From contig JAQWIR010000034.1 of the NCBI GenBank assembly GCA_029248755.1, forward strand, positions 1-64,000: a stretch of 64,000 nucleotides of DNA. The letters run 5' to 3'. Both the position numbers and the translations under genes were made by a program. Source of the DNA: Porticoccaceae bacterium (GTDB lineage: Bacteria > Pseudomonadota > Gammaproteobacteria > Pseudomonadales > Porticoccaceae). Below the pieces are notes generated by a model. The model worked only from the letters and a program-made list of their open reading frames with translations. It did no database searches and had not been told where the DNA came from. The stretch's first letter is position 1. Each line of letters opens with the position of its first letter. Below are positions 1-64,000 of the stretch, one piece after another.

Positions 1-4
1 CTAC

Positions 5-1024
<1,020 letters not shown>

Positions 1025-1103
1025 TTACCAAATAGCTATTGATACAGCTTTACTTAGTTGTCTATTCTACAAGTCATCTATTCTACTTCTAGTTAGCTCT
1101 AAC

Positions 1104-1145
1104 TGTAAAAAAAATAGGGAAAGAGCGTTGGCTCCTTCCCTATTT
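1104..1145 (-). terminator. Intrinsic terminator / possible attenuator between rplT and pheS
   Basis: Inverted repeat with arms 1112-1126 and 1131-1145 (15 pairs, one mismatch, 4-base loop), followed on the minus strand by a run of eight T residues (1104-1111). It ends the thrS-infC-rpmI-rplT transcript. Because pheS lies directly downstream it could also act as an attenuator, as in enteric pheST. However, no clearly Phe-rich leader peptide of the E. coli pheM type is visible. Confidence 0.85.
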
Positions 1146-1187
1146 CGACAGACATTATCCATTTTAAGAATAATTAGCTGTTAGATA

Positions 1188-1556
1188 TTACTTAGCAGCT
1201 TTAGCTAGGGCAGTCTTTGCTTTCTTAACTACCGCACCAAAAGCAGGCTTATCATAGACAGCCAAGTCAGCTAGTACACGTCGATCAAGATCGATCTTAG
1301 CTATGCTTAGGCCGTTGATTAGTCTGCTATAGCTCAAACCCTCTACACGAGACTGTGCATTGATTCGGGCAATCCAAAGTCTACGGAATGTACGTTTCTT
1401 AGCACGACGATCGCGGTAAGCGTATTGACCGGCTTTAGTGACGGCCTGTGTAGCTACTCGGTAAACTCGGCTTCTTGCGCCGTAATAACCTTTGGCTTGC
1501 TTTAAAATCTTTTTGTGTCGACGATTGGCTTCAACACCACGTTTTACTCTAGGCAT
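1188..1556 (-). CDS. rplT: 50S ribosomal protein L20
   Basis: Large-subunit assembly protein that binds 23S rRNA. In enterobacteria it also represses translation of its own operon. The 122-residue basic protein begins with the family N-terminal pattern [19 protein letters not shown] and contains the [13 protein letters not shown] segment. Length is a few residues above E. coli L20 (118). It lies 26 bases downstream of rpmI on the minus strand, with a good ribosome-binding site, AGGAG, just before its ATG. Confidence 0.98.
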
Positions 1557-1582
1557 ATTATTCTCCTACCAAAATTAGTTAA

Positions 1583-1777
1583 TTAAAGGCCACGCAGCAT
1601 ACGGTCGACACGAGGGCTATCAGCAGCAGTTAAGATGCTGGTGCCACGCAGTTGACGCTTACGCTTGGTAGTCATTTTGGTGAGAATATGGCTTTTGTGC
1701 TGATGCTTATGCTTATAGCCTGCAGCCGACTTTTTGAAGCGTTTTGCAGCTCCACTATGAGTCTTTACTTTTGGCAT
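1583..1777 (-). CDS. rpmI: 50S ribosomal protein L35
   Basis: Small basic ribosomal protein of 64 residues, the normal length. It begins [18 protein letters not shown] and ends with the conserved [16 protein letters not shown] tail. It sits between infC and rplT. The ribosome-binding site (minus-strand AGGAG, about 1786-1790) lies next to a leader segment that could fold and be the target of L20 autoregulation. Confidence 0.98.
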
Positions 1778-1895
1778 TTTGGTTCTCCTAATACTAGGGT
1801 TAATTTTCAGTAAGAGCCGCCCGGACAGCCTGCCAAAAACATTGGCTGAACGCGGGTCGCGCTGTGTTTCTTACTGCTATTGCTGTAGCTTTTTG
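1778..1895 (-). promoter_or_regulatory. infC-rpmI intercistronic region, candidate L20-responsive leader
   Basis: A 118-base gap inside an otherwise tight ribosomal operon. On the transcript an 8-base segment (complement of 1869-1876, CAGTAAGA) is perfectly complementary to a second one (complement of 1808-1815, TCTTACTG). They enclose about 50 bases that end close to the rpmI ribosome-binding site. A small GTAGC/GCTAC hairpin lies nearer to infC. In E. coli, L20 binds folded RNA in this same position to repress rpmI-rplT. Assigning that role here is inference from position and pairing. Confidence 0.4.
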
Positions 1896-2423
1896 CTACC
1901 TTTTTTTGCTAAAAGGTGCCATGACCATAGTCATCTGACGACCTTCAAGCTTGGGAAACTGCTCTACCTGAGCCAGTTCAGAAAGATCAGCTTCAACACG
2001 CTTCATCATTTCCATACCCAATTCTTGGTGAGCCATTTCACGACCGCGAAAACGCAATGTGATCTTAGCTTTATCACCATTCTCCAGAAACTTAATCAGA
2101 TTACGCAGTTTAATCTGGTAATCCCCAATATCAGTTCCCGGACGAAATTTAATTTCTTTAACCTGCGTCTGCTTTTGCTTTTTCTTTTGCAGAGCGGCTT
2201 TTTTCTTAATATCAAAGACATGCTTTCCGTAATCCATTATCTTACAAACGGGAGGCTCTGAATCTGGTGAGATCTCCACCAAGTCCAATGTATCCTTTTG
2301 CGCCATTGCTAGAGCAGCTTCAATTGAAACCACACCCACCTGCGCACCATCTGCTGCAATTAGCCTAACCTCTGAAGACGTTATATCTTCATTTAGGCGT
2401 GCTCGCTTACTGTCTTTTTTAAT
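1896..2423 (-). CDS. infC: Translation initiation factor IF-3 (rare AUU start)
   Basis: IF-3 binds the 30S subunit and proofreads start-codon selection. The best start is an ATT codon at 2421-2423. It restores the full N-terminal domain ([18 protein letters not shown]) and is preceded at 8 bases by GGAG, which overlaps the thrS stop codon. The product is 175 residues against 180 in E. coli. A later GTG at 2337-2339 would delete about 28 conserved residues. The core carries [20 protein letters not shown] and [20 protein letters not shown]. An AUU start is the established basis of IF-3 autoregulation in enterobacteria. The gene begins 5 bases after thrS ends. Confidence 0.95.
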
Positions 2424-2428
2424 AAGTA

Positions 2429-4360
2429 TTACTCCGTATTCGTTTCAAGTTCACGACTGAATTTTTCGGTATCGCTTTGGAAGAGCGCTATAACCTCTTC
2501 TATTGCCATACTTCCCAAGTCTTTTCCGTCGCGTGTTCGCACTGCTACAGTGCCATTTTCAATTTCTTTATCCCCTACAACAAGAAGATATGGAACCCGT
2601 TGCATAGAGTGACCGCGAATTTTAAAGCCGATCTTCTCGTTTCTCAAGTCCGAATTCACTCTAAATCCTTTATTTTGCATGGTTTGAGTCACTTTTTTGG
2701 CATATTCGGCCTGAGAATCGGTAATATTAATCACAACTGCCTGTTGAGGTGCCAACCAAAATGGAAATGCCCCTTCGTGTTGTTCGATCAAAATACCTAT
2801 AAATCGCTCAAAAGAACCCAATACAGCTCGGTGAAGCATAACCGGTGTTTTTCGGCTGCCATCTTCGGCTACATATTCAGCATCCAAGCGACCCGGCATT
2901 GAGAAATCAACCTGAATAGTTCCCATCTGCCAAACACGACCAATACAATCTTTTAGCGAAAATTCTATTTTAGGGCCATAAAATGCCCCCTCACCCGGCA
3001 ATTCCTGCCAAGGTAAATCTTTTGCATCCAATGCCTCAGCAAGGGCTTTTTCCGCTTTATCCCAACTTTCGTCTGTCCCTACCCGCTTTCCAGGTCGAGT
3101 TGATAAACGATAGATAATTTCTTCGAAGCCAAAATCAGCATAAACAGCATGTAGCATATCCTTAAAGCTGGATACTTCTGATTGAATCTGCTCTTCAGTA
3201 CAGAAAATATGGCCATCGTCCTGAGTAAAGGAACGAACCCGCATAATGCCATGCAGAGATCCCGAAGGTTCATTGCGATGACAGGCGCCAAATTCAGTCA
3301 CACGATAAGGTAATTCGCGATAACTTTTAAGTCCCTGATTAAATACCTGAATATGGCAGGGACAATTCATTGGTTTAACTGCGTACTGTCTGTCCTCAGA
3401 GGAAATTGAAAACATATCGTCGCCAAACTTATCCGCATGCCCAGATTTTTCCCACAAACTATAGTCCACAACTTGTGGCGTTCTAATTTCAGTATAGCCA
3501 TGCTGAACCTGTTTTTGGCGCATATAATCCATAATGCCGTTATATATTGCCCAGCCTTTTGGATGCCAAAAAATTGAACCCGGTGCCTCTTCTTGCATAT
3601 GGAAAAGATCGAGCTTTTTACCAATTTTTCGGTGATCGCGCTTTTCTGCTTCTGCCATACGGTTGACGAAGGCCTTTAATTCTTTTTTGTTGGCCCATGC
3701 AGTGCCATAAATACGTTGTAATTGCTCGTTTTGAGCATCACCTCGCCAATAGGCACCCGATATTTTGGTCAGCTTCATATGCTTTAAAAATCGCGTGTTA
3801 GGCACATGAGGACCTCGACACATATCAATATATTCTTGATGATAATACAGCCCCATAGTCTGCTCATCAGGCATATCAGCAATTAACTGCAGCTTGTAGT
3901 CTTCGCTCCTTGCCTCAAAGGTTTCTATCACCTCCTGACGAGCCGTGACTTTTTTGATCACATCATAATCAGTTGCGATCAGCTTTTGCATGCGCTCTTC
4001 TATGGCAGTTAAATCGTCAGGAGTAAACGCGCGCTCATAGGCAATATCGTAATAAAAACCGTTTTCTATGACAGGCCCAATAACCATTTTCGCCGTGGGG
4101 TATAGTTGCTTAACGGCGTGACCTAGCAAATGAGCACAGGAATGACGAATGATTTCAACGCCTTCGCTATCTCTATCAGTGATAATTCTGATACTGGCAT
4201 CGTCATTAATCAGGTCGCAAGCATCAACTAACTTGCCATCAACTTCGCCGGCAATAGTCGCCTTGGCAAGGCCTGGGCCTATATCGGACGCTATATCATA
4301 AACTGATACGGCAGAGTCAAATTCGCGCTGGGATCCATCGGGAAGGGTAATAACGGGCAT
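2429..4360 (-). CDS. thrS: Threonyl-tRNA synthetase
   Basis: Charges tRNA-Thr. The 643-residue protein has the full domain order: an N-terminal TGS domain (about 1-60), the N2 editing domain with [12 protein letters not shown] and a later HxxxC-type site (YIDMCRGPH), a class II catalytic core with MNCPCH zinc-ligand and motif 2 [12 protein letters not shown] segments, and a C-terminal anticodon-binding domain. Length matches E. coli (642). The ATG follows AAGGAAAAG. It is the first gene of the thrS-infC-rpmI-rplT operon and has a recognisable sigma70 promoter upstream. No clear anticodon-like operator hairpin was identified by eye. Confidence 0.98.
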
Positions 4361-4426
4361 GTCTTTTCCTTTCAGTGGTGACCCATACTAGAGGCCACTT
4401 GATATAAATTTATTGTTTGAGGCGGC

Positions 4427-4454
4427 ATTTTACCCTCTATTGCAGGGTTTTCAA
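4427..4454 (-). promoter_or_regulatory. Candidate sigma70 promoter for thrS operon
   Basis: On the minus strand TTGAAA (4449-4454) and TAAAAT (4427-4432) are separated by 16 bases. The distance to the thrS ATG leaves a leader of about 55-60 bases, which is where a thrS translational operator would sit. Confidence 0.55.
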
Positions 4455-4526
4455 GTACTTGTTTTAGCTGTTTTTAGGTAAATATCCGTTACAATATTAC
4501 AAATTGCCTTTTTAGGAACAAAACCT

Positions 4527-4979
4527 TTGAAAATTTATGTGGATGCCGACGCCTGTCCGGTTGTGATTAAAGATATTTTATACCGCGTATCACAGCGCAC
4601 CGGTATCGAAGTTATTTTGGTCGCTAATCAGCCCCTAAGCACCCCGAGAATTCCAACGGTGCGTTCTATTTGTGTGAGTGCAGGTTTTGATGTTGCAGAT
4701 GATCATATTGTGAGCTTGGTGGAAAAAGATGACTTGGTGATTACTGCGGACATTCCACTGGCGGCTGAAGTGATTGAAAAACAGGGTAAGGCACTCAATC
4801 CTCGAGGAGAGCTTTATACCTCATCAAATATTCGCGCCCGATTGAATATGCGCGACTTTATGGACTCTATGCGATCAAGTGGTGTGGAGGTGGGTGGCGG
4901 ACCGCCGCCATTAAGCCAAAGAGACCGTATGGATTTTGCTAATGCATTGGATTCTTATCTAAGTCAATTTTTAAAGTGA
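4527..4979 (+). CDS. yaiI: UPF0178 / DUF188 family protein (YaiI/YqxD type)
   Basis: Conserved bacterial protein of unconfirmed function with a PIN-like nuclease fold. The 150-residue sequence starts [20 protein letters not shown] and carries the family segment [19 protein letters not shown]-like, then [20 protein letters not shown]. The start codon is TTG at 4527-4529, with AGGA about 10 bases upstream (4514-4517); no ATG fits the conserved N-terminus. It is divergent from thrS and appears monocistronic. Confidence 0.93.
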
Positions 4980-5020
4980 ATTATAATAAACTTTATATAA
5001 AATATTGATTTAAATAGCAA

Positions 5021-5257
5021 TTAATTAATATAGCGCGCTATCTGAGCGGCGGTAAAAGGCCAGCCTTTTTCACGACCATCAGAGAAAATAATCACTGGAA
5101 TACGCAGACTATATTGCTCGAAAAGCGCCTTGTCATCCTTTACATTTAACTCATTTAACTGAATATTTTTGGCTTCTAGCAGCGGGTAAAGTAGCGCCTT
5201 TGCGTTATCACAAAGATGGCAATTTGGGCCCGTTATTAGCGTTATTTTATCCGTCAT
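5021..5257 (-). CDS. Glutaredoxin-like protein (DUF836)
   Basis: 78-residue thioredoxin-fold protein. A CxxC redox motif (GPNCHLCDNAK) lies near the N-terminus and the cis-proline segment is RIPVIIFSDG. DUF836/glutaredoxin-like proteins of this size are common beside rlmKL or other RNA-modification genes in gammaproteobacteria; the substrate is not known. It begins 5 bases after rlmKL ends and so is probably cotranscribed with it. Confidence 0.85.
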   Translation of the reverse strand: MTDKITLITGPNCHLCDNAKALLYPLLEAKNIQLNELNVKDDKALFEQYSLRIPVIIFSDGREKGWPFTAAQIARYIN

Positions 5258-5262
5258 AAGCG

Positions 5263-7440
5263 TTAACCAAACGAACTGCGTTTGTTAATTAACCACACAT
5301 TATGTATGCGCGGATTACGCTCAAAATCCATATCCAACGTCTGTGCTGTTATGTTTTCACAGTTAAACTGACGTGAGGTTAATTCATCCAGCTTAAATTT
5401 GCGGAAGTTATTAGAAAAAACCAAAATACCCTCTGGATTTAACTTAGTCATGGCCTGACGTATTAGTTCCGGATGATCACGCTGAACATCTAAGACTGTT
5501 TCCATTTTCTTTGAGTTAGAAAAGGTTGGCGGATCAAGAAAGATGACATCAAAGGTTTGACTGTCTTCCTCTAGCCATTTTAAACAGTCCGCACGCAATA
5601 GCTGGTGCTTTGTTGGACTCAGACTGTTTAGATCAAAGTTTCGCTGGGCCCAATCTAGGTAGGTATTGGACATATCTATACTCAGAGAGCTTTTAGCGCC
5701 GGCTAATGCCGCCTGCACAGTAGCAGAGGCGGTATAGCAAAATAGATTAAGTAGTGATTTACCTTTGCAAAGGTCACCTAACATAGTTCGCACAGGCCGA
5801 TGATCGAGGAATAATCCCGTATCTAAATAGTCACTGAGGTTTACCTCAAAACGTGCCCCGCCCTCTTTCACAATTATGCTTTCTGAGGTTTCTTCGTTTA
5901 AGCGCTGATACTGAGCATCCCCTTTTTGCCGGCGACGCTCTTTATAATAGACTTTTTTAAACCGATCCCCTGCAAACTCTTTGACTGCGCGCTTAATGGT
6001 TTCGAATCGCTGCTTGGCGACACGCTCTTCAATGGTATTGGGTGCAGCATATTCTTGCACATAGATACGTTGCTCATAGATATCAATAGCCGCCGAATAT
6101 TCAGGAATATCGGCATCATAAAGACGATAACAGCTAATTGACGACTTCTTTAACCAACCTTTTAAGCGCCTTTGATTCTTTTGCAGGCGGTTAAATAGCA
6201 TTGTTGCCTCTTCTGTAAGCGGCTGAACCGGCGCGGGCTTGCTTAAACGTTCGGCAATTTGCTCAGATTTAGACTGCATATTGTCAAATACCAACAATTT
6301 ACAGGGAATTGAGCCATTGAATAAACTGTATTGCTTAGTCGGGGACAGGTCTAACTGGCGGGCTAAGTCTAAATTTCCGGTATAAACTGCGGCACGCCAC
6401 TGGATAAAGTTTTTCTGCAGCACAGTGCCAAGCTTTTGGTAGAGAGGCACTAACTGCTCTTCTTCGCCCATTCTGGCGCCATAAGGTGGATTGGTTATCA
6501 GCAAGCCATTGTCCGCTGTTGCTTTACCAAACTGATCGAGTGGCTTATGAGCAATGCGAATATGTTCATCTAGGCCTGCATTTTCAATATTAGCGACTGT
6601 GACTTCTAATAAGCGACTATTTCCATCATAACCGCGAATATCATTTTCTAAGCCTTCAAGACCCGCATCTCGTCTTGCATGGGCATCTTTAAGCACTGAA
6701 TCCCATAATTCCTCATCATGCTGTAACCAATGATTAAAACCAAAGTATTGGCGGTTAATTGAGGGCGCTATATCTGCCGCTATCATTGCCGCTTCAATTA
6801 AAAAAGTACCACTGCCGCACATGGGGTCAATCAAGGCACCGCCCTGCTTGGCAATATCAGACCAACCTGCGCGCATCAATAATGCGGCAGCAAGATTTTC
6901 TTTTAATGGCGCACTGCCCTGTCCCGTTCTATAACCTCGGCGATGAAGGCTATCGCCCGATATATCCAAAGAAACAACCACCTGACCCTTATGCTGTCGG
7001 GCCTGAATACGAATATCTGGGGATTTGGCGTCTACATTAGGTCGACCGCCGGCAATGCGTCGAATTCGATCGACCACTGCATCTTTTAATAATTGGGCGC
7101 CATACATACTGTTGTCGATATGTTTTGATGTGCCAATAAAATCGATGGCGATACTATTGTCGGCGCTAAGATGCTCTTCCCATGGAATTTCGACCGCATG
7201 GGTATATAGATCATCGGTACTATCAAGTTTAAAGCTCAATAATGGCATCAATATACGATTAGCTAAACGCGACCAAAGACAGGCCTTATAGGCCACTTCT
7301 AATATTCCATGAAAGTGGACTGCAGCAACGGTTTGCTTGATTTCTGTAGCACCAATTGCTTGAAGCTCATCGGCTAAAAGTTGCTCCATACCTTTTGGGC
7401 AAGTGGCTAACCAAGCTGTAACATCTGTTTTTAAAGGCAC
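5263..7440 (-). CDS. rlmL: Bifunctional 23S rRNA methyltransferase RlmKL
   Basis: Fused methyltransferase that modifies G2445 (N2) and G2069 (N7) of 23S rRNA. The 725-residue protein has an N-terminal THUMP RNA-binding domain (about 50-160), an RlmL methyltransferase with LIDPMCGSGTFLIEAA and the catalytic NPPYG motif, and a C-terminal RlmK Rossmann domain with LNLFCYTASATVQAA and FLDPPTFSNSKK. E. coli RlmKL is 702 residues. The start codon is GTG (7438-7440), with AGGA about 10 bases upstream. Confidence 0.96.
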   Translation of the reverse strand: MPLKTDVTAWLATCPKGMEQLLADELQAIGATEIKQTVAAVHFHGILEVAYKACLWSRLANRILMPLLSFKLDSTDDLYTHAVEIPWEEHLSADNSIAIDFIGTSKHIDNSMYGAQLLKDAVVDRIRRIAGGRPNVDAKSPDIRIQARQHKGQVVVSLDISGDSLHRRGYRTGQGSAPLKENLAAALLMRAGWSDIAKQGGALIDPMCGSGTFLIEAAMIAADIAPSINRQYFGFNHWLQHDEELWDSVLKDAHARRDAGLEGLENDIRGYDGNSRLLEVTVANIENAGLDEHIRIAHKPLDQFGKATADNGLLITNPPYGARMGEEEQLVPLYQKLGTVLQKNFIQWRAAVYTGNLDLARQLDLSPTKQYSLFNGSIPCKLLVFDNMQSKSEQIAERLSKPAPVQPLTEEATMLFNRLQKNQRRLKGWLKKSSISCYRLYDADIPEYSAAIDIYEQRIYVQEYAAPNTIEERVAKQRFETIKRAVKEFAGDRFKKVYYKERRRQKGDAQYQRLNEETSESIIVKEGGARFEVNLSDYLDTGLFLDHRPVRTMLGDLCKGKSLLNLFCYTASATVQAALAGAKSSLSIDMSNTYLDWAQRNFDLNSLSPTKHQLLRADCLKWLEEDSQTFDVIFLDPPTFSNSKKMETVLDVQRDHPELIRQAMTKLNPEGILVFSNNFRKFKLDELTSRQFNCENITAQTLDMDFERNPRIHNVWLINKRSSFG

Positions 7441-7640
7441 TTTTTTTGTATCCTAAAATGTATGGAACCATTAAGTCATTAAACGGTCGAAAATTAACTA
7501 GGGGAGCTTTTTACAGAATGTGACCTGCCAGCACCGATATAGGTCGCCATTCTATCTCTCTTTGCTCTCTGGTTGTTGAAAAATATATACAAAATATTTT
7601 ATCAGCATTCAGACGTTAACTATTAAGAATGGAGATTCCT

Positions 7641-7847
7641 ATGAAGAAACACAAAAAAGATTTGTCCCATCGTGCCTTTCTAAGAGGCTATCAAACTGCT
7701 ATTCAGCAGCGCTCTAAATCAACTTGCCCCTATCAAGCTGATTCTATTTTGGGCTTTCACTGGTGTACTGGATGGCGCCAAGGACGTGCAGACTACTGGA
7801 GTGGTTTTAGTCAGGCTACCTTGCAACAAAAGGTAAGTAACCTGTAA
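7641..7847 (+). CDS. rmf: Ribosome modulation factor
   Basis: Small protein that dimerises 70S ribosomes into inactive 100S particles in stationary phase. The 68-residue product begins MKKHKKDLSHRAFLRGYQTA and contains the family CPYQ and GWRQGRADYWSG segments. It is about 13 residues longer than E. coli RMF (55), the extra being a C-terminal tail. The ATG at 7641 is preferred because GGAG lies 8 bases upstream; an in-frame ATG at 7629 would absorb that Shine-Dalgarno. It is divergent from rlmKL and separated by 200 bases that hold an AT-rich promoter-like stretch (about 7577-7605). Confidence 0.93.
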   Translation: MKKHKKDLSHRAFLRGYQTAIQQRSKSTCPYQADSILGFHWCTGWRQGRADYWSGFSQATLQQKVSNL

Positions 7848-8000
7848 CACAATTTTCATCTATTATTTAATAGACTAGTATTTAATAGCCTAAATTGTAA
7901 ATTATGGTTTTTTTTAACATCGATAATTGTTTCTTTTAAAGAGACTCACTAGAATCGGTGTTTGTTTTTCTTATTGCTTAAATTTTCACAGAGGTCCAAC

Positions 8001-8954
8001 TTGCACCAGAATATAGATAGCCTTAAAACTTGGCTCAACAGCAGAATTGTCGGTCAACAACAACTTATTGAACGAATCATTATCGCCCTCTTAGCCGATG
8101 GCCATCTTTTGGTCGAAGGTGCCCCGGGTTTGGCCAAAACCAAGGCTATCAAGACAGTTTCTGAAGGCTTAGATGCTGATTTTCATCGAGTGCAATTTAC
8201 GCCTGACTTACTTCCTTCTGATATTACCGGCAGTGATATATACCGACCTGAGCAGGGTATTTTTGAATTTCAGTCTGGTCCATTGTTTCACAATCTTGTT
8301 CTTGCGGATGAAATTAATCGAGCCCCAGCAAAAGTTCAATCGGCTCTTTTAGAAGCTATGGCCGAACGACAGATTTCAGTGGGTAAAAAAAGCTATCCAC
8401 TACCGGAGTTATTTTTGGTGATGGCGACTCAAAATCCCATTGAACAAGAAGGCACTTACCCGTTGCCAGAGGCGCAAATGGACCGGTTTTTAATGCATGT
8501 CTCAGTTGACTACCCATCTCCTGATAGTGAGAGAACTATTTTGCAACTGTCACGACAGGAGGCACAGGGGGAAAAAGTTGCAGAATTTGAGCCAATTTCA
8601 CAGCAGGATTTATTTGTCGCAAGAAAAGAAGTATTGGAAGTTCATATGAATGAAGCCGTGGAAGAATATTTGGTTCAGATTATTCTTGCCACTCGGAATA
8701 CTGAAGCCTATGGCGGTGATTTGGCCAACTGGTTAGATTACGGTGCAAGCCCTCGAGCAACTATTGCCCTTGATCGATGCAGTCGTGCGGTGGCATGGCT
8801 AGACCATCGTGACTATGTTACTCCGGACGATATCCGTGCAGTGGCCCATGATGTATTGCGGCATCGACTGATTCTAAGTTTTGAAGCTGAAGCGGCTGGC
8901 ATTAATACTAATCAGGTCATAGACACTCTTTTAGCGTCAGTCCCTTCCGCCTAA
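8001..8954 (+). CDS. MoxR-family AAA+ ATPase
   Basis: Chaperone-like AAA+ ATPase, typically acting with VWA-domain proteins in metal insertion or envelope stress. About 317 residues from a TTG start at 8001 that has AGAGG 6 bases upstream. A longer TTG start at 7962 lacks a ribosome-binding site. Walker A is GAPGLAKT, Walker B is LADEINRAP, and sensor 1 is MATQNPIEQEGTYPLPEAQ, all standard for MoxR. It opens a six-gene operon running to 14908 (MoxR, DUF58, DUF4381, two VWA proteins, BatD). Confidence 0.95.
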   Translation: MHQNIDSLKTWLNSRIVGQQQLIERIIIALLADGHLLVEGAPGLAKTKAIKTVSEGLDADFHRVQFTPDLLPSDITGSDIYRPEQGIFEFQSGPLFHNLVLADEINRAPAKVQSALLEAMAERQISVGKKSYPLPELFLVMATQNPIEQEGTYPLPEAQMDRFLMHVSVDYPSPDSERTILQLSRQEAQGEKVAEFEPISQQDLFVARKEVLEVHMNEAVEEYLVQIILATRNTEAYGGDLANWLDYGASPRATIALDRCSRAVAWLDHRDYVTPDDIRAVAHDVLRHRLILSFEAEAAGINTNQVIDTLLASVPSA

Positions 8955-8985
8955 TTAGATGCTATTGGCTAATGAGGCTTAAGGT

Positions 8986-9912
8986 ATGAAATCCAATCCT
9001 GCAATTGCTGATGCCCATCAGCTGATTAAACTGCGCTATGGAGCCAAAGAATTAACTCACTTTCCAAAGTTACAGGCTCGTCAAATACTGGCTGGCGGCC
9101 ATAGATCACATTTTCGTGGGCGCGGTATGGATTTTGATCAAGTTAGACTATATCAGCCTGGGGATGATGTTCGCAGCATTGACTGGCGAGTAACTGCTCG
9201 TACTCAGGTGCCCCACACCAAAGTATTTATTGAAGAACGCGAGCGACCTATTTTGATTATTTGCGACCTCAGAAGCTCGATGTTTTTTGGTAGTCAACGC
9301 CTAAAGTCTGTGGTTGCCTGTGAGGTTTCTGCCGCACTTGCATGGGCCGGCTTGGGTATCAATGATCGGGTGGGTGGTGTTATTTTTGGGGCTCAAAAGC
9401 AACTAGATGTTAAACCTAAACGCAGTCATCACACAGCATTACAATTTATCCATGGGTTGCAAAATTTTAGTGAAGCTTTATTAGAGCCCCAGCCTGATAG
9501 TTTAGATTTAGCCACTATCTTAGAAGAGTCAAGACGACTTGCTCTACCAGGTAGTACAGTGTTTATTGTTAGTGATTTCCATGATCTAAATAGCGACTGT
9601 GAGCCCCATTTATTTTCTTTGGCAAAACACTGCAGTATTAATTTTTGCCAAGTAATAGATAACCTTGAGCGGCAATTACCGGAGCCTGCTCTGTATGCCG
9701 TTGGCAATGGCGAACGACAGGCAATCTTAGATACTAGTGATGTAAAATTACGCGATCACTTCGCCCATCAGTTTTCCCAGCGGGAAAATCTTCTTCAAAA
9801 GCTATGTGAACAGTTATCGGCTGTGTTACTACCCTTTAATACATCACAACCTGTGATGCATCTATTAGCTAAGGCTTACGGCAAACGTCGATCAGCCCGC
9901 AAATCAAATTAA
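8986..9912 (+). CDS. DUF58 protein of MoxR/Bat operon
   Basis: 308-residue DUF58 protein with a degenerate VWA-like fold. It carries the family signature GRGMDFDQVRLYQPGDDVR and SIDWRVTARTQVPHTKVF, then an RPILIICDLRSSMFFGS segment that replaces a MIDAS strand. DUF58 proteins accompany MoxR ATPases and are taken to be their partners or adaptors. The ATG at 8986 has GAGG 8 bases upstream. It lies 31 bases after moxR and 13 bases before the DUF4381 gene. Confidence 0.95.
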   Translation: MKSNPAIADAHQLIKLRYGAKELTHFPKLQARQILAGGHRSHFRGRGMDFDQVRLYQPGDDVRSIDWRVTARTQVPHTKVFIEERERPILIICDLRSSMFFGSQRLKSVVACEVSAALAWAGLGINDRVGGVIFGAQKQLDVKPKRSHHTALQFIHGLQNFSEALLEPQPDSLDLATILEESRRLALPGSTVFIVSDFHDLNSDCEPHLFSLAKHCSINFCQVIDNLERQLPEPALYAVGNGERQAILDTSDVKLRDHFAHQFSQRENLLQKLCEQLSAVLLPFNTSQPVMHLLAKAYGKRRSARKSN

Positions 9913-9925
9913 CTGGGAGGTAATA

Positions 9926-10417
9926 GTGAATCCAACTGACCCCCTTGCTCAATTAAAAGATATTCATTTGCCTGAAGCCATTTCGTGGTGGCCACTGGCT
10001 TTTGGCTGGTGGGTTATTGGTGCTACTTGCATCTTAATTATTGTTATTGCCACAAGACTTATCCTTAAGCATTTTTTTGCTCAACGCTATAGACGGCAGG
10101 CTTTAACCCAATTAAGAACCCTTACTAATTCAGCTCAACATCAGCGGCTTATGGACTTATTAAGTCTCTTAAAACAGGTGGCCAGTAGTGCTTACCCATT
10201 GCAAAATTTTGCTAGTTTAAGTCATAACGAATTTATTATATTTTTACAAAAGAGCAGTCCTAAAATGGTATTTGAAGCACTACCTGCGGACTGGGAACAA
10301 CTTTTATATGCCGAGAATACCACGGTGTCTTCAGATCTGGTTGACCAACTTGTTGTTCAAAGTCGATATTGGATTAAATCTCATTTTCGAGCTGAAAAGC
10401 TGGAGTATAACTGCTGA
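9926..10417 (+). CDS. DUF4381 membrane protein
   Basis: 163-residue protein with a single transmembrane segment (about 24-46, WWVIGATCILIIVIATRLIL) after the typical N-terminal DPLAQLKDIHLPEAISWWPL. This matches DUF4381, found only in MoxR-VWA operons; its function is unknown. The GTG start (9926) follows a strong GGGAGG. The stop codon TGA overlaps the next ATG (TGATG at 10415), indicating translational coupling. Confidence 0.9.
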   Translation: MNPTDPLAQLKDIHLPEAISWWPLAFGWWVIGATCILIIVIATRLILKHFFAQRYRRQALTQLRTLTNSAQHQRLMDLLSLLKQVASSAYPLQNFASLSHNEFIIFLQKSSPKMVFEALPADWEQLLYAENTTVSSDLVDQLVVQSRYWIKSHFRAEKLEYNC

Positions 10418-11373
10418 TGCTTTCGTTACTCTGGCCATGGGCGCTTGCTCTTGCTCCCCTTCCTCTGCTCTATAGATATTGGCGGCAGCCGATTAATCAG
10501 ACGATTAATGCCCTGAGAGCGCCGGCGATGTTAGCCATTAGCGAGCCGCAAAATAGTCAATTTAAAAGCGTCTCTTGGCTTAAAAACCTGTTAAAAATAC
10601 TGCTTGGTTTATGTTGGCTGTGTACTTTACTAGCCTTATCTCGACCCCAATGGATTGGCGACCCTGTAGCTCTTCCCACCAGCGGACGTGACCTGCTTTT
10701 AGCCGTTGATATATCACCCAGTATGAGACAGCGAGATATGCGTATGGGTGGCCAAGCTCTAAATCGCCTTGATGCGGTAAAGTATGTCGTAAGTGACTTT
10801 GTCACAAAGCGCGAGGGAGACCGTCTGGGTTTGGTTTTATTTGGTGAGCAGGCCTATCTTCAAACACCACTCACTTTTGATAGAAAAACCCTTCAAACAT
10901 TACTCAATGAAGCTCAGCTTGGCTTTGCCGGCAGTAATGGCACTGCCATAGGCGATGCTATCGGCTTGGCTGTAAAACGCCTTCAAGATCGCCCTGAAAG
11001 CCTTAGAGTGGTCATTTTATTAACTGATGGTGCTAATAACGCCGGAGCACTGGAACCGATTAAAGCCGCTCAACTTGCCAGTCGCGCTAAGGTAAAAATA
11101 TATACCATTGGCGTAGGTGCAAGAGGCGCTAATGGCTTGGATGAAAATGCCCTAGCCGAGGTTGCAAAAATTACCGGCGGTAAGTTCTTTAGAGCCCGAA
11201 ACCCCAAGGAACTAGAGGCTATTTATCAGGAACTTAACCGTCTAGAACCGGTTGATCAGGACACGGAAACTATTCGTCCGACTATTTCTCTCTATCATTG
11301 GCCCTTGGGTATAGCATTTGTGCTGAGTTTGTTAATTGCTATTGTTCGTCAGCGCGGAGGGTCTCATGGCTGA
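10417..11373 (+). CDS. VWA-domain membrane protein, BatA-like
   Basis: 318 residues with N-terminal hydrophobic segments (about 1-20 and 55-78), a von Willebrand A domain with a complete MIDAS (DLLLAVDISPSMRQRDM, with TxxGD-type and LTDGANNAG segments), and a C-terminal membrane helix (about 288-310). BatA-type proteins work with MoxR in Bacteroides aerotolerance operons. The metal-binding site looks intact. It overlaps the upstream gene by one base and the downstream gene by eight. Confidence 0.93.
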   Translation: MLSLLWPWALALAPLPLLYRYWRQPINQTINALRAPAMLAISEPQNSQFKSVSWLKNLLKILLGLCWLCTLLALSRPQWIGDPVALPTSGRDLLLAVDISPSMRQRDMRMGGQALNRLDAVKYVVSDFVTKREGDRLGLVLFGEQAYLQTPLTFDRKTLQTLLNEAQLGFAGSNGTAIGDAIGLAVKRLQDRPESLRVVILLTDGANNAGALEPIKAAQLASRAKVKIYTIGVGARGANGLDENALAEVAKITGGKFFRARNPKELEAIYQELNRLEPVDQDTETIRPTISLYHWPLGIAFVLSLLIAIVRQRGGSHG

Positions 11374-13219
11374 TTGGCCGTTTTTAACAGATTTCCATTT
11401 TATTCGACCCTTGTGGCTTTTGGGATTATTACCCGCAGCATTCTGCTTTGGTATCATAAAAAAAATCAGTCAGCGAACAGGGAATTGGGGGAAAGTTATT
11501 AATCCTGCTCTACTGCCCTACCTAATGGAAAATGGCTCGGAGAATAATAATTATGCTAAATATTTTGTGCGAGGCCTTGCCCTTTGCTGGCTATTATTTT
11601 GTCTGAGTTTAGCCGGACCCACTTGGAGTAAATTGCCACAACCCGTGTATAAAGAAGATTCAGCATTGGTATTAGTGTTAGATTTATCGCCATCAATGCT
11701 TGCCCAAGATATATCCCCCAGTCGGTTGGTACGAGCTAGATTTAAAATGATCGATATCTTAAAAGATCGTAAACAGGGCTTTACTGGATTAGTGGTTTAC
11801 AGCGGAGAAGCATTTGCCGTCTCTCCTTTGACCGAGGACAGCAATACCATTATCAGCCTGACTCCGACATTAAATCCAACATTGCTGCCTAGTTATGGCA
11901 GTAATACCGAAGATGCGGTCGCTACTGCTCTTGAGCTAGTCATTAATGGCGGTTATCAACAGGCAGATTTATTACTTATAACCGATGGCGTGGATAGATC
12001 TGCTTTTGCAGATATTTCTTCCCAGCTATCACAGGGCAATATACGCCTTCATGTTTTAGGTATAGGTACTTCTGAGGGGGCCCCTATCCCATTAGCCAAT
12101 GGCGGCTTTGTTAAAGATCAGAGCGATAGCATTATCTTACCGAGACTTGAAACATCATCTCTTAAACAACTGGCGGCTATTGGCAATGGTAATTATTTTA
12201 ACCTGACTAATGATGATGGCGATGTTGGCGCTATTTCTGAGGCTATAGCCCAAGAATTCCCCAATACTACAGAGGTTAATGATCGAGACTTTGATATTTG
12301 GCAAGATCGTGGTTTTTGGCTAATAATATTGCTTATTCCATTGTTATTAGCCAGCTTTCGTAGAGGTGCAATCTATATAGTAATTTTGGCACCAACATTA
12401 CTCACCCACTCACCCACAGAGGCATCTGTTTGGCAGGATCTTTGGTATACCGCGGATCAACAGGGACGCAATGCCTTAGAAAAAGGCGATACGGCAACCG
12501 CCCAGCTGGTATTTAAAGATCCCCAATGGCAAGCCAGCGCTGCCTATAAAAATGGTGATTATGAAGCTGCGGTAAAACAGTACCAACAAGGTAATAGTGC
12601 CGATGATCAATATAATCTAGGCAATACATTGGCACGCTTGGGTAAATTAGACAGGGCTATTAAAGCCTATGATCAAGCACTCAAAATAGAGCCCGGCATG
12701 GCAGATGCAATTGCTAATCGAACGCTAGTAGAGCAACTTAAACAACAGCAACAAAATCAACCCCAAGAGAATGATCAGCAACAAGATCAGTCGCAGGACA
12801 GTGAATCACAGGATAGTCAGTCTCAGGATAATCAATCCCAACAAAGCCAGCAACAAAACTCATCGGAACAAAGTGAGCCTGAAGAAACTCAACAGCAATC
12901 TGAGCAAGAACAGGCTGAGCAAGATAATAATCAGCAGCAACAAAAAGAAGATGAATCTGAGTCTGAGAAGCAACAAAATCAAGAAAAAGCAGAGAATGAA
13001 CAATCTGCTGAACAAGAATTAAGCGAAATACAAAAATCAGAACAGGAAAAGTCGGAACAGGAAAAACTCGAAGAACAGCAACAGCAAGAGCTTCAACAGT
13101 GGTTGCGTCGGGTGCCTGATGATCCCGGTGGTCTGTTGCGGCAAAAATTTCGCTATCAATCACAGCAACGGGCAAATGAACGACAACGTCCACCACCTAA
13201 TCAGCAAGAGCGTTGGTAA
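11366..13219 (+). CDS. BatB-like VWA protein fused to TPR and Gln/Glu/Ser-rich tail
   Basis: 617 residues from an ATG at 11366 with GGAGG 5 bases upstream, overlapping the end of the previous gene. Order: two membrane segments, a VWA domain with an intact MIDAS (LVLVLDLSPSMLAQDIS, ITDGVDRS), another membrane helix near 320-350, TPR repeats (about 385-465, QYNLGNTLARLGKLDRAIKA), then a tail of about 120 residues dominated by Q, E, S and D, and finally a basic segment. This combines BatB and BatC functions in one chain. The low-complexity tail gives a spurious long open frame on the other strand at 12738-13196. Confidence 0.93.
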   Translation: MADWPFLTDFHFIRPLWLLGLLPAAFCFGIIKKISQRTGNWGKVINPALLPYLMENGSENNNYAKYFVRGLALCWLLFCLSLAGPTWSKLPQPVYKEDSALVLVLDLSPSMLAQDISPSRLVRARFKMIDILKDRKQGFTGLVVYSGEAFAVSPLTEDSNTIISLTPTLNPTLLPSYGSNTEDAVATALELVINGGYQQADLLLITDGVDRSAFADISSQLSQGNIRLHVLGIGTSEGAPIPLANGGFVKDQSDSIILPRLETSSLKQLAAIGNGNYFNLTNDDGDVGAISEAIAQEFPNTTEVNDRDFDIWQDRGFWLIILLIPLLLASFRRGAIYIVILAPTLLTHSPTEASVWQDLWYTADQQGRNALEKGDTATAQLVFKDPQWQASAAYKNGDYEAAVKQYQQGNSADDQYNLGNTLARLGKLDRAIKAYDQALKIEPGMADAIANRTLVEQLKQQQQNQPQENDQQQDQSQDSESQDSQSQDNQSQQSQQQNSSEQSEPEETQQQSEQEQAEQDNNQQQQKEDESESEKQQNQEKAENEQSAEQELSEIQKSEQEKSEQEKLEEQQQQELQQWLRRVPDDPGGLLRQKFRYQSQQRANERQRPPPNQQERW

Positions 13220-14908
13220 ATGAGCAGACAGTATAACAACAGTATCTTAACTATTTTCCTACTTATGATAGCGATCCCCAGCTGGGCTTCGCTTACTTCA
13301 AAGGTAGATAGAACCGAAATTGAGGCCGATGAAACCCTGCGACTTACTGTGACTTATTTAGGTCAAGCCGTATCAGGTGAGCCTAATTTTGGCCTATTAA
13401 ATAGAGATTTTGAAATTATATCTAACAACTCACAACAGCAGTACTCATGGGTTAATGGGCAAACTACATCCTCTACTGACTGGAACCTATTATTATTGCC
13501 CAAACGTCAGGGACGGCTGAGTATTCCAAGGTTTAGCTTCAAGGGGGATGCTAGCAAGGCTATTAGTGTATTAGTCCGCGCAGTTAATGCAGCCAACAAG
13601 GCAAAGGGGAATCAACCTGTTTTTATTCAAACTAGCCTAGATAAAAACTCTGCCTATATTCAAGAGCAAATCATTCTGACTCACCGTCTACATTATTCTG
13701 TGCCACTTCAGGATATTTCAATCTCTGAATTTGAGATCCCCGATGCAGTTATTCAGCAGGTTTCGGAGGAGCGCTATAACAAGCCGATTAATGGCAAGAA
13801 TTATTCGATTATCGAAATTAATTTTGCCCTTTTCCCTCAGTCAGTGGGCACGCTAAAAATTCCAAGTCAGCGCTTTACCGCTTTTGAGTCCAGTGGCTCA
13901 CAGTTTGGTGGATTTTTCGCACGCGGCAATCGATTGGCTCGTCTTACCAAAGAAAAAACTATCGACATTATGCCGAGACCAACCCATATCAGTGCTAGTC
14001 AGTGGATGCCAAGTAGTCAAATTAAATTGGAACAATCATGGAGTGATAATTCATCCACTCTGACGGCTGGGGAGCCTATTACTAGAACCATAAAAATAAG
14101 TGCATTGGGTTTAACCGCGGCACAAATACAGCCCTTGCCTAGTATCAATAATCCTCAGCTAAAGCTATATCCAGATCAAGCGGCTTTAGAAGATAAAAAA
14201 ACTAATCGGGGGATATTAGGTATTCGCTCTGAAAGTGTGGCTATTGTGCCTAATCAAGAGGGACAACTAACCCTTCCTAGCGTTGAGGTAAAATGGTGGG
14301 ATACAGTAAACAACCGTATGCAGACTAGCCGTTTGCCAGAGAAAACGTTTACTGTACAGGCGGCAAAAAATACACCGCAAATAAGCTATGGTAATAACCT
14401 TGCAGACCAACCAGTTAATACCGGTGGTATCCAACTTAATGAATCTAGCTTTTCACAACTAACCAACTGGTCACTGGCACTAAATGCACTGCTGATTGCC
14501 ATTGTTGCAGGGCTTTTATATTGGCGACGAAATACACAGCCCAAACCGATCGCAGAAGAGATCAACCAGTTACCGAATGCCAAGCAATTGCTGAATCAGA
14601 TAGCTAAACTGGCGGCAGAAAATAAGTTGGCGGCGATGCGCGATAGCATTGTTTTATGGGGTGCTGAAGTATTCCCTAAACAGCCTCCTAGATCTTTAAA
14701 TCAACTGGCAGATCTTATGGCTAATTCTGAGTTAAAACAGCAGTTTGACCTATTAGATCAAAGCTTATTTAAAGCAGATAGCAAAAATGCCTTAGAGGTT
14801 GATTCAACCATCATCATTAAGGGCTTAAAAGGCTTTAAGCCAAGCAAAAATACCGGCAAAAGTCATGGTACTGATCTTAAGCCGTTGTATCCTAACCAAG
14901 ACCAATAA
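13220..14908 (+). CDS. BatD-like oxygen-tolerance protein
   Basis: 562 residues beginning with a signal peptide (about 1-23, cleaved after SWA). Ig-like periplasmic domains follow, including the BatD family segment near DKNSAYIQEQIILTHRLHY. A transmembrane helix (about 418-437) precedes a short cytoplasmic domain. The ATG directly follows the BatB-TPR stop with no gap, so it is translationally coupled. It is the last gene of the MoxR operon and converges on pepN with only 9 bases between the stops. Confidence 0.92.
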   Translation: MSRQYNNSILTIFLLMIAIPSWASLTSKVDRTEIEADETLRLTVTYLGQAVSGEPNFGLLNRDFEIISNNSQQQYSWVNGQTTSSTDWNLLLLPKRQGRLSIPRFSFKGDASKAISVLVRAVNAANKAKGNQPVFIQTSLDKNSAYIQEQIILTHRLHYSVPLQDISISEFEIPDAVIQQVSEERYNKPINGKNYSIIEINFALFPQSVGTLKIPSQRFTAFESSGSQFGGFFARGNRLARLTKEKTIDIMPRPTHISASQWMPSSQIKLEQSWSDNSSTLTAGEPITRTIKISALGLTAAQIQPLPSINNPQLKLYPDQAALEDKKTNRGILGIRSESVAIVPNQEGQLTLPSVEVKWWDTVNNRMQTSRLPEKTFTVQAAKNTPQISYGNNLADQPVNTGGIQLNESSFSQLTNWSLALNALLIAIVAGLLYWRRNTQPKPIAEEINQLPNAKQLLNQIAKLAAENKLAAMRDSIVLWGAEVFPKQPPRSLNQLADLMANSELKQQFDLLDQSLFKADSKNALEVDSTIIIKGLKGFKPSKNTGKSHGTDLKPLYPNQDQ

Positions 14909-14917
14909 AAGTTAAGT

Positions 14918-17551
14918 TTATAAGGACTTGGTCACTATCTCTTGAATATCTTTCACTAACCCTTTGTGATTAGAGATTTGCTGTAAGGCATCGCGCATTA
15001 ACTGACGATTGGGCTCGGGCAGTTTTTTCCATCGTGTTAGCGGGGTTACCAAGCGCGCCGCCACCTGTGGGTTTAGAGCATTGAGGGCAATAATCTGCTG
15101 TTGTAAAAAACCATACCCAGAACCATCTTGATGGTGAAAATTAACCGGGTTGGCACTACAGAATGCGCCCAAAAGGCTTCTAGCTTTATTGGGGTTATTG
15201 ATACTAAACGCGGGATGACCCATTAGGTCTTTCACCCTTTCCAGTCCATTATTGAGTTTGCTGGTGGCCTGTATTTGTAGCCACAGATTCATGGCTAGGG
15301 TTTCGTCAGCATAATCTTGCTCAAAGGCGTGTAACGCTTTTACAGCGTACGAATCTGCCGCCTGACAATTGACCAAAGCGCTGAGGGCAGCGGCTTTATC
15401 GGTCATATTACTGGCATCATTAAACTGTTGCCATGCTAATTCTGGGCCCACTGTTTCAACCTGCATCAAGTAACCTAAAACGCAGTTGCGCAGTGAGCGC
15501 CGGCCTATTTGTTGGGCTTCTGGCGCATAGTCTTGGTTATCTGTAAGACGCTTGTAGGTTGCAACGAGTTGTTCTTGTAGTGCAGTTGCTATGGATTGTC
15601 GGGCAAATTCGCGCGCACCATGAATAGCGTCTACATAAATGGTCTCTGCCTGTTCATGCAATTGCGCTTCACTGGGTAATTGCAGCATTAGGTTGACCAT
15701 AGCTGGGTCTAAACTATGATCCTTGAGCAATTCACCGAATACGGTTATTAACTGCTGATCCATCACTAGTTCGCGTTTAGCTTTGGCATCGTCAATTAAT
15801 CTATTGAGTACTAACAAGCTTAGCTTCTGCCCAGCATCCCAGCGGTTAAATCCATCGGAATCATGGGCCATAAGATGGGCTAATTCATCACTTGTATAGT
15901 TGTAGTCAAGCTTTATAGGCGCTGAAAATCCGCGCAACAAGGATGGCACAGGTGGTTGCTGTATATTTTCAAAAACCAGTGTTTGGCTGTTGCTATAGAG
16001 CGAGAAAACAATACTTTGATCGCCCTGACTATTCAGGGGTAAATCCTGCCCATTTGCATCGACTAGACCTAACTTAATGGGTATAAAAAAGGGCTTTTTA
16101 TGACTTTGCCCTGAGGTTGTAGGGCAACTCTGATTAAAGTTTAAACTATAGGTTTTTGCCTCGGCATCATAGCTACTTTGAACATTTACCACTGGGGTTC
16201 CAGACTGTTTGTACCACCGACGGAATTGTTTAAGATCTAGGCCACTTACCTCTTCCATAGCGCTGACAAATTCTTCAATTGTGACTGCTTGACCATCATG
16301 GCGTGAAAAGTACAGGTCACTGCCCTGCCTAAATTTTGCATCGCCTAATAAACTGTGAATCATACCCACCACTTCGGCGCCTTTTTCATAGACAGTTAGG
16401 GTATAGAAATTATTGATCTCCATATAGGCATCGGGCTGAACTGGGTGGGACATAGGTCCCGCATCTTCGGCAAATTGATAAGTTCGAAGATAGCTGACAT
16501 CTTCGATACGCTTGACCACTGACGAGTTCATATCTGCAGAGAACTGGCTATCTCTATAAACAGTAAAGCCTTCTTTTAAACTTAGTTGAAACCAATCTCT
16601 ACAGGTCACTCGGTTACCCGACCAATTGTGGAAATACTCATGAGCCACAATACCTTCAACCCTTTGGAACGCAGCATCAGTGGTGGTTTTGGGGTTAGCT
16701 AGAACGGCTGAGGTATTAAAGATATTAAGCCCTTTATTTTCCATAGCACCCATATTGAAATCATCCACCGCGACAATCATAAAGCGATCGAGATCATATT
16801 CCCGACCGTAGGTTTGCTCGTCCCACCGCATTGATTTTTTTAAGGACAGCATGGCATGATCGCACTTATTGAGATCCTTTGATTCAACAAAAATTTGCAG
16901 CAATATCTCTCGGTTGGTACAGGTGGTAAAGCTATCCTCAACTACGCTGAGATCCCCCGCTACCAATGCAAATAAATAGGCGGGCTTTTTAAATGGATCA
17001 TGCCAAGTGACAAAATGCCGACCATTATCTAATTCACCCTGATCTAGAGGATTACCATTAGACAGTAAGACTGGAAACTGATGTTTATCCGCAATTAATT
17101 TGGTGGTGAATTCTGACATCACATCGGGACGATCCAAGTAAAAGGTGATATTTCTAAACCCTTCAGCTTCACACTGAGTGCAATACATGGTGCGAGACTT
17201 ATATAAGCCCATCATGGTGGTGTTTAAATGGGGCTTTATAAGTACTTCAATATTAATCACAGCATTATCTGGCACATGATTAATGATCAAGCCATCCTCT
17301 GTGCGTTGATATTGGTCATCATTGAGTGGGCAGTCATCAACCTCAATACACTGAAGATCTAGATCTTTACCACCATGTAAAAACAAGGATGCAGAGCTTG
17401 ATTGACTGGCTGGATTGCGACGTATAGCTAGCGAACTACTCACTCGACAATAGTCTTCATTTAAATCAAAAACCAAGTTGGTTTTATCAATAAGAAACTC
17501 CGGGACTTTGTAATCTTTGAGATAGATGGTTTGTGGTGTTGCGTCTCTCAC
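14918..17551 (-). CDS. pepN: Aminopeptidase N (M1 family)
   Basis: Zinc metallo-aminopeptidase of 877 residues (E. coli 870). It has the exopeptidase motif GAMENKGLN and the zinc site HEYFHNWSGNRV with the downstream glutamate in LKEGFTVYRD. The C-terminal alpha-helical repeat domain (about 550-877) is typical of the bacterial cytosolic enzyme. No signal peptide is seen. It appears to be the last gene of a minus-strand run that includes DUF2797, DUF1315 and the rhomboid. Confidence 0.97.
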   Translation of the reverse strand: MRDATPQTIYLKDYKVPEFLIDKTNLVFDLNEDYCRVSSSLAIRRNPASQSSSASLFLHGGKDLDLQCIEVDDCPLNDDQYQRTEDGLIINHVPDNAVINIEVLIKPHLNTTMMGLYKSRTMYCTQCEAEGFRNITFYLDRPDVMSEFTTKLIADKHQFPVLLSNGNPLDQGELDNGRHFVTWHDPFKKPAYLFALVAGDLSVVEDSFTTCTNREILLQIFVESKDLNKCDHAMLSLKKSMRWDEQTYGREYDLDRFMIVAVDDFNMGAMENKGLNIFNTSAVLANPKTTTDAAFQRVEGIVAHEYFHNWSGNRVTCRDWFQLSLKEGFTVYRDSQFSADMNSSVVKRIEDVSYLRTYQFAEDAGPMSHPVQPDAYMEINNFYTLTVYEKGAEVVGMIHSLLGDAKFRQGSDLYFSRHDGQAVTIEEFVSAMEEVSGLDLKQFRRWYKQSGTPVVNVQSSYDAEAKTYSLNFNQSCPTTSGQSHKKPFFIPIKLGLVDANGQDLPLNSQGDQSIVFSLYSNSQTLVFENIQQPPVPSLLRGFSAPIKLDYNYTSDELAHLMAHDSDGFNRWDAGQKLSLLVLNRLIDDAKAKRELVMDQQLITVFGELLKDHSLDPAMVNLMLQLPSEAQLHEQAETIYVDAIHGAREFARQSIATALQEQLVATYKRLTDNQDYAPEAQQIGRRSLRNCVLGYLMQVETVGPELAWQQFNDASNMTDKAAALSALVNCQAADSYAVKALHAFEQDYADETLAMNLWLQIQATSKLNNGLERVKDLMGHPAFSINNPNKARSLLGAFCSANPVNFHHQDGSGYGFLQQQIIALNALNPQVAARLVTPLTRWKKLPEPNRQLMRDALQQISNHKGLVKDIQEIVTKSL

Positions 17552-17567
17552 AGTATTTGCGCCTTAA

Positions 17568-18395
17568 TTATGCGGAAAATTGCACATTATATGCAGTGAA
17601 TTTTCTAATATTGATGACGCCAGTATCTAGTATCAAATACTGGCCTTTAATGCCTTGAAGAACCCCTTCAATAATGGGCTGTTTATCAAGATTTAAACTT
17701 TTTACTTTTTCGGGAAATTCTAATACCGGAAAATTAATATCTACAATTTTTTGATGATAAAGTCGCTGAATAGCCAGCAAGCCAAATTTCTGCTCAAGGG
17801 CACTTATTCCAGCTTCTGACTGGGCTATTAATGTACCTCGAATTTGCTCTAAATCTATCGCGTCTGAATTACCTTTAAGCATCTTCTGCCAGTGAGTTCT
17901 ATCAGAGACATGCTCTCGCAGACAATCCTCAATTAAACCAGCCTGATAACGCGACTTTACTCGAAAAATAGGCATCGCCTGAGTTGCCCCCTGATCGATC
18001 CAACGGGTAGGCACCTGAGAGCCTCGAGTAATGCCTACTTTAACCCCAGAGCTATTGGCCAGATAAACATAGTGATCGGTAAAACAATATTGTTCGCCCC
18101 AATTGGGATCACGACAGGTACCCTGATCATAGTGACATTTTTCGGGGCTCATAATGCAGGTGTCACACTGAGGTAATTTAGTAAAACAGGGGTAACAATA
18201 ACCCTGACTAAAACTTTTTTTGGAACGTCGTCCGCAATGTGTACAGTGAATATCACCCAAATATTCCAACCGAATTGGTTTTCCTATTAACGCATTAAGT
18301 GGTTCACGGTGGTCATCAAGAGGCAATAAATATTGCACCTGCTCACCGAGTTCTACCTGCATTTTTGCCAAATGACCTGACACCGAAATAGACAT
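17568..18395 (-). CDS. DUF2797 zinc-finger-like protein
   Basis: 275-residue protein of the DUF2797 family, unknown function. It has paired cysteine motifs, CTHCGRRSKKSF, GYCYPCF and CDTCIMSPEKCHY, consistent with zinc binding, followed by YVYLANSSGVKVGITRG, a GIY-YIG-like strand pattern. The ATG at 18393-18395 shares one base with the stop of the upstream gene (TAATG), favouring it over a GTG four codons earlier (18407). Confidence 0.88.
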   Translation of the reverse strand: MSISVSGHLAKMQVELGEQVQYLLPLDDHREPLNALIGKPIRLEYLGDIHCTHCGRRSKKSFSQGYCYPCFTKLPQCDTCIMSPEKCHYDQGTCRDPNWGEQYCFTDHYVYLANSSGVKVGITRGSQVPTRWIDQGATQAMPIFRVKSRYQAGLIEDCLREHVSDRTHWQKMLKGNSDAIDLEQIRGTLIAQSEAGISALEQKFGLLAIQRLYHQKIVDINFPVLEFPEKVKSLNLDKQPIIEGVLQGIKGQYLILDTGVINIRKFTAYNVQFSA

Positions 18396-18640
18396 TAATC
18401 GTCCCACTTAATCGGTTTCGGATTATCTTGCGGCGCGCAGGCGGGTTCTTTGGGCGGAACATAACCTGTTCGCTCAGACTCTGGATTGCGCTGATCATAA
18501 GCAATAATGGCCTGCATACAAAGGGATCGCTGTTCATCATTTATACTGCGACCATCGGGCCATTTACCAAGCTCTACCGCCTTTTGCAGTTGCTGGTAGA
18601 TTTCTGGAGTAATACTGTTGAGTAGCTGTTGAAAATCCAT
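18395..18640 (-). CDS. DUF1315 (YeaC-like) protein
   Basis: 81-residue small protein starting MDFQQLLNSITPEIYQQLQ and containing KAVELGKWPDGRSINDEQ, the recognisable DUF1315/YeaC pattern. The function is unknown. It is coupled by a one-base overlap to the DUF2797 gene and lies 6 bases after the rhomboid gene, so the three are probably cotranscribed. Confidence 0.88.
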   Translation of the reverse strand: MDFQQLLNSITPEIYQQLQKAVELGKWPDGRSINDEQRSLCMQAIIAYDQRNPESERTGYVPPKEPACAPQDNPKPIKWDD

Positions 18641-18646
18641 ACCTAA

Positions 18647-19261
18647 TTACTCTCCGCTATTTTTACTTAGAACTAAACTTTTTAACGCAAAAATTAGTCC
18701 CATTAAAAGCCCAGCCACTAGGCCGCTTAAGTGTGCCGCATTGGCTACGCCTATTCCCAGTGCAATTTCTAATACACCGGTCATACAGAGTACTAACCAA
18801 CCCACCATAAACCCCATTAAACCGCTGGGAAGTGGCGCAAAGTATTGCGGGGCAATTTTATGTTTTATCCAAAGATATCCCAATAATGCATATATCACAC
18901 CGGACATACCGCCAAAGTATATAGTTCCTGACCAATAGAACTGAGATATATTTGAAGCAGCGCCACTGATAATAACTAACAACAGTAAATGCACTGAGCC
19001 TTCTAAGGATTCAATTCTAGCGCCCAGCATGGCCAACCAAAGACCATTAAATACCAAATGTAAGATTCCAAAATGTAGGAAAATAGGGGTAAATATTCGA
19101 TAATATTGACCTTGATTTGGCTCGGCAAAGAATAAAGTATTTGTTATGGACGGACTCATTTCAACAATACTGGCACCCACTAAACAGCCAAGAATTAGAA
19201 GTGCCACAATTGGACTTTTCTTGATCCCATAGCGCCAACTAGCAATATTCCAAAAATTCAT
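18647..19261 (-). CDS. Rhomboid-family intramembrane serine protease (GlpG core type)
   Basis: 204 residues with about six transmembrane helices and the rhomboid catalytic set: HLVFNGLWL (the HxxxN in TM2), the nucleophile serine in FGGMSGVIYALLGY, and the catalytic histidine in NAAHLSGLVAGLLMG. The order and spacing resemble the E. coli GlpG membrane core, but the N-terminal cytoplasmic domain of GlpG is absent. It is unlikely to be a rhombosortase, because its motifs follow the GlpG pattern and no GlyGly-CTERM substrate was seen nearby. Confidence 0.9.
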   Translation of the reverse strand: MNFWNIASWRYGIKKSPIVALLILGCLVGASIVEMSPSITNTLFFAEPNQGQYYRIFTPIFLHFGILHLVFNGLWLAMLGARIESLEGSVHLLLLVIISGAASNISQFYWSGTIYFGGMSGVIYALLGYLWIKHKIAPQYFAPLPSGLMGFMVGWLVLCMTGVLEIALGIGVANAAHLSGLVAGLLMGLIFALKSLVLSKNSGE

Positions 19262-19289
19262 ATATTCCCTATTAGATACAGGCAGTCAT

Positions 19290-20183
19290 TTATCGTTCTT
19301 TCTTTACGCCCAAACGAGTACCCCAGCCTAATTTAGAGCGAGAAACTTTATAAAAGTTATTGTCTTTGGGGTGGATTAATGAAATTGCATGACGGTGCTT
19401 CACAATACGAATAGTGTCACCCGGCTCAGTAATAAGATCATCTTGACCATCACAGGTCACTGAGGGGTGCAGTTCATGCTTTGAATTAACCCTAATTTCT
19501 ATTTCAGAATTGCCATGAAGTACTATAGGTCGGCTACTAAGTGTATGGGGATTTAATGGCACACAAACCATCGCATCAAGTTCTGGACAGATCAGTGGCC
19601 CACCGGCTGATAGTGCGTAGGCAGTAGAACCTGTAGGGGTAGCTACAATCAATCCATCTGAACGCTGACTATAAACAAATTCGCCATCCACATAGAGTTC
19701 AAACTCCATCATGCGAACCGACATACCGGGGTGAAGTACAACATCATTTAATGCAGTACCAGAGCCGATTTCTTTACCATTGCGAGAAATACTGGTGTTC
19801 AGCATAAAGCGTTCGGTTTGCTTGAATTCACCGGCTAATACAGGCGCAACACGGTCTTCAATTTCATCGGGAGTTATATCCGTCAAAAAACCAAGTCGAC
19901 CTAGGTTTATCCCCAAAAGAGGCACATCGCTAGACGCTATTTTTCGGCAAGCACTAAGGATACTGCCATCACCACCAATAACCACCACCAAATCGATGGC
20001 CTTGAGAAATTCATTGATGGGAAGGGAGGTTTTTACCGGCCATTCAACCAGTTGCGCAGTATTATGTTCATAGACCACTTCCCGTCCCTGGGCCTGCAGA
20101 AACGAGTCCAGCTTTTGGATTGATTGCTTAACTTCCTGTGCATCTATACTGCTAAGCAATCCAATTCGTTGAAAATACGACAT
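19290..20183 (-). CDS. nadK: NAD kinase
   Basis: Phosphorylates NAD to NADP. About 297 residues from the ATG at 20181-20183. Motifs are VVIGGDGSILSACR (the GGDG signature), GINLGRLGFLTDI, and the conserved TGSTAYALSAGGP segment. The frame is open for a further 30 residues upstream (to 20273), but these are not family-like, and the chosen start gives the usual length (E. coli 292). The Shine-Dalgarno is weak at either position. The 186 bases between this start and the large adhesin gene upstream show no other gene. Confidence 0.94.
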   Translation of the reverse strand: MSYFQRIGLLSSIDAQEVKQSIQKLDSFLQAQGREVVYEHNTAQLVEWPVKTSLPINEFLKAIDLVVVIGGDGSILSACRKIASSDVPLLGINLGRLGFLTDITPDEIEDRVAPVLAGEFKQTERFMLNTSISRNGKEIGSGTALNDVVLHPGMSVRMMEFELYVDGEFVYSQRSDGLIVATPTGSTAYALSAGGPLICPELDAMVCVPLNPHTLSSRPIVLHGNSEIEIRVNSKHELHPSVTCDGQDDLITEPGDTIRIVKHRHAISLIHPKDNNFYKVSRSKLGWGTRLGVKKER

Positions 20184-20369
20184 ATTTTTAAAATCGACCT
20201 TAAACCCCAGATTATACAGGGTAGTTGCCTGTGGATGCATAATCATTAAATAATTATTTAATGATAGTAACAAGCTAGTGGATGATTTTAAAAGAAAAAA
20301 TGGAATTTATACCAAACCAACAGTTTAGTAATCATAAGTGGTGCGTTTAAATTTGATAGCTTATCTCTT

Positions 20370-23300
20370 CTAATTGCGTCGCTGTCTGTAATTAAACAGT
20401 GTCAATAAAACCAGAAATACAAACAGGGTAATATCCGCAGGTTGCCCCTGAACGATTGAACAACCCCCCCTTTTCTTAAGCTTCACTAATAACCCAACTG
20501 GCCCAAGTTTAGCAGTGCCAAATTCATTGCTAATCTCCACCTCAATCGAGCTATTACTATACCATTTCGTGGTTGAAACAATTGCGGTATAGATACCCTG
20601 CCCCTGCTCTGAAATAGGCCCGATAGTAACTCCTCTACAGTAGTTGCAGGTAGCAGTAACATTAACCCCTTTTATGGGTGAGCCATCCTCACCCATGGCC
20701 TTTATAGTAATGATAGCTTTTTCACCAACAGTTAACTCTTTTCGATTGATTTCAAGGCTACTATATTCGGCAGATGGAGTAGATCCCATATTAGTATAAA
20801 CCGCAATACCACTTGGATCTGTTACTATTCCATCGGCAACACCATCAAAATCATTTGGGCCTCCATCTTCAATAAATAATTGGATGCAGGTATCTCCGGG
20901 TTTAATTCCGCTATCATATAGTTGACTGCCGGGTTCGGGGCAAGCACCATTTATTGCAGAAGCACTAAATAAAGAATTTTTGGCGTTTTCAATAAAGTTT
21001 TGCCAGCCAATATGTGGGCCCATATATTTTCTTAATACTTGACCTTCCTTAAAAGGTACCTCTAACGGTAGGCTTAGGTAATAAGAATCCCCAGCAATAG
21101 CTCCAGACACAGTAAAATCATAAAGACCAAAGGGGTAACTGTATTCTTTATCTAAGATATGATTTGAGTTACTAAGTTGAAGTTCAGTAATAACATTAAT
21201 AACCTGCTGCTTAGTTACCATTGCTGTATCTTCCGCATTCGAAAATGCTACTTCTCCCAACACTATTTTAGTGCCTACCTGGCTTTGTAAAACAATCGTT
21301 AAATCATCACTGATAGGCATTAAATTCGACTCAACAATATTATCCTTGTAATTAATGATGCCGTCATTATCTGAATCACCATAGCCCTCCTCAGCGTCCG
21401 ATACTCCGTCATTATCACTATCCACATCAATTGATAAAATAGGGGCAGCCTGCATTAATCGCAAATCAGTTGTTACTTGGGTTAAAGATGAGGGATTACC
21501 ATCATCTCTTGCTTTTGCTATAACCGTATAAACGTTTGGCGGAAGTTGGCTGGGATCAAATACAAAAATATTATTTCCCGAATTATCCAGGGATCTCTCA
21601 ATATCGACTAAATCAGCAATTGAAGAAAGCCAGCTAAATGAAAGGGTATCTGATGGATTAGGATCGGATATAAGTGCGGTTAAAGTAACCCGTCCTTTAT
21701 CTGAAGCAATAACTCGCCCTAAATTCCCCGCCTGCTCAACTTGAACCAAAATCTTAGGTGGTAGATTGCCATCTACAATCGAAATTTCTTGCTGTGTCAC
21801 CGAGCCCAACTCAGCATTACTCAGTTGATTGATTGTAATTTCAATTGTTTCATCATTTTCGAGCTCTTCATCCGGCAAAATTTCAATAGTGAAACTGCCC
21901 TCTCTACCCTTTTCAATAGTTAATAAGCCAGTGTCGTCAAGTACTCGATAATCAACACCCCTAGTAGCTGAGCCAGATATGGTATAGGGAATTTCAACCG
22001 GATAATCTGCTGCATTGCCACTGATCATCACTGTAACTTCAATCTCGCTATCCTCAACACTAATAGAAGATGGTGTCAGGTTGGCTAAGGGGATAACTTT
22101 AACCACTTGTACCGCTTTAGACTTATTTCCCTGAGTATCAGTAGCAGACCATGTAATCTCATGTCGACCAGAAGAAAATGGGCTAGCAGCACTGGAGGTC
22201 GGTTGTATAGCCACCTGAGAGTTATCTTTGGCTGTAGCCTCACCCAAATTTACAGCCGTTAAACGACCTGTTGAGGTTATTACAATATCATCCGGAATAT
22301 TCAACTGTGGCAACCCGGGGTTGGGGTTAACTCGAGGGTCTGTATCGGCTAAAAACTCATCTAAATTTGAAACCCCATCGCCATCAGAATCTGTATCCTT
22401 ATAAGATGAATTGTTTATATCAAAACCATATTCTGTCTCAAATTTATCAGGCATACCGTCACCATCGGTATCTGATGAATAATTAGGATTCAATTTAAAG
22501 GCATCTTCGGCAGAAGCCACGCCATCATTATCTTCATCTGGGTCACAGGCATCACCCGACAAATCAGAATCAAAGTCTGCCTGATTGGTATTAGCCACAT
22601 TTGGACAGTTATCGCCATTATCACCAATATTATCGGTGTCTGAGTCTGTGGTTTCATTGGCATCATTGGGGAAGCTATCAAAAACATCTTCCACAGTATC
22701 ACCATCTGTATCTAGGGTTAATAGCGCCGTTATTTTCTCAATAGTATCTATGGCTGACGGGTCTTGCTCGACGATCACAATATTGACTCTATCGATATTG
22801 CTTACAACTATATTGGTAAGACCCAAATTTTCATAATCAGTTAACACAGGCAATGGGCTGTTAGCGCTATCAGCGCTATAGGCTTGAATGATATGACTAG
22901 AGACAACTTTATTAGCCACCGCCTGAATTTTTTCGACCTTATCCATGGCCTGAGGATCACTGGCAATAATTTGCTGAATAGTTGGTAAATGGTCGTTGGT
23001 AACAGCCTCAATACCCATTAATTCAAGTTGATCTTTGCTCAGATTTTCTGTCTGTTCTATTGCCGAAAGTGCCGCATTAACTAAGGCCTGTAACTTGGTC
23101 ACAGTATCCACAGCCTCTTTATCGCCTAATGCAATCACATCACTCAATAAACTTATAACTGTTATATCATCAGATAAACCAGCAATCCCAATATTGCTGT
23201 AATCCTCAATAACCGGCGGGTTATTAACTGTGGTATCGTCAAACGCAAAATCAAGAATATTCGTGTAACTAATTACTAATTGCTGTATTTGAAGTTGATC

Positions 23301-26300
23301 CTCGACGCTAACAGCATCCAATATATCGCTGACTTCCGAATCTAGCGCATCATTAATTGAACCAATATTGGCCTCAGTAATGCCTGTAATACCAGCAGCC
23401 ATATAGAGGTTAGCCGTATTATTTTTGGTATCTTCAGCCAAATGACTAAGTGCCGACTTTAGTATCTGGGTAGATGAATTACTGCTTACGACAGACTCAT
23501 CTGTACCCTGATTATCGGTATAACTAGCAATAACCCTAATTTCTTTATTGATATCGGACTGGGTTAGTTGATAAGTCTCTTGGACAGCGCCCTGAATATT
23601 TTCATCATTGGCTTGCCACTGGTAGCTAATAGCATCCAAGCCATCGGCATCTGTTAGTGTATGACTGGCAGTTAAGATCTGATCCTGAGCCACTGTGCCA
23701 CCGATAGTCACATCACCCACTGGCGCATCATTAATATTGGCAACTGTGCTGGATGGCTCGCTGGCTTCAGACTCTGCTGTGTCCTGATTATCGGTATAGC
23801 TAGCAATAACTCTGATTGTCTTATCAACTTCATTTTGAGTGAGCAAATAAGTACTTTTATTAGCACCTTCAACATCCTCAGTACCGGCTTGCCACTGATA
23901 GCTAATAGCACCCAAGCCATCTATATCAGATAGATTATTGCCCGCTGTTAAGAGCTGACCCTGAGTCACCGTACCACTGATAGTAACCTTACCCTGGGGC
24001 GCATCGTTAATATTGGTAACTGCAGTGGTTGGAGCACTGGACACAGACTCGTCATTACCCTGATTATCGGTATAGCTAGCCCTAACTGTGATTACTTTAC
24101 CCACTTCATCTTGGGTGAGCTCATAAGTACTTTCGTTAGCGTCAACAATATTTTCACTATTTGCCTGCCATTGGTAGCTAATAGGCCCCAAGCCTTCTTG
24201 ATCAGAAAGATTATGACTTGTAGTCAAGGTTTGCCCCTGTTCGATAGAGCCATTGATAGTAACCGTACCCTGTGGCAAATCATTTTGTTGCGTTAAGCCT
24301 GGCGTTGCAAAAGTAGAAGCAAAAGAAGATGAAGTTGTAGTTTCACTGTCTGCAGCATCAGATGAGCCACTTGAGCCCTCGTCTATATTAGAATCTGAGC
24401 TACTTGAGTCTTCGAAAGTATTTCCTTGCCCAACCCCGGAAATGCCGTCAATCACACCAAAGAGCGACTCATCAGGGAACTCAGAATCAAATTCGCTACC
24501 AGGAGATTCATCTGGGGTTGACGGCTGACTGGTATAGTTATCTGTAACCCTAAGACTAATCGTGTCTAGAGGATTACCACTATTAATGGTATCAATAGCC
24601 ACTTGGGTCAATAAAATTTTCTGTTGTGCGGTATCAAGCACATATTGATTATTACTATTAGTGCCCTCTTCAAAGGTTACGGTTAATTCATCGCCATCGA
24701 GATCTTCAACCACATAACTAGCCGCCTCCGACATATTAGCAACCAAACCACCGGCATCCTCGACAAAGTTATTTACAGTTAATTCAATGGTTGGCAAATT
24801 ATTAACGTCAGCCACAATGATGGTAAATATATGGCTAACGGTCACCGTTCCATCATCAGCTTCAATCTCAACAGTATTTTCACCTACATGAACATGTAGA
24901 GGGATACCCGTCAAAACCCCTGTTGACTCATCAAAACTCAACCAACCAGGGGTATTATTGGCTCTAAGGCTGACTGTATCTTCCTCCAAATCATTGGTAG
25001 TGACTGTATAGCTGTAAAGTTGATTTTCAGTCGCAGCAGTAATTTCAGCACTGGTAATGGTTGGTGCATCATTAATCGCGGTTACAGAAATATCAATTAG
25101 TTGGGAACTTATACCGCCCAAATCATCAGTAACAGTCAGGGTAAATTGATCTGCACCAAAGTAATTGGCATTTGGACTGTATTGCCATTCACCAGTAGCC
25201 TGATTAATAGTAGCTGTGCCCTGTAAGGAATTTACCGAAATAGCAAAATAATCTCCACTAAGTCCCTCCACATCAGTCGCTATCAGCGAGCCGCTAATAT
25301 CACTGTCCTCATCACCAGTGCCATTTAAATCGCCAGAAAACTGCGCAACATCATTCACAGAATTGACCGTTAAAGAAATCACTTGAGTCGAAGTGGCACC
25401 GGCATCATCGGTAACCGTCACGATAAACATGTCTGCACCAAAGTAATCAGCATTTGGCTGGTACTGCCAATCACCACTGGACGCATCAATAGTGGCTGCG
25501 CCCTGTAAAGGGTTTAGCGTAACGGTAAAATAATTCCCATCTGTCAGGCCCTCCACATCCGTGGCTATCAGTGTACCGCTAATATCACTGTCCTCATCAC
25601 CTATGCCATGGGTTTTGCCAGAGAATTGCGTAGTATCATCCACAGAATTGACGGTTACAGAAATAATTTGAATCGAAGTACCCCCCAAATCATCCGTCAC
25701 AGTAACCGTAAATGTATCTGCACCAAAGAAATTATCAGATGGTGTGAACTGCCAATAACCACTGGACGCATCAATTGTGGCTATGCCATTTGAGGAATTT
25801 GCCGTAATAGCGAAATAATCACCACTCAGCCCCTCCACATCCGTGACTATAAGCGTACCGCTGATAACATTATCCTCATCACCTGCGCCATTTAAATCAC
25901 CCGCAAACTGAGCAATATCATCCACAGAATTGACCGTTATAGAAATCACTTGAGCCGAAGTACCACCCAAATCATCAGTCACAGTAATGGTAAATTGATC
26001 TGTACCAAAGTAATTGTCAGATGGTATGTACTGCCAATCCCCACTGGACGCATCAATAGTGGCTATGCCATTTGAGGAATTTGCCGTAATAGCCAAATAA
26101 TCACCACTCAGCTCCTCCACATCCGTGACTATAAGCGTACCGCTAATATCATTATCCTCATCACCAGTGCCATCTAAATCACCGGAAAATTGCGAAGGAT
26201 TATTTACTGTAATGTCAATGTTCCGCTCAGAAGTACTACCAGCATCATCAGTCACAGTTACGGTAAATTCATCATTACCAGAGTAATTGAGATTTGGCTG

Positions 26301-27383
26301 GTACTCCCAATCACCACTGGACGCATCAATAGTGGCATTGCCATCCGTGGGTTGTGCCGAAACACTGTAATAACTCCCATCTGTTAGGCCATCCTCATCC
26401 GTGGCTGACAGAGTGCCGGTAATAAGGCTATTAGAGTTACCTAACCCCGTCATTCCACTAATAAATTGTGTAGGGTCATCAACTTGAGCGACCGTTACAG
26501 AAATAATTTGATCGGTAGTACTACCCGAATTATCAGTAGCAGTCACGGTGAATTCATCATTACCAAAGTAATTAGCATTTGGGGTATAGTGCCACCAAGA
26601 ACCGGAAATAGTGGCTGAGCCGTGAACAGGCATTGTGTTAATTTCAAATTTTTGGATACCGTTATTATCTGTCGCAATTAACATACGGCTGATAACATTG
26701 TCCTCATCACCTGAACCACTGAATCCGCCAGTAAATTGGGTGGAATAGTCAAACACTCTCTGATTTAAGGTATAGCCATTGGGATGATAGAAATCACTAT
26801 TCATTATTATTAGATTGTACGGATCCGCAGTTGCATTTCTGGCAGCCGGTAAGACCATATAGATACCAGCATCAATTTCCCTTTCAATAAAAGCATCTCT
26901 CGAAAAGCCTTGAATAATATGATGTTGCTGCATCCCAAAATAAAAGCCTCCCCATGAGCCAGAACTATCATCTGTAGTTAACAATGTATGCTTAGTAGAC
27001 AACCCAATAGTATCAACATTGGTATAAAGCGACTCAACCTTAAAGAGAAATAGATATCCATCAGCTTGACTCGAAGTATCTAGTAAAATTCTAACGCGTT
27101 TTCTAGAATTAACAGAAAAGTAATATAGCTTCTCATTGATGTTTGTCATCTTGGAGTGATCAACATCATTATTGAAATGGCCGTCTCCATCGGACGGATA
27201 TTGGTATGATTCTTTCCAATTTCCCACATAAGTAAGTTTAGGTTCTTCAGCATTAACTTTTAATGTACTGAGAACAGCCAAAAATATAAAAAAATAAATT
27301 CCAACTTTTAGCGGTGTTTTTTTAGAAACAAAATACCTACAGGGCTTTGTAAAAAGCATCCTTAAAATTCCAAAGAACTTCAT
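20370..27383 (-). CDS. Giant repeat-rich surface protein with Cys-type C-terminal sorting signal
   Basis: 2337 residues. Order: a long signal peptide (1-45, VNA|EE); a PPC-like beta domain (about 46-210); six repeats of about 93 residues of the tandem-95/cadherin-like type (from about 216); a putative Ig-like domain and an acidic Ser-rich linker; three Ig-like repeats of about 92 residues; an alpha-helical segment; Asp-rich thrombospondin type 3 calcium repeats (encoded near 22370-22720); a HYR-like and a Calx-beta domain (near 21800-22010); a choice-of-anchor-U-like domain with a DGGPNDFDGVADG segment; and a C-terminal GGC motif, hydrophobic helix and Arg-rich end. This suggests a calcium-stabilised adhesin exported by Sec and anchored after C-terminal processing. 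A divergent CPBP protease gene begins 139 bases away. The adhesive role is inference. Confidence 0.9.
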   Translation of the reverse strand: MKFFGILRMLFTKPCRYFVSKKTPLKVGIYFFIFLAVLSTLKVNAEEPKLTYVGNWKESYQYPSDGDGHFNNDVDHSKMTNINEKLYYFSVNSRKRVRILLDTSSQADGYLFLFKVESLYTNVDTIGLSTKHTLLTTDDSSGSWGGFYFGMQQHHIIQGFSRDAFIEREIDAGIYMVLPAARNATADPYNLIIMNSDFYHPNGYTLNQRVFDYSTQFTGGFSGSGDEDNVISRMLIATDNNGIQKFEINTMPVHGSATISGSWWHYTPNANYFGNDEFTVTATDNSGSTTDQIISVTVAQVDDPTQFISGMTGLGNSNSLITGTLSATDEDGLTDGSYYSVSAQPTDGNATIDASSGDWEYQPNLNYSGNDEFTVTVTDDAGSTSERNIDITVNNPSQFSGDLDGTGDEDNDISGTLIVTDVEELSGDYLAITANSSNGIATIDASSGDWQYIPSDNYFGTDQFTITVTDDLGGTSAQVISITVNSVDDIAQFAGDLNGAGDEDNVISGTLIVTDVEGLSGDYFAITANSSNGIATIDASSGYWQFTPSDNFFGADTFTVTVTDDLGGTSIQIISVTVNSVDDTTQFSGKTHGIGDEDSDISGTLIATDVEGLTDGNYFTVTLNPLQGAATIDASSGDWQYQPNADYFGADMFIVTVTDDAGATSTQVISLTVNSVNDVAQFSGDLNGTGDEDSDISGSLIATDVEGLSGDYFAISVNSLQGTATINQATGEWQYSPNANYFGADQFTLTVTDDLGGISSQLIDISVTAINDAPTITSAEITAATENQLYSYTVTTNDLEEDTVSLRANNTPGWLSFDESTGVLTGIPLHVHVGENTVEIEADDGTVTVSHIFTIIVADVNNLPTIELTVNNFVEDAGGLVANMSEAASYVVEDLDGDELTVTFEEGTNSNNQYVLDTAQQKILLTQVAIDTINSGNPLDTISLRVTDNYTSQPSTPDESPGSEFDSEFPDESLFGVIDGISGVGQGNTFEDSSSSDSNIDEGSSGSSDAADSETTTSSSFASTFATPGLTQQNDLPQGTVTINGSIEQGQTLTTSHNLSDQEGLGPISYQWQANSENIVDANESTYELTQDEVGKVITVRASYTDNQGNDESVSSAPTTAVTNINDAPQGKVTISGTVTQGQLLTAGNNLSDIDGLGAISYQWQAGTEDVEGANKSTYLLTQNEVDKTIRVIASYTDNQDTAESEASEPSSTVANINDAPVGDVTIGGTVAQDQILTASHTLTDADGLDAISYQWQANDENIQGAVQETYQLTQSDINKEIRVIASYTDNQGTDESVVSSNSSTQILKSALSHLAEDTKNNTANLYMAAGITGITEANIGSINDALDSEVSDILDAVSVEDQLQIQQLVISYTNILDFAFDDTTVNNPPVIEDYSNIGIAGLSDDITVISLLSDVIALGDKEAVDTVTKLQALVNAALSAIEQTENLSKDQLELMGIEAVTNDHLPTIQQIIASDPQAMDKVEKIQAVANKVVSSHIIQAYSADSANSPLPVLTDYENLGLTNIVVSNIDRVNIVIVEQDPSAIDTIEKITALLTLDTDGDTVEDVFDSFPNDANETTDSDTDNIGDNGDNCPNVANTNQADFDSDLSGDACDPDEDNDGVASAEDAFKLNPNYSSDTDGDGMPDKFETEYGFDINNSSYKDTDSDGDGVSNLDEFLADTDPRVNPNPGLPQLNIPDDIVITSTGRLTAVNLGEATAKDNSQVAIQPTSSAASPFSSGRHEITWSATDTQGNKSKAVQVVKVIPLANLTPSSISVEDSEIEVTVMISGNAADYPVEIPYTISGSATRGVDYRVLDDTGLLTIEKGREGSFTIEILPDEELENDETIEITINQLSNAELGSVTQQEISIVDGNLPPKILVQVEQAGNLGRVIASDKGRVTLTALISDPNPSDTLSFSWLSSIADLVDIERSLDNSGNNIFVFDPSQLPPNVYTVIAKARDDGNPSSLTQVTTDLRLMQAAPILSIDVDSDNDGVSDAEEGYGDSDNDGIINYKDNIVESNLMPISDDLTIVLQSQVGTKIVLGEVAFSNAEDTAMVTKQQVINVITELQLSNSNHILDKEYSYPFGLYDFTVSGAIAGDSYYLSLPLEVPFKEGQVLRKYMGPHIGWQNFIENAKNSLFSASAINGACPEPGSQLYDSGIKPGDTCIQLFIEDGGPNDFDGVADGIVTDPSGIAVYTNMGSTPSAEYSSLEINRKELTVGEKAIITIKAMGEDGSPIKGVNVTATCNYCRGVTIGPISEQGQGIYTAIVSTTKWYSNSSIEVEISNEFGTAKLGPVGLLVKLKKRGGCSIVQGQPADITLFVFLVLLTLFNYRQRRN
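20373..20471 (-). other. C-terminal protein-sorting signal (JDVT-CTERM-like)
   Basis: This stretch encodes residues 2305-2337 of the giant surface protein. It has the tripartite form: a short motif with Gly-Gly-Cys (2306-2308, Cys codon 20460-20462) followed by ADIT (2316-2319), a hydrophobic helix (about 2318-2331), and the basic end NYRQRRN. Among published Cys-containing sorting signals (MYXO-, JDVT-, Synerg-, CGP-CTERM), JDVT is the closest because of the D-x-T after the Cys. Those signals are predicted to be cut by CPBP-type glutamic proteases, one of which is encoded next door. Confidence 0.65.
23455..24280 (-). repeat. Three tandem Ig-like coding repeats
   Basis: Three consecutive coding repeats of about 275 bases in the giant surface protein. 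Each encodes a G-x-VTI-x-G start, a DGL-x-x-ISYQWQA core and an ASYTDNQ ending. Similarity is visible at both DNA and protein level, pointing to internal duplication. Confidence 0.85.
25075..26740 (-). repeat. Six tandem-95/cadherin-like coding repeats
   Basis: Six repeats of about 278 bases, each encoding QF-x-G near the start, then GDEDNDISGTLI-like, ATIDASSGDWQY-like and TVTVTDDLGGTS-like segments. Several neighbours share long identical DNA stretches, so the block is prone to copy-number change and to misassembly from short reads. Confidence 0.88.
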
Positions 27384-27444
27384 GTTCTATATCCTTCCAT
27401 GGCTTAGAAATAAATTTGGCCTTTATATAGAAATTAACTAAAAC

Positions 27445-27490
27445 CTATACTATTCATATTAGTATAGATGTAGGAAAAGTTCTTTTACAA
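27445..27490 (-). promoter_or_regulatory. Palindrome and promoter between adhesin and CPBP protease
   Basis: A perfect 8-base inverted repeat, CTATACTA (27445-27452) and TAGTATAG (27460-27467), with a 7-base spacer sits in the 139-base divergent gap. On the minus strand TATACT (27461-27466) and TTGTAA (27485-27490), spaced 18, make a plausible sigma70 promoter for the adhesin, so the palindrome overlaps its -10. A regulator bound there could control one or both genes; no regulator is identified. Confidence 0.45.
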
Positions 27491-27522
27491 AAAATTACTT
27501 TCCTTATTAGGAGAAGCCGCGA

Positions 27523-27987
27523 TTGAATTGGAGGAATTTACAGGATTTGTATAAAAATTTTTACAATGATTTAGTGTTTTTAGGGTTATTGCTGATCCCT
27601 ATACCAATTTGGGTAATTATTTATTATCGAACACAAACCATTGAATTATTAAACCCATTACAACTATTGAACTTTATACTGCTATACCCTCTTGTGGAGG
27701 AGATTATTTTTAGAGGAGTGACCCAACCCTATATAGCAAAAAAATTACCGCATAATCTGGCTAATATCTCTTTAGCAAACCTTCTAACTAGTACGATTTT
27801 TGCAATAATACATTTATTTCAGCAGCCCATCATATGGGCACTGGCAACATTTTTTCCGTCACTGATTTTTGGCTACTGTAGGGATCGATACCAGAGACTA
27901 ATGCCCTCCATTATCTTGCATATAACCTACAATGGAGGGTTTTTCTTAATCGGTTATGGCGCTTTTAAGAATCCAATACCGTTTTAA
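27523..27987 (+). CDS. CPBP-family glutamic intramembrane protease, probable MrtJ-like sorting enzyme
   Basis: 154-residue, almost wholly membrane-embedded protein of the CPBP/Rce1 (Abi) family. Catalytic motifs are present in order: EEIIFRG (about 48-54), FAIIHLF (histidine in the second motif) and HITYN (third motif). It is very short, a minimal CPBP core. The start is a TTG at 27523 with AGGAG 9 bases upstream; no better ATG exists. It is divergent from the giant protein whose C-terminus carries a Cys-type sorting signal, the pairing expected for a dedicated sorting protease such as MrtJ of JDVT-CTERM systems. Its 3' end overlaps the aminotransferase gene, on the opposite strand, by 23 bases. 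Confidence 0.82.
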   Translation: MNWRNLQDLYKNFYNDLVFLGLLLIPIPIWVIIYYRTQTIELLNPLQLLNFILLYPLVEEIIFRGVTQPYIAKKLPHNLANISLANLLTSTIFAIIHLFQQPIIWALATFFPSLIFGYCRDRYQRLMPSIILHITYNGGFFLIGYGAFKNPIPF

Positions 27988-29161
27988 TGGATTGGGTTAA
28001 ATAATCGATATTATTGGAATTAATACCCGCCAAATTAACTCGCGTAGAACCGACAATATAAATGGCAAATTCTTCACGAAGACGATTTAACTGGTCAGAG
28101 GTAATCCCCAAGAAAGAGAACATACCCTGCTGTTGTTTAATATGACTAAAATCCATGCCCGCGGCATTATTATTAATACCATCGGTTAACAATGTGCGCA
28201 TTGATTTAATCCGCAATCTCACCTCTTCCAACTCAGCTTGCCAATTAGCGCGCAACTGATCATCTCCCAGAATAAGCGATACCAGTAAAGCTCCGTGGGC
28301 TGGTGGCATAGAATAGATTTGACGGGCAATAGACATAGACTGAGCAGAAACGATCTTAGCCTGCTCAGCTGACTCAGCCACTAGGGTGATAGAACCGGTA
28401 CGCTCGCGGTATAAACCAAAGTTCTTAGAACATGAAGAAGCCACTAAAAGCTCCGGCAAACGCTCAGCCATCATACGCAGACCATAGGCATCGGCATCCA
28501 GCCCCTGCCCCAACCCCTGATAGGCAATATCAATAAACGGGATAAACCCTCTCTCAAGGGCAATATCAGCAATTTGATCCCAATGCTCAGGTTGTAAGTC
28601 GGCACCTGTAGGGTTGTGACAGCAACCATGTAACAACACCACATCACCCGCCGGTACACGATTTAACGTCTCCATCATGGCATCAATATTAATACTATGA
28701 GTGGTTTTATCGTAATAGGGGTATTCTTCAATCTCGAAACCCGCGCTTCCCATTAATGGAATATGATTAGGCCAAGTAGGAACACCCACCCAAAGCTTAG
28801 CATCGGGACGCGCTCGCTGAACTACCTCAGCACCCACACGCAGAGAACCAGAACCACCCGGGGCCTGAAGGGTTACAAGACGATCTGAATTAAGAATACT
28901 GTGATCAGCACCAAAAAGAAGCGCCATCATCAACTGGTTATACCCAGCATCACCGGCAATACCCTGATAAGCCTTAGTATTTTCAAGCTCCATCAACTTA
29001 GCTTCGGCTAACTTCACAGACTTCATAACCGGTGTTCGACCACTATCATCCTGATAAACACCTACGCCCAAATCAATCTTATGATCTCTACTGTCAGCCC
29101 TGAAAGCTGCCATTAATCCTAAAATAGGGTCCCCTGCAACAGGTTTTAAATTCTCAAACAT
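27965..29161 (-). CDS. Aspartate/aromatic amino acid aminotransferase
   Basis: PLP-dependent class I aminotransferase of the AspC/TyrB type, 398 residues (E. coli 396). Motifs include the start MFENLKPVAGDPILGLMAAF, the cofactor-contact region VPTWPNHIPLMGSAG, HGCCHNPTGADL, and the PLP lysine in SCSKNFGLYRERTG. The sequence alone does not decide between aspartate and aromatic preference. It ends inside the convergent CPBP gene. The ATG is at 29159-29161. Confidence 0.95.
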   Translation of the reverse strand: MFENLKPVAGDPILGLMAAFRADSRDHKIDLGVGVYQDDSGRTPVMKSVKLAEAKLMELENTKAYQGIAGDAGYNQLMMALLFGADHSILNSDRLVTLQAPGGSGSLRVGAEVVQRARPDAKLWVGVPTWPNHIPLMGSAGFEIEEYPYYDKTTHSINIDAMMETLNRVPAGDVVLLHGCCHNPTGADLQPEHWDQIADIALERGFIPFIDIAYQGLGQGLDADAYGLRMMAERLPELLVASSCSKNFGLYRERTGSITLVAESAEQAKIVSAQSMSIARQIYSMPPAHGALLVSLILGDDQLRANWQAELEEVRLRIKSMRTLLTDGINNNAAGMDFSHIKQQQGMFSFLGITSDQLNRLREEFAIYIVGSTRVNLAGINSNNIDYLTQSIKTVLDS

Positions 29162-29223
29162 TTAGGTAGCTCCTAACTACAACCAGTTTATGCCGACATT
29201 TTACTACGGATTGATACTATTGT

Positions 29224-29994
29224 TCAGGAATTTTCACTAATAAATTGCAAAACAAGCTGGTTAAATAATTCTGGTTTTTCAGCATGCAGCCAATGACCGA
29301 CAGCCTCAACCGTTTGAACAGACGATTGAGGAAATAAAGTATTAATTATGGGTAGGTGATGCGGTTCAATATAATTAGAATGCTCAGCCTTTAAAAATAG
29401 ACATGGCGCGTTAAATACATCGCCCTGTGGAGCAACAGATATTTGGCTTTCATAGCTTGCTTTAATAGCATTAATATTGATCTTAAACTCAAAATTACCC
29501 GCCGTATTTCGACGTAAGTTTTTCAGTAAAAAAGCGCGTACAGAAAGCTCAACACCATGCTCAGATAAAAAGGAATCCGCCGTCTTTCTATCTTTAATAT
29601 CTACTTTAGATAAATTATATAAAATATTGATTATATTGTTATTATTATCTTCATATCTTACAGGAGCCATATCGGCAACCACCAGAGATTTAACCCTATC
29701 TGGGCAAGTCATAGCCAACTGCATCGCCACCTTACCACCCAGCGAATGCCCCACAAAATAAGCCTCATCAATGGATAGGGCATCCATCAACTCAACCATA
29801 TCCTCAGCCATTGATAATAGGCCCATTTTTGCGTCATGAGGCGAGTCGCCATGGTTGCGAAGATCAACGGAAATAACCCGATAATTAGACGCAAGAGCGC
29901 GGGCTAAATTACCCAAATTAGACAGGGAGCCAAATAAGCCATGAATAAGAAAAACGGGGTCGCCACCCCCATGCTCAGAATAATTAAGCTGCAT
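29224..29994 (-). CDS. Alpha/beta-hydrolase, YbfF-like esterase
   Basis: 256-residue cytoplasmic alpha/beta hydrolase. It has the oxyanion-hole segment FLIHGLFGSLSNLGNLARAL, the nucleophile elbow GHSLGG, and a C-terminal catalytic histidine in VGHWLHAEKPELF. The pattern DLRNHGDSPH is typical of the YbfF thioesterase/esterase group. The substrate is unknown. It lies 62 bases upstream of the aminotransferase gene on the same strand. Confidence 0.9.
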   Translation of the reverse strand: MQLNYSEHGGGDPVFLIHGLFGSLSNLGNLARALASNYRVISVDLRNHGDSPHDAKMGLLSMAEDMVELMDALSIDEAYFVGHSLGGKVAMQLAMTCPDRVKSLVVADMAPVRYEDNNNNIINILYNLSKVDIKDRKTADSFLSEHGVELSVRAFLLKNLRRNTAGNFEFKININAIKASYESQISVAPQGDVFNAPCLFLKAEHSNYIEPHHLPIINTLFPQSSVQTVEAVGHWLHAEKPELFNQLVLQFISENS

Positions 29995-30013
29995 AAAAAA
30001 GTATTACTCACAA

Positions 30014-30062
30014 TAAAAAAAACCAACCCATATCTTACATTATTTAGTAAGCTGCGGGTTGG
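30014..30062 (-). terminator. Intrinsic terminator after the 872-residue secreted protein gene
   Basis: Hairpin with outer arms 30023-30029 and 30056-30062 (CCAACCC/GGGTTGG) and an inner CTTAC/GTAAG pair. On the minus strand it is followed by a run of T residues (30014-30022). It ends the lipoprotein/secreted-protein transcript before the esterase gene. Confidence 0.85.
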
Positions 30063-30092
30063 CCTTGTGATTGCTTATTGGTTTAAATGTTT

Positions 30093-32711
30093 CTACTGAG
30101 TATTTGCATCTGGTGTTGGGTCATAAAGAATTTTGCCATGCAATACTGAAGGTTTACCATCATTGATAATATTAACTTTAGGCTTAGTCCCAATTATATC
30201 AAAAGCATCTTTATCATCCTTGATATAAAGTGAATTACTGGAAAGCAACTTATCTTTACTGAAAGAGTAATTTTGCTTACCTTTCATGTCGGGAGCCTTA
30301 GCAAGCCATTCATCACCATCTAAAGCCTTAACCTTAAACTTATTGCCATCAGCATCCACAAGCTCAACACCATCTGGGATAACAAATCGATGTAAAAACC
30401 TGTAACTATCTTTCCACTCATTTGTATATTCTCCCATATCCTTATCGTTTAAAGAATCGTAAATATATCCTGGAATACCTCTTAATCGATCATCAAAATA
30501 CTCTAAAGCAAAGCGTTTGCCAGCAACAGCAGGATCACTATCCATTGGCGCTCTGTAGTAAAGGGTTTTAGGAAGATCAAATATTAATGGTTTACCCCTC
30601 TCAGTAAGCACTTCAAAACTAGGCTCAACCTCAAATCGCAAAACATAGTAGGTATCTAAACGCTCATAGTAACGCTCTAGACAATAAAGGTTTTCGTTTT
30701 CACACTTAAGCTTGTCGATGTCGCTTTCTTTAATCAAAACTCCGACCTTAACACCATATGCCATAGCCGACCAAGAGCCCTCAAATCTTATATTCTCTAA
30801 CTGATCATAGTAGTCTTCATTCGGATTGAGAAATTCACTTAAAGCGTTTTCTTTAAAAATTTGATTACTCGAAGCAATAGTATCCTGATAAATTTTATTT
30901 CCGGAAATTTTGTACTTTGGCAAATTTGCTAGTGCCAACGACTCATTAAGTGTTATATGGGGACTTGCAACCATAACCAGACTAGACTCTTTCTTGTCAT
31001 TTTCTGCAAGTTTCTGCTTAACCTGATCAAAAGTTTGCTTAACTGAATTCACTGTTAAGCATTTATCCACACAGAACAAATCCAAATCTTCCAACTCTGA
31101 AAGGTTTACTGTACTTATAATCCCTGTTGTGACTGCCGTGTTATCAGTCGGGTCCCTCAGGGCATTCCCAGTAATTTTGTATGAATGACCAAGCTGCGGA
31201 GAATAAATATAAAAATAATCATCATCTGAGAAAATATTAACCAAGTTAGCTATATCAAAAGTATATTTCTCTCTATCCTCATCCTCTATGGCTTCACGCC
31301 TATGGACAGACTGACCATCCTCGTCCTCATTAAAAATATCTCTGTGAGTAAGAGCAATCGTCCCTGTTTTGGCATCATAGACCCCAACATAGCTGCCTGA
31401 CATTATATTGGTTTCTTTTATAAGACTGAGATTCAAATAGTGCTTAGAGATTTCAAAGGGTATAGCATCCAGACTATTTAGAGAAAGCTTTCTATCCTCA
31501 TATTTTTGAACACTAAACTGTGTTGGCTTTAAGCGATAAGTTGTATCACTGCTATCTTCATCATCATAGACTTGTTGCTTAAATAGCATGTTTTCATTGA
31601 CCAAATGAGGATCATCAACCCATACATAGCGTGAACCTGCATAGGCATAAACTGTAACCTTATCACCATCATTATCAGTTGCTTCAGCCTGCAGAGAGAG
31701 TTGAGTTAAACCTGTGTCCAATCTTGAGCCATCTTGGTTATATACCCCGTAGTTAAACACATGTCGACGCGCATTTTTCCTGTCGGTTGAATAACAAACT
31801 TCATCAGCGCTTATACCAAGTTCGTTATATTCGGCAGCTGACACCTGTTCTTTTGTGTATAAATCCTTTTTGTCAGCCTTGGGCTTGACAGATATCTTTT
31901 GCACTTCAGCCAATTTTTTACAGTAGAATTTATTGTTATTATTTATATAAAACTGATAAAAGCCCTGATAGAAAGAGCTTAGCTCATCTTTTTCTTCGTC
32001 ATATTCATGTATATCCAAATCGGCTTCAAAACCTCCTGTGATATCGCCATTCTCAAGGTAAGTTGCAGTCATTCTATCTGTATATTCCAAAGCCTCTTCA
32101 ATAAAAGCAATAGTCGAACCCTCAGCTTTGAGTATACCCCAAGCTTGGAATTCGTCGGTTGGGGTATTTGGATGTTGCTCATCAGCTAGAACAGTAAAGT
32201 GCATTTCAAATTCGCCATTGGGCGCGCTATCTGAAACCTCTGCTGTCTGCTGGATTCTGGCGAAGACCTTAGCCTCCATTTCGGGATCATCATGTCCTAT
32301 CCAAGCATGGGTTATAACAGGGTCAGCAGTTGAATTGCGAGTAACATTTAATAAGGACTCCAAGGTTGGCTTCTGGTCATTTTTCTTTTCTTCAGAGCTG
32401 CTACCAGTAGCGGCCTGTGTCTCTTTTTCATCTACTTTTTGGGCTTTAGCCGAGTATTGTTCTTCAGAAATATCCTCACTATCCTCAAAACAATCATCTA
32501 GGTAAAAAGCAGCTAAATAATAACCATCATTTACATAGGCATCTGGCCTCATAGAGGAGAGCATACAGACAATAAAATTTGCGAATTTTAGTGAATCATT
32601 CAAGGGGTCTTCTACATAAAAATACTGCTCATCTTTTTCAAAATCTGTAGCTGCCTGAATAGAACCTGAAAACCCTACAAAAAAAAGAACAATTAGTAGT
32701 ATATTTTTCAT
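30093..32711 (-). CDS. Unrecognised large secreted protein
   Basis: 872 residues with a clear Sec signal peptide (1-20, ending IQAA|TDF). I do not recognise a family. The mature chain is rich in D, E, K and Y, has no membrane segment, and contains scattered cysteines that could pair (CML, DDCFE, FYCKK, EVCYS, LFCVDKCL, LKCEN, YCLER). A charged linker of about 40 residues (near 85-125) separates a small N-terminal part from the rest. The ATG (32709-32711) lies 6 bases after a 50-residue lipoprotein gene whose last codons provide its GGAG Shine-Dalgarno, so the two are coupled. A strong terminator follows. It is probably periplasmic or surface-located; nothing in the sequence indicates enzymatic activity. 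Confidence 0.8.
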   Translation of the reverse strand: MKNILLIVLFFVGFSGSIQAATDFEKDEQYFYVEDPLNDSLKFANFIVCMLSSMRPDAYVNDGYYLAAFYLDDCFEDSEDISEEQYSAKAQKVDEKETQAATGSSSEEKKNDQKPTLESLLNVTRNSTADPVITHAWIGHDDPEMEAKVFARIQQTAEVSDSAPNGEFEMHFTVLADEQHPNTPTDEFQAWGILKAEGSTIAFIEEALEYTDRMTATYLENGDITGGFEADLDIHEYDEEKDELSSFYQGFYQFYINNNNKFYCKKLAEVQKISVKPKADKKDLYTKEQVSAAEYNELGISADEVCYSTDRKNARRHVFNYGVYNQDGSRLDTGLTQLSLQAEATDNDGDKVTVYAYAGSRYVWVDDPHLVNENMLFKQQVYDDEDSSDTTYRLKPTQFSVQKYEDRKLSLNSLDAIPFEISKHYLNLSLIKETNIMSGSYVGVYDAKTGTIALTHRDIFNEDEDGQSVHRREAIEDEDREKYTFDIANLVNIFSDDDYFYIYSPQLGHSYKITGNALRDPTDNTAVTTGIISTVNLSELEDLDLFCVDKCLTVNSVKQTFDQVKQKLAENDKKESSLVMVASPHITLNESLALANLPKYKISGNKIYQDTIASSNQIFKENALSEFLNPNEDYYDQLENIRFEGSWSAMAYGVKVGVLIKESDIDKLKCENENLYCLERYYERLDTYYVLRFEVEPSFEVLTERGKPLIFDLPKTLYYRAPMDSDPAVAGKRFALEYFDDRLRGIPGYIYDSLNDKDMGEYTNEWKDSYRFLHRFVIPDGVELVDADGNKFKVKALDGDEWLAKAPDMKGKQNYSFSKDKLLSSNSLYIKDDKDAFDIIGTKPKVNIINDGKPSVLHGKILYDPTPDANTQ

Positions 32712-32717
32712 CTCTAA

Positions 32718-32870
32718 TTACTCCTCTACTTGCAAAATTTCAATTGAATCCGGCATCTTGTAACCAGCCATTGGAGTTTTGCCCGCGCCATCATCGCCTG
32801 AGTTAGAGCCACCGCCACAAGCAAACAAGGTCAAAGAACAAAAAATAACAAAGAGATATCGATAGAACAT
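32718..32870 (-). CDS. Small lipoprotein, 50 residues
   Basis: Short gene with ATG at 32868-32870, preceded at 8 bases by AAGGA. It encodes a lipoprotein signal (MFYRYLFVIFCSLTLFAC) with lipobox LFAC and acylation at Cys18. Next comes a flexible GGGSNSGDDGAG linker and about 20 residues ending EILQVEE. The stop lies 6 bases before the start of the 872-residue secreted protein, and its GAGGAG end doubles as that gene's ribosome-binding site. The tight arrangement suggests the two products work together, for example as membrane anchor and soluble partner; this is inference. The Asp after GGGSNS is too far from Cys to act as a +2 inner-membrane retention signal. Confidence 0.75.
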   Translation of the reverse strand: MFYRYLFVIFCSLTLFACGGGSNSGDDGAGKTPMAGYKMPDSIEILQVEE

Positions 32871-33176
32871 AAGCAAATCCTTTTACTCTGAATGGGAAAT
32901 AAAACTTATCTAAGCAGCAACATACTTAGTATTAAATAAATTCTAAGAAGACTGCTACCAATTGAATTTTACATTTTAATTAAAAGGCCTCAGGCAACAA
33001 CTTAGAAACATAAGCATAGTCGATACTAGTCTAGACCATGAATTATTATTTTTTGAAATTAAATAAAAAAATATTTACCAACAAATAGCTGCAACAAACT
33101 CATAACCACATCTTATGTTGATCTTCCCCGAGAAAAAACGTTAAGGTTAATTACTCAGAATTAAAGCGGATTCCCT
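32871..33176. other. Divergent intergenic region
   Basis: 306 AT-rich bases between the small lipoprotein gene (minus) and the alcohol dehydrogenase gene (plus). It must hold promoters for both, but I could not pick a convincing -35/-10 pair. No open frame, tRNA or strong hairpin was seen. Confidence 0.6.
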
Positions 33177-34391
33177 ATGGTGAAAATTTGGACTTTTTTC
33201 TACAGGCTTTATCATTTGGGCCTTAAACTACTAATCAGCGTACTTCCGCTGCCCAGTCCTATTTTATTTAAGGGCGATGGCGCCATTGATCATTTAATAA
33301 GCGATATAAAAGCCAACAAGCTAAACCGATTACTGCTGGTAACTGATCATCAAATTAAATGCTTAGGACTGCATCAAGATATACGCAATCTGCTTGAAGA
33401 TCATTCCATCTCCACTGAGCTATATAGCGATGTTGAGCCCAATAACCCTATCGACAATATTGAACAGGGTTTAAACCACTACCAACAAACCCAGTGCCAA
33501 GGGGTTATATGTCTAGGTGGCGGATCAGTAATGGACTGCGGCAAGCTGATCGCCGCCCGAGTCGCTAGGCCTGAAAAAACCACTATTAAGCTTAAAGGAT
33601 TATTTAAGGTGCGGCGCAAGCTGCCGCCGGTTTATGCCATCCCCACAACCGCTGGCACAGGCTCAGAAACCACTGTTGCCGCCGTAGTGTTTGACCCAAT
33701 CGCTAAACAGAAATTTGCTGTCACTGACCTATGCCTATGTCCCAGAGCGGCAGTATTGATCCCTAAGCTGACTTATGGTCTCCCGCCGCCGATTACCGCT
33801 AATACGGGTATGGACGCCCTAACCCATGCTGTTGAGGCCTATATCAGTATTATTGGCACAAATTTTACTCGTCAAAAAGCCAGGGATGCCTGCGGCTTAA
33901 TTTTCGCCAACCTTTTACCCGCTTATCAGCAGGGGGATAACCATCAATACCGTGAAAATATGCTAATAGCATCCTTTTATGCTGGAGAGGCCTTTACCCG
34001 CGCGCATATAGGCTATGTGCACGCCATTGCTCATAATATAGGTGGCTATTACGGCACAGCCCACGGCCTTGCTAATGCCGTTATATTACCCAAGGTATTG
34101 CGCTGGTATAGCCATTCCGCGGAACAAAAACTTGCCCAACTGGCGGACCATTGCCAAATAGGGGGCGATAAAAACACCCAAGCCGCCAAAGCACTGGCAT
34201 TTATACAGGCAATTGAACAGCTAAACCAACAGATGGGTATTCCCACAGGACTAAATGACCTAAAATGTGAGGATATTCCTGCCCTGGCCAGAAAAGCTCT
34301 AGAAGAGGCTCACCCCGAATACCCGGTACCTAAATTTATGGATTTAAATAGCTGCCAAGAGATACTTAGAAGTTTATTGGTGGAAGAATAA
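33177..34391 (+). CDS. Iron-containing (group III) alcohol dehydrogenase
   Basis: 404-residue Fe-ADH family oxidoreductase. The NAD(P)-binding glycine motif is CLGGGSVMDCGKLIAA, the central signature is IPTTAGTGSETT, and the metal ligands lie in GMDALTHAVEAY and HAIAHNIGGYYGTAHGLAN, all intact. A hydrophobic N-terminal extension (about 8-30, FFYRLYHLGLKLLISVLPLP) precedes the family start and may form an amphipathic or membrane-associating helix. The substrate is not predictable. Confidence 0.93.
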   Translation: MVKIWTFFYRLYHLGLKLLISVLPLPSPILFKGDGAIDHLISDIKANKLNRLLLVTDHQIKCLGLHQDIRNLLEDHSISTELYSDVEPNNPIDNIEQGLNHYQQTQCQGVICLGGGSVMDCGKLIAARVARPEKTTIKLKGLFKVRRKLPPVYAIPTTAGTGSETTVAAVVFDPIAKQKFAVTDLCLCPRAAVLIPKLTYGLPPPITANTGMDALTHAVEAYISIIGTNFTRQKARDACGLIFANLLPAYQQGDNHQYRENMLIASFYAGEAFTRAHIGYVHAIAHNIGGYYGTAHGLANAVILPKVLRWYSHSAEQKLAQLADHCQIGGDKNTQAAKALAFIQAIEQLNQQMGIPTGLNDLKCEDIPALARKALEEAHPEYPVPKFMDLNSCQEILRSLLVEE

Positions 34392-34448
34392 CTGCCTCAG
34401 AAGCTTTTCCGAAACGCAATTTATACCGCTTGAGAATAACTACCAAAA

Positions 34449-35363
34449 CTAGACTCTAAGCAATTCACTAAGCGCACTGCGCAAGTCGCTATAGTTAAAC
34501 TCAAAGCCCTGCTGTTGCAGTTTTTGCGGAACAACCGATTGCCCTTGAACCATTAACTCATCGCCCATTTGGCCAAACAATAATTTAACTATGGGTGCTG
34601 GCATAGGGGCTATAGCAGGTCGTTTTAATACTTTACCCAATGTTTTGGCAAATTCTTTATTGGTGACTGGCTTTGGTGCTGTGCAGTTTATAGGGCCGCT
34701 AATATTATTTTGAAAGACGTAAATAATAATAGCCACCATATCGTCAATATGGATCCATGGCATCCATTGTTGCCCTGTGGCTATGGGTCCACCCAATCCC
34801 AACTTGAAGGGGGGCAAGAGCTTGCTAAGTGCGCCCTGCTCTCCCAAAACGATACCTGTTCGCAGGTAACAGACTCGTGAACCCAGCTGTTCAAACTGCT
34901 GCGCGGCATTTTCCCAGCCTGCACAGAGTTGGCTGGAAAAATTGGGCTGTACAGCTCCGTCTTCGGTGACTGGCTGATTATTGGCCATGCCACCACCGTA
35001 ATAACCAATAGCCGAGCCACTGATAACAATGGAGGGCGGCTTTTCGGCTTGTTTAAAATACTCATAGAGTACTTGGGTGGTTTGAATGCGACTTTGGCTA
35101 ATCGTGGCTTTACGCTTCGCGCTCCAACGCCGATCTGCTATGGGCGCTCCCGCCAAGTTCACAAGGATATCTACAGGCTGACCTAATTGATTTAAATCAC
35201 TGATAATCTGCACTGAATCAGGCAATACTTTTGCCGCTTTTTTCGGGTTTCTGCTAAGCACTATTATTTTTTCAGCTAAAATCTGCTTGTCTGCGCTAGC
35301 AAGCCTTTTGCTTAGGTTGCGGCCAATAAAACCGCTACCGCCTGTGACTAGAATAGTTTTCAT
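34449..35363 (-). CDS. TIGR01777-family NAD-dependent epimerase-like protein (YfcH)
   Basis: 304-residue SDR-like protein. The Rossmann motif is TGGSGFIGRNLSKRL, with the family segments LVNLAGAPIADRRWSAKRK and SGSAIGYYG and a C-terminal DUF1731 part (VPQKLQQQGFEFNY). The start is taken at the ATG 35361-35363, directly before the Rossmann strand and preceded by AAGGA. The open frame continues 14 codons further upstream without family resemblance. The function is unknown. Confidence 0.93.
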   Translation of the reverse strand: MKTILVTGGSGFIGRNLSKRLASADKQILAEKIIVLSRNPKKAAKVLPDSVQIISDLNQLGQPVDILVNLAGAPIADRRWSAKRKATISQSRIQTTQVLYEYFKQAEKPPSIVISGSAIGYYGGGMANNQPVTEDGAVQPNFSSQLCAGWENAAQQFEQLGSRVCYLRTGIVLGEQGALSKLLPPFKLGLGGPIATGQQWMPWIHIDDMVAIIIYVFQNNISGPINCTAPKPVTNKEFAKTLGKVLKRPAIAPMPAPIVKLLFGQMGDELMVQGQSVVPQKLQQQGFEFNYSDLRSALSELLRV

Positions 35364-35514
35364 TTCAATCCTTAAAAATATGCTTAATTTACTAATAATA
35401 CGCAACTGTGGTTGATTCTGCTTAGATTGTTTTGCGTGCTTTGAGTTGTATTGCTAAAATATGCTCTTTAAGATCTTTTACTTCTCTTTTTAACTTTATA
35501 TCTGGATACAAACT

Positions 35515-36618
35515 ATGAGCCTCGCTGACAAAGTGTTGTCGGTAAATAATGATTTACCAATCCGAACCGATTTACCTGTACATAGTGGCAAAGTCCGCTC
35601 TGTTTATTGGCTAACTAAAGCTGATAGCCGTCGACTTATTGAAGAAAATAACTATGATGTTGCGCCTGACTCACCTCTGGCGATTATGGTGATAAGTGAT
35701 CGGATTTCTGCCTTTGAATGTATCTGGAAAGGTGAAGGCAATATGCAGGGCGTTCCCGGCAAGGGCGCGGCCCTTAATACTATCTCTAACCATTGGTTTA
35801 AGTTATTTCGTGAGAATAACCTTGCTGATAGCCATATTCTGGATATCCCTCACCCCTTGGTATGGATTGTACAAAAAGCTAAGCCGGTAATGATTGAAGC
35901 AATTTGCCGTCAGTATATAACCGGCTCTATGTGGCGTTCTTATGTTAAGGGCGAGCGCAACTTCTGTGGTATTGAACTGCCCGATGGTCTTGAAAAAGAT
36001 CAAAAGCTGCCTGAATTATTAATCACACCATCAACCAAAGGCATCCTCGAGGGCATTCCAGGGGTTCCTGAAGTAGACGATGTGAATATTTCGCGCTCTG
36101 ATATTGAAAACAACCATGCTGCATTTAAGTTTAATTCACTCGAGGACATCAATGTTTATGAAACCCTTCTTCAGGAAGGCTTTGATGTAATCAGCGATGA
36201 GCTAGCTAAGTTAGACCAAATATTTGTCGATACCAAATTTGAATTTGGTTATGTAAAAGATGCTTGTGGCGACGAAAAACTTATCTATATGGATGAGGTG
36301 GGCACACCTGATTCATCGCGTATTTGGGATGGCGAGCAATATAAAAGCGGCTCTGTGGTGGAAAACTCTAAAGAGGTATTTCGCCAACTACTGCTCAACC
36401 ATTTTGAAGACTCGGATATTTTATTGGATAAAAACCGTATGGATGAGCGCAATGCGCTAGCTAAAAATAATGAACTACCTGAATCCATGATGATGGAAGT
36501 ATCCAATACTTACGTAAGTCTTGCTGAGAAGATAACGGGGCAATCGTTGCCTCTATCGTCTAATCCAAAGGCTGAGATTATTGATATTTTAAAGACCAAT
36601 TACAATCTTATCGATTAA
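35515..36618 (+). CDS. purC: SAICAR synthetase, long form
   Basis: Phosphoribosylaminoimidazole-succinocarboxamide synthase of purine biosynthesis. 367 residues, the long form shared by Vibrio-like gammaproteobacteria and resembling the yeast enzyme rather than the 237-residue E. coli form. Key segments are [27 protein letters not shown], the catalytic [20 protein letters not shown] and DTKFEFGYV, then [15 protein letters not shown] small unrecognised gene starts 5 bases after its stop. Confidence 0.95.
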
Positions 36619-36623
36619 CCACT

Positions 36624-37109
36624 ATGACGACTGAACAAAACTTAAATATTGATCCTAGGCGCCTATTTAATTTGGGCGCTAATCTTGTTGCCGCGGCCTT
36701 TATCAAACAGGAGGCTAATGAAGCAAAAAAACTGTTTAAGGAGCTTAAAAAAGGCGAAGCGCTTAAGGGCGGACAACTTAAGTCTGAAAAAACCGGTGAA
36801 GTTATCCCAATAAAGCTGGAGTTAGATCGCAACGAGTATCGCGGACAGTTTAACTTCCCTAATTTTGATGTTGCAGTTCAGTCTTTATTAAAAAAGTTTG
36901 AAACTGAGGTGCGCAAAGATAAAGAGCTCAAGGAATTGCGAACGCTAACCAATAACGAAAATGGCGAGGTTTTGTTTAATATTCCTAGTGGTGTTCAGAT
37001 TGATGGGGATATTAATGTACTGATGATGGCGGTAAAGCCAGAGAGCGACTGTATTATTGTTCGCTTGGTATTTATGGAGCCTGAACCTTTTTTGGTTGAG
37101 ACTCCATAA
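36624..37109 (+). CDS. Conserved-looking hypothetical protein downstream of purC
   Basis: 161-residue soluble protein with no signal peptide, membrane helix or recognised motif. It has a helical Lys/Glu-rich N-terminal half (EANEAKKLFKELKKGEALKG) and a beta-rich C-terminal half (QIDGDINVLMMAVKPES). Codon use and composition match the neighbours. It lies 5 bases after purC, indicating cotranscription, and converges on pntB with 10 bases between the stops. I cannot assign a function. Confidence 0.75.
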   Translation: MTTEQNLNIDPRRLFNLGANLVAAAFIKQEANEAKKLFKELKKGEALKGGQLKSEKTGEVIPIKLELDRNEYRGQFNFPNFDVAVQSLLKKFETEVRKDKELKELRTLTNNENGEVLFNIPSGVQIDGDINVLMMAVKPESDCIIVRLVFMEPEPFLVETP

Positions 37110-37119
37110 ACAAAATCAT

Positions 37120-38565
37120 TTAGCTCTGATTTAAAGCAGTAGTCATCTCTACCACTGCCTTTTTACCATCACCATACACCATCAAGGTGTGATCCATAGC
37201 AAATAATGGGTTGGGTAGCCCAGCAAATCCGGGGCTTAACGAACGCTTTATCACCACGACATTTTTGGCCTTATCGACGTTTAAGATTGGCATACCATAG
37301 ATCGGGCTTCCCTCCGCGTCACGCGCCATTGGATTGGTTACATCATTAGCTCCAATCACAATCACAACATCAGTGTCCTCAAAGGTTGGGTTTATACGAT
37401 CCATTTCAACCAAATTATCATAGGGCACCTCTGCCTCAGCTAGCAGTACGTTCATATGTCCCGGCATACGTCCTGCAACCGGATGAATGCCGTACTCAAC
37501 TTCGATACCTTTGCTCTCCATAGAATCAGCGAGCTCTCTAACTGCATGTTGTGCCTGAGCCATTGCCATTCCATAACCAGGGACAATGACCACCCGCTTG
37601 GCTACTTCTAACATCATGGCGACTTCATCGGGCTGAGCGCTGGTCACCTTGCCGGCATAAATCTCATCTGCATCAACCGCTTCACCTGCAGCAGCCATCT
37701 TGCCGAATAAGACATTGCCCAATGAGCGATTCATAGCCACACACATGATTTTGGTCAGAATTAATCCGGATGTACCTACTAATGAACCTGCAACTATCAG
37801 TACCGTATTGCCTAAAATAAAACCTGCTAAGGCGGCTGCTAGCCCAGAATAAGAATTAAGCAAAGCGATAACTACGGGCATATCCGCACCACCAATAGGT
37901 AGCACCAAAAATAAACCTAGCAATAATGCTAGTGCTATCAATGCTAAAACGGTCACTGCTTGGCTTGGATTTACAATCATGCAACCAAGCGCAACGAGAC
38001 CACCGATTAGTAACAGCGCGTTACCAATTGGGCCTCCAGGTAGCCCAAAGTTTTTCTTAACTAGACCCTGAAGTTTAGCAAAGGCAACAAGGCTTCCCGT
38101 TAGGGTGACCGCGCCAATAAGAATAGTTAAACCAATGGATACTAGTGTTACCTGACCTTCTGCGCCGGTACCGAAGGCGTCTGCACCGAGGGCTACTGGC
38201 TGTAGAAGATCGGCAAATGTATGTGCATCTATATTTAACACAGAAAAATATTCAGCTGATGCGATAGTTAATGATGCGCCACCGCCAAAGCCATTGAGTA
38301 AGGCAACCATCTGTGGCATGGATGTCATTTGGATACGAAGAGCCATAAAAGCACCCACCACACCGCCAAATAGAACCCCTGCAACAATGTAGGTGAAATT
38401 AACAATTTCAGAATTAAGTAATGTTATCACCACGGCAATTAACATACCTGTAGCGGATAGCATATTGCCTCTTACAGCAGTAGCGGGCTTGGTAAGCCCC
38501 TTAATACCGAGTATAAATAGCACCCCAGCAAATAAATAAACCAAATTTACAATAGAAGAGCTCAT
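37120..38565 (-). CDS. pntB: NAD(P) transhydrogenase beta subunit
   Basis: Proton-translocating transhydrogenase domain dII plus the NADP-binding dIII. 481 residues with about nine membrane helices (1-270). The dIII domain carries VPGYGMAMAQAQHAVREL, the conserved AEVPYDNLVEMD loop, and VIVIGANDVTNPMARD, then KRSLSPGFAGLPNPLF. It is the third gene of pntAa-pntAb-pntB and follows pntAb by 3 bases. Confidence 0.96.
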   Translation of the reverse strand: MSSSIVNLVYLFAGVLFILGIKGLTKPATAVRGNMLSATGMLIAVVITLLNSEIVNFTYIVAGVLFGGVVGAFMALRIQMTSMPQMVALLNGFGGGASLTIASAEYFSVLNIDAHTFADLLQPVALGADAFGTGAEGQVTLVSIGLTILIGAVTLTGSLVAFAKLQGLVKKNFGLPGGPIGNALLLIGGLVALGCMIVNPSQAVTVLALIALALLLGLFLVLPIGGADMPVVIALLNSYSGLAAALAGFILGNTVLIVAGSLVGTSGLILTKIMCVAMNRSLGNVLFGKMAAAGEAVDADEIYAGKVTSAQPDEVAMMLEVAKRVVIVPGYGMAMAQAQHAVRELADSMESKGIEVEYGIHPVAGRMPGHMNVLLAEAEVPYDNLVEMDRINPTFEDTDVVIVIGANDVTNPMARDAEGSPIYGMPILNVDKAKNVVVIKRSLSPGFAGLPNPLFAMDHTLMVYGDGKKAVVEMTTALNQS

Positions 38566-38568
38566 AGG

Positions 38569-38850
38569 TTACTTCCTTTTAAACATCGAGAGCATACGGT
38601 TGGTGACCAAATAACCACCAATTACATTAATGGTTGCAAAGGTCACAGCTAAGAAACCCAACACATTAACTAACATAGGCGAAGTATCTGATCCTGCAGC
38701 GAGCAAGGCTCCAACTAGCGTAATCCCTGATACGGCATTGGTGCCGGACATCAATGGGGTATGCAAGGTGGGCGGAACCTTTACAATCAGCTCAACACCC
38801 AAAAACAGTGACAATACGAATAATGCGAGTAGTAAAATTAAAATTTCCAA
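38569..38850 (-). CDS. pntAb: NAD(P) transhydrogenase alpha subunit, membrane part
   Basis: 93-residue membrane subunit with three predicted helices and the conserved LHTPLMSGTNAVSGITLVGAL-type stretch. It corresponds to the C-terminal membrane part of the single-chain E. coli PntA. The split into PntAa and PntAb is the normal three-gene form in alphaproteobacteria and many marine gammaproteobacteria, not a frameshift. It lies 12 bases after pntAa. Confidence 0.95.
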   Translation of the reverse strand: MEILILLLALFVLSLFLGVELIVKVPPTLHTPLMSGTNAVSGITLVGALLAAGSDTSPMLVNVLGFLAVTFATINVIGGYLVTNRMLSMFKRK

Positions 38851-38862
38851 TGTCTTAGTCCT

Positions 38863-40044
38863 TTATTTGCTTTGCTGTTCAGTATCTAACGTAGGTAAAT
38901 CCAAAAGTTTTCTCATATAGGGGTGAGGCACCTCACCATTATGAGCAACAACTGTTCCGGCTACGATCTCATCATCAAAATCTAGATTAATATTTCCATC
39001 CTGCAAAATTAACTCTAGAAGCGTTTGTATATTTTTTCCATACATCTGACTGGCATGATTTGCAACATCTGAGGCTAGATTCTCTGGCCCCAAAATAGTT
39101 ACGCCATGTTCAACGGTAGTTTTTCCCATTTGAGTAAGTTCGCAGTTACCGCCTCTTTCAGCGGCTAAATCCACTACCACGGAACCGGCCTTCATAGCTT
39201 TCAACATATCTTCTGTCACCAGAATGGGAGACTTAGCCCCTGGAACCGCTGCCGTGGTAATAATAATATCCTGTCTGGCAACCACTTCTGTCATTAATTT
39301 TCTTTGCAGTTCAAGAAACTCTTCACTCTGCTCTTTGGCATAACCACCAGCGCCCTCAGAGGATTCTGTGGGTAAGTCTAATTCTACTGGTGTAGCACCG
39401 ACTGAAATAATTTGCTCGCGCGCCGCAGGCCGAACATCGTAGGCTTCAACCACCGCCCCAAGACGCTTGGCGGTGGCACAGGCCTGAAGTCCTGCAACAC
39501 CCACCCCCATAATTAATACTCGAGCCGGCTGAAGCGTACCTGCAGCTGTCATTAACATGGGTAATATTCTTGGTGCTGCTTCGGCACCGAGTAGCACCGA
39601 CCTATAACCGGCAAGAGTGGCCATTGATGAAAGCACATCCATGCTTTGTGCGCGGCTAATACGAGGCACCATTTCTAAGGCAATAGCTGTAGCGCCTGTT
39701 TTTGCCACTTGTTTTGCCGCTTGAGGCTGTGCGAGAGGATCCATCATGCCAATAACGAGCTGTTTAGATTTTAACCGCTTGAGGTCATCATCAGCATTTT
39801 CGGTATTAGAGCCAAAACTTTGAACTTGTAAAATTATGTCAGCTTTAGCAAATAGCTCATCTCTATCTGACATTATCTTTGCGCCTACTGACTGGTAGTT
39901 TTCATCTGAGAATCCCGCTAGAGCGCCGGCATTCTGTTCGACCCAAAGGTCTGCACCTGATTCAATTAGTGACTGGGCGTTATCTGGGCTTAAAGAAACC
40001 CTGTTTTCCCCTGTAACTAGTTCCCGTGTAACTGCAATAATCAC
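38863..40044 (-). CDS. pntAa: NAD(P) transhydrogenase alpha subunit, NAD-binding part
   Basis: 393-residue soluble NAD(H)-binding domain dI. It has the N-terminal AlaDH/PNT segment ENRVSLSPDNAQSLIESGAD, the nucleotide-binding VLIMGVGVAGLQACATAKRLG, the mobile loop near QEFLELQRKLM, and ITTAAVPGAKSPILVTEDM. It starts the pntAa-pntAb-pntB operon, which supplies NADPH from the proton gradient. The 170 bases upstream separate it from ispB. Confidence 0.96.
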   Translation of the reverse strand: MIIAVTRELVTGENRVSLSPDNAQSLIESGADLWVEQNAGALAGFSDENYQSVGAKIMSDRDELFAKADIILQVQSFGSNTENADDDLKRLKSKQLVIGMMDPLAQPQAAKQVAKTGATAIALEMVPRISRAQSMDVLSSMATLAGYRSVLLGAEAAPRILPMLMTAAGTLQPARVLIMGVGVAGLQACATAKRLGAVVEAYDVRPAAREQIISVGATPVELDLPTESSEGAGGYAKEQSEEFLELQRKLMTEVVARQDIIITTAAVPGAKSPILVTEDMLKAMKAGSVVVDLAAERGGNCELTQMGKTTVEHGVTILGPENLASDVANHASQMYGKNIQTLLELILQDGNINLDFDDEIVAGTVVAHNGEVPHPYMRKLLDLPTLDTEQQSK

Positions 40045-40101
40045 GTCATTCTCCTTAATGATAAATGCTCACTTTTTGTGAACTCTTATTATGGTATAAG
40101 T

Positions 40102-40132
40102 TTATCAAAAACACCCAGATTATATATCTGGG
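40102..40132 (-). terminator. Weak intrinsic terminator after ispB
   Basis: Inverted repeat CCCAGAT (40114-40120) and ATCTGGG (40126-40132) with a 5-base loop. On the minus strand it is followed by TGTTTTTG. It lies downstream of ispB and upstream of pntAa; the T run is short, so termination may be partial. Confidence 0.5.
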
Positions 40133-40214
40133 GGTATATTGTTAATTTAATTTAAGGCGTTTAAAGCTATCGCCCTTATCTGTAGCTAGTTTGCAAGCAA
40201 ACTTAAATTCTTAT

Positions 40215-41171
40215 TTATACGTCTCTGGATACGGCAAATGTAGCAAGCTTGGTTAAAACTTCTTTATATTGGCTGTCTGGCAAATTCTCTAAGGCTTTTA
40301 GGGCTTTGCTTGAATGCTCTTTTGCCTTGTTCAAACTATAGTCTAACCCACCAGTTTGTGAGACTATTTTTAAAATTTGATCAAAATTTTCTGCAGACTT
40401 ATTGCTAATCGCACTGCGTATTTGATCTTTATGAACCGAATCGCAGTGCTCCCGAGCATAAATCATTGGCAGTGTCATTTTGCCTTCACTAAGATCATCA
40501 CCGATATTTTTTCCTATTTTACTGACATCACCTTCCAGGTCCAACACATCATCAGCTATCTGAAACGCCATGCCCAAATGTTTTCCATAATCTTTCATCG
40601 GCTGTTTATCTGACCCAGAAAGAATAGCACCACACTCCATTGCCGCCTCGAAAAGCTTAGCTGTCTTTCTATAGATTACTTCTTTATACGTAGACTCATC
40701 TAAATCGGGATTTCCCGCATTGGCCATCTGCTGAACTTCGCCCTCTGATATAACATTGGTAGCATCAGCAAAAACACTCATAATCGACATGTCAGAAATC
40801 TCTACCAACATTTGGAAGGCTCTAGAGTATAGGAAGTCCCCGACTAATACGCTGGGGGCGTTGCCCCAGATTTCGTTGGCGGTCTCTCGCCCTCTTCGCA
40901 GAGCAGAGACATCAACCACATCATCATGTAATAAGGTAGCAGTATGAATAAACTCGATAACAGCCGCGATTTTAATATGATTTTTGCCATTAGAATAACC
41001 ATTAGCTAGAGCGCTTAATAAAACTAGCACAGGACGCAGTCTCTTGCCGCCGGAGTCAACAATATAACTGCCTATATTCTCAACTAAGCCTACTTCTGAC
41101 TTGAGGCTATCGAGAATAAGTTGATTAACCGACTGAAATTCATCAGCAACGGAATTGTGGAAATAAGCCAT
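40215..41171 (-). CDS. ispB: Octaprenyl diphosphate synthase
   Basis: Trans-prenyltransferase that makes the quinone side chain. 318 residues with the first aspartate-rich motif LLHDDVVD and the second MAFQIADDVLDLEGD, plus the substrate-binding GGKRLRPVLVLL. Chain length (C40 or close) is inferred from family membership. It is divergent from fabA. Confidence 0.95.
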   Translation of the reverse strand: MAYFHNSVADEFQSVNQLILDSLKSEVGLVENIGSYIVDSGGKRLRPVLVLLSALANGYSNGKNHIKIAAVIEFIHTATLLHDDVVDVSALRRGRETANEIWGNAPSVLVGDFLYSRAFQMLVEISDMSIMSVFADATNVISEGEVQQMANAGNPDLDESTYKEVIYRKTAKLFEAAMECGAILSGSDKQPMKDYGKHLGMAFQIADDVLDLEGDVSKIGKNIGDDLSEGKMTLPMIYAREHCDSVHKDQIRSAISNKSAENFDQILKIVSQTGGLDYSLNKAKEHSSKALKALENLPDSQYKEVLTKLATFAVSRDV

Positions 41172-41340
41172 TTTTTTAGCACAATACCTACTAAGTTTAA
41201 GTATGCCGAATGCTAGGCAGACCGCGGTTCACTGTCAACCCTATATATGCATTTTAGAGCAAGTCTATGGATTTAACTATTGAAGCAAAAGGAATAACTA
41301 GTTACGATGCGCCCTTAAGTAGTAGATCAAAAAGGATCCC

Positions 41341-41862
41341 ATGACTTTTATACCTGCATCTTCTTATTCGAAAGAAGAAATTTTAAAATGTAGCCGCGGC
41401 GAATTATTTGGCCCCGGCAATGCAAAACTTCCTGCGCCAAATATGCTAATGATTGATAGGATAACTACGATCAATAACACTGGCGGCACACACGGCCTTG
41501 GCCAGATCATCGCTGAAATTGATATCACTCCAGATTTATGGTTTTTTGACTGTCACTTTGAAGGTGATCCAGTTATGCCTGGTTGTCTTGGTCTCGATGC
41601 CCTTTGGCAGCTGGTAGGATTCTTTTTGGGTTGGAATGGCAATCCAGGAAAGGGAAGAGCCCTCGGAGCCGGTACGGTAAAGTTTTTTGGTCAAATCTTA
41701 CCTGATGCTAAAAAAGTTACTTATAAGCTAGATATTACCCGCCTTATTCAGCGTAAATTGATTATGGGTATCGCAGATGGTAGCGTTGAAGTTGATGGAC
41801 GTGAAATATATACAGCAAAAGATCTCAAAGTAGGTCTTTTTGAAAATACTGAGAATTTCTAA
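41341..41862 (+). CDS. fabA: 3-hydroxydecanoyl-ACP dehydratase/isomerase
   Basis: Hot-dog fold enzyme that introduces the cis double bond for unsaturated fatty acids. 173 residues (E. coli 172). The catalytic histidine lies in [18 protein letters not shown] and the catalytic aspartate in [12 protein letters not shown]. The ATG follows AAAAAGGATCCC. It is paired with fabB 33 bases downstream, as in pseudomonads. No clear FadR or FabR operator was recognised in the 169-base upstream gap. Confidence 0.97.
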
Positions 41863-41894
41863 CTATTGTTGGCTGTTTAATTAGAGGATAACCA

Positions 41895-43109
41895 ATGAAA
41901 CGAGTAGTAATTACTGGATTGGGAATAGTTTCTTGCCTTGGGAATGATAGAGAAACTGTTACAAAATCATTAAAGGAAGGTATTTCAGGTATTCGTTACC
42001 GGGAAGACTTTGCCGAAATGGGTCTTAAATGCAATGTTGGTGCAACACTAGACATAGATCCAAAAGAACATATCGATAGAAAAATTATACGCTTTATGGG
42101 CCCTTCAGCTTCTTATGCCTATATAGCCACTGACCGCGCGATTGCCGATGCTGGTCTTACCGAAGAGATGGTTTCAAACCCTCGAACAGGGCTTGTAATG
42201 GGTTCTGGCGGTGTTTCTGGTGAAATGTTTACCGAAACCATTGATGTGATGCGCGAGCGCGGCATCAAGCGTGCAGGCCCTTACAGGGTAACTCAAATTA
42301 TGGCGAGTACAGTTTCAGCCTGTGTTGCTACCCCCTTTAAAATTAAGGGTGTTAACTATGCCCTCGCTTCTGCCTGCGCAACTAGTGCACATTGTATTGG
42401 TCATGCGGCTGAACTTATTCAGCTAGGAAAGCAAGATATTCTTCTTGCTGGTGGCTCAGAGGACATGCATTGGTCTATGGCAGGAATGTTTGACGCCATG
42501 GGCGCTTTGACAAGTAAATATAATGATAATCCTGAGGTGGCTTCTCGCGCCTACGACGCCGATCGTGATGGCTTTGCTCCGGGTCTTGGTGCTGGAACGG
42601 TGGTAGTTGAAGAGCTTGAACATGCCCTAGCACGCGGTGCTAACATTATCTGTGAAATTACAGGTTATGGAGCAACTTCAGATGGTGCCGATATGGTTGC
42701 CCCCTCTGGTGAGGGTGCAGAGCGCTGCATGAAAATGGCGATGGAAAATATCGATGGTCCGCTGGACTACCTCAATACGCATGGTACTAGTACACCGGTG
42801 GGTGATCTCGCAGAATTGGGTGCTATTCGCAATACCTTTGGTGATAACTGCCCAGATATTAGCTCGACCAAATCGTTATCCGGTCATAGTTTGGGTGCGG
42901 CTGGTGTTCATGAAGCGATTTATTGCATGCTGATGATGGAGGGTAACTTTGTCGCAGGCTCAGCTCATATCGATAACTTAGATGAGAAAGCTGATGGCTT
43001 GCCAATACTTCGCACAAGCAAAGATAAACAAGTCAATCGCGTTATGTCTAATAGCTTTGGTTTTGGCGGCACAAACGCCACCTTAGTGATGGAGAAATAT
43101 TCCAGTTAG
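41895..43109 (+). CDS. fabB: 3-oxoacyl-ACP synthase I
   Basis: Condensing enzyme needed for unsaturated fatty acid elongation. 404 residues with the nucleophile cysteine in [14 protein letters not shown] and the catalytic histidines in [12 protein letters not shown] and [12 protein letters not shown]. The GAGGATAACC Shine-Dalgarno lies in the fabA-fabB gap. It is followed by a terminator shared with the convergent peroxiredoxin gene. Confidence 0.97.
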
Positions 43110-43128
43110 TTACTTTGGCATGTAACAC

Positions 43129-43157
43129 AAAAAAGGCACCTAAACGGTGCCTTTTTT
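43129..43157. terminator. Bidirectional terminator between fabB and peroxiredoxin
   Basis: Arms AAAAAAGGCACC (43129-43140) and GGTGCCTTTTTT (43146-43157) around a 5-base loop. A-tracts and T-tracts on both sides let it end the fabA-fabB transcript on the plus strand and the peroxiredoxin transcript on the minus strand. Confidence 0.9.
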
Positions 43158-43175
43158 AATTGCTGAGAATCAAAA

Positions 43176-43652
43176 CTATAGGGCTTCTAGTACTACTTCA
43201 GCACTGGAGGCTTCAAAACCGCTTTCATCAACATTAAGCAACTCCAATACACCATCATTGACTATCATGGCAAAGCGCTTGCTTCTAACACCCATTCCAA
43301 AACCGGTTCCATCAAGCTCTAAGCCCAATGCAGTTGCGTAGGTACCATTACCATCCGCCAACATAAGTAGATTTTCCGCATTAGAACTTTTGCCCCATGC
43401 ATCCATCACAAATACATCATTCACTGAAAGACAGGCAACTGTATCAGCGCCTTTGGCAATAAAGTCATCATACTTGACTACAAACCCGGGTAGATGAGAA
43501 ATGGCACAGGTAGGTGTAAAGGCACCTGGCACCGCAAAAAGAACCACTTTTTTTCCGGCGAAAACGTCTGCGGCTGACAGACCAGCAGGACCCTCTGAGC
43601 CCATAATTGTAAACATGCCCTCTGGCAGTTTATCTCCAACCTTAATTGTCAT
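43176..43652 (-). CDS. Peroxiredoxin, Prx5 type
   Basis: 158-residue cytoplasmic peroxidase reducing hydroperoxides through one peroxidatic cysteine, here in PGAFTPTCAISHLPG. The Prx5 segments LSVNDVFVMDAWGK and RSKRFAMIVNDGVL are present. No fused glutaredoxin domain is seen. The start is the ATG at 43650-43652, which has GGAG 7 bases upstream; an in-frame start four codons earlier would overlap this site. Confidence 0.95.
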   Translation of the reverse strand: MTIKVGDKLPEGMFTIMGSEGPAGLSAADVFAGKKVVLFAVPGAFTPTCAISHLPGFVVKYDDFIAKGADTVACLSVNDVFVMDAWGKSSNAENLLMLADGNGTYATALGLELDGTGFGMGVRSKRFAMIVNDGVLELLNVDESGFEASSAEVVLEAL

Positions 43653-43687
43653 AAATAACTCCAAGTATTAATTGAGCTCTAGAAACA

Positions 43688-44176
43688 CTAGAACGGAATA
43701 TCATCATCAAAAACCGAATCACCCGATGGGGCTGCTGCTTGAGGAGCGGCTTGTTTCTGCTGAGTCTGTTGCGGCTGTTGCGGCTCAGATTGACCATAGT
43801 CTGGTTGAGACTGGTCATAACCGCCCTGACCTGCCTGACCGCGGCTATCTAGCATTTGCATTTCGCTAGCCACAATTTCCGTAGTGTAGCGATCCTGGCC
43901 ATCTTGACCCTGCCATTTACGAGTGCGCAAAGAGCCTTCTACATAAACTTTTGAGCCTTTCTTAACATATTGCTCGACAATTTCAGCTAAACGATTGAAA
44001 AACACCACGCGATGCCATTCAGTGCGCTCTTGCTGATCGCCGGTATTTTTGTCTTTCCATGATTCTGATGTGGCAAGACTTAGGTTGGTGACTGCACCAC
44101 CTGAAGGCATATATCTTGTTTCTGGGTCCTGTCCACAGTTACCCACTATGATTACTTTGTTAATTCCGCGTGCCAT
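43688..44176 (-). CDS. ssb: Single-stranded DNA-binding protein
   Basis: 162-residue SSB with an N-terminal OB fold ([35 protein letters not shown]), a Gln/Gly-rich flexible linker (about 115-150), and the acidic C-terminal peptide DDDIPF that recruits replication and repair partners. It follows the MFS gene by 13 bases. The ssb-MFS-uvrA arrangement matches pseudomonads. Confidence 0.97.
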
Positions 44177-44189
44177 TTGTTTCCCCTAT

Positions 44190-45563
44190 CTATTTACGAT
44201 TTAAAAAGGGTTGTAAGCTTTCTAGATCTATTAAGGTTTTGTCTACCTTAATATACGCTAAATCTTCACCCTTGATGAGCAGTATATCTTCTACTCCAAC
44301 TATATTTGAAACACTTTTTACAAATTCATTGGCTTTTGTTTTCTCGACTTGCAGTATTAACGTCTGCAGTGGTTTTGGCGAAGTCATTGTAAATGCCACA
44401 AAACACCAAAATAACAGCATAAACGCTAGCAACCAAAATACCCCATCTATACCTATACTACTCAACGCCCATCCACCAAGAATACCTCCTGCAAAAGTAC
44501 CCAAAAACTGGCAGGTTGAATAAATACCCATGGCTGTCCCTCTATTACCAACAGGGCATACTTTGCTTAACCATGAGGGTAGTAGTGCTTCCAATAGATT
44601 AAACGCCGCAAAGTAAATAAATAGCATTAATACTATGATGAAACCACTCTGCGAGCTACCTAAGACAAACATTGCTAATGTCATAAGCACTACTGCTGAT
44701 ACAAATACTTGCTTTTGGATATTGCGCCTTTCTGAAAGAATCATGGCGGGCAACATAGCAATAAATCCACCGCCTAACAGGCTCAAATAAACCCACCATA
44801 ACTGGTCTGGATTAATCGAAAGCTGATGCACCAATATGCTGGGTATTACAACAAAGGCGGCCATCAGTGTTAGATGAAGAAAAAATATACCAATATTAAG
44901 CCGAACTAATGAAGGCTCACACAGTAAAGTACCTAGCTGCTGTAAATCCGTCTGTGTCTCTCGATTTTTGCGTATCGAGTGAGTTTTTGGAATGGCTTTA
45001 AATATGATTAAAATGCCAATCAAACCGAGTAATGCTGTAAGCCAAAATATACCTGCCATGCCATAATTTGACGCTACAACTGGACCTAACACCATGGCGA
45101 AAGCAAAAGATATGCCTATACTCCCGCCTATTGATGCCATAGCTTTGGTACGATTTTGCTCAGCAGTGAGGTCGGTTACAAGCGCCATTAATGTACTTGC
45201 AATAGCGCCCATACCCTGAAGTGCTCGACCAGCGACTACACCGATTGCACTATCTGCATTGGCAGCTACCACACTGCCCAAAATAAATAATACAAGACCA
45301 CCTAGAATAACAGGTCGACGGCCGATTTTGTCCGACAGTAACCCCAAAGGTATTTGAAATATTGCTTGGGTAAGGCCATATATACCTAGGGCAAGGCCTA
45401 ACAAAAATGCAGAGGACTGATGATAACCGTCAAAATAAAGCGACATGACTGGTAGCACCATAAACAAACCCAGCATACGAAAACCGTACAGGCTAGCAAT
45501 AGAAATTACCGCTCGCTTTTCTACTGGGGAAAATTTGTTTAAATTCTGAGGGCTATTAGTCAA
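44190..45563 (-). CDS. MFS transporter with C-terminal YAM domain (YajR-like)
   Basis: 457-residue major facilitator with twelve predicted helices. It has the family motif A GLLSDKIGRRPVILGG after TM2 and a C-terminal cytoplasmic ferredoxin-like domain of about 65 residues (from about 390, VEKTKANEFVKSVSNIVGVE), the YAM domain of YajR. The transported substrate is unknown. It is divergent from uvrA and upstream of ssb on the same strand. Confidence 0.9.
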   Translation of the reverse strand: MTNSPQNLNKFSPVEKRAVISIASLYGFRMLGLFMVLPVMSLYFDGYHQSSAFLLGLALGIYGLTQAIFQIPLGLLSDKIGRRPVILGGLVLFILGSVVAANADSAIGVVAGRALQGMGAIASTLMALVTDLTAEQNRTKAMASIGGSIGISFAFAMVLGPVVASNYGMAGIFWLTALLGLIGILIIFKAIPKTHSIRKNRETQTDLQQLGTLLCEPSLVRLNIGIFFLHLTLMAAFVVIPSILVHQLSINPDQLWWVYLSLLGGGFIAMLPAMILSERRNIQKQVFVSAVVLMTLAMFVLGSSQSGFIIVLMLFIYFAAFNLLEALLPSWLSKVCPVGNRGTAMGIYSTCQFLGTFAGGILGGWALSSIGIDGVFWLLAFMLLFWCFVAFTMTSPKPLQTLILQVEKTKANEFVKSVSNIVGVEDILLIKGEDLAYIKVDKTLIDLESLQPFLNRK

Positions 45564-45727
45564 TGTAATCGCTTATTGATTGAGTTACTGTAAAGCTAAC
45601 TATAGTAACAGTCAGATGGACGCGGGAGAATAACTATCGGCCATTTTTTCATCTATTTATTCGCCTATCGACTCATCTATATTCTTAATAGAAGAGTAAA
45701 TAGTATTTGCATTTGTTCCATTTCACT

Positions 45728-45757
45728 TTGCTAGGCTAATGCTAAGCGCTTTATAAT
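45728..45757 (+). promoter_or_regulatory. Candidate sigma70 promoter for uvrA
   Basis: TTGCTA (45728-45733) and a consensus TATAAT (45752-45757), spaced 18, lie about 30 bases before the uvrA ATG. No CTG-N10-CAG LexA operator was found in the 225-base divergent region. Confidence 0.55.
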
Positions 45758-45788
45758 GGATCCCTTAACCTAATTAAAAGTAGTCCTA

Positions 45789-48605
45789 ATGGAAACAATT
45801 CAAGTTCGCGGAGCAAGAACCCATAATTTAAAAAATATCGACCTAGATATTCCCCGCGATAAGTTGATTGTTATTACTGGACTCTCTGGTTCTGGAAAAT
45901 CATCTCTAGCATTCGACACCCTTTATGCTGAGGGACAAAGGCGCTATGTAGAGTCACTTTCTACCTATGCCCGTCAGTTTTTATCGATGATGGAAAAGCC
46001 CGATATTGATCATATTGAGGGTCTTTCCCCCGCTATTTCTATAGAACAAAAATCTACAAGCCATAACCCGCGTTCCACAGTGGGCACTATTACCGAGATA
46101 TATGATTATCTTCGTTTACTTTTTGCCCGAGCCGGCGAGCCCCGATGCCCTGATCATCATCTCCCCTTAAAAGCACAAACAGTAAGCCAGATGGTAGATC
46201 AGGTACTTGAACTGCCTGAAGGGTCAAAATTAATGCTATTGGCACCGGTGGTTCAGGATAGAAAAGGTGAGCATGTTCACTTGCTAGACAATCTTCGTAG
46301 GCAAGGATTTATTCGCGCTCGAATTGATGGGCTAATCTGCGATCTTGATGAAGCTCCTGCCCTTGATAAAAAGAAAAAACACAGTATCGAAGTTGTAGTG
46401 GATCGCTTTAAAGTTAAAGAAGGCATTGGTATACGAATGGCAGAATCCTTTGAGACGGCTTTGGGTTTGTCTGAAGGTATTGCACTTGTTAGTTATATGG
46501 ATGGCAATGAAAAGGATTTAATGTTCAGTGCAAAATTTGCCTGTCCTATTTGTAACTACAGCTTAACCGAACTAGAGCCTCGGTTGTTCTCATTTAACAA
46601 CCCTGCCGGAGCTTGTGAGACCTGTGATGGTCTTGGCATTCACCAGTATTTCGATGTTGATCGTATTATTCAACACCCTGAGGCTTCGATTGCTGAAGGT
46701 GCCATTCGTGGCTGGGATCGACGCTCATTATTTTACTTTAATATGCTCAGCAGTTTGGCGGAGCATTATGACTTTGATATCGAAACACCATGGAATAAAT
46801 TATCGCAGCTACAGCAACAGAAAATTCTGTTTGGTAGCGAAGATGAAGAAATCACATTTAATTACGTTAATGACCGCGGCACTGTATTTAGACGTGAACA
46901 TAGCTTTGAGGGCGTTATTCCAAATATGGAACGTCGTTACAGGGATACCGAGAGTAATTCAGTTAGAGAGGATCTGAGCAAGTATATGACAACCTCTGAG
47001 TGTCCAGATTGTAATGGCACCAGACTTCGTAAGTCAGCACGCAATGTATTCGTGGATGAGAAGCGCATTGAAGATATCGTCTCTATGCCAGTGGGTGAAT
47101 GCTATGATTATTTTGAGCAGATGAACTTGCCCGGGCGCCAGGGACAAATTGCAGAAAAGATAATTAAAGAAATTCGTGATCGCTTTTGCTTCTTGGTGGA
47201 TGTAGGTCTCAATTATCTGTCACTAAATCGCAGTGCGGATACTCTTTCTGGTGGTGAAGCTCAACGTATTCGACTAGCCAGTCAAATTGGTGCTGGTTTA
47301 GTTGGTGTTATGTATATTCTTGATGAGCCAAGTATTGGTTTGCACCAACGAGATAATGAACGCTTATTAAAGACCCTCGTGCGTCTTCGCGATCTTGGCA
47401 ATACAGTAATTGTGGTTGAGCATGATGAAGATGCCATCAAGGCGGCTGATTATATTATAGATATTGGTCCCGGCGCCGGTGTTCATGGTGGCGAAATTGT
47501 TGCTATGGGTGACAGCCAATCAATTCTTGATAGCCCAAAATCTATTACTGGCCAGTTTTTATCTGGTGCCAGAGGCATTGTTGTGCCTAAAAAACGCCAT
47601 AAAAGTAATGGTAAATTACTTGAAATTAGTGGTGCTAAAGCAAATAACCTAAAGTCCATTGATGCGAAAATTCCGGTTGGTTTATTTACCTGTATTACCG
47701 GTGTTTCTGGGTCGGGAAAATCGACATTAATCAATGAAATTCTCTATCCTGCGGCAGCTGTAGCCCTAAACAAAGCTAGCACTCTAAAACCCGCGGCACA
47801 TCGTCAAATTAATGGGCTTGAACACTTTGATAAATGTATTGATATTTATCAGAGTCCAATTGGCCGAACACCTCGATCAAACCCTGCGACTTACACCGGT
47901 ATTTTTACGCCAGTCAGAGAGCTTTTTGCAGGCACTCAAGAAGCTCGATCACGGGGTTATAATCCGGGTCGATTTAGTTTTAATGTGAAAGGTGGTCGCT
48001 GTGAAGCCTGCCAGGGTGACGGCGTAACTAAAGTTGAGATGCACTTTTTACCTGATATCTATGTTCCCTGCGATGTTTGCAAGGGTAAACGCTACAATCG
48101 TGAAACATTGGATATTACTTTTAAGGGGAAAAATATCCATCAGGTCTTAGACATGACCATTGAGGATGCCAGCGTCTTTTTTGAAGCCATCCCCAGCGTC
48201 TCTCGCAAATTGCAAACACTGATGGATGTAGGGCTGTCCTATATAAAATTAGGTCAGGCCGCAACCACCCTTTCAGGTGGTGAAGCACAGCGAGTAAAAC
48301 TTTCTAAAGAACTCTCTAAAAGAGACACAGGAAAGACTCTATATATTCTAGATGAACCCACTACAGGTCTTCATTTTCATGATATAGAACAACTTTTAAG
48401 CGTGCTCCATAGACTCCGTGACCACGGTAATACTGTTGTGGTGATTGAGCATAATCTGGATGTAATAAAAACTGCCGATTGGATCTTAGACTTGGGTCCT
48501 GAGGGCGGTGCTGGCGGTGGTACTATCGTCGCCACTGGAACCCCAGAGGATGTGGCCAAGATTAAGAAGTCACATACTGGGGTATTTTTAAAGAAAATGT
48601 TGTAG
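45789..48605 (+). CDS. uvrA: Excinuclease ABC subunit A
   Basis: Damage-recognition ATPase of nucleotide excision repair. 938 residues (E. coli 940). The two Walker A motifs are GLSGSGKSS and GVSGSGKST, with matching LSGGEAQR signatures. Zinc modules are CPIC..CETC in the first half and CEAC..CDVC in the second. The stop at 48603-48605 abuts the stop of the convergent DUF3581 gene. Confidence 0.98.
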
Positions 48606-49301
48606 TTAGGATTTTCTAGCTTCGTAATCTAGGATTAGCTGATCCATAGCTTGCTGGTCGTATTCACGAAGACCACTTAAAACCAACTTTTTTTCACCTC
48701 GGCCAACTGTTTTTTCACCATCTATAATCGAGAATTCTAGAGAAACATTGCCGCGTTTACCATTGACTTCCATGTGGGCATTTAAAAACTTTACTTCAGG
48801 GGAGGTAATTTCTAGCTGACTTAGGTTTAATGACATTGATTGGTACATCACCAGTGGGCGACTAGTGTTAATCATCACCTTGTGCTGCTCCATTAGCGGC
48901 ACTAGAATATATGGGAAGCTATGCCCAGAAAACTCAACATAACTTCGAACTAGATGCTCAATAACAGACTGATCTTGTGAAAGATTGCCTTGACGATAAA
49001 CACTTAGATAATTTTTTTCTCGATTATCTTCAATCGACAAATCAGACTCATTCCACTCAGGAAATATAAGCTCTTTATCAGCCGGTACTAACCCTGCAAA
49101 ATCAAATCGCATTTGTTGGCTTAAACCATAATTATTTAGGGTTAAAGCAAATAATAGATCACCCGGCACACAGAAACGCTTGGATTCAATATCATGTATC
49201 GGGTTGTAATCATTACATATTTGCTTTGCAAACTGACTGCCCTGATCAGCACTAATACTGAGCTGGTTGCTAGTTTGGGAAAAAAAATTTTCTAAAAACA
49301 T
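48606..49301 (-). CDS. DUF3581 protein
   Basis: 231-residue soluble protein of the gammaproteobacterial DUF3581 family. It has the recognisable segment [20 protein letters not shown] and [19 protein letters not shown]. The NPIHD stretch resembles the substrate site of MaoC/hot-dog dehydratases, so a hot-dog fold is plausible. The function is unknown. It lies 3 bases after the DUF2750 gene. Confidence 0.85.
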
Positions 49302-49304
49302 GTG

Positions 49305-49670
49305 CTACTCTAATTCTGATTCAAATTCTTCTAATAAATCTAGAGGCTCAACCTCTTGACCCTCAAGTTCAGTATTCCAATTAATGCCAACTCTTATAAC
49401 ATCCTCGTGCATACCCGTTAGCCAGTCATCAAGAAACTCTTCTATAGCGATGGCAACGGGCTTGTATACCGCCCATTGATCTTCACAAAGCTGCGATGCT
49501 AGGGCCTCATTAGACCAAAAAGGGATCACGCCTATTTTTGGGTTAATACTGGACTCAACCATTGCCCAGTTATCTTCATCATCCCTCAAACCCCATACAC
49601 AGCCTTGCTCGAGACTTTCAATAATAAGACGATCATAATTTTCTTGAAGATTTTCAGAAAGTGGCTGCAT
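49305..49670 (-). CDS. DUF2750 protein
   Basis: 121-residue acidic soluble protein with the DUF2750 pattern: GCVWGLRDDEDNWAMVESS, IPFWSNEALASQLCEDQW, and the EEFLDDWLTGMHEDVIRVG segment. The function is unknown. It is almost contiguous with DUF3581 on the same strand. Confidence 0.85.
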   Translation of the reverse strand: MQPLSENLQENYDRLIIESLEQGCVWGLRDDEDNWAMVESSINPKIGVIPFWSNEALASQLCEDQWAVYKPVAIAIEEFLDDWLTGMHEDVIRVGINWNTELEGQEVEPLDLLEEFESELE

Positions 49671-49766
49671 TGATGCCTTCTTTTAATATTGAGTAGGGAA
49701 TTGGCGCCATGTTAACCGCTTTGGTATGAGGCTGCCACTTTTAGTACATACAAAATTATAGAAAAA

Positions 49767-51005
49767 TTATTTTAATAATGCATTTTGATTTTCTGAAAGC
49801 TGCATACCCCTTATATCAGATGTATCTATTGCCAATTCACTGGTTACACTTATTAGGCGAAGATCGACTGATGTTGATTGACTAATGCGTTTGAAATCAC
49901 GACTCATTAATACCACAATACTATTAATGTCAGTTTGATAATTATCAAAAGTGATAATAAAATTCTGCTGAGTATAGCCAACAGATTCAATACTATAACC
50001 CTTTAGGTCATTAAATTTAGGTAGCTTTTGCTCAACCAGAGCATTAGTTTCAAAATTATATTCAAAGACTTTAAGAGAGTGGGTAAATATATACAGTTTT
50101 TTATCCAGTCCAAGAAGATAAACCGCGTCTTCACCGGGGTAATTAGTCAATTTTTGCATAGCTCCATCCACTAGCTTGTAGATAGCATTTTTCTCAAAAC
50201 CTTCTAATGTTCCATTTGGATTATTGTGACTATGGCGATTAAGTACCATGAAGTAATCACTGTCTAGAAAAACACCAAGATGATTAAAAGGGATATCTTT
50301 ATCCTCGGAAAACTGAGTGGCCTTGAATTCATATAAGACATCGGTTGTTTTAGCTGCAAGATCAATAGCCGTTATAGCGCCGCGCTGTTTTGAATAAAGT
50401 GTATGATTTTGAATCACGGAGTAACCCAAGTCCAAATCCAAATCTTTGGTAAAATGCAGGTGATCTAAATCAAAGTAAGCGGTTGGGGAAAAAAGCCTAA
50501 AACTTGTATTATTACTATCCTTGTAGCTTTCACCTGGCGGTGAATAGCCGTATGTAGGGGGCATCTCTAAAGGGTTTGTTTGTTTTAACAACGTTGTACT
50601 TAACAATAAACCGTTATCGTATTTAAGCGGAATACCTTGAATACCTCGGGCATTAATGGGGTATTCATTCTTTGCTCCAGACTCTAAATCAATAATGGCT
50701 ATACCCGCATTACTACGATCTGCTTTTCTGGCACCATAGGGAATCACGATTCTATTATTGTCACAGTCTAAAAATGGGCTCAAAGGCGCCCAATCATCAA
50801 ATACGGCTAACTGATTAAATTCAGTACTTTTGGGACGATGCTCAAACAAATATAGCTTTCTTGAGCCAGAGACAATAAAAGTATTTTCGCATTTAGAAAA
50901 TAAACTAGAACTGGTGTTTTGTAATTGATTTTGGTCGGACCTAGGACTGCATGCAGAAAGCAAAGCCATACCCAAAAAAGATACCAATAAAGCGATTCTT
51001 AGCAT
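49767..51005 (-). CDS. Lipoprotein of unknown function, beta-propeller-like pattern
   Basis: 412 residues with a lipoprotein signal peptide (MLRIALLVSFLGMALLSAC, lipobox LSAC, Cys19). The mature part shows repeating short beta-strand patterns such as KLYLFEH, HTLYSKQRGAITAIDL and KLYIFTHSLKVFEYNF, suggestive of a beta-propeller. I do not recognise a family. The residue after Cys is Ser, consistent with outer-membrane sorting. It lies 36 bases downstream of a second lipoprotein gene and is probably cotranscribed with it. Confidence 0.72.
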   Translation of the reverse strand: MLRIALLVSFLGMALLSACSPRSDQNQLQNTSSSLFSKCENTFIVSGSRKLYLFEHRPKSTEFNQLAVFDDWAPLSPFLDCDNNRIVIPYGARKADRSNAGIAIIDLESGAKNEYPINARGIQGIPLKYDNGLLLSTTLLKQTNPLEMPPTYGYSPPGESYKDSNNTSFRLFSPTAYFDLDHLHFTKDLDLDLGYSVIQNHTLYSKQRGAITAIDLAAKTTDVLYEFKATQFSEDKDIPFNHLGVFLDSDYFMVLNRHSHNNPNGTLEGFEKNAIYKLVDGAMQKLTNYPGEDAVYLLGLDKKLYIFTHSLKVFEYNFETNALVEQKLPKFNDLKGYSIESVGYTQQNFIITFDNYQTDINSIVVLMSRDFKRISQSTSVDLRLISVTSELAIDTSDIRGMQLSENQNALLK

Positions 51006-51041
51006 TAAATCTATAACTCTTATTGTAAATTTTGCGTACTA

Positions 51042-51719
51042 TTAAGAACGTACAAATAAGGCCCCAGGTATGGCTTTGAGATTGGGGTTTTGAAGAATAT
51101 CTTTTGGCCATGACCACCAACCGCCATCTGCGTCTAGATCAATATCATATAAGTACTTATAGGCATGCCTTACCAGCTGTGAACTATGAGTATTTGATGG
51201 GCTATTTCTTTTATACAGTTTGGGGACAAGAGTAATTTCAGTTTGCGCATTATAAATATCACCAATATTAAACTTATTATTGGCTATGCTTCGTTTAGCC
51301 GGGTCTGATTGACCTGTAGTAACATAGTAACCCTCAATTAAAGACCATCCACCCTGATCAGCCCATTTATCAAGATTATTATGTCTGCGTATGGCACCAT
51401 CGTCATCGCTATCGATAATATCTGGACTATTGTTCGCAACATAGGCGCTACTATCAATCATACCCATATGGTCTGTGTAGCCATTGGCCACATAGACAAT
51501 GTCACCTTTATGCCAATTCTGATCAGCATTGGTTACATCATGAATATTTTGTGTTGTATTAGTATGTGTTTTATCCGTTGCAACAAGAAAGCTATTGTTT
51601 CTGGACTGCTCTTGATAACCGTTCACACAGCCAACGATAAAGGCAACCACGAAAAAGGTCGCGACAAAATAACCTTTACGATAAATGCGACTATTCAATT
51701 TGAATCGATAAAAACTCAT
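51042..51719 (-). CDS. Lipoprotein resembling permuted NlpC/P60 (YiiX-like) proteins, Cys replaced
   Basis: 225 residues with a basic N-terminus and lipobox IVGC (Cys31). The mature chain has a GDIVYVANGYTDHMGMI segment like the GD...H strand of permuted papain-like (YiiX/NlpC-P60) hydrolases, and later NTHSSQLVRHAYKYLYDIDL, which resembles the catalytic CSELVWRAY helix. At the expected cysteine position there is a serine or histidine, so the usual thiol nucleophile seems absent. Family assignment is by eye and tentative. The chain may be a non-catalytic relative or may use serine. Confidence 0.55.
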   Translation of the reverse strand: MSFYRFKLNSRIYRKGYFVATFFVVAFIVGCVNGYQEQSRNNSFLVATDKTHTNTTQNIHDVTNADQNWHKGDIVYVANGYTDHMGMIDSSAYVANNSPDIIDSDDDGAIRRHNNLDKWADQGGWSLIEGYYVTTGQSDPAKRSIANNKFNIGDIYNAQTEITLVPKLYKRNSPSNTHSSQLVRHAYKYLYDIDLDADGGWWSWPKDILQNPNLKAIPGALFVRS

Positions 51720-51742
51720 TGTTTACATCCCTGTAATGTTAA

Positions 51743-51763
51743 CTAGAGAATCCTTTTCTCTAG
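51743..51763 (-). repeat. Perfect inverted repeat upstream of YiiX-like lipoprotein gene
   Basis: CTAGAGAA (51743-51750) and TTCTCTAG (51756-51763) around a 5-base loop, 24 bases before the ATG. It could be an operator or a leader hairpin; no T run follows on the minus strand. Confidence 0.4.
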
Positions 51764-51928
51764 TGAAGAAGCAAAGCCCCTTTTTCAAATGACCCACTTA
51801 ATACACTATTAATATTAGACCATTACAGAGCCACTTATTTAATAATTATTAATACTTTTTACAGCTGATTATTTTTTAAAATTAATTAATTTAAACTGTT
51901 TAAGTTGGAAGTTTGGTAAACTTCCACT

Positions 51929-52900
51929 ATCACTAATGATGAAATTTATCGCTCTGATTCAGCTTCCCGCCACAACCTGTTTAGACTGGGTCTAATTCAT
52001 GCTGTTGTTCTGGTTGGTCAAGGGCTTGGCTAGTATATTTTAGCCTTTTCCAACCCATTGACCTGCCGACAAACGCGATTGCATTCGTACTCACTATTTA
52101 AGCCTCTGTTACTATAGCCACGGCGAATAGAATTAGAGTTAATATACCAACTACCGATAAAGAATTTTTTGTTCATCTACTCATTGATATATTTTTCTTT
52201 AGCATGCTATCGCTGAACATAGTGAACAGCAATTGCAGGATGAGCAGCTTTTAGCTATAGGAACATTAGCAGCTGGCACAGCACATGAGTTGGGTACGCC
52301 TTTAAATACTATGAAATTATTGGTCGATGAATTACTCTTACAACAAAGTGATGGTAACGACCTTAAGCTTTTGAAACAGCAAATTGATCAGTGCAGAATA
52401 ACCTTAAAACAATTACAAATTACGGCTAACGGATCTTCTTCTGAAACCTATAGTTCGCAGCCACTATTTGTTTATTTTAACCAGTTGCTTGAGCGCTGGC
52501 AGTTAATGCGTCCTGAGCTTAACACTAGTATTAGTTATGCTGACAGCTCAATACCAGCACCGGAGTTAAAGTTTCATCCCATAATTGCACAGTCTATTTT
52601 AAACCTCCTAAACAATGCTGCAGATGCAAGTCCTGAATTGGTCGATGTCAACATTAGTTGGACCAAAACAGAGATTGCGATTCATATAAAGGATCGGGGT
52701 AAAGGCTTTGATAAAGCAACTATTGGTAGACCTTTTTATCCGATAAATCTAAAGGGTTGGGGCTAGGTTTATTTTTATCTCAAAGTACTGTGACTCGTTT
52801 TGGCGGCTCAATTAAGTTACAAGATTTAGTCAGTGGAGGCACTTTGACTACAATCTGCTTGTCGATAAATTTAACGGTTAAATCTAAGACTGAAGAATGA
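51929..52900 (+). pseudogene. regB: Decayed RegB/PrrB/RoxS-type sensor histidine kinase
   Basis: Pieces of one redox-sensing kinase survive in several frames. From about 51929 the N-terminal part reads NDEIYRSDSASRHNLFRL then VLVGQGLG and hits TAG (52031-52033). A shifted frame continues with LPTNAIAFVLTI, stop TAA (52099-52101), then ASVTIATANRIRVN and KEFFVHLLIDIFFFSMLSL. At about 52205 the rest of the membrane region is missing and the chain jumps, in another frame, to the H-box GTLAAGTAHELGTPLNTMK, the N-box LNLLNNAADASP and DRGKGFD. A one-base deletion near 52742-52750 shifts the G2 box, and the C-terminal part (GLGLFLSQSTVTRFGGS) ends at 52898-52900. A likely ancestral start is ATC at 51929. 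It cannot make a functional kinase. Confidence 0.85.
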
Positions 52901-53428
52901 ATTATTTTATTGTCGATGATGATGTTACCTTCAGCTCTATACTTTCTAGAGTGCTTCGGCGTCAGGGACATCAAGTTTTAACTGCAAATAATGGCTCTCA
53001 AGCCTTTAGCTTATGTAAAAAGACTGTTGATATTCAGCGTGTAATTCTTGACTTAAAATTAGAACATGAATCTGGGCTAGCCATTTTAAAAAAATCTTAA
53101 CGTTCTTATCCCAGATGCTAAGATTCTCATATTAACCGGCTATTCGAGCATTTCAACGGCAGTAGAAGCAATCAAATTGGAGGCCGTTAACTATCTTTGT
53201 AAACTGGCCTCTGCCGACGAAATTGTATCGGCATTTTCGTCTCTCCAAATTGGCATCAATGAGACGCTAGTTCCATCAGAACCGACCTCTATTAATCGTT
53301 TGGAATGGGAACATATTCAAAAAGTACTAAATGATAATGAAGGTAATATCTCTGCTACCGCTAGAAGTCTTGGTATGCACAGGCGAACATTACAGCGAAA
53401 GCTTCAAAAGAAACCAACTAAAAAATAA
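52897..53428 (+). pseudogene. regA: Frameshifted RegA/PrrA/RoxR-type response regulator
   Basis: The ATG (52897) overlaps the kinase stop as ATGA. The receiver part reads MNYFIVDDDVTFSSILSRVL and VILDLKLEHESGLAIL, then hits a stop at 53098-53100. Removing one A from the A-run at about 53090-53095 restores a continuous receiver (LIPDAKILILTGYSSIS, AIKLEAVNYLCKLAS) and the Fis-like HTH GNISATARSLGMHRRTLQRK, the hallmark of RegA/ActR. The lysine is kept but the usual following proline is leucine (CKLAS). The single frameshift could be real or a homopolymer sequencing error; given the ruined kinase, decay is more likely. It ends one base before the rimI stop, in convergent orientation. Confidence 0.8.
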
Positions 53429-53923
53429 TTACTGCTTACATGGCCTCGCCATTACAAGCGCGTCCTCACGCCCTAATCCATGGCGATAATAGTCTTTGCG
53501 CTCAGCAATTTTAACAAAGCCTAAACGGTGATACAGGCGAATTGCTCGGTAATTACCTACTCTTACTTCCAGATAAAACTGCTCAATTCGTGTTGGTAAG
53601 GCTTGTATCAATCCCTGTAAAAAAAGGCTACCAAAGCCTTTCCCTTGAGCCTCTGGATTGATAGCAATATTATGAAGTTCTGCTTGATTTTCAACTATGG
53701 CAATAACTATAAAACCTTGTATTGCGCTTTCTTGGCATAAAACATAGGTCTGATGGATACAGTTTTGCAGTTGCTTATTGGAGCATGGATAGGCCGATGT
53801 TAGTTGCTCAATCGCACTAATTTGAGGGAGATCCTTGGAATTCGCTGGTCGAATATAGTGATCTTGATGGCCTACCAACAGTTTGTTGGCATCCGAAAGA
53901 TCTAAAACCAATGAATGGCTCAT
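53429..53923 (-). CDS. rimI: Ribosomal protein S18 alanine N-acetyltransferase
   Basis: GNAT acetyltransferase, 164 residues. Acetyl-CoA-binding motif A is IAINPEAQGKGFGSLFLQGL, followed by YLEVRVGNYRAIRLYHRLGF and ERKDYYRHGLGREDALVM, the RimI signature. An extra N-terminal 15-20 residues precede the domain. It lies 3 bases after holD, the same pair order as in E. coli. Confidence 0.93.
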   Translation of the reverse strand: MSHSLVLDLSDANKLLVGHQDHYIRPANSKDLPQISAIEQLTSAYPCSNKQLQNCIHQTYVLCQESAIQGFIVIAIVENQAELHNIAINPEAQGKGFGSLFLQGLIQALPTRIEQFYLEVRVGNYRAIRLYHRLGFVKIAERKDYYRHGLGREDALVMARPCKQ

Positions 53924-53926
53924 ATG

Positions 53927-54688
53927 TTAGCTTGAAGCCTTTTTTTGATCGAAATATCGACAAATAGTCTGCCATGTGTCACGTTTTGACTGTGGCTGAT
54001 TGAGTATCTCTTCCAAGGTTGGAGCAATTATTGCTGTAACCTCTGGACTTATTGACAGTAATCCATCTTTAATTGAGCCTTTTTGACTGGCAGCAAATAA
54101 CCAATTTTTTGCTGAGTCACCTAATATCAATAGAAGTTTGGTGGACTTTGCCGCTAACTTTGAGCTAACTAAAGTTGATAGAAACTCTTTGGCCTCTTTC
54201 TCACCGCCCTGCATGCTGGCATGTGGCGGCCAATTTACAACATCAAATTGAGATAATACAGAGGCCTGACTATCTATAGCGGCAACTATTTTAGCTAATA
54301 GCTTAACTTGAGTGCTATCAGGTAACTGATCTTCGGCCGTTGTAGCAATTAAAAACTCATCTGTGGGCTGCCAAAATACAAACCTAAGAGCCAATGGGGT
54401 TGTATTTTGTGGTAATTCAGCAGAAGGTTTAGTCTCTTCGGTTGCGCTTTTATTTGATTTTTCTTCAGTCTTTACTTGCAAAATACTTTCAATAGCTGAT
54501 TGTTGAGTCACCCCAGATACTGAGGGTTTCTCGTTAGTGTTTTCAATTTTTGGACTTTCAGCGACAGAATCTTCTGGGTTATCGACCACTACTTCATTAG
54601 CAAACTCCTTGGGTACATATTGCACTATACCCAAGGTTTGCAAATAGTGGTCGCGTAACTGCCTCTGAGATGCCTGATTATCCGCCAC
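53927..54688 (-). CDS. holD: Probable DNA polymerase III psi subunit (HolD-like), enlarged
   Basis: 253-residue protein. The N-terminal LRDHYLQTLGIVQYVPK and C-terminal KRDTWQTICRYFDQK segments correspond to the LQQLGITQW and ALWQQICTYE ends of E. coli psi, which bridges the clamp loader and SSB via chi. The order holD-rimI also matches E. coli. It is nearly twice the E. coli length (137) because of a low-complexity E/S/T/N-rich insert (about 30-95). The GTG start shares one base with the leuA stop (TAGTG), so translation is coupled. The assignment is by motif and context. Confidence 0.65.
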   Translation of the reverse strand: MADNQASQRQLRDHYLQTLGIVQYVPKEFANEVVVDNPEDSVAESPKIENTNEKPSVSGVTQQSAIESILQVKTEEKSNKSATEETKPSAELPQNTTPLALRFVFWQPTDEFLIATTAEDQLPDSTQVKLLAKIVAAIDSQASVLSQFDVVNWPPHASMQGGEKEAKEFLSTLVSSKLAAKSTKLLLILGDSAKNWLFAASQKGSIKDGLLSISPEVTAIIAPTLEEILNQPQSKRDTWQTICRYFDQKKASS

Positions 54689-56235
54689 TAAACACCACCC
54701 AGTTGAGGGTGAAGCCTACCTGGGTTTCGCATCAGTGTCAGTGCATTAACATAGGCTTTTGCACTGGCCAAAAGAATATCCGTATCAGCACCCTGACCAT
54801 TGATAATTCGTCCCTCTTTTTCTAGGCGAACGGTGACCTCACCTTGCGAATCAGTGCCCTCGGTGACCGCATTAACGGAATATAACTGCAACGTAGTTTC
54901 ACTATTAATCAATTTTTCAATGGCTTTAAAAATAGCATCGACCGCCCCGTCTCCACTGGCTTCGGACTGATGATCCTTGCCCTTATAGCGAATGGATATT
55001 TTTGCAGTGGGCAATTGACCGGTTTTACTTAAGACCTCAAGATCATTAACTGTTATAGCATCGTCCTCCGCAACTATCTGTACATCGGAAACTAGCGCCT
55101 GAAGGTCTTCATCAAATATCTCACGCTTTTTATCGGCCAGCTCTTTAAATCGGACAAAAGCCTGATTAAAGTCATCTTTGCTGTCAAAAGTGATACCCAA
55201 CTCTTCGAGACGCGAAGCAAAAGCCGCTCGACCGGATAACTTTCCCAGAGATAACTTATTAGTACTCCAGCCAACATCTTCAGCCTTCATGATTTCATAG
55301 GTTTCACGGAATTTTAATATCCCGTCCTGATGAATTCCCGATTCATGAGCAAAGGCATTAGCGCCCACAATGGCTTTATTGGGCTGAACAGGAAAACCTG
55401 TGACTGAGGAAACCAATCTTGAGATAGGCACAATCTGAGTAGTATCGATTTTAGTTTGCACTGGAAAGATATCTTTACGCGTACGAATGGCCATCACTAG
55501 TTCTTCTAAAGAGGCATTACCTGCCCTTTCGCCCAAACCATTAATGGTACATTCAACCTGTCTTGCACCCGCCTTAACCGCGGCCAAGCTATTGGCCACC
55601 GCAAGCCCTAGATCATTATGGCAATGAACAGAGAAGATGGCTTTATCAGCATTAGGCACAGTATTTAAAAGCCGTTGAATCATATCGCTATATTCACTGG
55701 GGTCGGTATAACCTACGGTGTCTGGCAAATTAATAGTCTTTGCGCCGGCATTAATAACTGCTTCGGTGACACGACACATAAAATCGAATTCTGTGCGACT
55801 GGCATCTTCTAGGGAAAACTCTACATCATCAATTAAGCCTCGGGCTAATTTAACCGCAGCTATAGCCTGATCCATTACCTGATCGGGCTCCATTTGAAGC
55901 TTGTATTTCATATGTATTGGCGAGGTCGCAATAAACGTGTGTATGCGAGCTGCTTCTGCACCTTTAAGTGCCTCAGCGGCCGCTTCAATATCACCTTTTA
56001 TCGCTCTAGAAAGACTGCAGATACGACTTTCTTTTACCGTGCTGGCAATTGCTTGCACAGCGTCAAAATCACCCTGACTAGATATAGCAAAGCCCGCCTC
56101 GATAACATCCACTTGAAGCTTTTCAAGCGCCTTGGCAATACGCACTTTTTCATCTTTTGTCATCGATGCACCAGGGCTCTGCTCACCATCGCGCAAGGTT
56201 GTATCAAAAATAACTAAATTATCTTTTGAATTCAT
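54688..56235 (-). CDS. leuA: 2-isopropylmalate synthase
   Basis: First committed enzyme of leucine synthesis. 515 residues with the catalytic TIM barrel ([64 protein letters not shown]) and the C-terminal leucine-sensing regulatory domain (about 390-515). It is the first gene of a leuA-holD-rimI run. Confidence 0.97.
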
Positions 56236-56613
56236 GGTTATGTTCCTGACTCACTGCTATCAGTAAAGAATAACAGTATTGTAAAACTTATTTGCCCATA
56301 AGGGCATAGAATTCCGCTCTATAGCTTAACTATTACAAGCAGAAATGAGATTTATTGAGGTGAAACAGATTAGTAGCCCCTCAGGGCAGGAGGCGAACGA
56401 CAAGAGACACCAAGCTTGTATTTGCTTGGGCATAAGTAACAATAATTGATGAATAGTTTCTAATCATGGCTAGACAATAGCAAACAAAGTAAAAATAATC
56501 GAGTTTATGGCGCTAAATAAATTAATCCAAAAAATCTTTTTAGTACTATTTATAAACTAAACTAATATATATATGAATAGTTACTGCCTAAATCAAGGGC
56601 AATCATTAAATCA
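56236..56613 (-). other. Long leuA upstream region with hairpins
   Basis: 378 bases between divergent leuA and the sigma54 activator. On the leuA side three small hairpins are visible: CCAAGC/GCTTGG (56410-56415, 56424-56429), GCCC/GGGC (near 56376-56387) and GCCC/GGGC (56294-56305). A 35-codon open frame (56326-56433) contains several Leu codons but has no ribosome-binding site. A leucine attenuator is possible but not supported by a terminator with a T run. No gene is called. Confidence 0.4.
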
Positions 56614-57600
56614 GTGGTCATAGGGATCTTGGCTATCGGCTTACTCAGGGAGAGCGTCATTAAAGCTCAAACACAATCAGATAAAACCCAATTTTTTCAT
56701 GGTATTTTGTCGCGTAATAGCGCGATGAAAAAGCTTTTCGATAATATCAAAAGAGCCGCTAAATCAGATATTTCAATCTATATATCTGGTGAAACTGGTG
56801 TAGGCAAAGAACTAGTCGCTCGCGCTATACATGCTGAAAGTAACAGGTCCAGCCAACCTTTTGTAGCCGTTAATGTGGCTAATTTTTCTAGTGATTTAAT
56901 TGAATCTCAATTATTTGGTCATAAAAAGGGTGCTTTTACCGGTGCAGTTAATAGCAGCGCTGGTCTTATGCAGGCGGCCGCTAAAGGAACACTTTTTTTG
57001 GATGAAGTCACTAGCCTGCCGGTTAATACACAGGCTAAGTTACTTAGAGTACTTCAAGAACGACAGTACTACCCTGTGGGTGACATTAACCTACAGGAAT
57101 TTTCAGCAATAGTAGTATCCGCGTCAAACTTAAGTTTTGAGGATGCTGTTGAGCACCATCAATTTCGTGATGATCTACGCTATCGGCTTGAAGTAATTCA
57201 CCTGCATATTCCGCCTTTAAGAGATCGTAGAGATGATATTTTACTCCTGTTCAGACATTTCTTAGAACAGGCATCTGATGTTAAACAATGGACTATTAGT
57301 CCTTCTGTAGAATCGCATTTAATTGGCTATGACTGGCCTGGCAATGTTAGGGAATTAGAAAATTGTGCCAATTTTACCGCGGCAATGGCGATCGAAAAAA
57401 ATTTAAAAGTGAGTGATTTACCAGAAAATATACAATCTGGGCTGAAGGCACAACAGGTTAAACCAAAGCCACTACTAGATAGGCCGCTTATAAAAAAAAC
57501 CTTGGCTTTAAATAGTGGTAACCGCACCTTAGCTGCAAAAAATTTAGGTATTAGTCGAATGACATTATGGCGAAAAATGAAACTCTATAACCTTGTTTAA
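56614..57600 (+). CDS. Sigma54-dependent transcriptional activator without receiver domain
   Basis: 328-residue enhancer-binding protein. The AAA+ domain has Walker A GETGVGKE (59-66), the sigma54-contact loop GAFTGA (106-111), Walker B GTLFLDEV (125-132), the arginine-finger region RDDLRYRLEV and the WPGNVRELEN sensor. A C-terminal Fis-type helix-turn-helix (about 303-328) ends the chain. Only about 30 residues precede the AAA+ domain, including a short hydrophobic stretch (VVIGILAIGLL), so there is no receiver, GAF or PAS input domain. The GTG at 56614 is the only standard start after an in-frame stop at 56578. A -24/-12 promoter lies directly downstream, making the subunit-chaperone-secretin genes the obvious target. 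Confidence 0.92.
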   Translation: MVIGILAIGLLRESVIKAQTQSDKTQFFHGILSRNSAMKKLFDNIKRAAKSDISIYISGETGVGKELVARAIHAESNRSSQPFVAVNVANFSSDLIESQLFGHKKGAFTGAVNSSAGLMQAAAKGTLFLDEVTSLPVNTQAKLLRVLQERQYYPVGDINLQEFSAIVVSASNLSFEDAVEHHQFRDDLRYRLEVIHLHIPPLRDRRDDILLLFRHFLEQASDVKQWTISPSVESHLIGYDWPGNVRELENCANFTAAMAIEKNLKVSDLPENIQSGLKAQQVKPKPLLDRPLIKKTLALNSGNRTLAAKNLGISRMTLWRKMKLYNLV

Positions 57601-57607
57601 AGTTTCT

Positions 57608-57636
57608 TTGTTACTAGCAATGATACAAATTGTTAC
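57608..57636 (+). promoter_or_regulatory. Candidate activator-binding repeats (UAS)
   Basis: TTGTTAC occurs at 57608-57614 and again at 57630-57636, start-to-start spacing 22 bases (about two helical turns). The second overlaps a small palindrome ACAAATTGT (57625-57633). The pair lies about 80-105 bases upstream of the -24/-12 element, the usual distance for sigma54 enhancers. The match to the neighbouring activator is inference. Confidence 0.35.
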
Positions 57637-57712
57637 ATATATAATTCTTTAAAATATAGATATCTCCTATAAAACTTCAGTTATTTCAACGGTTAACAAC
57701 AAACTATGCATA

Positions 57713-57729
57713 TTGGCATATATCTTGCT
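57713..57729 (+). promoter_or_regulatory. Sigma54 (-24/-12) promoter for subunit-chaperone-secretin genes
   Basis: TTGGCATATATCTTGCT carries GG at 57715-57716 and GC at 57727-57728 with exactly 10 bases between them. This matches the TGGCAY-N5-TTGCW consensus at nearly every position. Initiation is expected near 57740, giving a leader of about 70 bases before the ATG at 57811. Confidence 0.8.
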
Positions 57730-57810
57730 GTATTTAATATTGAGTAATTCAAAAATTGTATTTTTTAAAGGAATAAAATTTAGTTAACTATTTTGACAGG
57801 AGTCACAACC

Positions 57811-58485
57811 ATGAAAATTTTCAAATTAATTCTCGTCAGCTTTACAAGCTTGTTTTTCTTTTTTTCACAATCAGCTTTTGCCACCTATGGCGTAGATGAT
57901 GTTTCCAATGACAGTAGCGAAAAAACTACCAACGTTGGTGCGGAGGTAGAGGTCAATGAATTTGTGCTATTAGATGCAATGGAGAGTATCGAGCTCTACT
58001 ACTTTCCATACAGTGCTACAGATTCTGATTTAGCTAACTTAGAGGATGTACCCGGTGGTGCTGGATCGGTGTATGTTGGTGGCGGTGAAATAAGATGGCA
58101 CGCCAATATTGATAGCACTATTTCAATTGACGACTTTACCCTAACCAATATAGATACAGGCATCACTGAACGCAATGAAATTGCTGACACCTCTGTTATT
58201 GTATACGTAGATCAGAGCTTTTACAGTGGCGCAACTGCAGTTGCAGCTTTGGATTTTGATGAAACTAGTGGCGCTACGCATGCGGATATGAGTGGGGATA
58301 TGAATGTAGCCTATGCCTTAAGCGGGGATATCTCGTCTCAAGCATTTAATACCGATACAGGTTCCACTGATTTTGCGACTAAATTTTACTTCCGCGCAAG
58401 CTTGGCTGCAGATGGTTCTGTTCAGGCAGCTGGTGATTACCGAGCAACAGCAACCGTCAGAGCGGCTGCTACCGTTTCAAGCTAA
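57811..58485 (+). CDS. Secreted beta-rich protein, possible pilin/fimbrial-type subunit
   Basis: 224 residues with a signal peptide (1-24, SAFA|TYG). The mature protein has about 200 residues, is acidic, low in Lys/Arg and free of cysteine. It is rich in T, S, A, D and G with alternating beta-strand patterns, and ends YRATATVRAAATVSS, resembling the C-terminal strand of chaperone-dependent fimbrial or DUF4402-like subunits. The ATG at 57811 has AGGAG 8 bases upstream; a TTG at 57793 would precede that site. It is the first gene after the sigma54 promoter, and a strong terminator follows it. A polymer-forming or surface role is inference; no family is confidently recognised. Confidence 0.78.
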   Translation: MKIFKLILVSFTSLFFFFSQSAFATYGVDDVSNDSSEKTTNVGAEVEVNEFVLLDAMESIELYYFPYSATDSDLANLEDVPGGAGSVYVGGGEIRWHANIDSTISIDDFTLTNIDTGITERNEIADTSVIVYVDQSFYSGATAVAALDFDETSGATHADMSGDMNVAYALSGDISSQAFNTDTGSTDFATKFYFRASLAADGSVQAAGDYRATATVRAAATVSS

Positions 58486-58504
58486 TAACTAATCAGCAAC
58501 CTAT

Positions 58505-58538
58505 AAAAAGACTAGCGCGCATATGCGCTAGTCTTTTT
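58505..58538 (+). terminator. Strong intercistronic terminator after subunit gene
   Basis: Near-perfect hairpin: AAAAAGACTAGCGC (58505-58518) and GCGCTAGTCTTTTT (58525-58538) around a 6-base loop, ending in a T run. It lies between the subunit gene and the chaperone gene on the same strand. If read through partially, it would make the subunit much more abundant than the chaperone and secretin. Confidence 0.88.
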
Positions 58539-58617
58539 TATTTATAAGTAAATAGCCCAAAGCTAAATGTGCTATTCTTTTATTTATGGATAATTTAACC
58601 AAGGAATAGGTTTTCTA

Positions 58618-59532
58618 ATGAAAATAATTAAATCAAACAAGGTTGCATATAGTTACAGTCTTTTGATCGCTTTTTGGGCTACATTACTTATAGCCCTGCC
58701 TATAAATACACATGCTAGCGTGTCTCCAACCCGCATTAAAATTGAAGCTAAACCCCGCGACAAGGTAACTTTTAATCTTGTGGTAAAAAATAAAAAAACC
58801 ACACCAAGAGACTATAAAATATCCTATTCCTATTACATTCAAGACATTAATGGCTTTCAAAAAGAAGTTAAATTAGATGACCAAGCTAATGAGGGACCAT
58901 GGGACTGGATAAAATTGGATAGTAGCGAAACATTTAAAATTAACGGCAAAGAAGACTTGCCCATTGAGGGCATAATAAGAATACCCAGCCGAAAAAGTCA
59001 TGGCTTTCACAATATATTGATCACAGTAACCGAGATGACACCCAGAAAAAAAACCGGTGTTACTTTAAATTACGCCACGGCTAGTTTGATTGAATTAACC
59101 GTGACTGGATCGAAGAAACGCCCCAAAAACGCTATTCTAAACCCAGAGATTAAAATGGATGAAGAATCGGGTACGAGCATGGTGCATCTGGACTTTGATA
59201 ACCAATCTCCTTACAAAGGAAGACTGTTTATGGAGATGCACTTACGTCTCAACAAGCGACTAATTGCTAAAATACCTTTACTCAATGAACAATCTCATAG
59301 AAGCGAGATGATATATACCTCCGTTTTTCCCAATAATTTGGTACATGTCACTGGGAAAATCGATAAAAAACTGCAACCAGGCGATTATCAAATGCGCATT
59401 GTTGGCAAGTTTAATGACGTGAGACTGAGAAGTTTTAATCACCAGTTGAGCATAGATGAATCTGGCCAATCGGTAGTTGAGGATAAGACTACTGAGAACC
59501 CTAGTGATTCTTCACAAAAAGACACAGGATAA
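58618..59532 (+). CDS. Periplasmic Ig-fold chaperone-like protein
   Basis: 304 residues with a signal peptide (1-33, THA|SVS). The mature N-terminus SVSPTRIKIEAKPRDKVTFN followed by LVVKNKKTTPRDYKISYSY is the pattern of PapD-like or DUF916-like domains, in which the first strand and a following N-x-x-x-x-P strand build an Ig fold. A second beta domain follows (about 150-285), then a Ser/Asp/Lys tail. Conserved basic residues (R38, K40) could play the role of the PapD Arg/Lys pair that anchors a subunit C-terminus. It has AAGGAATAGG before its ATG. It sits between the subunit and secretin genes. Confidence 0.72.
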   Translation: MKIIKSNKVAYSYSLLIAFWATLLIALPINTHASVSPTRIKIEAKPRDKVTFNLVVKNKKTTPRDYKISYSYYIQDINGFQKEVKLDDQANEGPWDWIKLDSSETFKINGKEDLPIEGIIRIPSRKSHGFHNILITVTEMTPRKKTGVTLNYATASLIELTVTGSKKRPKNAILNPEIKMDEESGTSMVHLDFDNQSPYKGRLFMEMHLRLNKRLIAKIPLLNEQSHRSEMIYTSVFPNNLVHVTGKIDKKLQPGDYQMRIVGKFNDVRLRSFNHQLSIDESGQSVVEDKTTENPSDSSQKDTG

Positions 59533-59631
59533 GGGCTTATTACCCAATGTAAAGAATTAGCCTTTTGCTCAATGATAACGGTTGAGACTCAATGTCTAGG
59601 ATTAGCGTGATACAGGAGTGTTTGATCACAG

Positions 59632-60972
59632 ATGATTGTGAAATTCAGCCCAATATATCTTCGCCTTGGTCAGATCATTATTTTGTGCAGTCTTGTACTA
59701 TTTTCTGCCTGTAGTCATTTAGACATTTACTCAGATACCTATAAGCAGGAAGATACTCTACAGCTTGAATCAGTAAACCCTAAAATTGATAAATTATTGC
59801 CACAAAAATCCAATTTATCCAAGGGGAAACCACTTACACCCCACTCCCCTATTTACTGCAGTAAAAGTGGCGAATACCCGCACCAGCTACCTTATATAGC
59901 CTTATCCTTTTATGAGGCAAGCGTGCGCGATATATTTGCAGAAATTAGCCTGCTGATTGAATTCCCTATAGTGATCGATGAATTTGTCGAAGGTGTTGTT
60001 ACTATTGAAGCTGACAATATACGCCTCGATAAGGCGCTCGATCTTATCTCTGCCAGCAGCAATTTAAGCTATAGATTCTTCAATGAGTACATTTTAGTTG
60101 GGCTTAATTCTGTCGACACCCCTAGCTGGTCATCGCTATCAGTTAACTGCCGTTACTGGCCTAAATATGTCAGCGCGGAACTATTATTTAATTCAATGGG
60201 AGAGATTGAAAAACAATTTGTTTTTTACCCGAAGGGAGCGAATTATTTAACCATCAGTGCACCACCGGGCATTCAAAAAAAAATACAAGAAAGCATCATG
60301 GTGTTCGATCATTCGCCTGGACAGGTACTGCTGGAGCTAAGCATTGTAGAAATTACTACTACAGATATTAGCCGCCTCGGTATTCGCTGGCACGACAACA
60401 ATGCTACATTGGCTCAAGGTATAATTTCCGATCAACCGGATTTAATCAAGCAGTTGCAAATACTGGCGCGCTCTGGGCAAACTCAAATTAAAGCCATGCC
60501 ATCATTACTTTCGGCTCATGGTAAAAAAGCTAAATTTTCTACCACCCAACAGGCTAATCAGTGGCAAGTGGATGAAGAAGATGAACAATCCACCAACAGC
60601 TCACAAAGCGGTAAAGAAGAGGAAAGAGAAGTTTTGGAATATGGGGTTAAGATGGAGATTATCCCCTATATTATTGATAACGAAACGGTAACTTTAAATA
60701 TTATCGATGCATCAGTGAGTGATATTGTGGTGGGTGGCGATGGCTATTTGCAGCTGATTAAACATAAGGTATCCAATCAGGTTAGCGTAAAAAATGGAGA
60801 ATTTATTTTTCTAGGTGGCATGATGCAACAATCGGCTATAAAGCATACGGAAGGATTGCCAAAATTAAAAAAATTACCATTTTTAGGCTGGCTATTTGGT
60901 CAGGAAAAGCAACGAAACTCTGACTATGAGGTGTGGATAATGATCAGACCCTCCATCCTCAAAAAATATTAA
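59632..60972 (+). CDS. Short lipoprotein secretin (GspD/PilQ/MshL superfamily)
   Basis: 446 residues. Lipoprotein signal with lipobox FSAC (Cys27), so it probably does not need a pilotin. An STN/N0 domain (about 89-158, LSFYEASVRDIFAEISLLI) and one N1-like domain (about 170-225) precede the secretin core (about 228-445), which has VLLELSIVEITTTDISRLGI, GVKMEIIPYI, the gate-region NQVSVKNGEFIFLGGMMQQ and LPKLKKLPFLGWLFGQ. An acidic Gln/Ser insert (about 305-330) lies within the core. It is shorter than GspD (about 650) or PilQ and lacks N2/N3 repeats. No ATPase or inner-membrane platform gene is nearby. AGGAG lies 13 bases before the ATG. Confidence 0.92.
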   Translation: MIVKFSPIYLRLGQIIILCSLVLFSACSHLDIYSDTYKQEDTLQLESVNPKIDKLLPQKSNLSKGKPLTPHSPIYCSKSGEYPHQLPYIALSFYEASVRDIFAEISLLIEFPIVIDEFVEGVVTIEADNIRLDKALDLISASSNLSYRFFNEYILVGLNSVDTPSWSSLSVNCRYWPKYVSAELLFNSMGEIEKQFVFYPKGANYLTISAPPGIQKKIQESIMVFDHSPGQVLLELSIVEITTTDISRLGIRWHDNNATLAQGIISDQPDLIKQLQILARSGQTQIKAMPSLLSAHGKKAKFSTTQQANQWQVDEEDEQSTNSSQSGKEEEREVLEYGVKMEIIPYIIDNETVTLNIIDASVSDIVVGGDGYLQLIKHKVSNQVSVKNGEFIFLGGMMQQSAIKHTEGLPKLKKLPFLGWLFGQEKQRNSDYEVWIMIRPSILKKY

Positions 60973-60982
60973 CCCTTATTGC

Positions 60983-61756
60983 TCAATTATAGAATTTTGA
61001 CCAAACGAATTTGGCTGGAGCATAGAGCGCAAAACTCAGAGCCAGGATAAATAAAATACGCGGTGGATCTATAGTAATCACTACAAATGACATCACTATA
61101 GAAAGAATAACCACAAAGGGTACTTTGCCTCGAAGATCTATCTGTTTAAAGCTTGGGTATTTAAAATTAGACACCATTAGCAGGCCTGTTAATGCGATTA
61201 AAAATGCACTAAAGCTCGACAGTAAAAAGGACGGCTGCAACGACTGTGCTGACCAAACAAAACCCGCGATTAGTGCTGCAGCGGCTGGACTGGGCAAACC
61301 AATAAAGAATTTACCGCTATTGATACCCGATTGAACATTAAAACGCGCTAATCTAAGCGCTGCACATGAGGCATACACAAACGCCGCGGCAATACCTACT
61401 TTTCCTAGACTCGTCATACCCCAACCATAGACAACAATGGCTGGCGCAATACCAAATGAAACCATATCGGATAGACTGTCATATTGAACGCCAAAATCAC
61501 TTTGAGTATTGGTCATTCGCGCAACACGACCATCTAAACCATCAAAAACCATTGCTACGAAAATCGCAATTGCTGCCATTTCGTAGTTACCACTAAAGCC
61601 CGATAGAACAGCGTAAAAACCACCGAAAAGCGCACCGGTTGTGAGTAAGTTTGGCAACAAATAAATGCCCTTTCTCGGCCGTGGTGATTCACTGGCTTTT
61701 ATCTCTGAAAAGCTATCAATTTCAATAATTTTTTCAGAATTTTCAGAATTACTCAT
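60983..61756 (-). CDS. pssA: CDP-diacylglycerol-serine O-phosphatidyltransferase
   Basis: Membrane enzyme making phosphatidylserine. 257 residues, about seven to eight helices. The CDP-alcohol phosphotransferase motif DG-x2-AR-x8-G-x3-D-x3-D is seen as DGLDGRVARM followed by FGVQYDSLSDMVSFG. It lies downstream of ilvC behind a terminator and converges on the secretin gene with 10 bases between the stops. This is the Bacillus-type integral enzyme, common beside ilvC in pseudomonads. Confidence 0.95.
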   Translation of the reverse strand: MSNSENSEKIIEIDSFSEIKASESPRPRKGIYLLPNLLTTGALFGGFYAVLSGFSGNYEMAAIAIFVAMVFDGLDGRVARMTNTQSDFGVQYDSLSDMVSFGIAPAIVVYGWGMTSLGKVGIAAAFVYASCAALRLARFNVQSGINSGKFFIGLPSPAAAALIAGFVWSAQSLQPSFLLSSFSAFLIALTGLLMVSNFKYPSFKQIDLRGKVPFVVILSIVMSFVVITIDPPRILFILALSFALYAPAKFVWSKFYN

Positions 61757-61811
61757 AGCGATACACTCAAAAAAGTTATGCTAATTATAGGTTATTCACA
61801 TATTAAAAGTG

Positions 61812-61835
61812 AAACGGCCCTATTAAGGGCCGTTT
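61812..61835 (-). terminator. Terminator after ilvC
   Basis: Perfect 10-base arms AAACGGCCCT (61812-61821) and AGGGCCGTTT (61826-61835) around a 4-base loop. On the minus strand the trailing sequence TTTCACTTTT is T-rich. It ends the ilvI-ilvH-ilvC transcript ahead of pssA. Confidence 0.75.
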
Positions 61836-61856
61836 ACTATTAATCAAATGTATTAA

Positions 61857-62882
<1,026 letters not shown>

Positions 62883-62893
62883 CTAGTTAATAG

Positions 62894-63388
62894 TTATACA
62901 CGTAAAAATTTATCGCCACGAGCGATGCCAGAAACACCAGTTCGAACGACTTCCATAATGCCGATTTCTCGCACGGCATCGATAAATGCATCTAATTTAT
63001 CACTGTCTCCAGTGAGCTGCACCGTATAGGTCGAGGCCGTTACATCAACAACATGACCTCTAAATATCTCCACACAGCTCTTTAATTCAGCGCGAACTTC
63101 AGCATCTGATGCTTTTATTTTCACTAACATCAACTCGCGCTCAATATGAGAACCCACGGTTAAATCAACTACCTTAATGGTATCAATTAACTTGTGGAGC
63201 TGTTTTACAATCTGCTCCGCCATCTGATCATCACCCTGTGTTGTAAGGGTCAATCGCGAAAGCGTATCATCATCGGTCGGCGCAACTGTCAAAGTGTCTA
63301 TATTATACCCTCTTTGAGCAAATAACCCGACTACCCGTGAAAGCGCACCGGATTCATTTTCCAGTAATATTGAAATTATGCGTTTCAT
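62894..63388 (-). CDS. ilvH: Acetolactate synthase small subunit
   Basis: Regulatory subunit of 164 residues with an N-terminal ACT domain that binds valine (ILLENESGALSRVVGLFAQRG) and a C-terminal domain ending with the VVRTGVSGIARGD signature. Its ATG overlaps the ilvI stop by one base (TAATG at 63388), so the subunits are translationally coupled. Confidence 0.97.
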   Translation of the reverse strand: MKRIISILLENESGALSRVVGLFAQRGYNIDTLTVAPTDDDTLSRLTLTTQGDDQMAEQIVKQLHKLIDTIKVVDLTVGSHIERELMLVKIKASDAEVRAELKSCVEIFRGHVVDVTASTYTVQLTGDSDKLDAFIDAVREIGIMEVVRTGVSGIARGDKFLRV

Positions 63389-64000
63389 TAGGTTTTCTCC
63401 GATTTATTAAGAAACAAGTCACCCATTGCACCACCTGGTATCTGCATTGGATATACATGCTCGGACTTATCTACACAGATATCCATAAATACTGTGCGAT
63501 CTTTTAATGCAAAGCATTCGCGCATTTTCTCTTCAAGATCCTCATAACGCGTCACTTTCATGCCCACATGCCCATAGGCTTCCGCCAAGGCAACAAAGTC
63601 AGGCAAAGAATCTTCATAGAGACTCTGAGAGTAGCGACTGCTGTAATTCATATCCTGCCACTGGCGAACCATGCCCAATGCCGAATTATTAAGATTAATA
63701 ATCTTTACCGGCAAATTATATTGGCTACAGGTGGATAATTCCTGAATACACATTTGGATACTACCCTCACCAGTTACACAGGCAACCTGAGCGTCAGGAA
63801 AGGCTAATTGGACGCCCATAGCGGCAGGTAAACCAAAACCCATGGTTCCAAGACCACCAGAATTAATCCAGCGACGTGGCTTATCAAACAGATAATATTG
63901 AGCAGCAAACATTTGATGCTGACCTACGTCAGACGTCACATAGGCATTGCCGTCCGTTGCCTTATAGAGCGCTTTTATCGCATCCTGAGGCTTAATTATG
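63388..64000 (-). CDS. ilvI: Acetolactate synthase large subunit (partial)
   Basis: C-terminal part of the ThDP-dependent catalytic subunit. The open frame runs off the right edge. Visible are the [15 protein letters not shown] segment, [20 protein letters not shown], and the ThDP-binding [17 protein letters not shown] with [14 protein letters not shown]. About 204 codons of a roughly 570-residue protein are present. It heads the ilvI-ilvH-ilvC operon. Confidence 0.95.

Follow-up and report, generated by a model that had tools for sequence, protein, structure and literature searches.

A conserved sigma54-associated gene cluster pairs a two-Ig-domain chaperone-like protein with a lipoprotein secretin

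Results

A chaperone-secretin gene cluster

Four adjacent genes on one strand of the window (the whole 64 kb stretch of DNA analysed) encode a sigma54 activator, a secreted subunit, a two-Ig-domain periplasmic protein and a lipoprotein secretin (open reading frames, 56614..60972; Table 1), in the place and orientation originally predicted. Both the existence of the cluster and its conservation are confirmed. We propose that it specifies a dedicated, sigma54-switched chaperone-secretin export pathway, a reading to which we assign a probability of slightly above one half. In the usual view, a secretin is a gate that depends on an ATP-driven machine, and a strand-lending chaperone works with an usher. 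To our knowledge, a chaperone of the strand-lending type and an outer-membrane secretin are not known to work together. Among the matches listed in a search of mostly open-access literature, no title or abstract opening described a chaperone working with a secretin instead of an usher, an absence that is not proof.

Table 1. Features of the cluster, in window coordinates
Feature	Position	Strand	Basis or context
Sigma54 (enhancer-binding) activator without receiver domain	56614..57600	+	PF00158, HTH_8; orthologues in other genomes
Three TGTTAC/TGATAC half-sites, steps of 12 and 10 bp	57609..57636	+	About 80-100 bp upstream of promoter
-24/-12 sigma54 promoter TTGGCATATATCTTGCT (GG-N10-GC)	57713..57729	+	Consensus score 11/13
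Secreted acidic subunit, 224 aa	57811..58485	+	Signal-peptide-like N-terminus, orthologues
Terminator-like hairpin, 14-bp perfect stem and T-run	58505..58538	+	After subunit gene
Two-Ig-domain periplasmic chaperone-like protein, 304 aa, basic, WxLIP/PapD-like fold	58618..59532	+	AlphaFold2 model
Lipoprotein secretin, 446 aa; lipobox Cys27, STN/N0-like domain, secretin core	59632..60972	+	PF00263

The cluster is conserved at two chromosomal sites and in a second family

Six of the 50 genomes searched from the same SAR92-type genus of marine bacteria carry the cluster. Five, the window's own included, share the order activator-subunit-chaperone-secretin, while the sixth has only subunit-chaperone-secretin and lacks the activator. 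The three-gene order is therefore found in five genomes besides the window's, four of which also have the activator, and this conservation excludes a chance origin of the arrangement. The same six of 94 genomes hold both subunit and chaperone, and a close secretin is present in the same six. In a phylum-wide sample, 1 of 299 genomes was positive, and it was the window's own. A first scan of genome contigs with a single chaperone as query gave no match; with alignment A1 as query, the scan returned five loci, apparently from five genomes already counted. Viral contigs scanned with alignment A4 gave no match. Very high bit scores of sequences already in a search profile arise by construction and were not used as evidence. 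dN/dS could be computed for 15 of 24 pairs and ranged from 0.04 to 0.29, a rough estimate that places the cluster genes under purifying selection.

A version of the cluster in another gammaproteobacterial family (genome G223) keeps the gene order, with a chaperone 24% and a secretin 33% identical to those of the window. This locus adds a fifth gene, whose product joins a subunit-like N-terminal domain (44% identical to the G223 subunit over 140 aa) to an LruC/DUF4842 region (LruC E 3.9e-28). From this domain make-up, the fifth protein may be tip-adhesin-like, forming the tip of a fibre. The description of the system as a chaperone and a secretin "and nothing else" is qualified by this added gene. 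The G223 chaperone had no match in a plasmid search. The G223 secretin matched 965 plasmid records, all below 60% identity; the match with the best E-value among the 15 listed (H7, from Haliovirga) is annotated as T2SS and was set aside, and another, H13, is without annotation. Below, the seven cluster genomes are the six of the genus together with G223.

Of the six same-genus clusters, five occupy a common chromosomal site, and to that extent the synteny reflects simple inheritance. This is what would be seen if the genes were neighbours by descent only, with a secretin for uptake or general export beside a subunit and an Ig protein that are unrelated envelope proteins. However, the same order occurs at a second chromosomal site (G009) and in another family, and a deletion scar in a further genome of the comparison, the seventh (G008, scar-site stretch L055), spans the whole cluster. 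The G223 locus largely refutes descent alone, which we regard as very improbable. Shared order in other genomes, two sites and the scar together indicate that the genes are a unit, and the separation in other genomes that had been named as evidence against the original prediction was not what we found.

A sigma54 activator adjoins a predicted -24/-12 promoter

The activator matches Sigma54_activat (PF00158, E 3.9e-60) and a Fis-type HTH (HTH_8, E 1.5e-11), carries GAFTGA and Walker A motifs and has no receiver domain, as predicted. The GTG may not be its actual start, which could lie slightly further downstream. Orthologues 63-68% identical are present in four other genomes. An AAA+ domain with a GAFTGA loop, an HTH and an adjoining -24/-12 promoter are the features of a sigma54 activator, and all are present here. 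The predicted promoter, TTGGCATATATCTTGCT, agrees with the consensus at 11 of 13 scored positions, and only two sites in the 64 kb, one per strand, score at least 11. An equivalent site, scoring 10-12 of 13, is found at all five same-genus loci that retain the activator.

TGTTAC/TGATAC half-sites, a pattern picked after viewing the locus alignment, occur in 2-5 copies at all six activator-bearing loci and in none at the activator-less locus (L010), where activator, promoter and repeats are missing together. By their position and distribution, these half-sites are probable activator-binding repeats.

The subunit is acidic, secreted and followed by a hairpin

The N-terminus of the subunit reads as signal-peptide-like, and its mature part contains 33 D+E against 7 K+R and no Cys. 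Orthologues in five genomes are 56-63% identical, and an acidic subunit is paired with a basic chaperone in 6/6. The protein had been predicted to be secreted and beta-rich with a fimbrial-type C-terminus. Secretion agrees with the N-terminus, but the beta-rich, fimbrial character found no backing: the subunit matched no Pfam or NCBIfam family and no significant PDB sequence relative, and its structure model has a mean pLDDT of 33. Neither this subunit nor that of G223 matched a fimbrial family, and a profile comparison of the two detected no similarity.

A hairpin with a T-run lies 3' of the subunit gene at all six same-genus loci. The stem sequence varies between loci, although L008 and L009 have the same one. 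The hairpin probably raises the level of subunit transcript above that of the downstream genes.

The chaperone model resembles WxLIP and PapD-type proteins

No Pfam or NCBIfam family matched the chaperone at E<=1. An AlphaFold2 model of medium confidence contains two Ig-like domains, in line with the Ig-fold periplasmic chaperone that had been proposed. In both structural search programs the top match of this model was Gram-positive WxLIP, over both domains and one step above other Ig proteins; PapD-type chaperones match as well, and families absent from the search results are not thereby excluded. The placing of the two domains relative to each other differs from WxLIP or is wrongly modelled (rmsd 17.3). 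At the sequence level, the similarity to WxLIP_PGBD is very weak (one of seven members, E 0.092). One chaperone gave an S-layer-type match (E 2e-5, 23 bits, cut-off 110), which we attribute to a shared Ig-like fold only, and we ascribe matches of the G223 chaperone to Shiga toxin A models (NCBIfam E 0.007-0.07, 12-16 bits, cut-offs of at least 600) to chance.

In Gram-positive bacteria, WxLIP has been proposed to attach to WxL at the cell wall and to stabilise it there (PMC10599100). Together with WxLIP being the best structural match over both domains, this fits a system with no fibre at all, in which the subunit acts as a monomer, secreted or in a coat, and the Ig protein as a bound, WxLIP-like surface adaptor. 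Compared with the WxL-WxLIP (DUF916-DUF3324) pair, the modelled chaperone appears to share two tandem Ig-like domains of the WxLIP fold, but its C-terminus reads as hydrophilic with no membrane helix, the window's subunit has no WxL motif, and the host is Gram-negative and supplies a secretin. The hairpin would point to more subunit than chaperone, which suits a polymer, and the two-domain protein of G223 appears to resemble a fibre tip. We therefore consider a surface adaptor unlikely and favour a chaperone acting in export.

The secretin groups apart from the lineages compared

The secretin core is a true PF00263 match (E 6.6e-30), while PF07660 (E 1.2e-4) falls under its cut-off. Its lipobox Cys and two further Cys are invariant in 7/7 aligned sequences, the window's included, and the predicted short lipoprotein secretin is thus confirmed. 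In a midpoint-rooted tree with long branches, a branch with support 100/99 separates the seven cluster secretins from 14 others. The 14 comprise GspD, PilQ, HofQ, Tad, T4P and phage-like secretins, with MshL and T3SS left out; ten were scanned and four pass an NCBIfam cut-off, the other labels coming from length, similarity or neighbours. The window's secretin scores under all nine listed NCBIfam cut-offs, as do six of the ten other scanned secretins, so its low scores alone prove nothing. With respect to an orphan MshL/PilQ, the finding that was to count against the original prediction, PilQ is set apart by the tree, and MshL only by its score (92 bits, where the cut-off is 250).

Nine stretches were compared, among them the scar site. 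By their neighbours, the other secretin loci are T4P-type (L048, L050), Tad (L051, L052, L053), filamentous-phage-like (L054) and T2SS (L056), and L049 is a secretin stretch at a contig edge. No similar chaperone lies beside the secretins of these eight stretches (L048-L054, L056). From the tree and neighbourhoods, we judge an orphan T2SS or T4P secretin unlikely.

The cluster lacks an usher and a recognised ATPase

Neither usher model, PF00577 or PF16967, matched any of the seven cluster genomes, in agreement with the predicted lack of an usher; these genomes are 78-100% complete, so an usher could have been missed in single genomes. Among 14 controls, PF00577 matched one (E. coli) and PF16967 two (E. 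coli and Sulfolobus acidocaldarius), one of them above cut-off. In the chaperone-usher pathway (PapD/FimC, Caf1M, CfaA and CsuC classes), an usher stands where the secretin stands here. Both have an Ig-like periplasmic chaperone, a likeness that on our model is at the level of fold only, but no cluster chaperone (0/7) matches the Pfam pili-chaperone family.

The cluster was also predicted to lack an ATPase and a platform protein. None of the seven cluster-bearing contigs has a T2SSE-type ATPase, and reading the cluster neighbours revealed no platform gene and, within the cluster, no prepilin genes. The secretin shares its core, STN/N0-like domain and lipoprotein signal with T2SS, T4P and Tad systems, but differs in this gene content and in its place in the tree, apart from the GspD, PilQ, HofQ, Tad and short T4P secretins compared. 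However, all seven genomes encode T2SSE-type ATPases elsewhere (23 matches), and in the window's genome the ATPase-bearing systems each have their own secretin, so "without ATPase" is true of the cluster and not of the cell.

T2SS, T3SS and T4P secretins operate with ATPase-driven machines. The cluster secretin could accordingly be an alternative channel for the T2SS (or T4P) machine of the genome, which would supply the ATPase, with the subunit as substrate and the Ig protein as escort. The presence of these ATPases and a complete-looking T2SS, read from open reading frames in the window's genome, are compatible with such a channel. But this T2SS and a type IV-like pilus each already have their own secretin. 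At 446 aa, the cluster secretin is shorter than GspD of the same genome (649 aa), and it groups apart from the 14 compared. At the second site, we recognised neither a platform gene nor an ATPase gene next to the cluster, and its contig has no T2SSE match. We consider the borrowed machine unlikely.

Discussion

We suggest the following sequence of events for a dedicated chaperone-secretin pathway. The activator would bind the TGTTAC-type repeats and switch on the -24/-12 promoter. The subunit would be made in excess because of the terminator-like hairpin after its gene. Sec would carry it into the periplasm, where the two-Ig-domain chaperone would hold it, probably by donating a beta-strand in the manner of PapD-type chaperones, and as predicted for WxLIP with WxL. 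The complex would then reach a self-targeting lipoprotein secretin acting in the usher's stead, and the subunit would end up outside as a fibre or coat, with the protein of subunit domain and LruC region as its tip in the second family. Strand complementation, passage through the secretin and polymerisation would draw on energy from folding rather than ATP, and the pathway would be independent of the genome's T2SS ATPase.

More tentatively, the cluster could represent a third route for fibres that cross the outer membrane, in which a strand-lending chaperone of the WxLIP fold delivers to a secretin ring with neither an usher nor a dedicated ATPase. A natural system joining chaperone and secretin would offer a test of two ideas, that the energy of folding suffices for export through a secretin and that an usher can be dispensed with, and a set of three to five genes is compact enough for transfer to a laboratory strain. 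The cluster may provide a new way of equipping the cell surface with fibres or coats of protein. If the likeness to WxLIP reflects common descent, it would connect the ways in which Gram-positive and Gram-negative bacteria assemble surface proteins, and if the third route is true, strand-lending handling of surface proteins would span single- and double-membrane bacteria.

Gene content and conservation of the cluster

The original prediction placed an activator, a secreted subunit, a chaperone and a secretin next to each other, and all four ORFs are present in one orientation, separated by intergenic gaps of 210, 132 and 99 bases. Family scans identify the activator as a sigma54 AAA+ protein with a Fis-type HTH and without a receiver, and the secretin as a member of PF00263 (E 6.6e-30). 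The same scans gave no useful match for the subunit or the chaperone. The neighbours, named by reading of the ORFs, are ordinary housekeeping genes. The four-gene composition is real.

The complete order activator-subunit-chaperone-secretin occurs in five same-genus genomes (the window's own, G005, G010, G036 and G009). A sixth, G035 (78% complete), keeps the subunit, chaperone and secretin and lacks the activator at the locus. Five of the six clusters share one chromosomal site, and that of G009 is flanked by other genes. In the genome G008 the usual site is present and the cluster is absent. The G008 intergenic stretch aligns only to three parts of the window, so the sequence between them is missing; a single deletion is the simplest reading, though others are possible. 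The last part of the secretin survives there as a 36-residue remnant, which the secretin search also picked up.

G223, from another gammaproteobacterial family, shares the gene order and carries a fifth gene after the secretin. Its chaperone has an additional C-terminal stretch. The fifth protein has an N-terminal domain with 44% identity to the 149-aa protein across 140 residues, and its C-terminal region is LruC/DUF4842 (LruC E 3.9e-28; DUF4842 E 1.7e-14). Tip adhesins of chaperone-usher pili are proteins of such two-domain layout, and by analogy the fifth protein may resemble a pilus tip adhesin. In both families the composition is maintained as a unit.

Features of the cluster, its relatives and other loci
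Feature	Location	Strand	Description
Four-gene cluster	window 56614-60972	+	activator, subunit, chaperone, secretin
One flank			2-isopropylmalate synthase-type gene (reading of ORFs)
Other flank			CDP-alcohol phosphatidyltransferase-type gene and ilvC/ilvH/ilvI-type genes (reading of ORFs)
Aligned to G008 stretch	window 56211-56396		90%
Aligned to G008 stretch	window 56474-56568		75%
Aligned to G008 stretch	window 60865-60968		75%
G008 site	L055 7150-7640		scar at usual cluster site; ~36 codons of secretin end remain
G035 locus	L010 2000-2455		neither activator nor -24/-12 promoter nor upstream repeats present; subunit, chaperone and secretin intact
G223 gene 1			sigma54 response regulator, receiver domain present
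G223 gene 2			secreted protein, 149 aa
G223 gene 3			chaperone homologue, 385 aa; 24% over 271 aa, E 4e-18
G223 gene 4			secretin; 33% identity across 386 residues, E 5e-70
G223 gene 5			443-aa protein
Second secretin locus	L114 (G000:C38:42000-50500)		short lipoprotein-like secretin, T2SSE ATPase, platform, pilin-like genes
Prophage-like locus	L054 7724-10049		short secretin adjoining Zot/pI-like ATPase (label by reading)
Repeat protein	window 20370-27383	-	2337 aa; C-terminus Gly-Gly/Cys, hydrophobic helix, basic tail (sequence reading)
Membrane protease	window 18647-19261	-	taken to be rhomboid-type (sequence reading)
872-aa protein	window 30093-32711	-	signal-peptide-like start; metabolic genes either side

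Distribution and selection

Of the 94 relatives searched, six carry the chaperone; the window's genome is one of them, and all six belong to the same genus, which contributed 50 genomes to the search. The subunit is present in the same six, and a closely related secretin (70-82% identical) is confined to them; counting distant secretins of any kind, 91/94 genomes match. Matches numbered 6/112 in the family sample, 1/299 in the phylum sample, 1/76 among G223's relatives and 1/4 in its order. The class sample, searched with a profile built without G223, gave 2/369, namely the window's genome and G223. The chaperone is rare within the samples searched.

We computed dN/dS on four of the six genomes. 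The activator gave ratios of 0.04-0.08, the secretin 0.07-0.08, the chaperone 0.09-0.12 and the subunit 0.15-0.29; these are rough because dS exceeded 1 in every computed pair, and saturated dS left 9 of 24 cluster-gene pairs with no value. The leuA-type neighbour gave 0.02-0.03. The subunit is the fastest-evolving cluster gene.

Regulation

A GG-N10-GC promoter lies 5' of the subunit gene in all five activator-bearing same-genus loci, scoring 10-12 of 13 positions. Across the whole window a score of 11 is reached once per strand, and the cluster promoter is one of these two sites. TGTTAC/TGATAC half-sites, putatively bound by the activator, occur upstream in 2-5 copies, mostly 10-12 bp apart, in 6/6 activator-bearing loci including G223, where they are spaced by 8-16 bp steps. 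The observed number was met in 0 to 4.3% of 2000 single-base shuffles per locus, fractions that flatter the pattern because it was chosen after viewing the alignment. G223 has no strict GG-N10-GC pattern; TTGGCACG was seen by eye, with a poor -12 partner.

At the activator-less G035 locus there is no such promoter near the subunit gene (best score 9, about 300 bases upstream), and no half-sites lie upstream. This locus could be read as having lost control or changed over to another promoter.

A hairpin followed by a T-run lies 3' of the subunit stop codon in 6/6 same-genus loci. The stems vary in sequence, one being common to L008 and L009, two same-genus loci; the G223 hairpin is GC-rich and has no T-run. 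Such a hairpin would yield subunit in excess of chaperone and secretin.

Grouping of the cluster secretins among those compared

Phylogenetic analysis of 21 secretin cores (midpoint rooted, with long branches, and with MshL and T3SS secretins left out) places the seven cluster secretins on one side of a branch with 100/99 support. On the other side are GspD, PilQ, HofQ, Tad, short T4P and filamentous-phage-like secretins; the labels of 10 of these 14 were checked by family scan, four scoring above a cut-off. By BLASTP, the window secretin gives 219 bits against that of G223 and 89 against the best other secretin among the fetched set. In the class search, the secretin profile returned 842 and 642 bits for two members, both in the profile, and 115 for the next protein. 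The window secretin falls under all nine NCBIfam secretin cut-offs among those listed, which is weak evidence because 6/10 other secretins do likewise.

The lipobox Cys and two more Cys are invariant in 7/7 cluster secretins. Because of these residues and because no long extension follows the core, we infer that the secretin targets itself as a lipoprotein. An order-level relative carries a filamentous prophage-like locus with a short secretin of its own.

Other genes in the window

The C-terminus of the 2337-aa protein resembles a GlyGly-CTERM sorting signal. The nearby rhomboid-type protease could be its processing enzyme. An 872-aa protein is also encoded.

ATPases, ushers and a putative export pathway

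Usher models had no match in 7/7 cluster genomes. T2SSE matches occur in all seven (23 in total), with none on the cluster-bearing contig of any; the ATPase is thus missing from the cluster and not from the cell. By ORF reading and T2SSE matches, the window's genome encodes a T2SS that looks complete and includes its own GspD, and a type IV-like pilus locus that likewise carries a secretin of its own. A second secretin locus of this genome, L114 in the table, resembles a type IVb-like pilus as read from its ORFs.

The cluster may borrow a T2SS ATPase, a weak point of the reading given below. Judged by those defining features open to test, the cluster does not match chaperone-usher systems or the known secretin systems. 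Most likely it encodes a chaperone-secretin pathway that putatively exports a surface fibre or coat. If the T2SS ATPase is indeed on loan, the novelty would shrink to a variant of secretin-dependent secretion.
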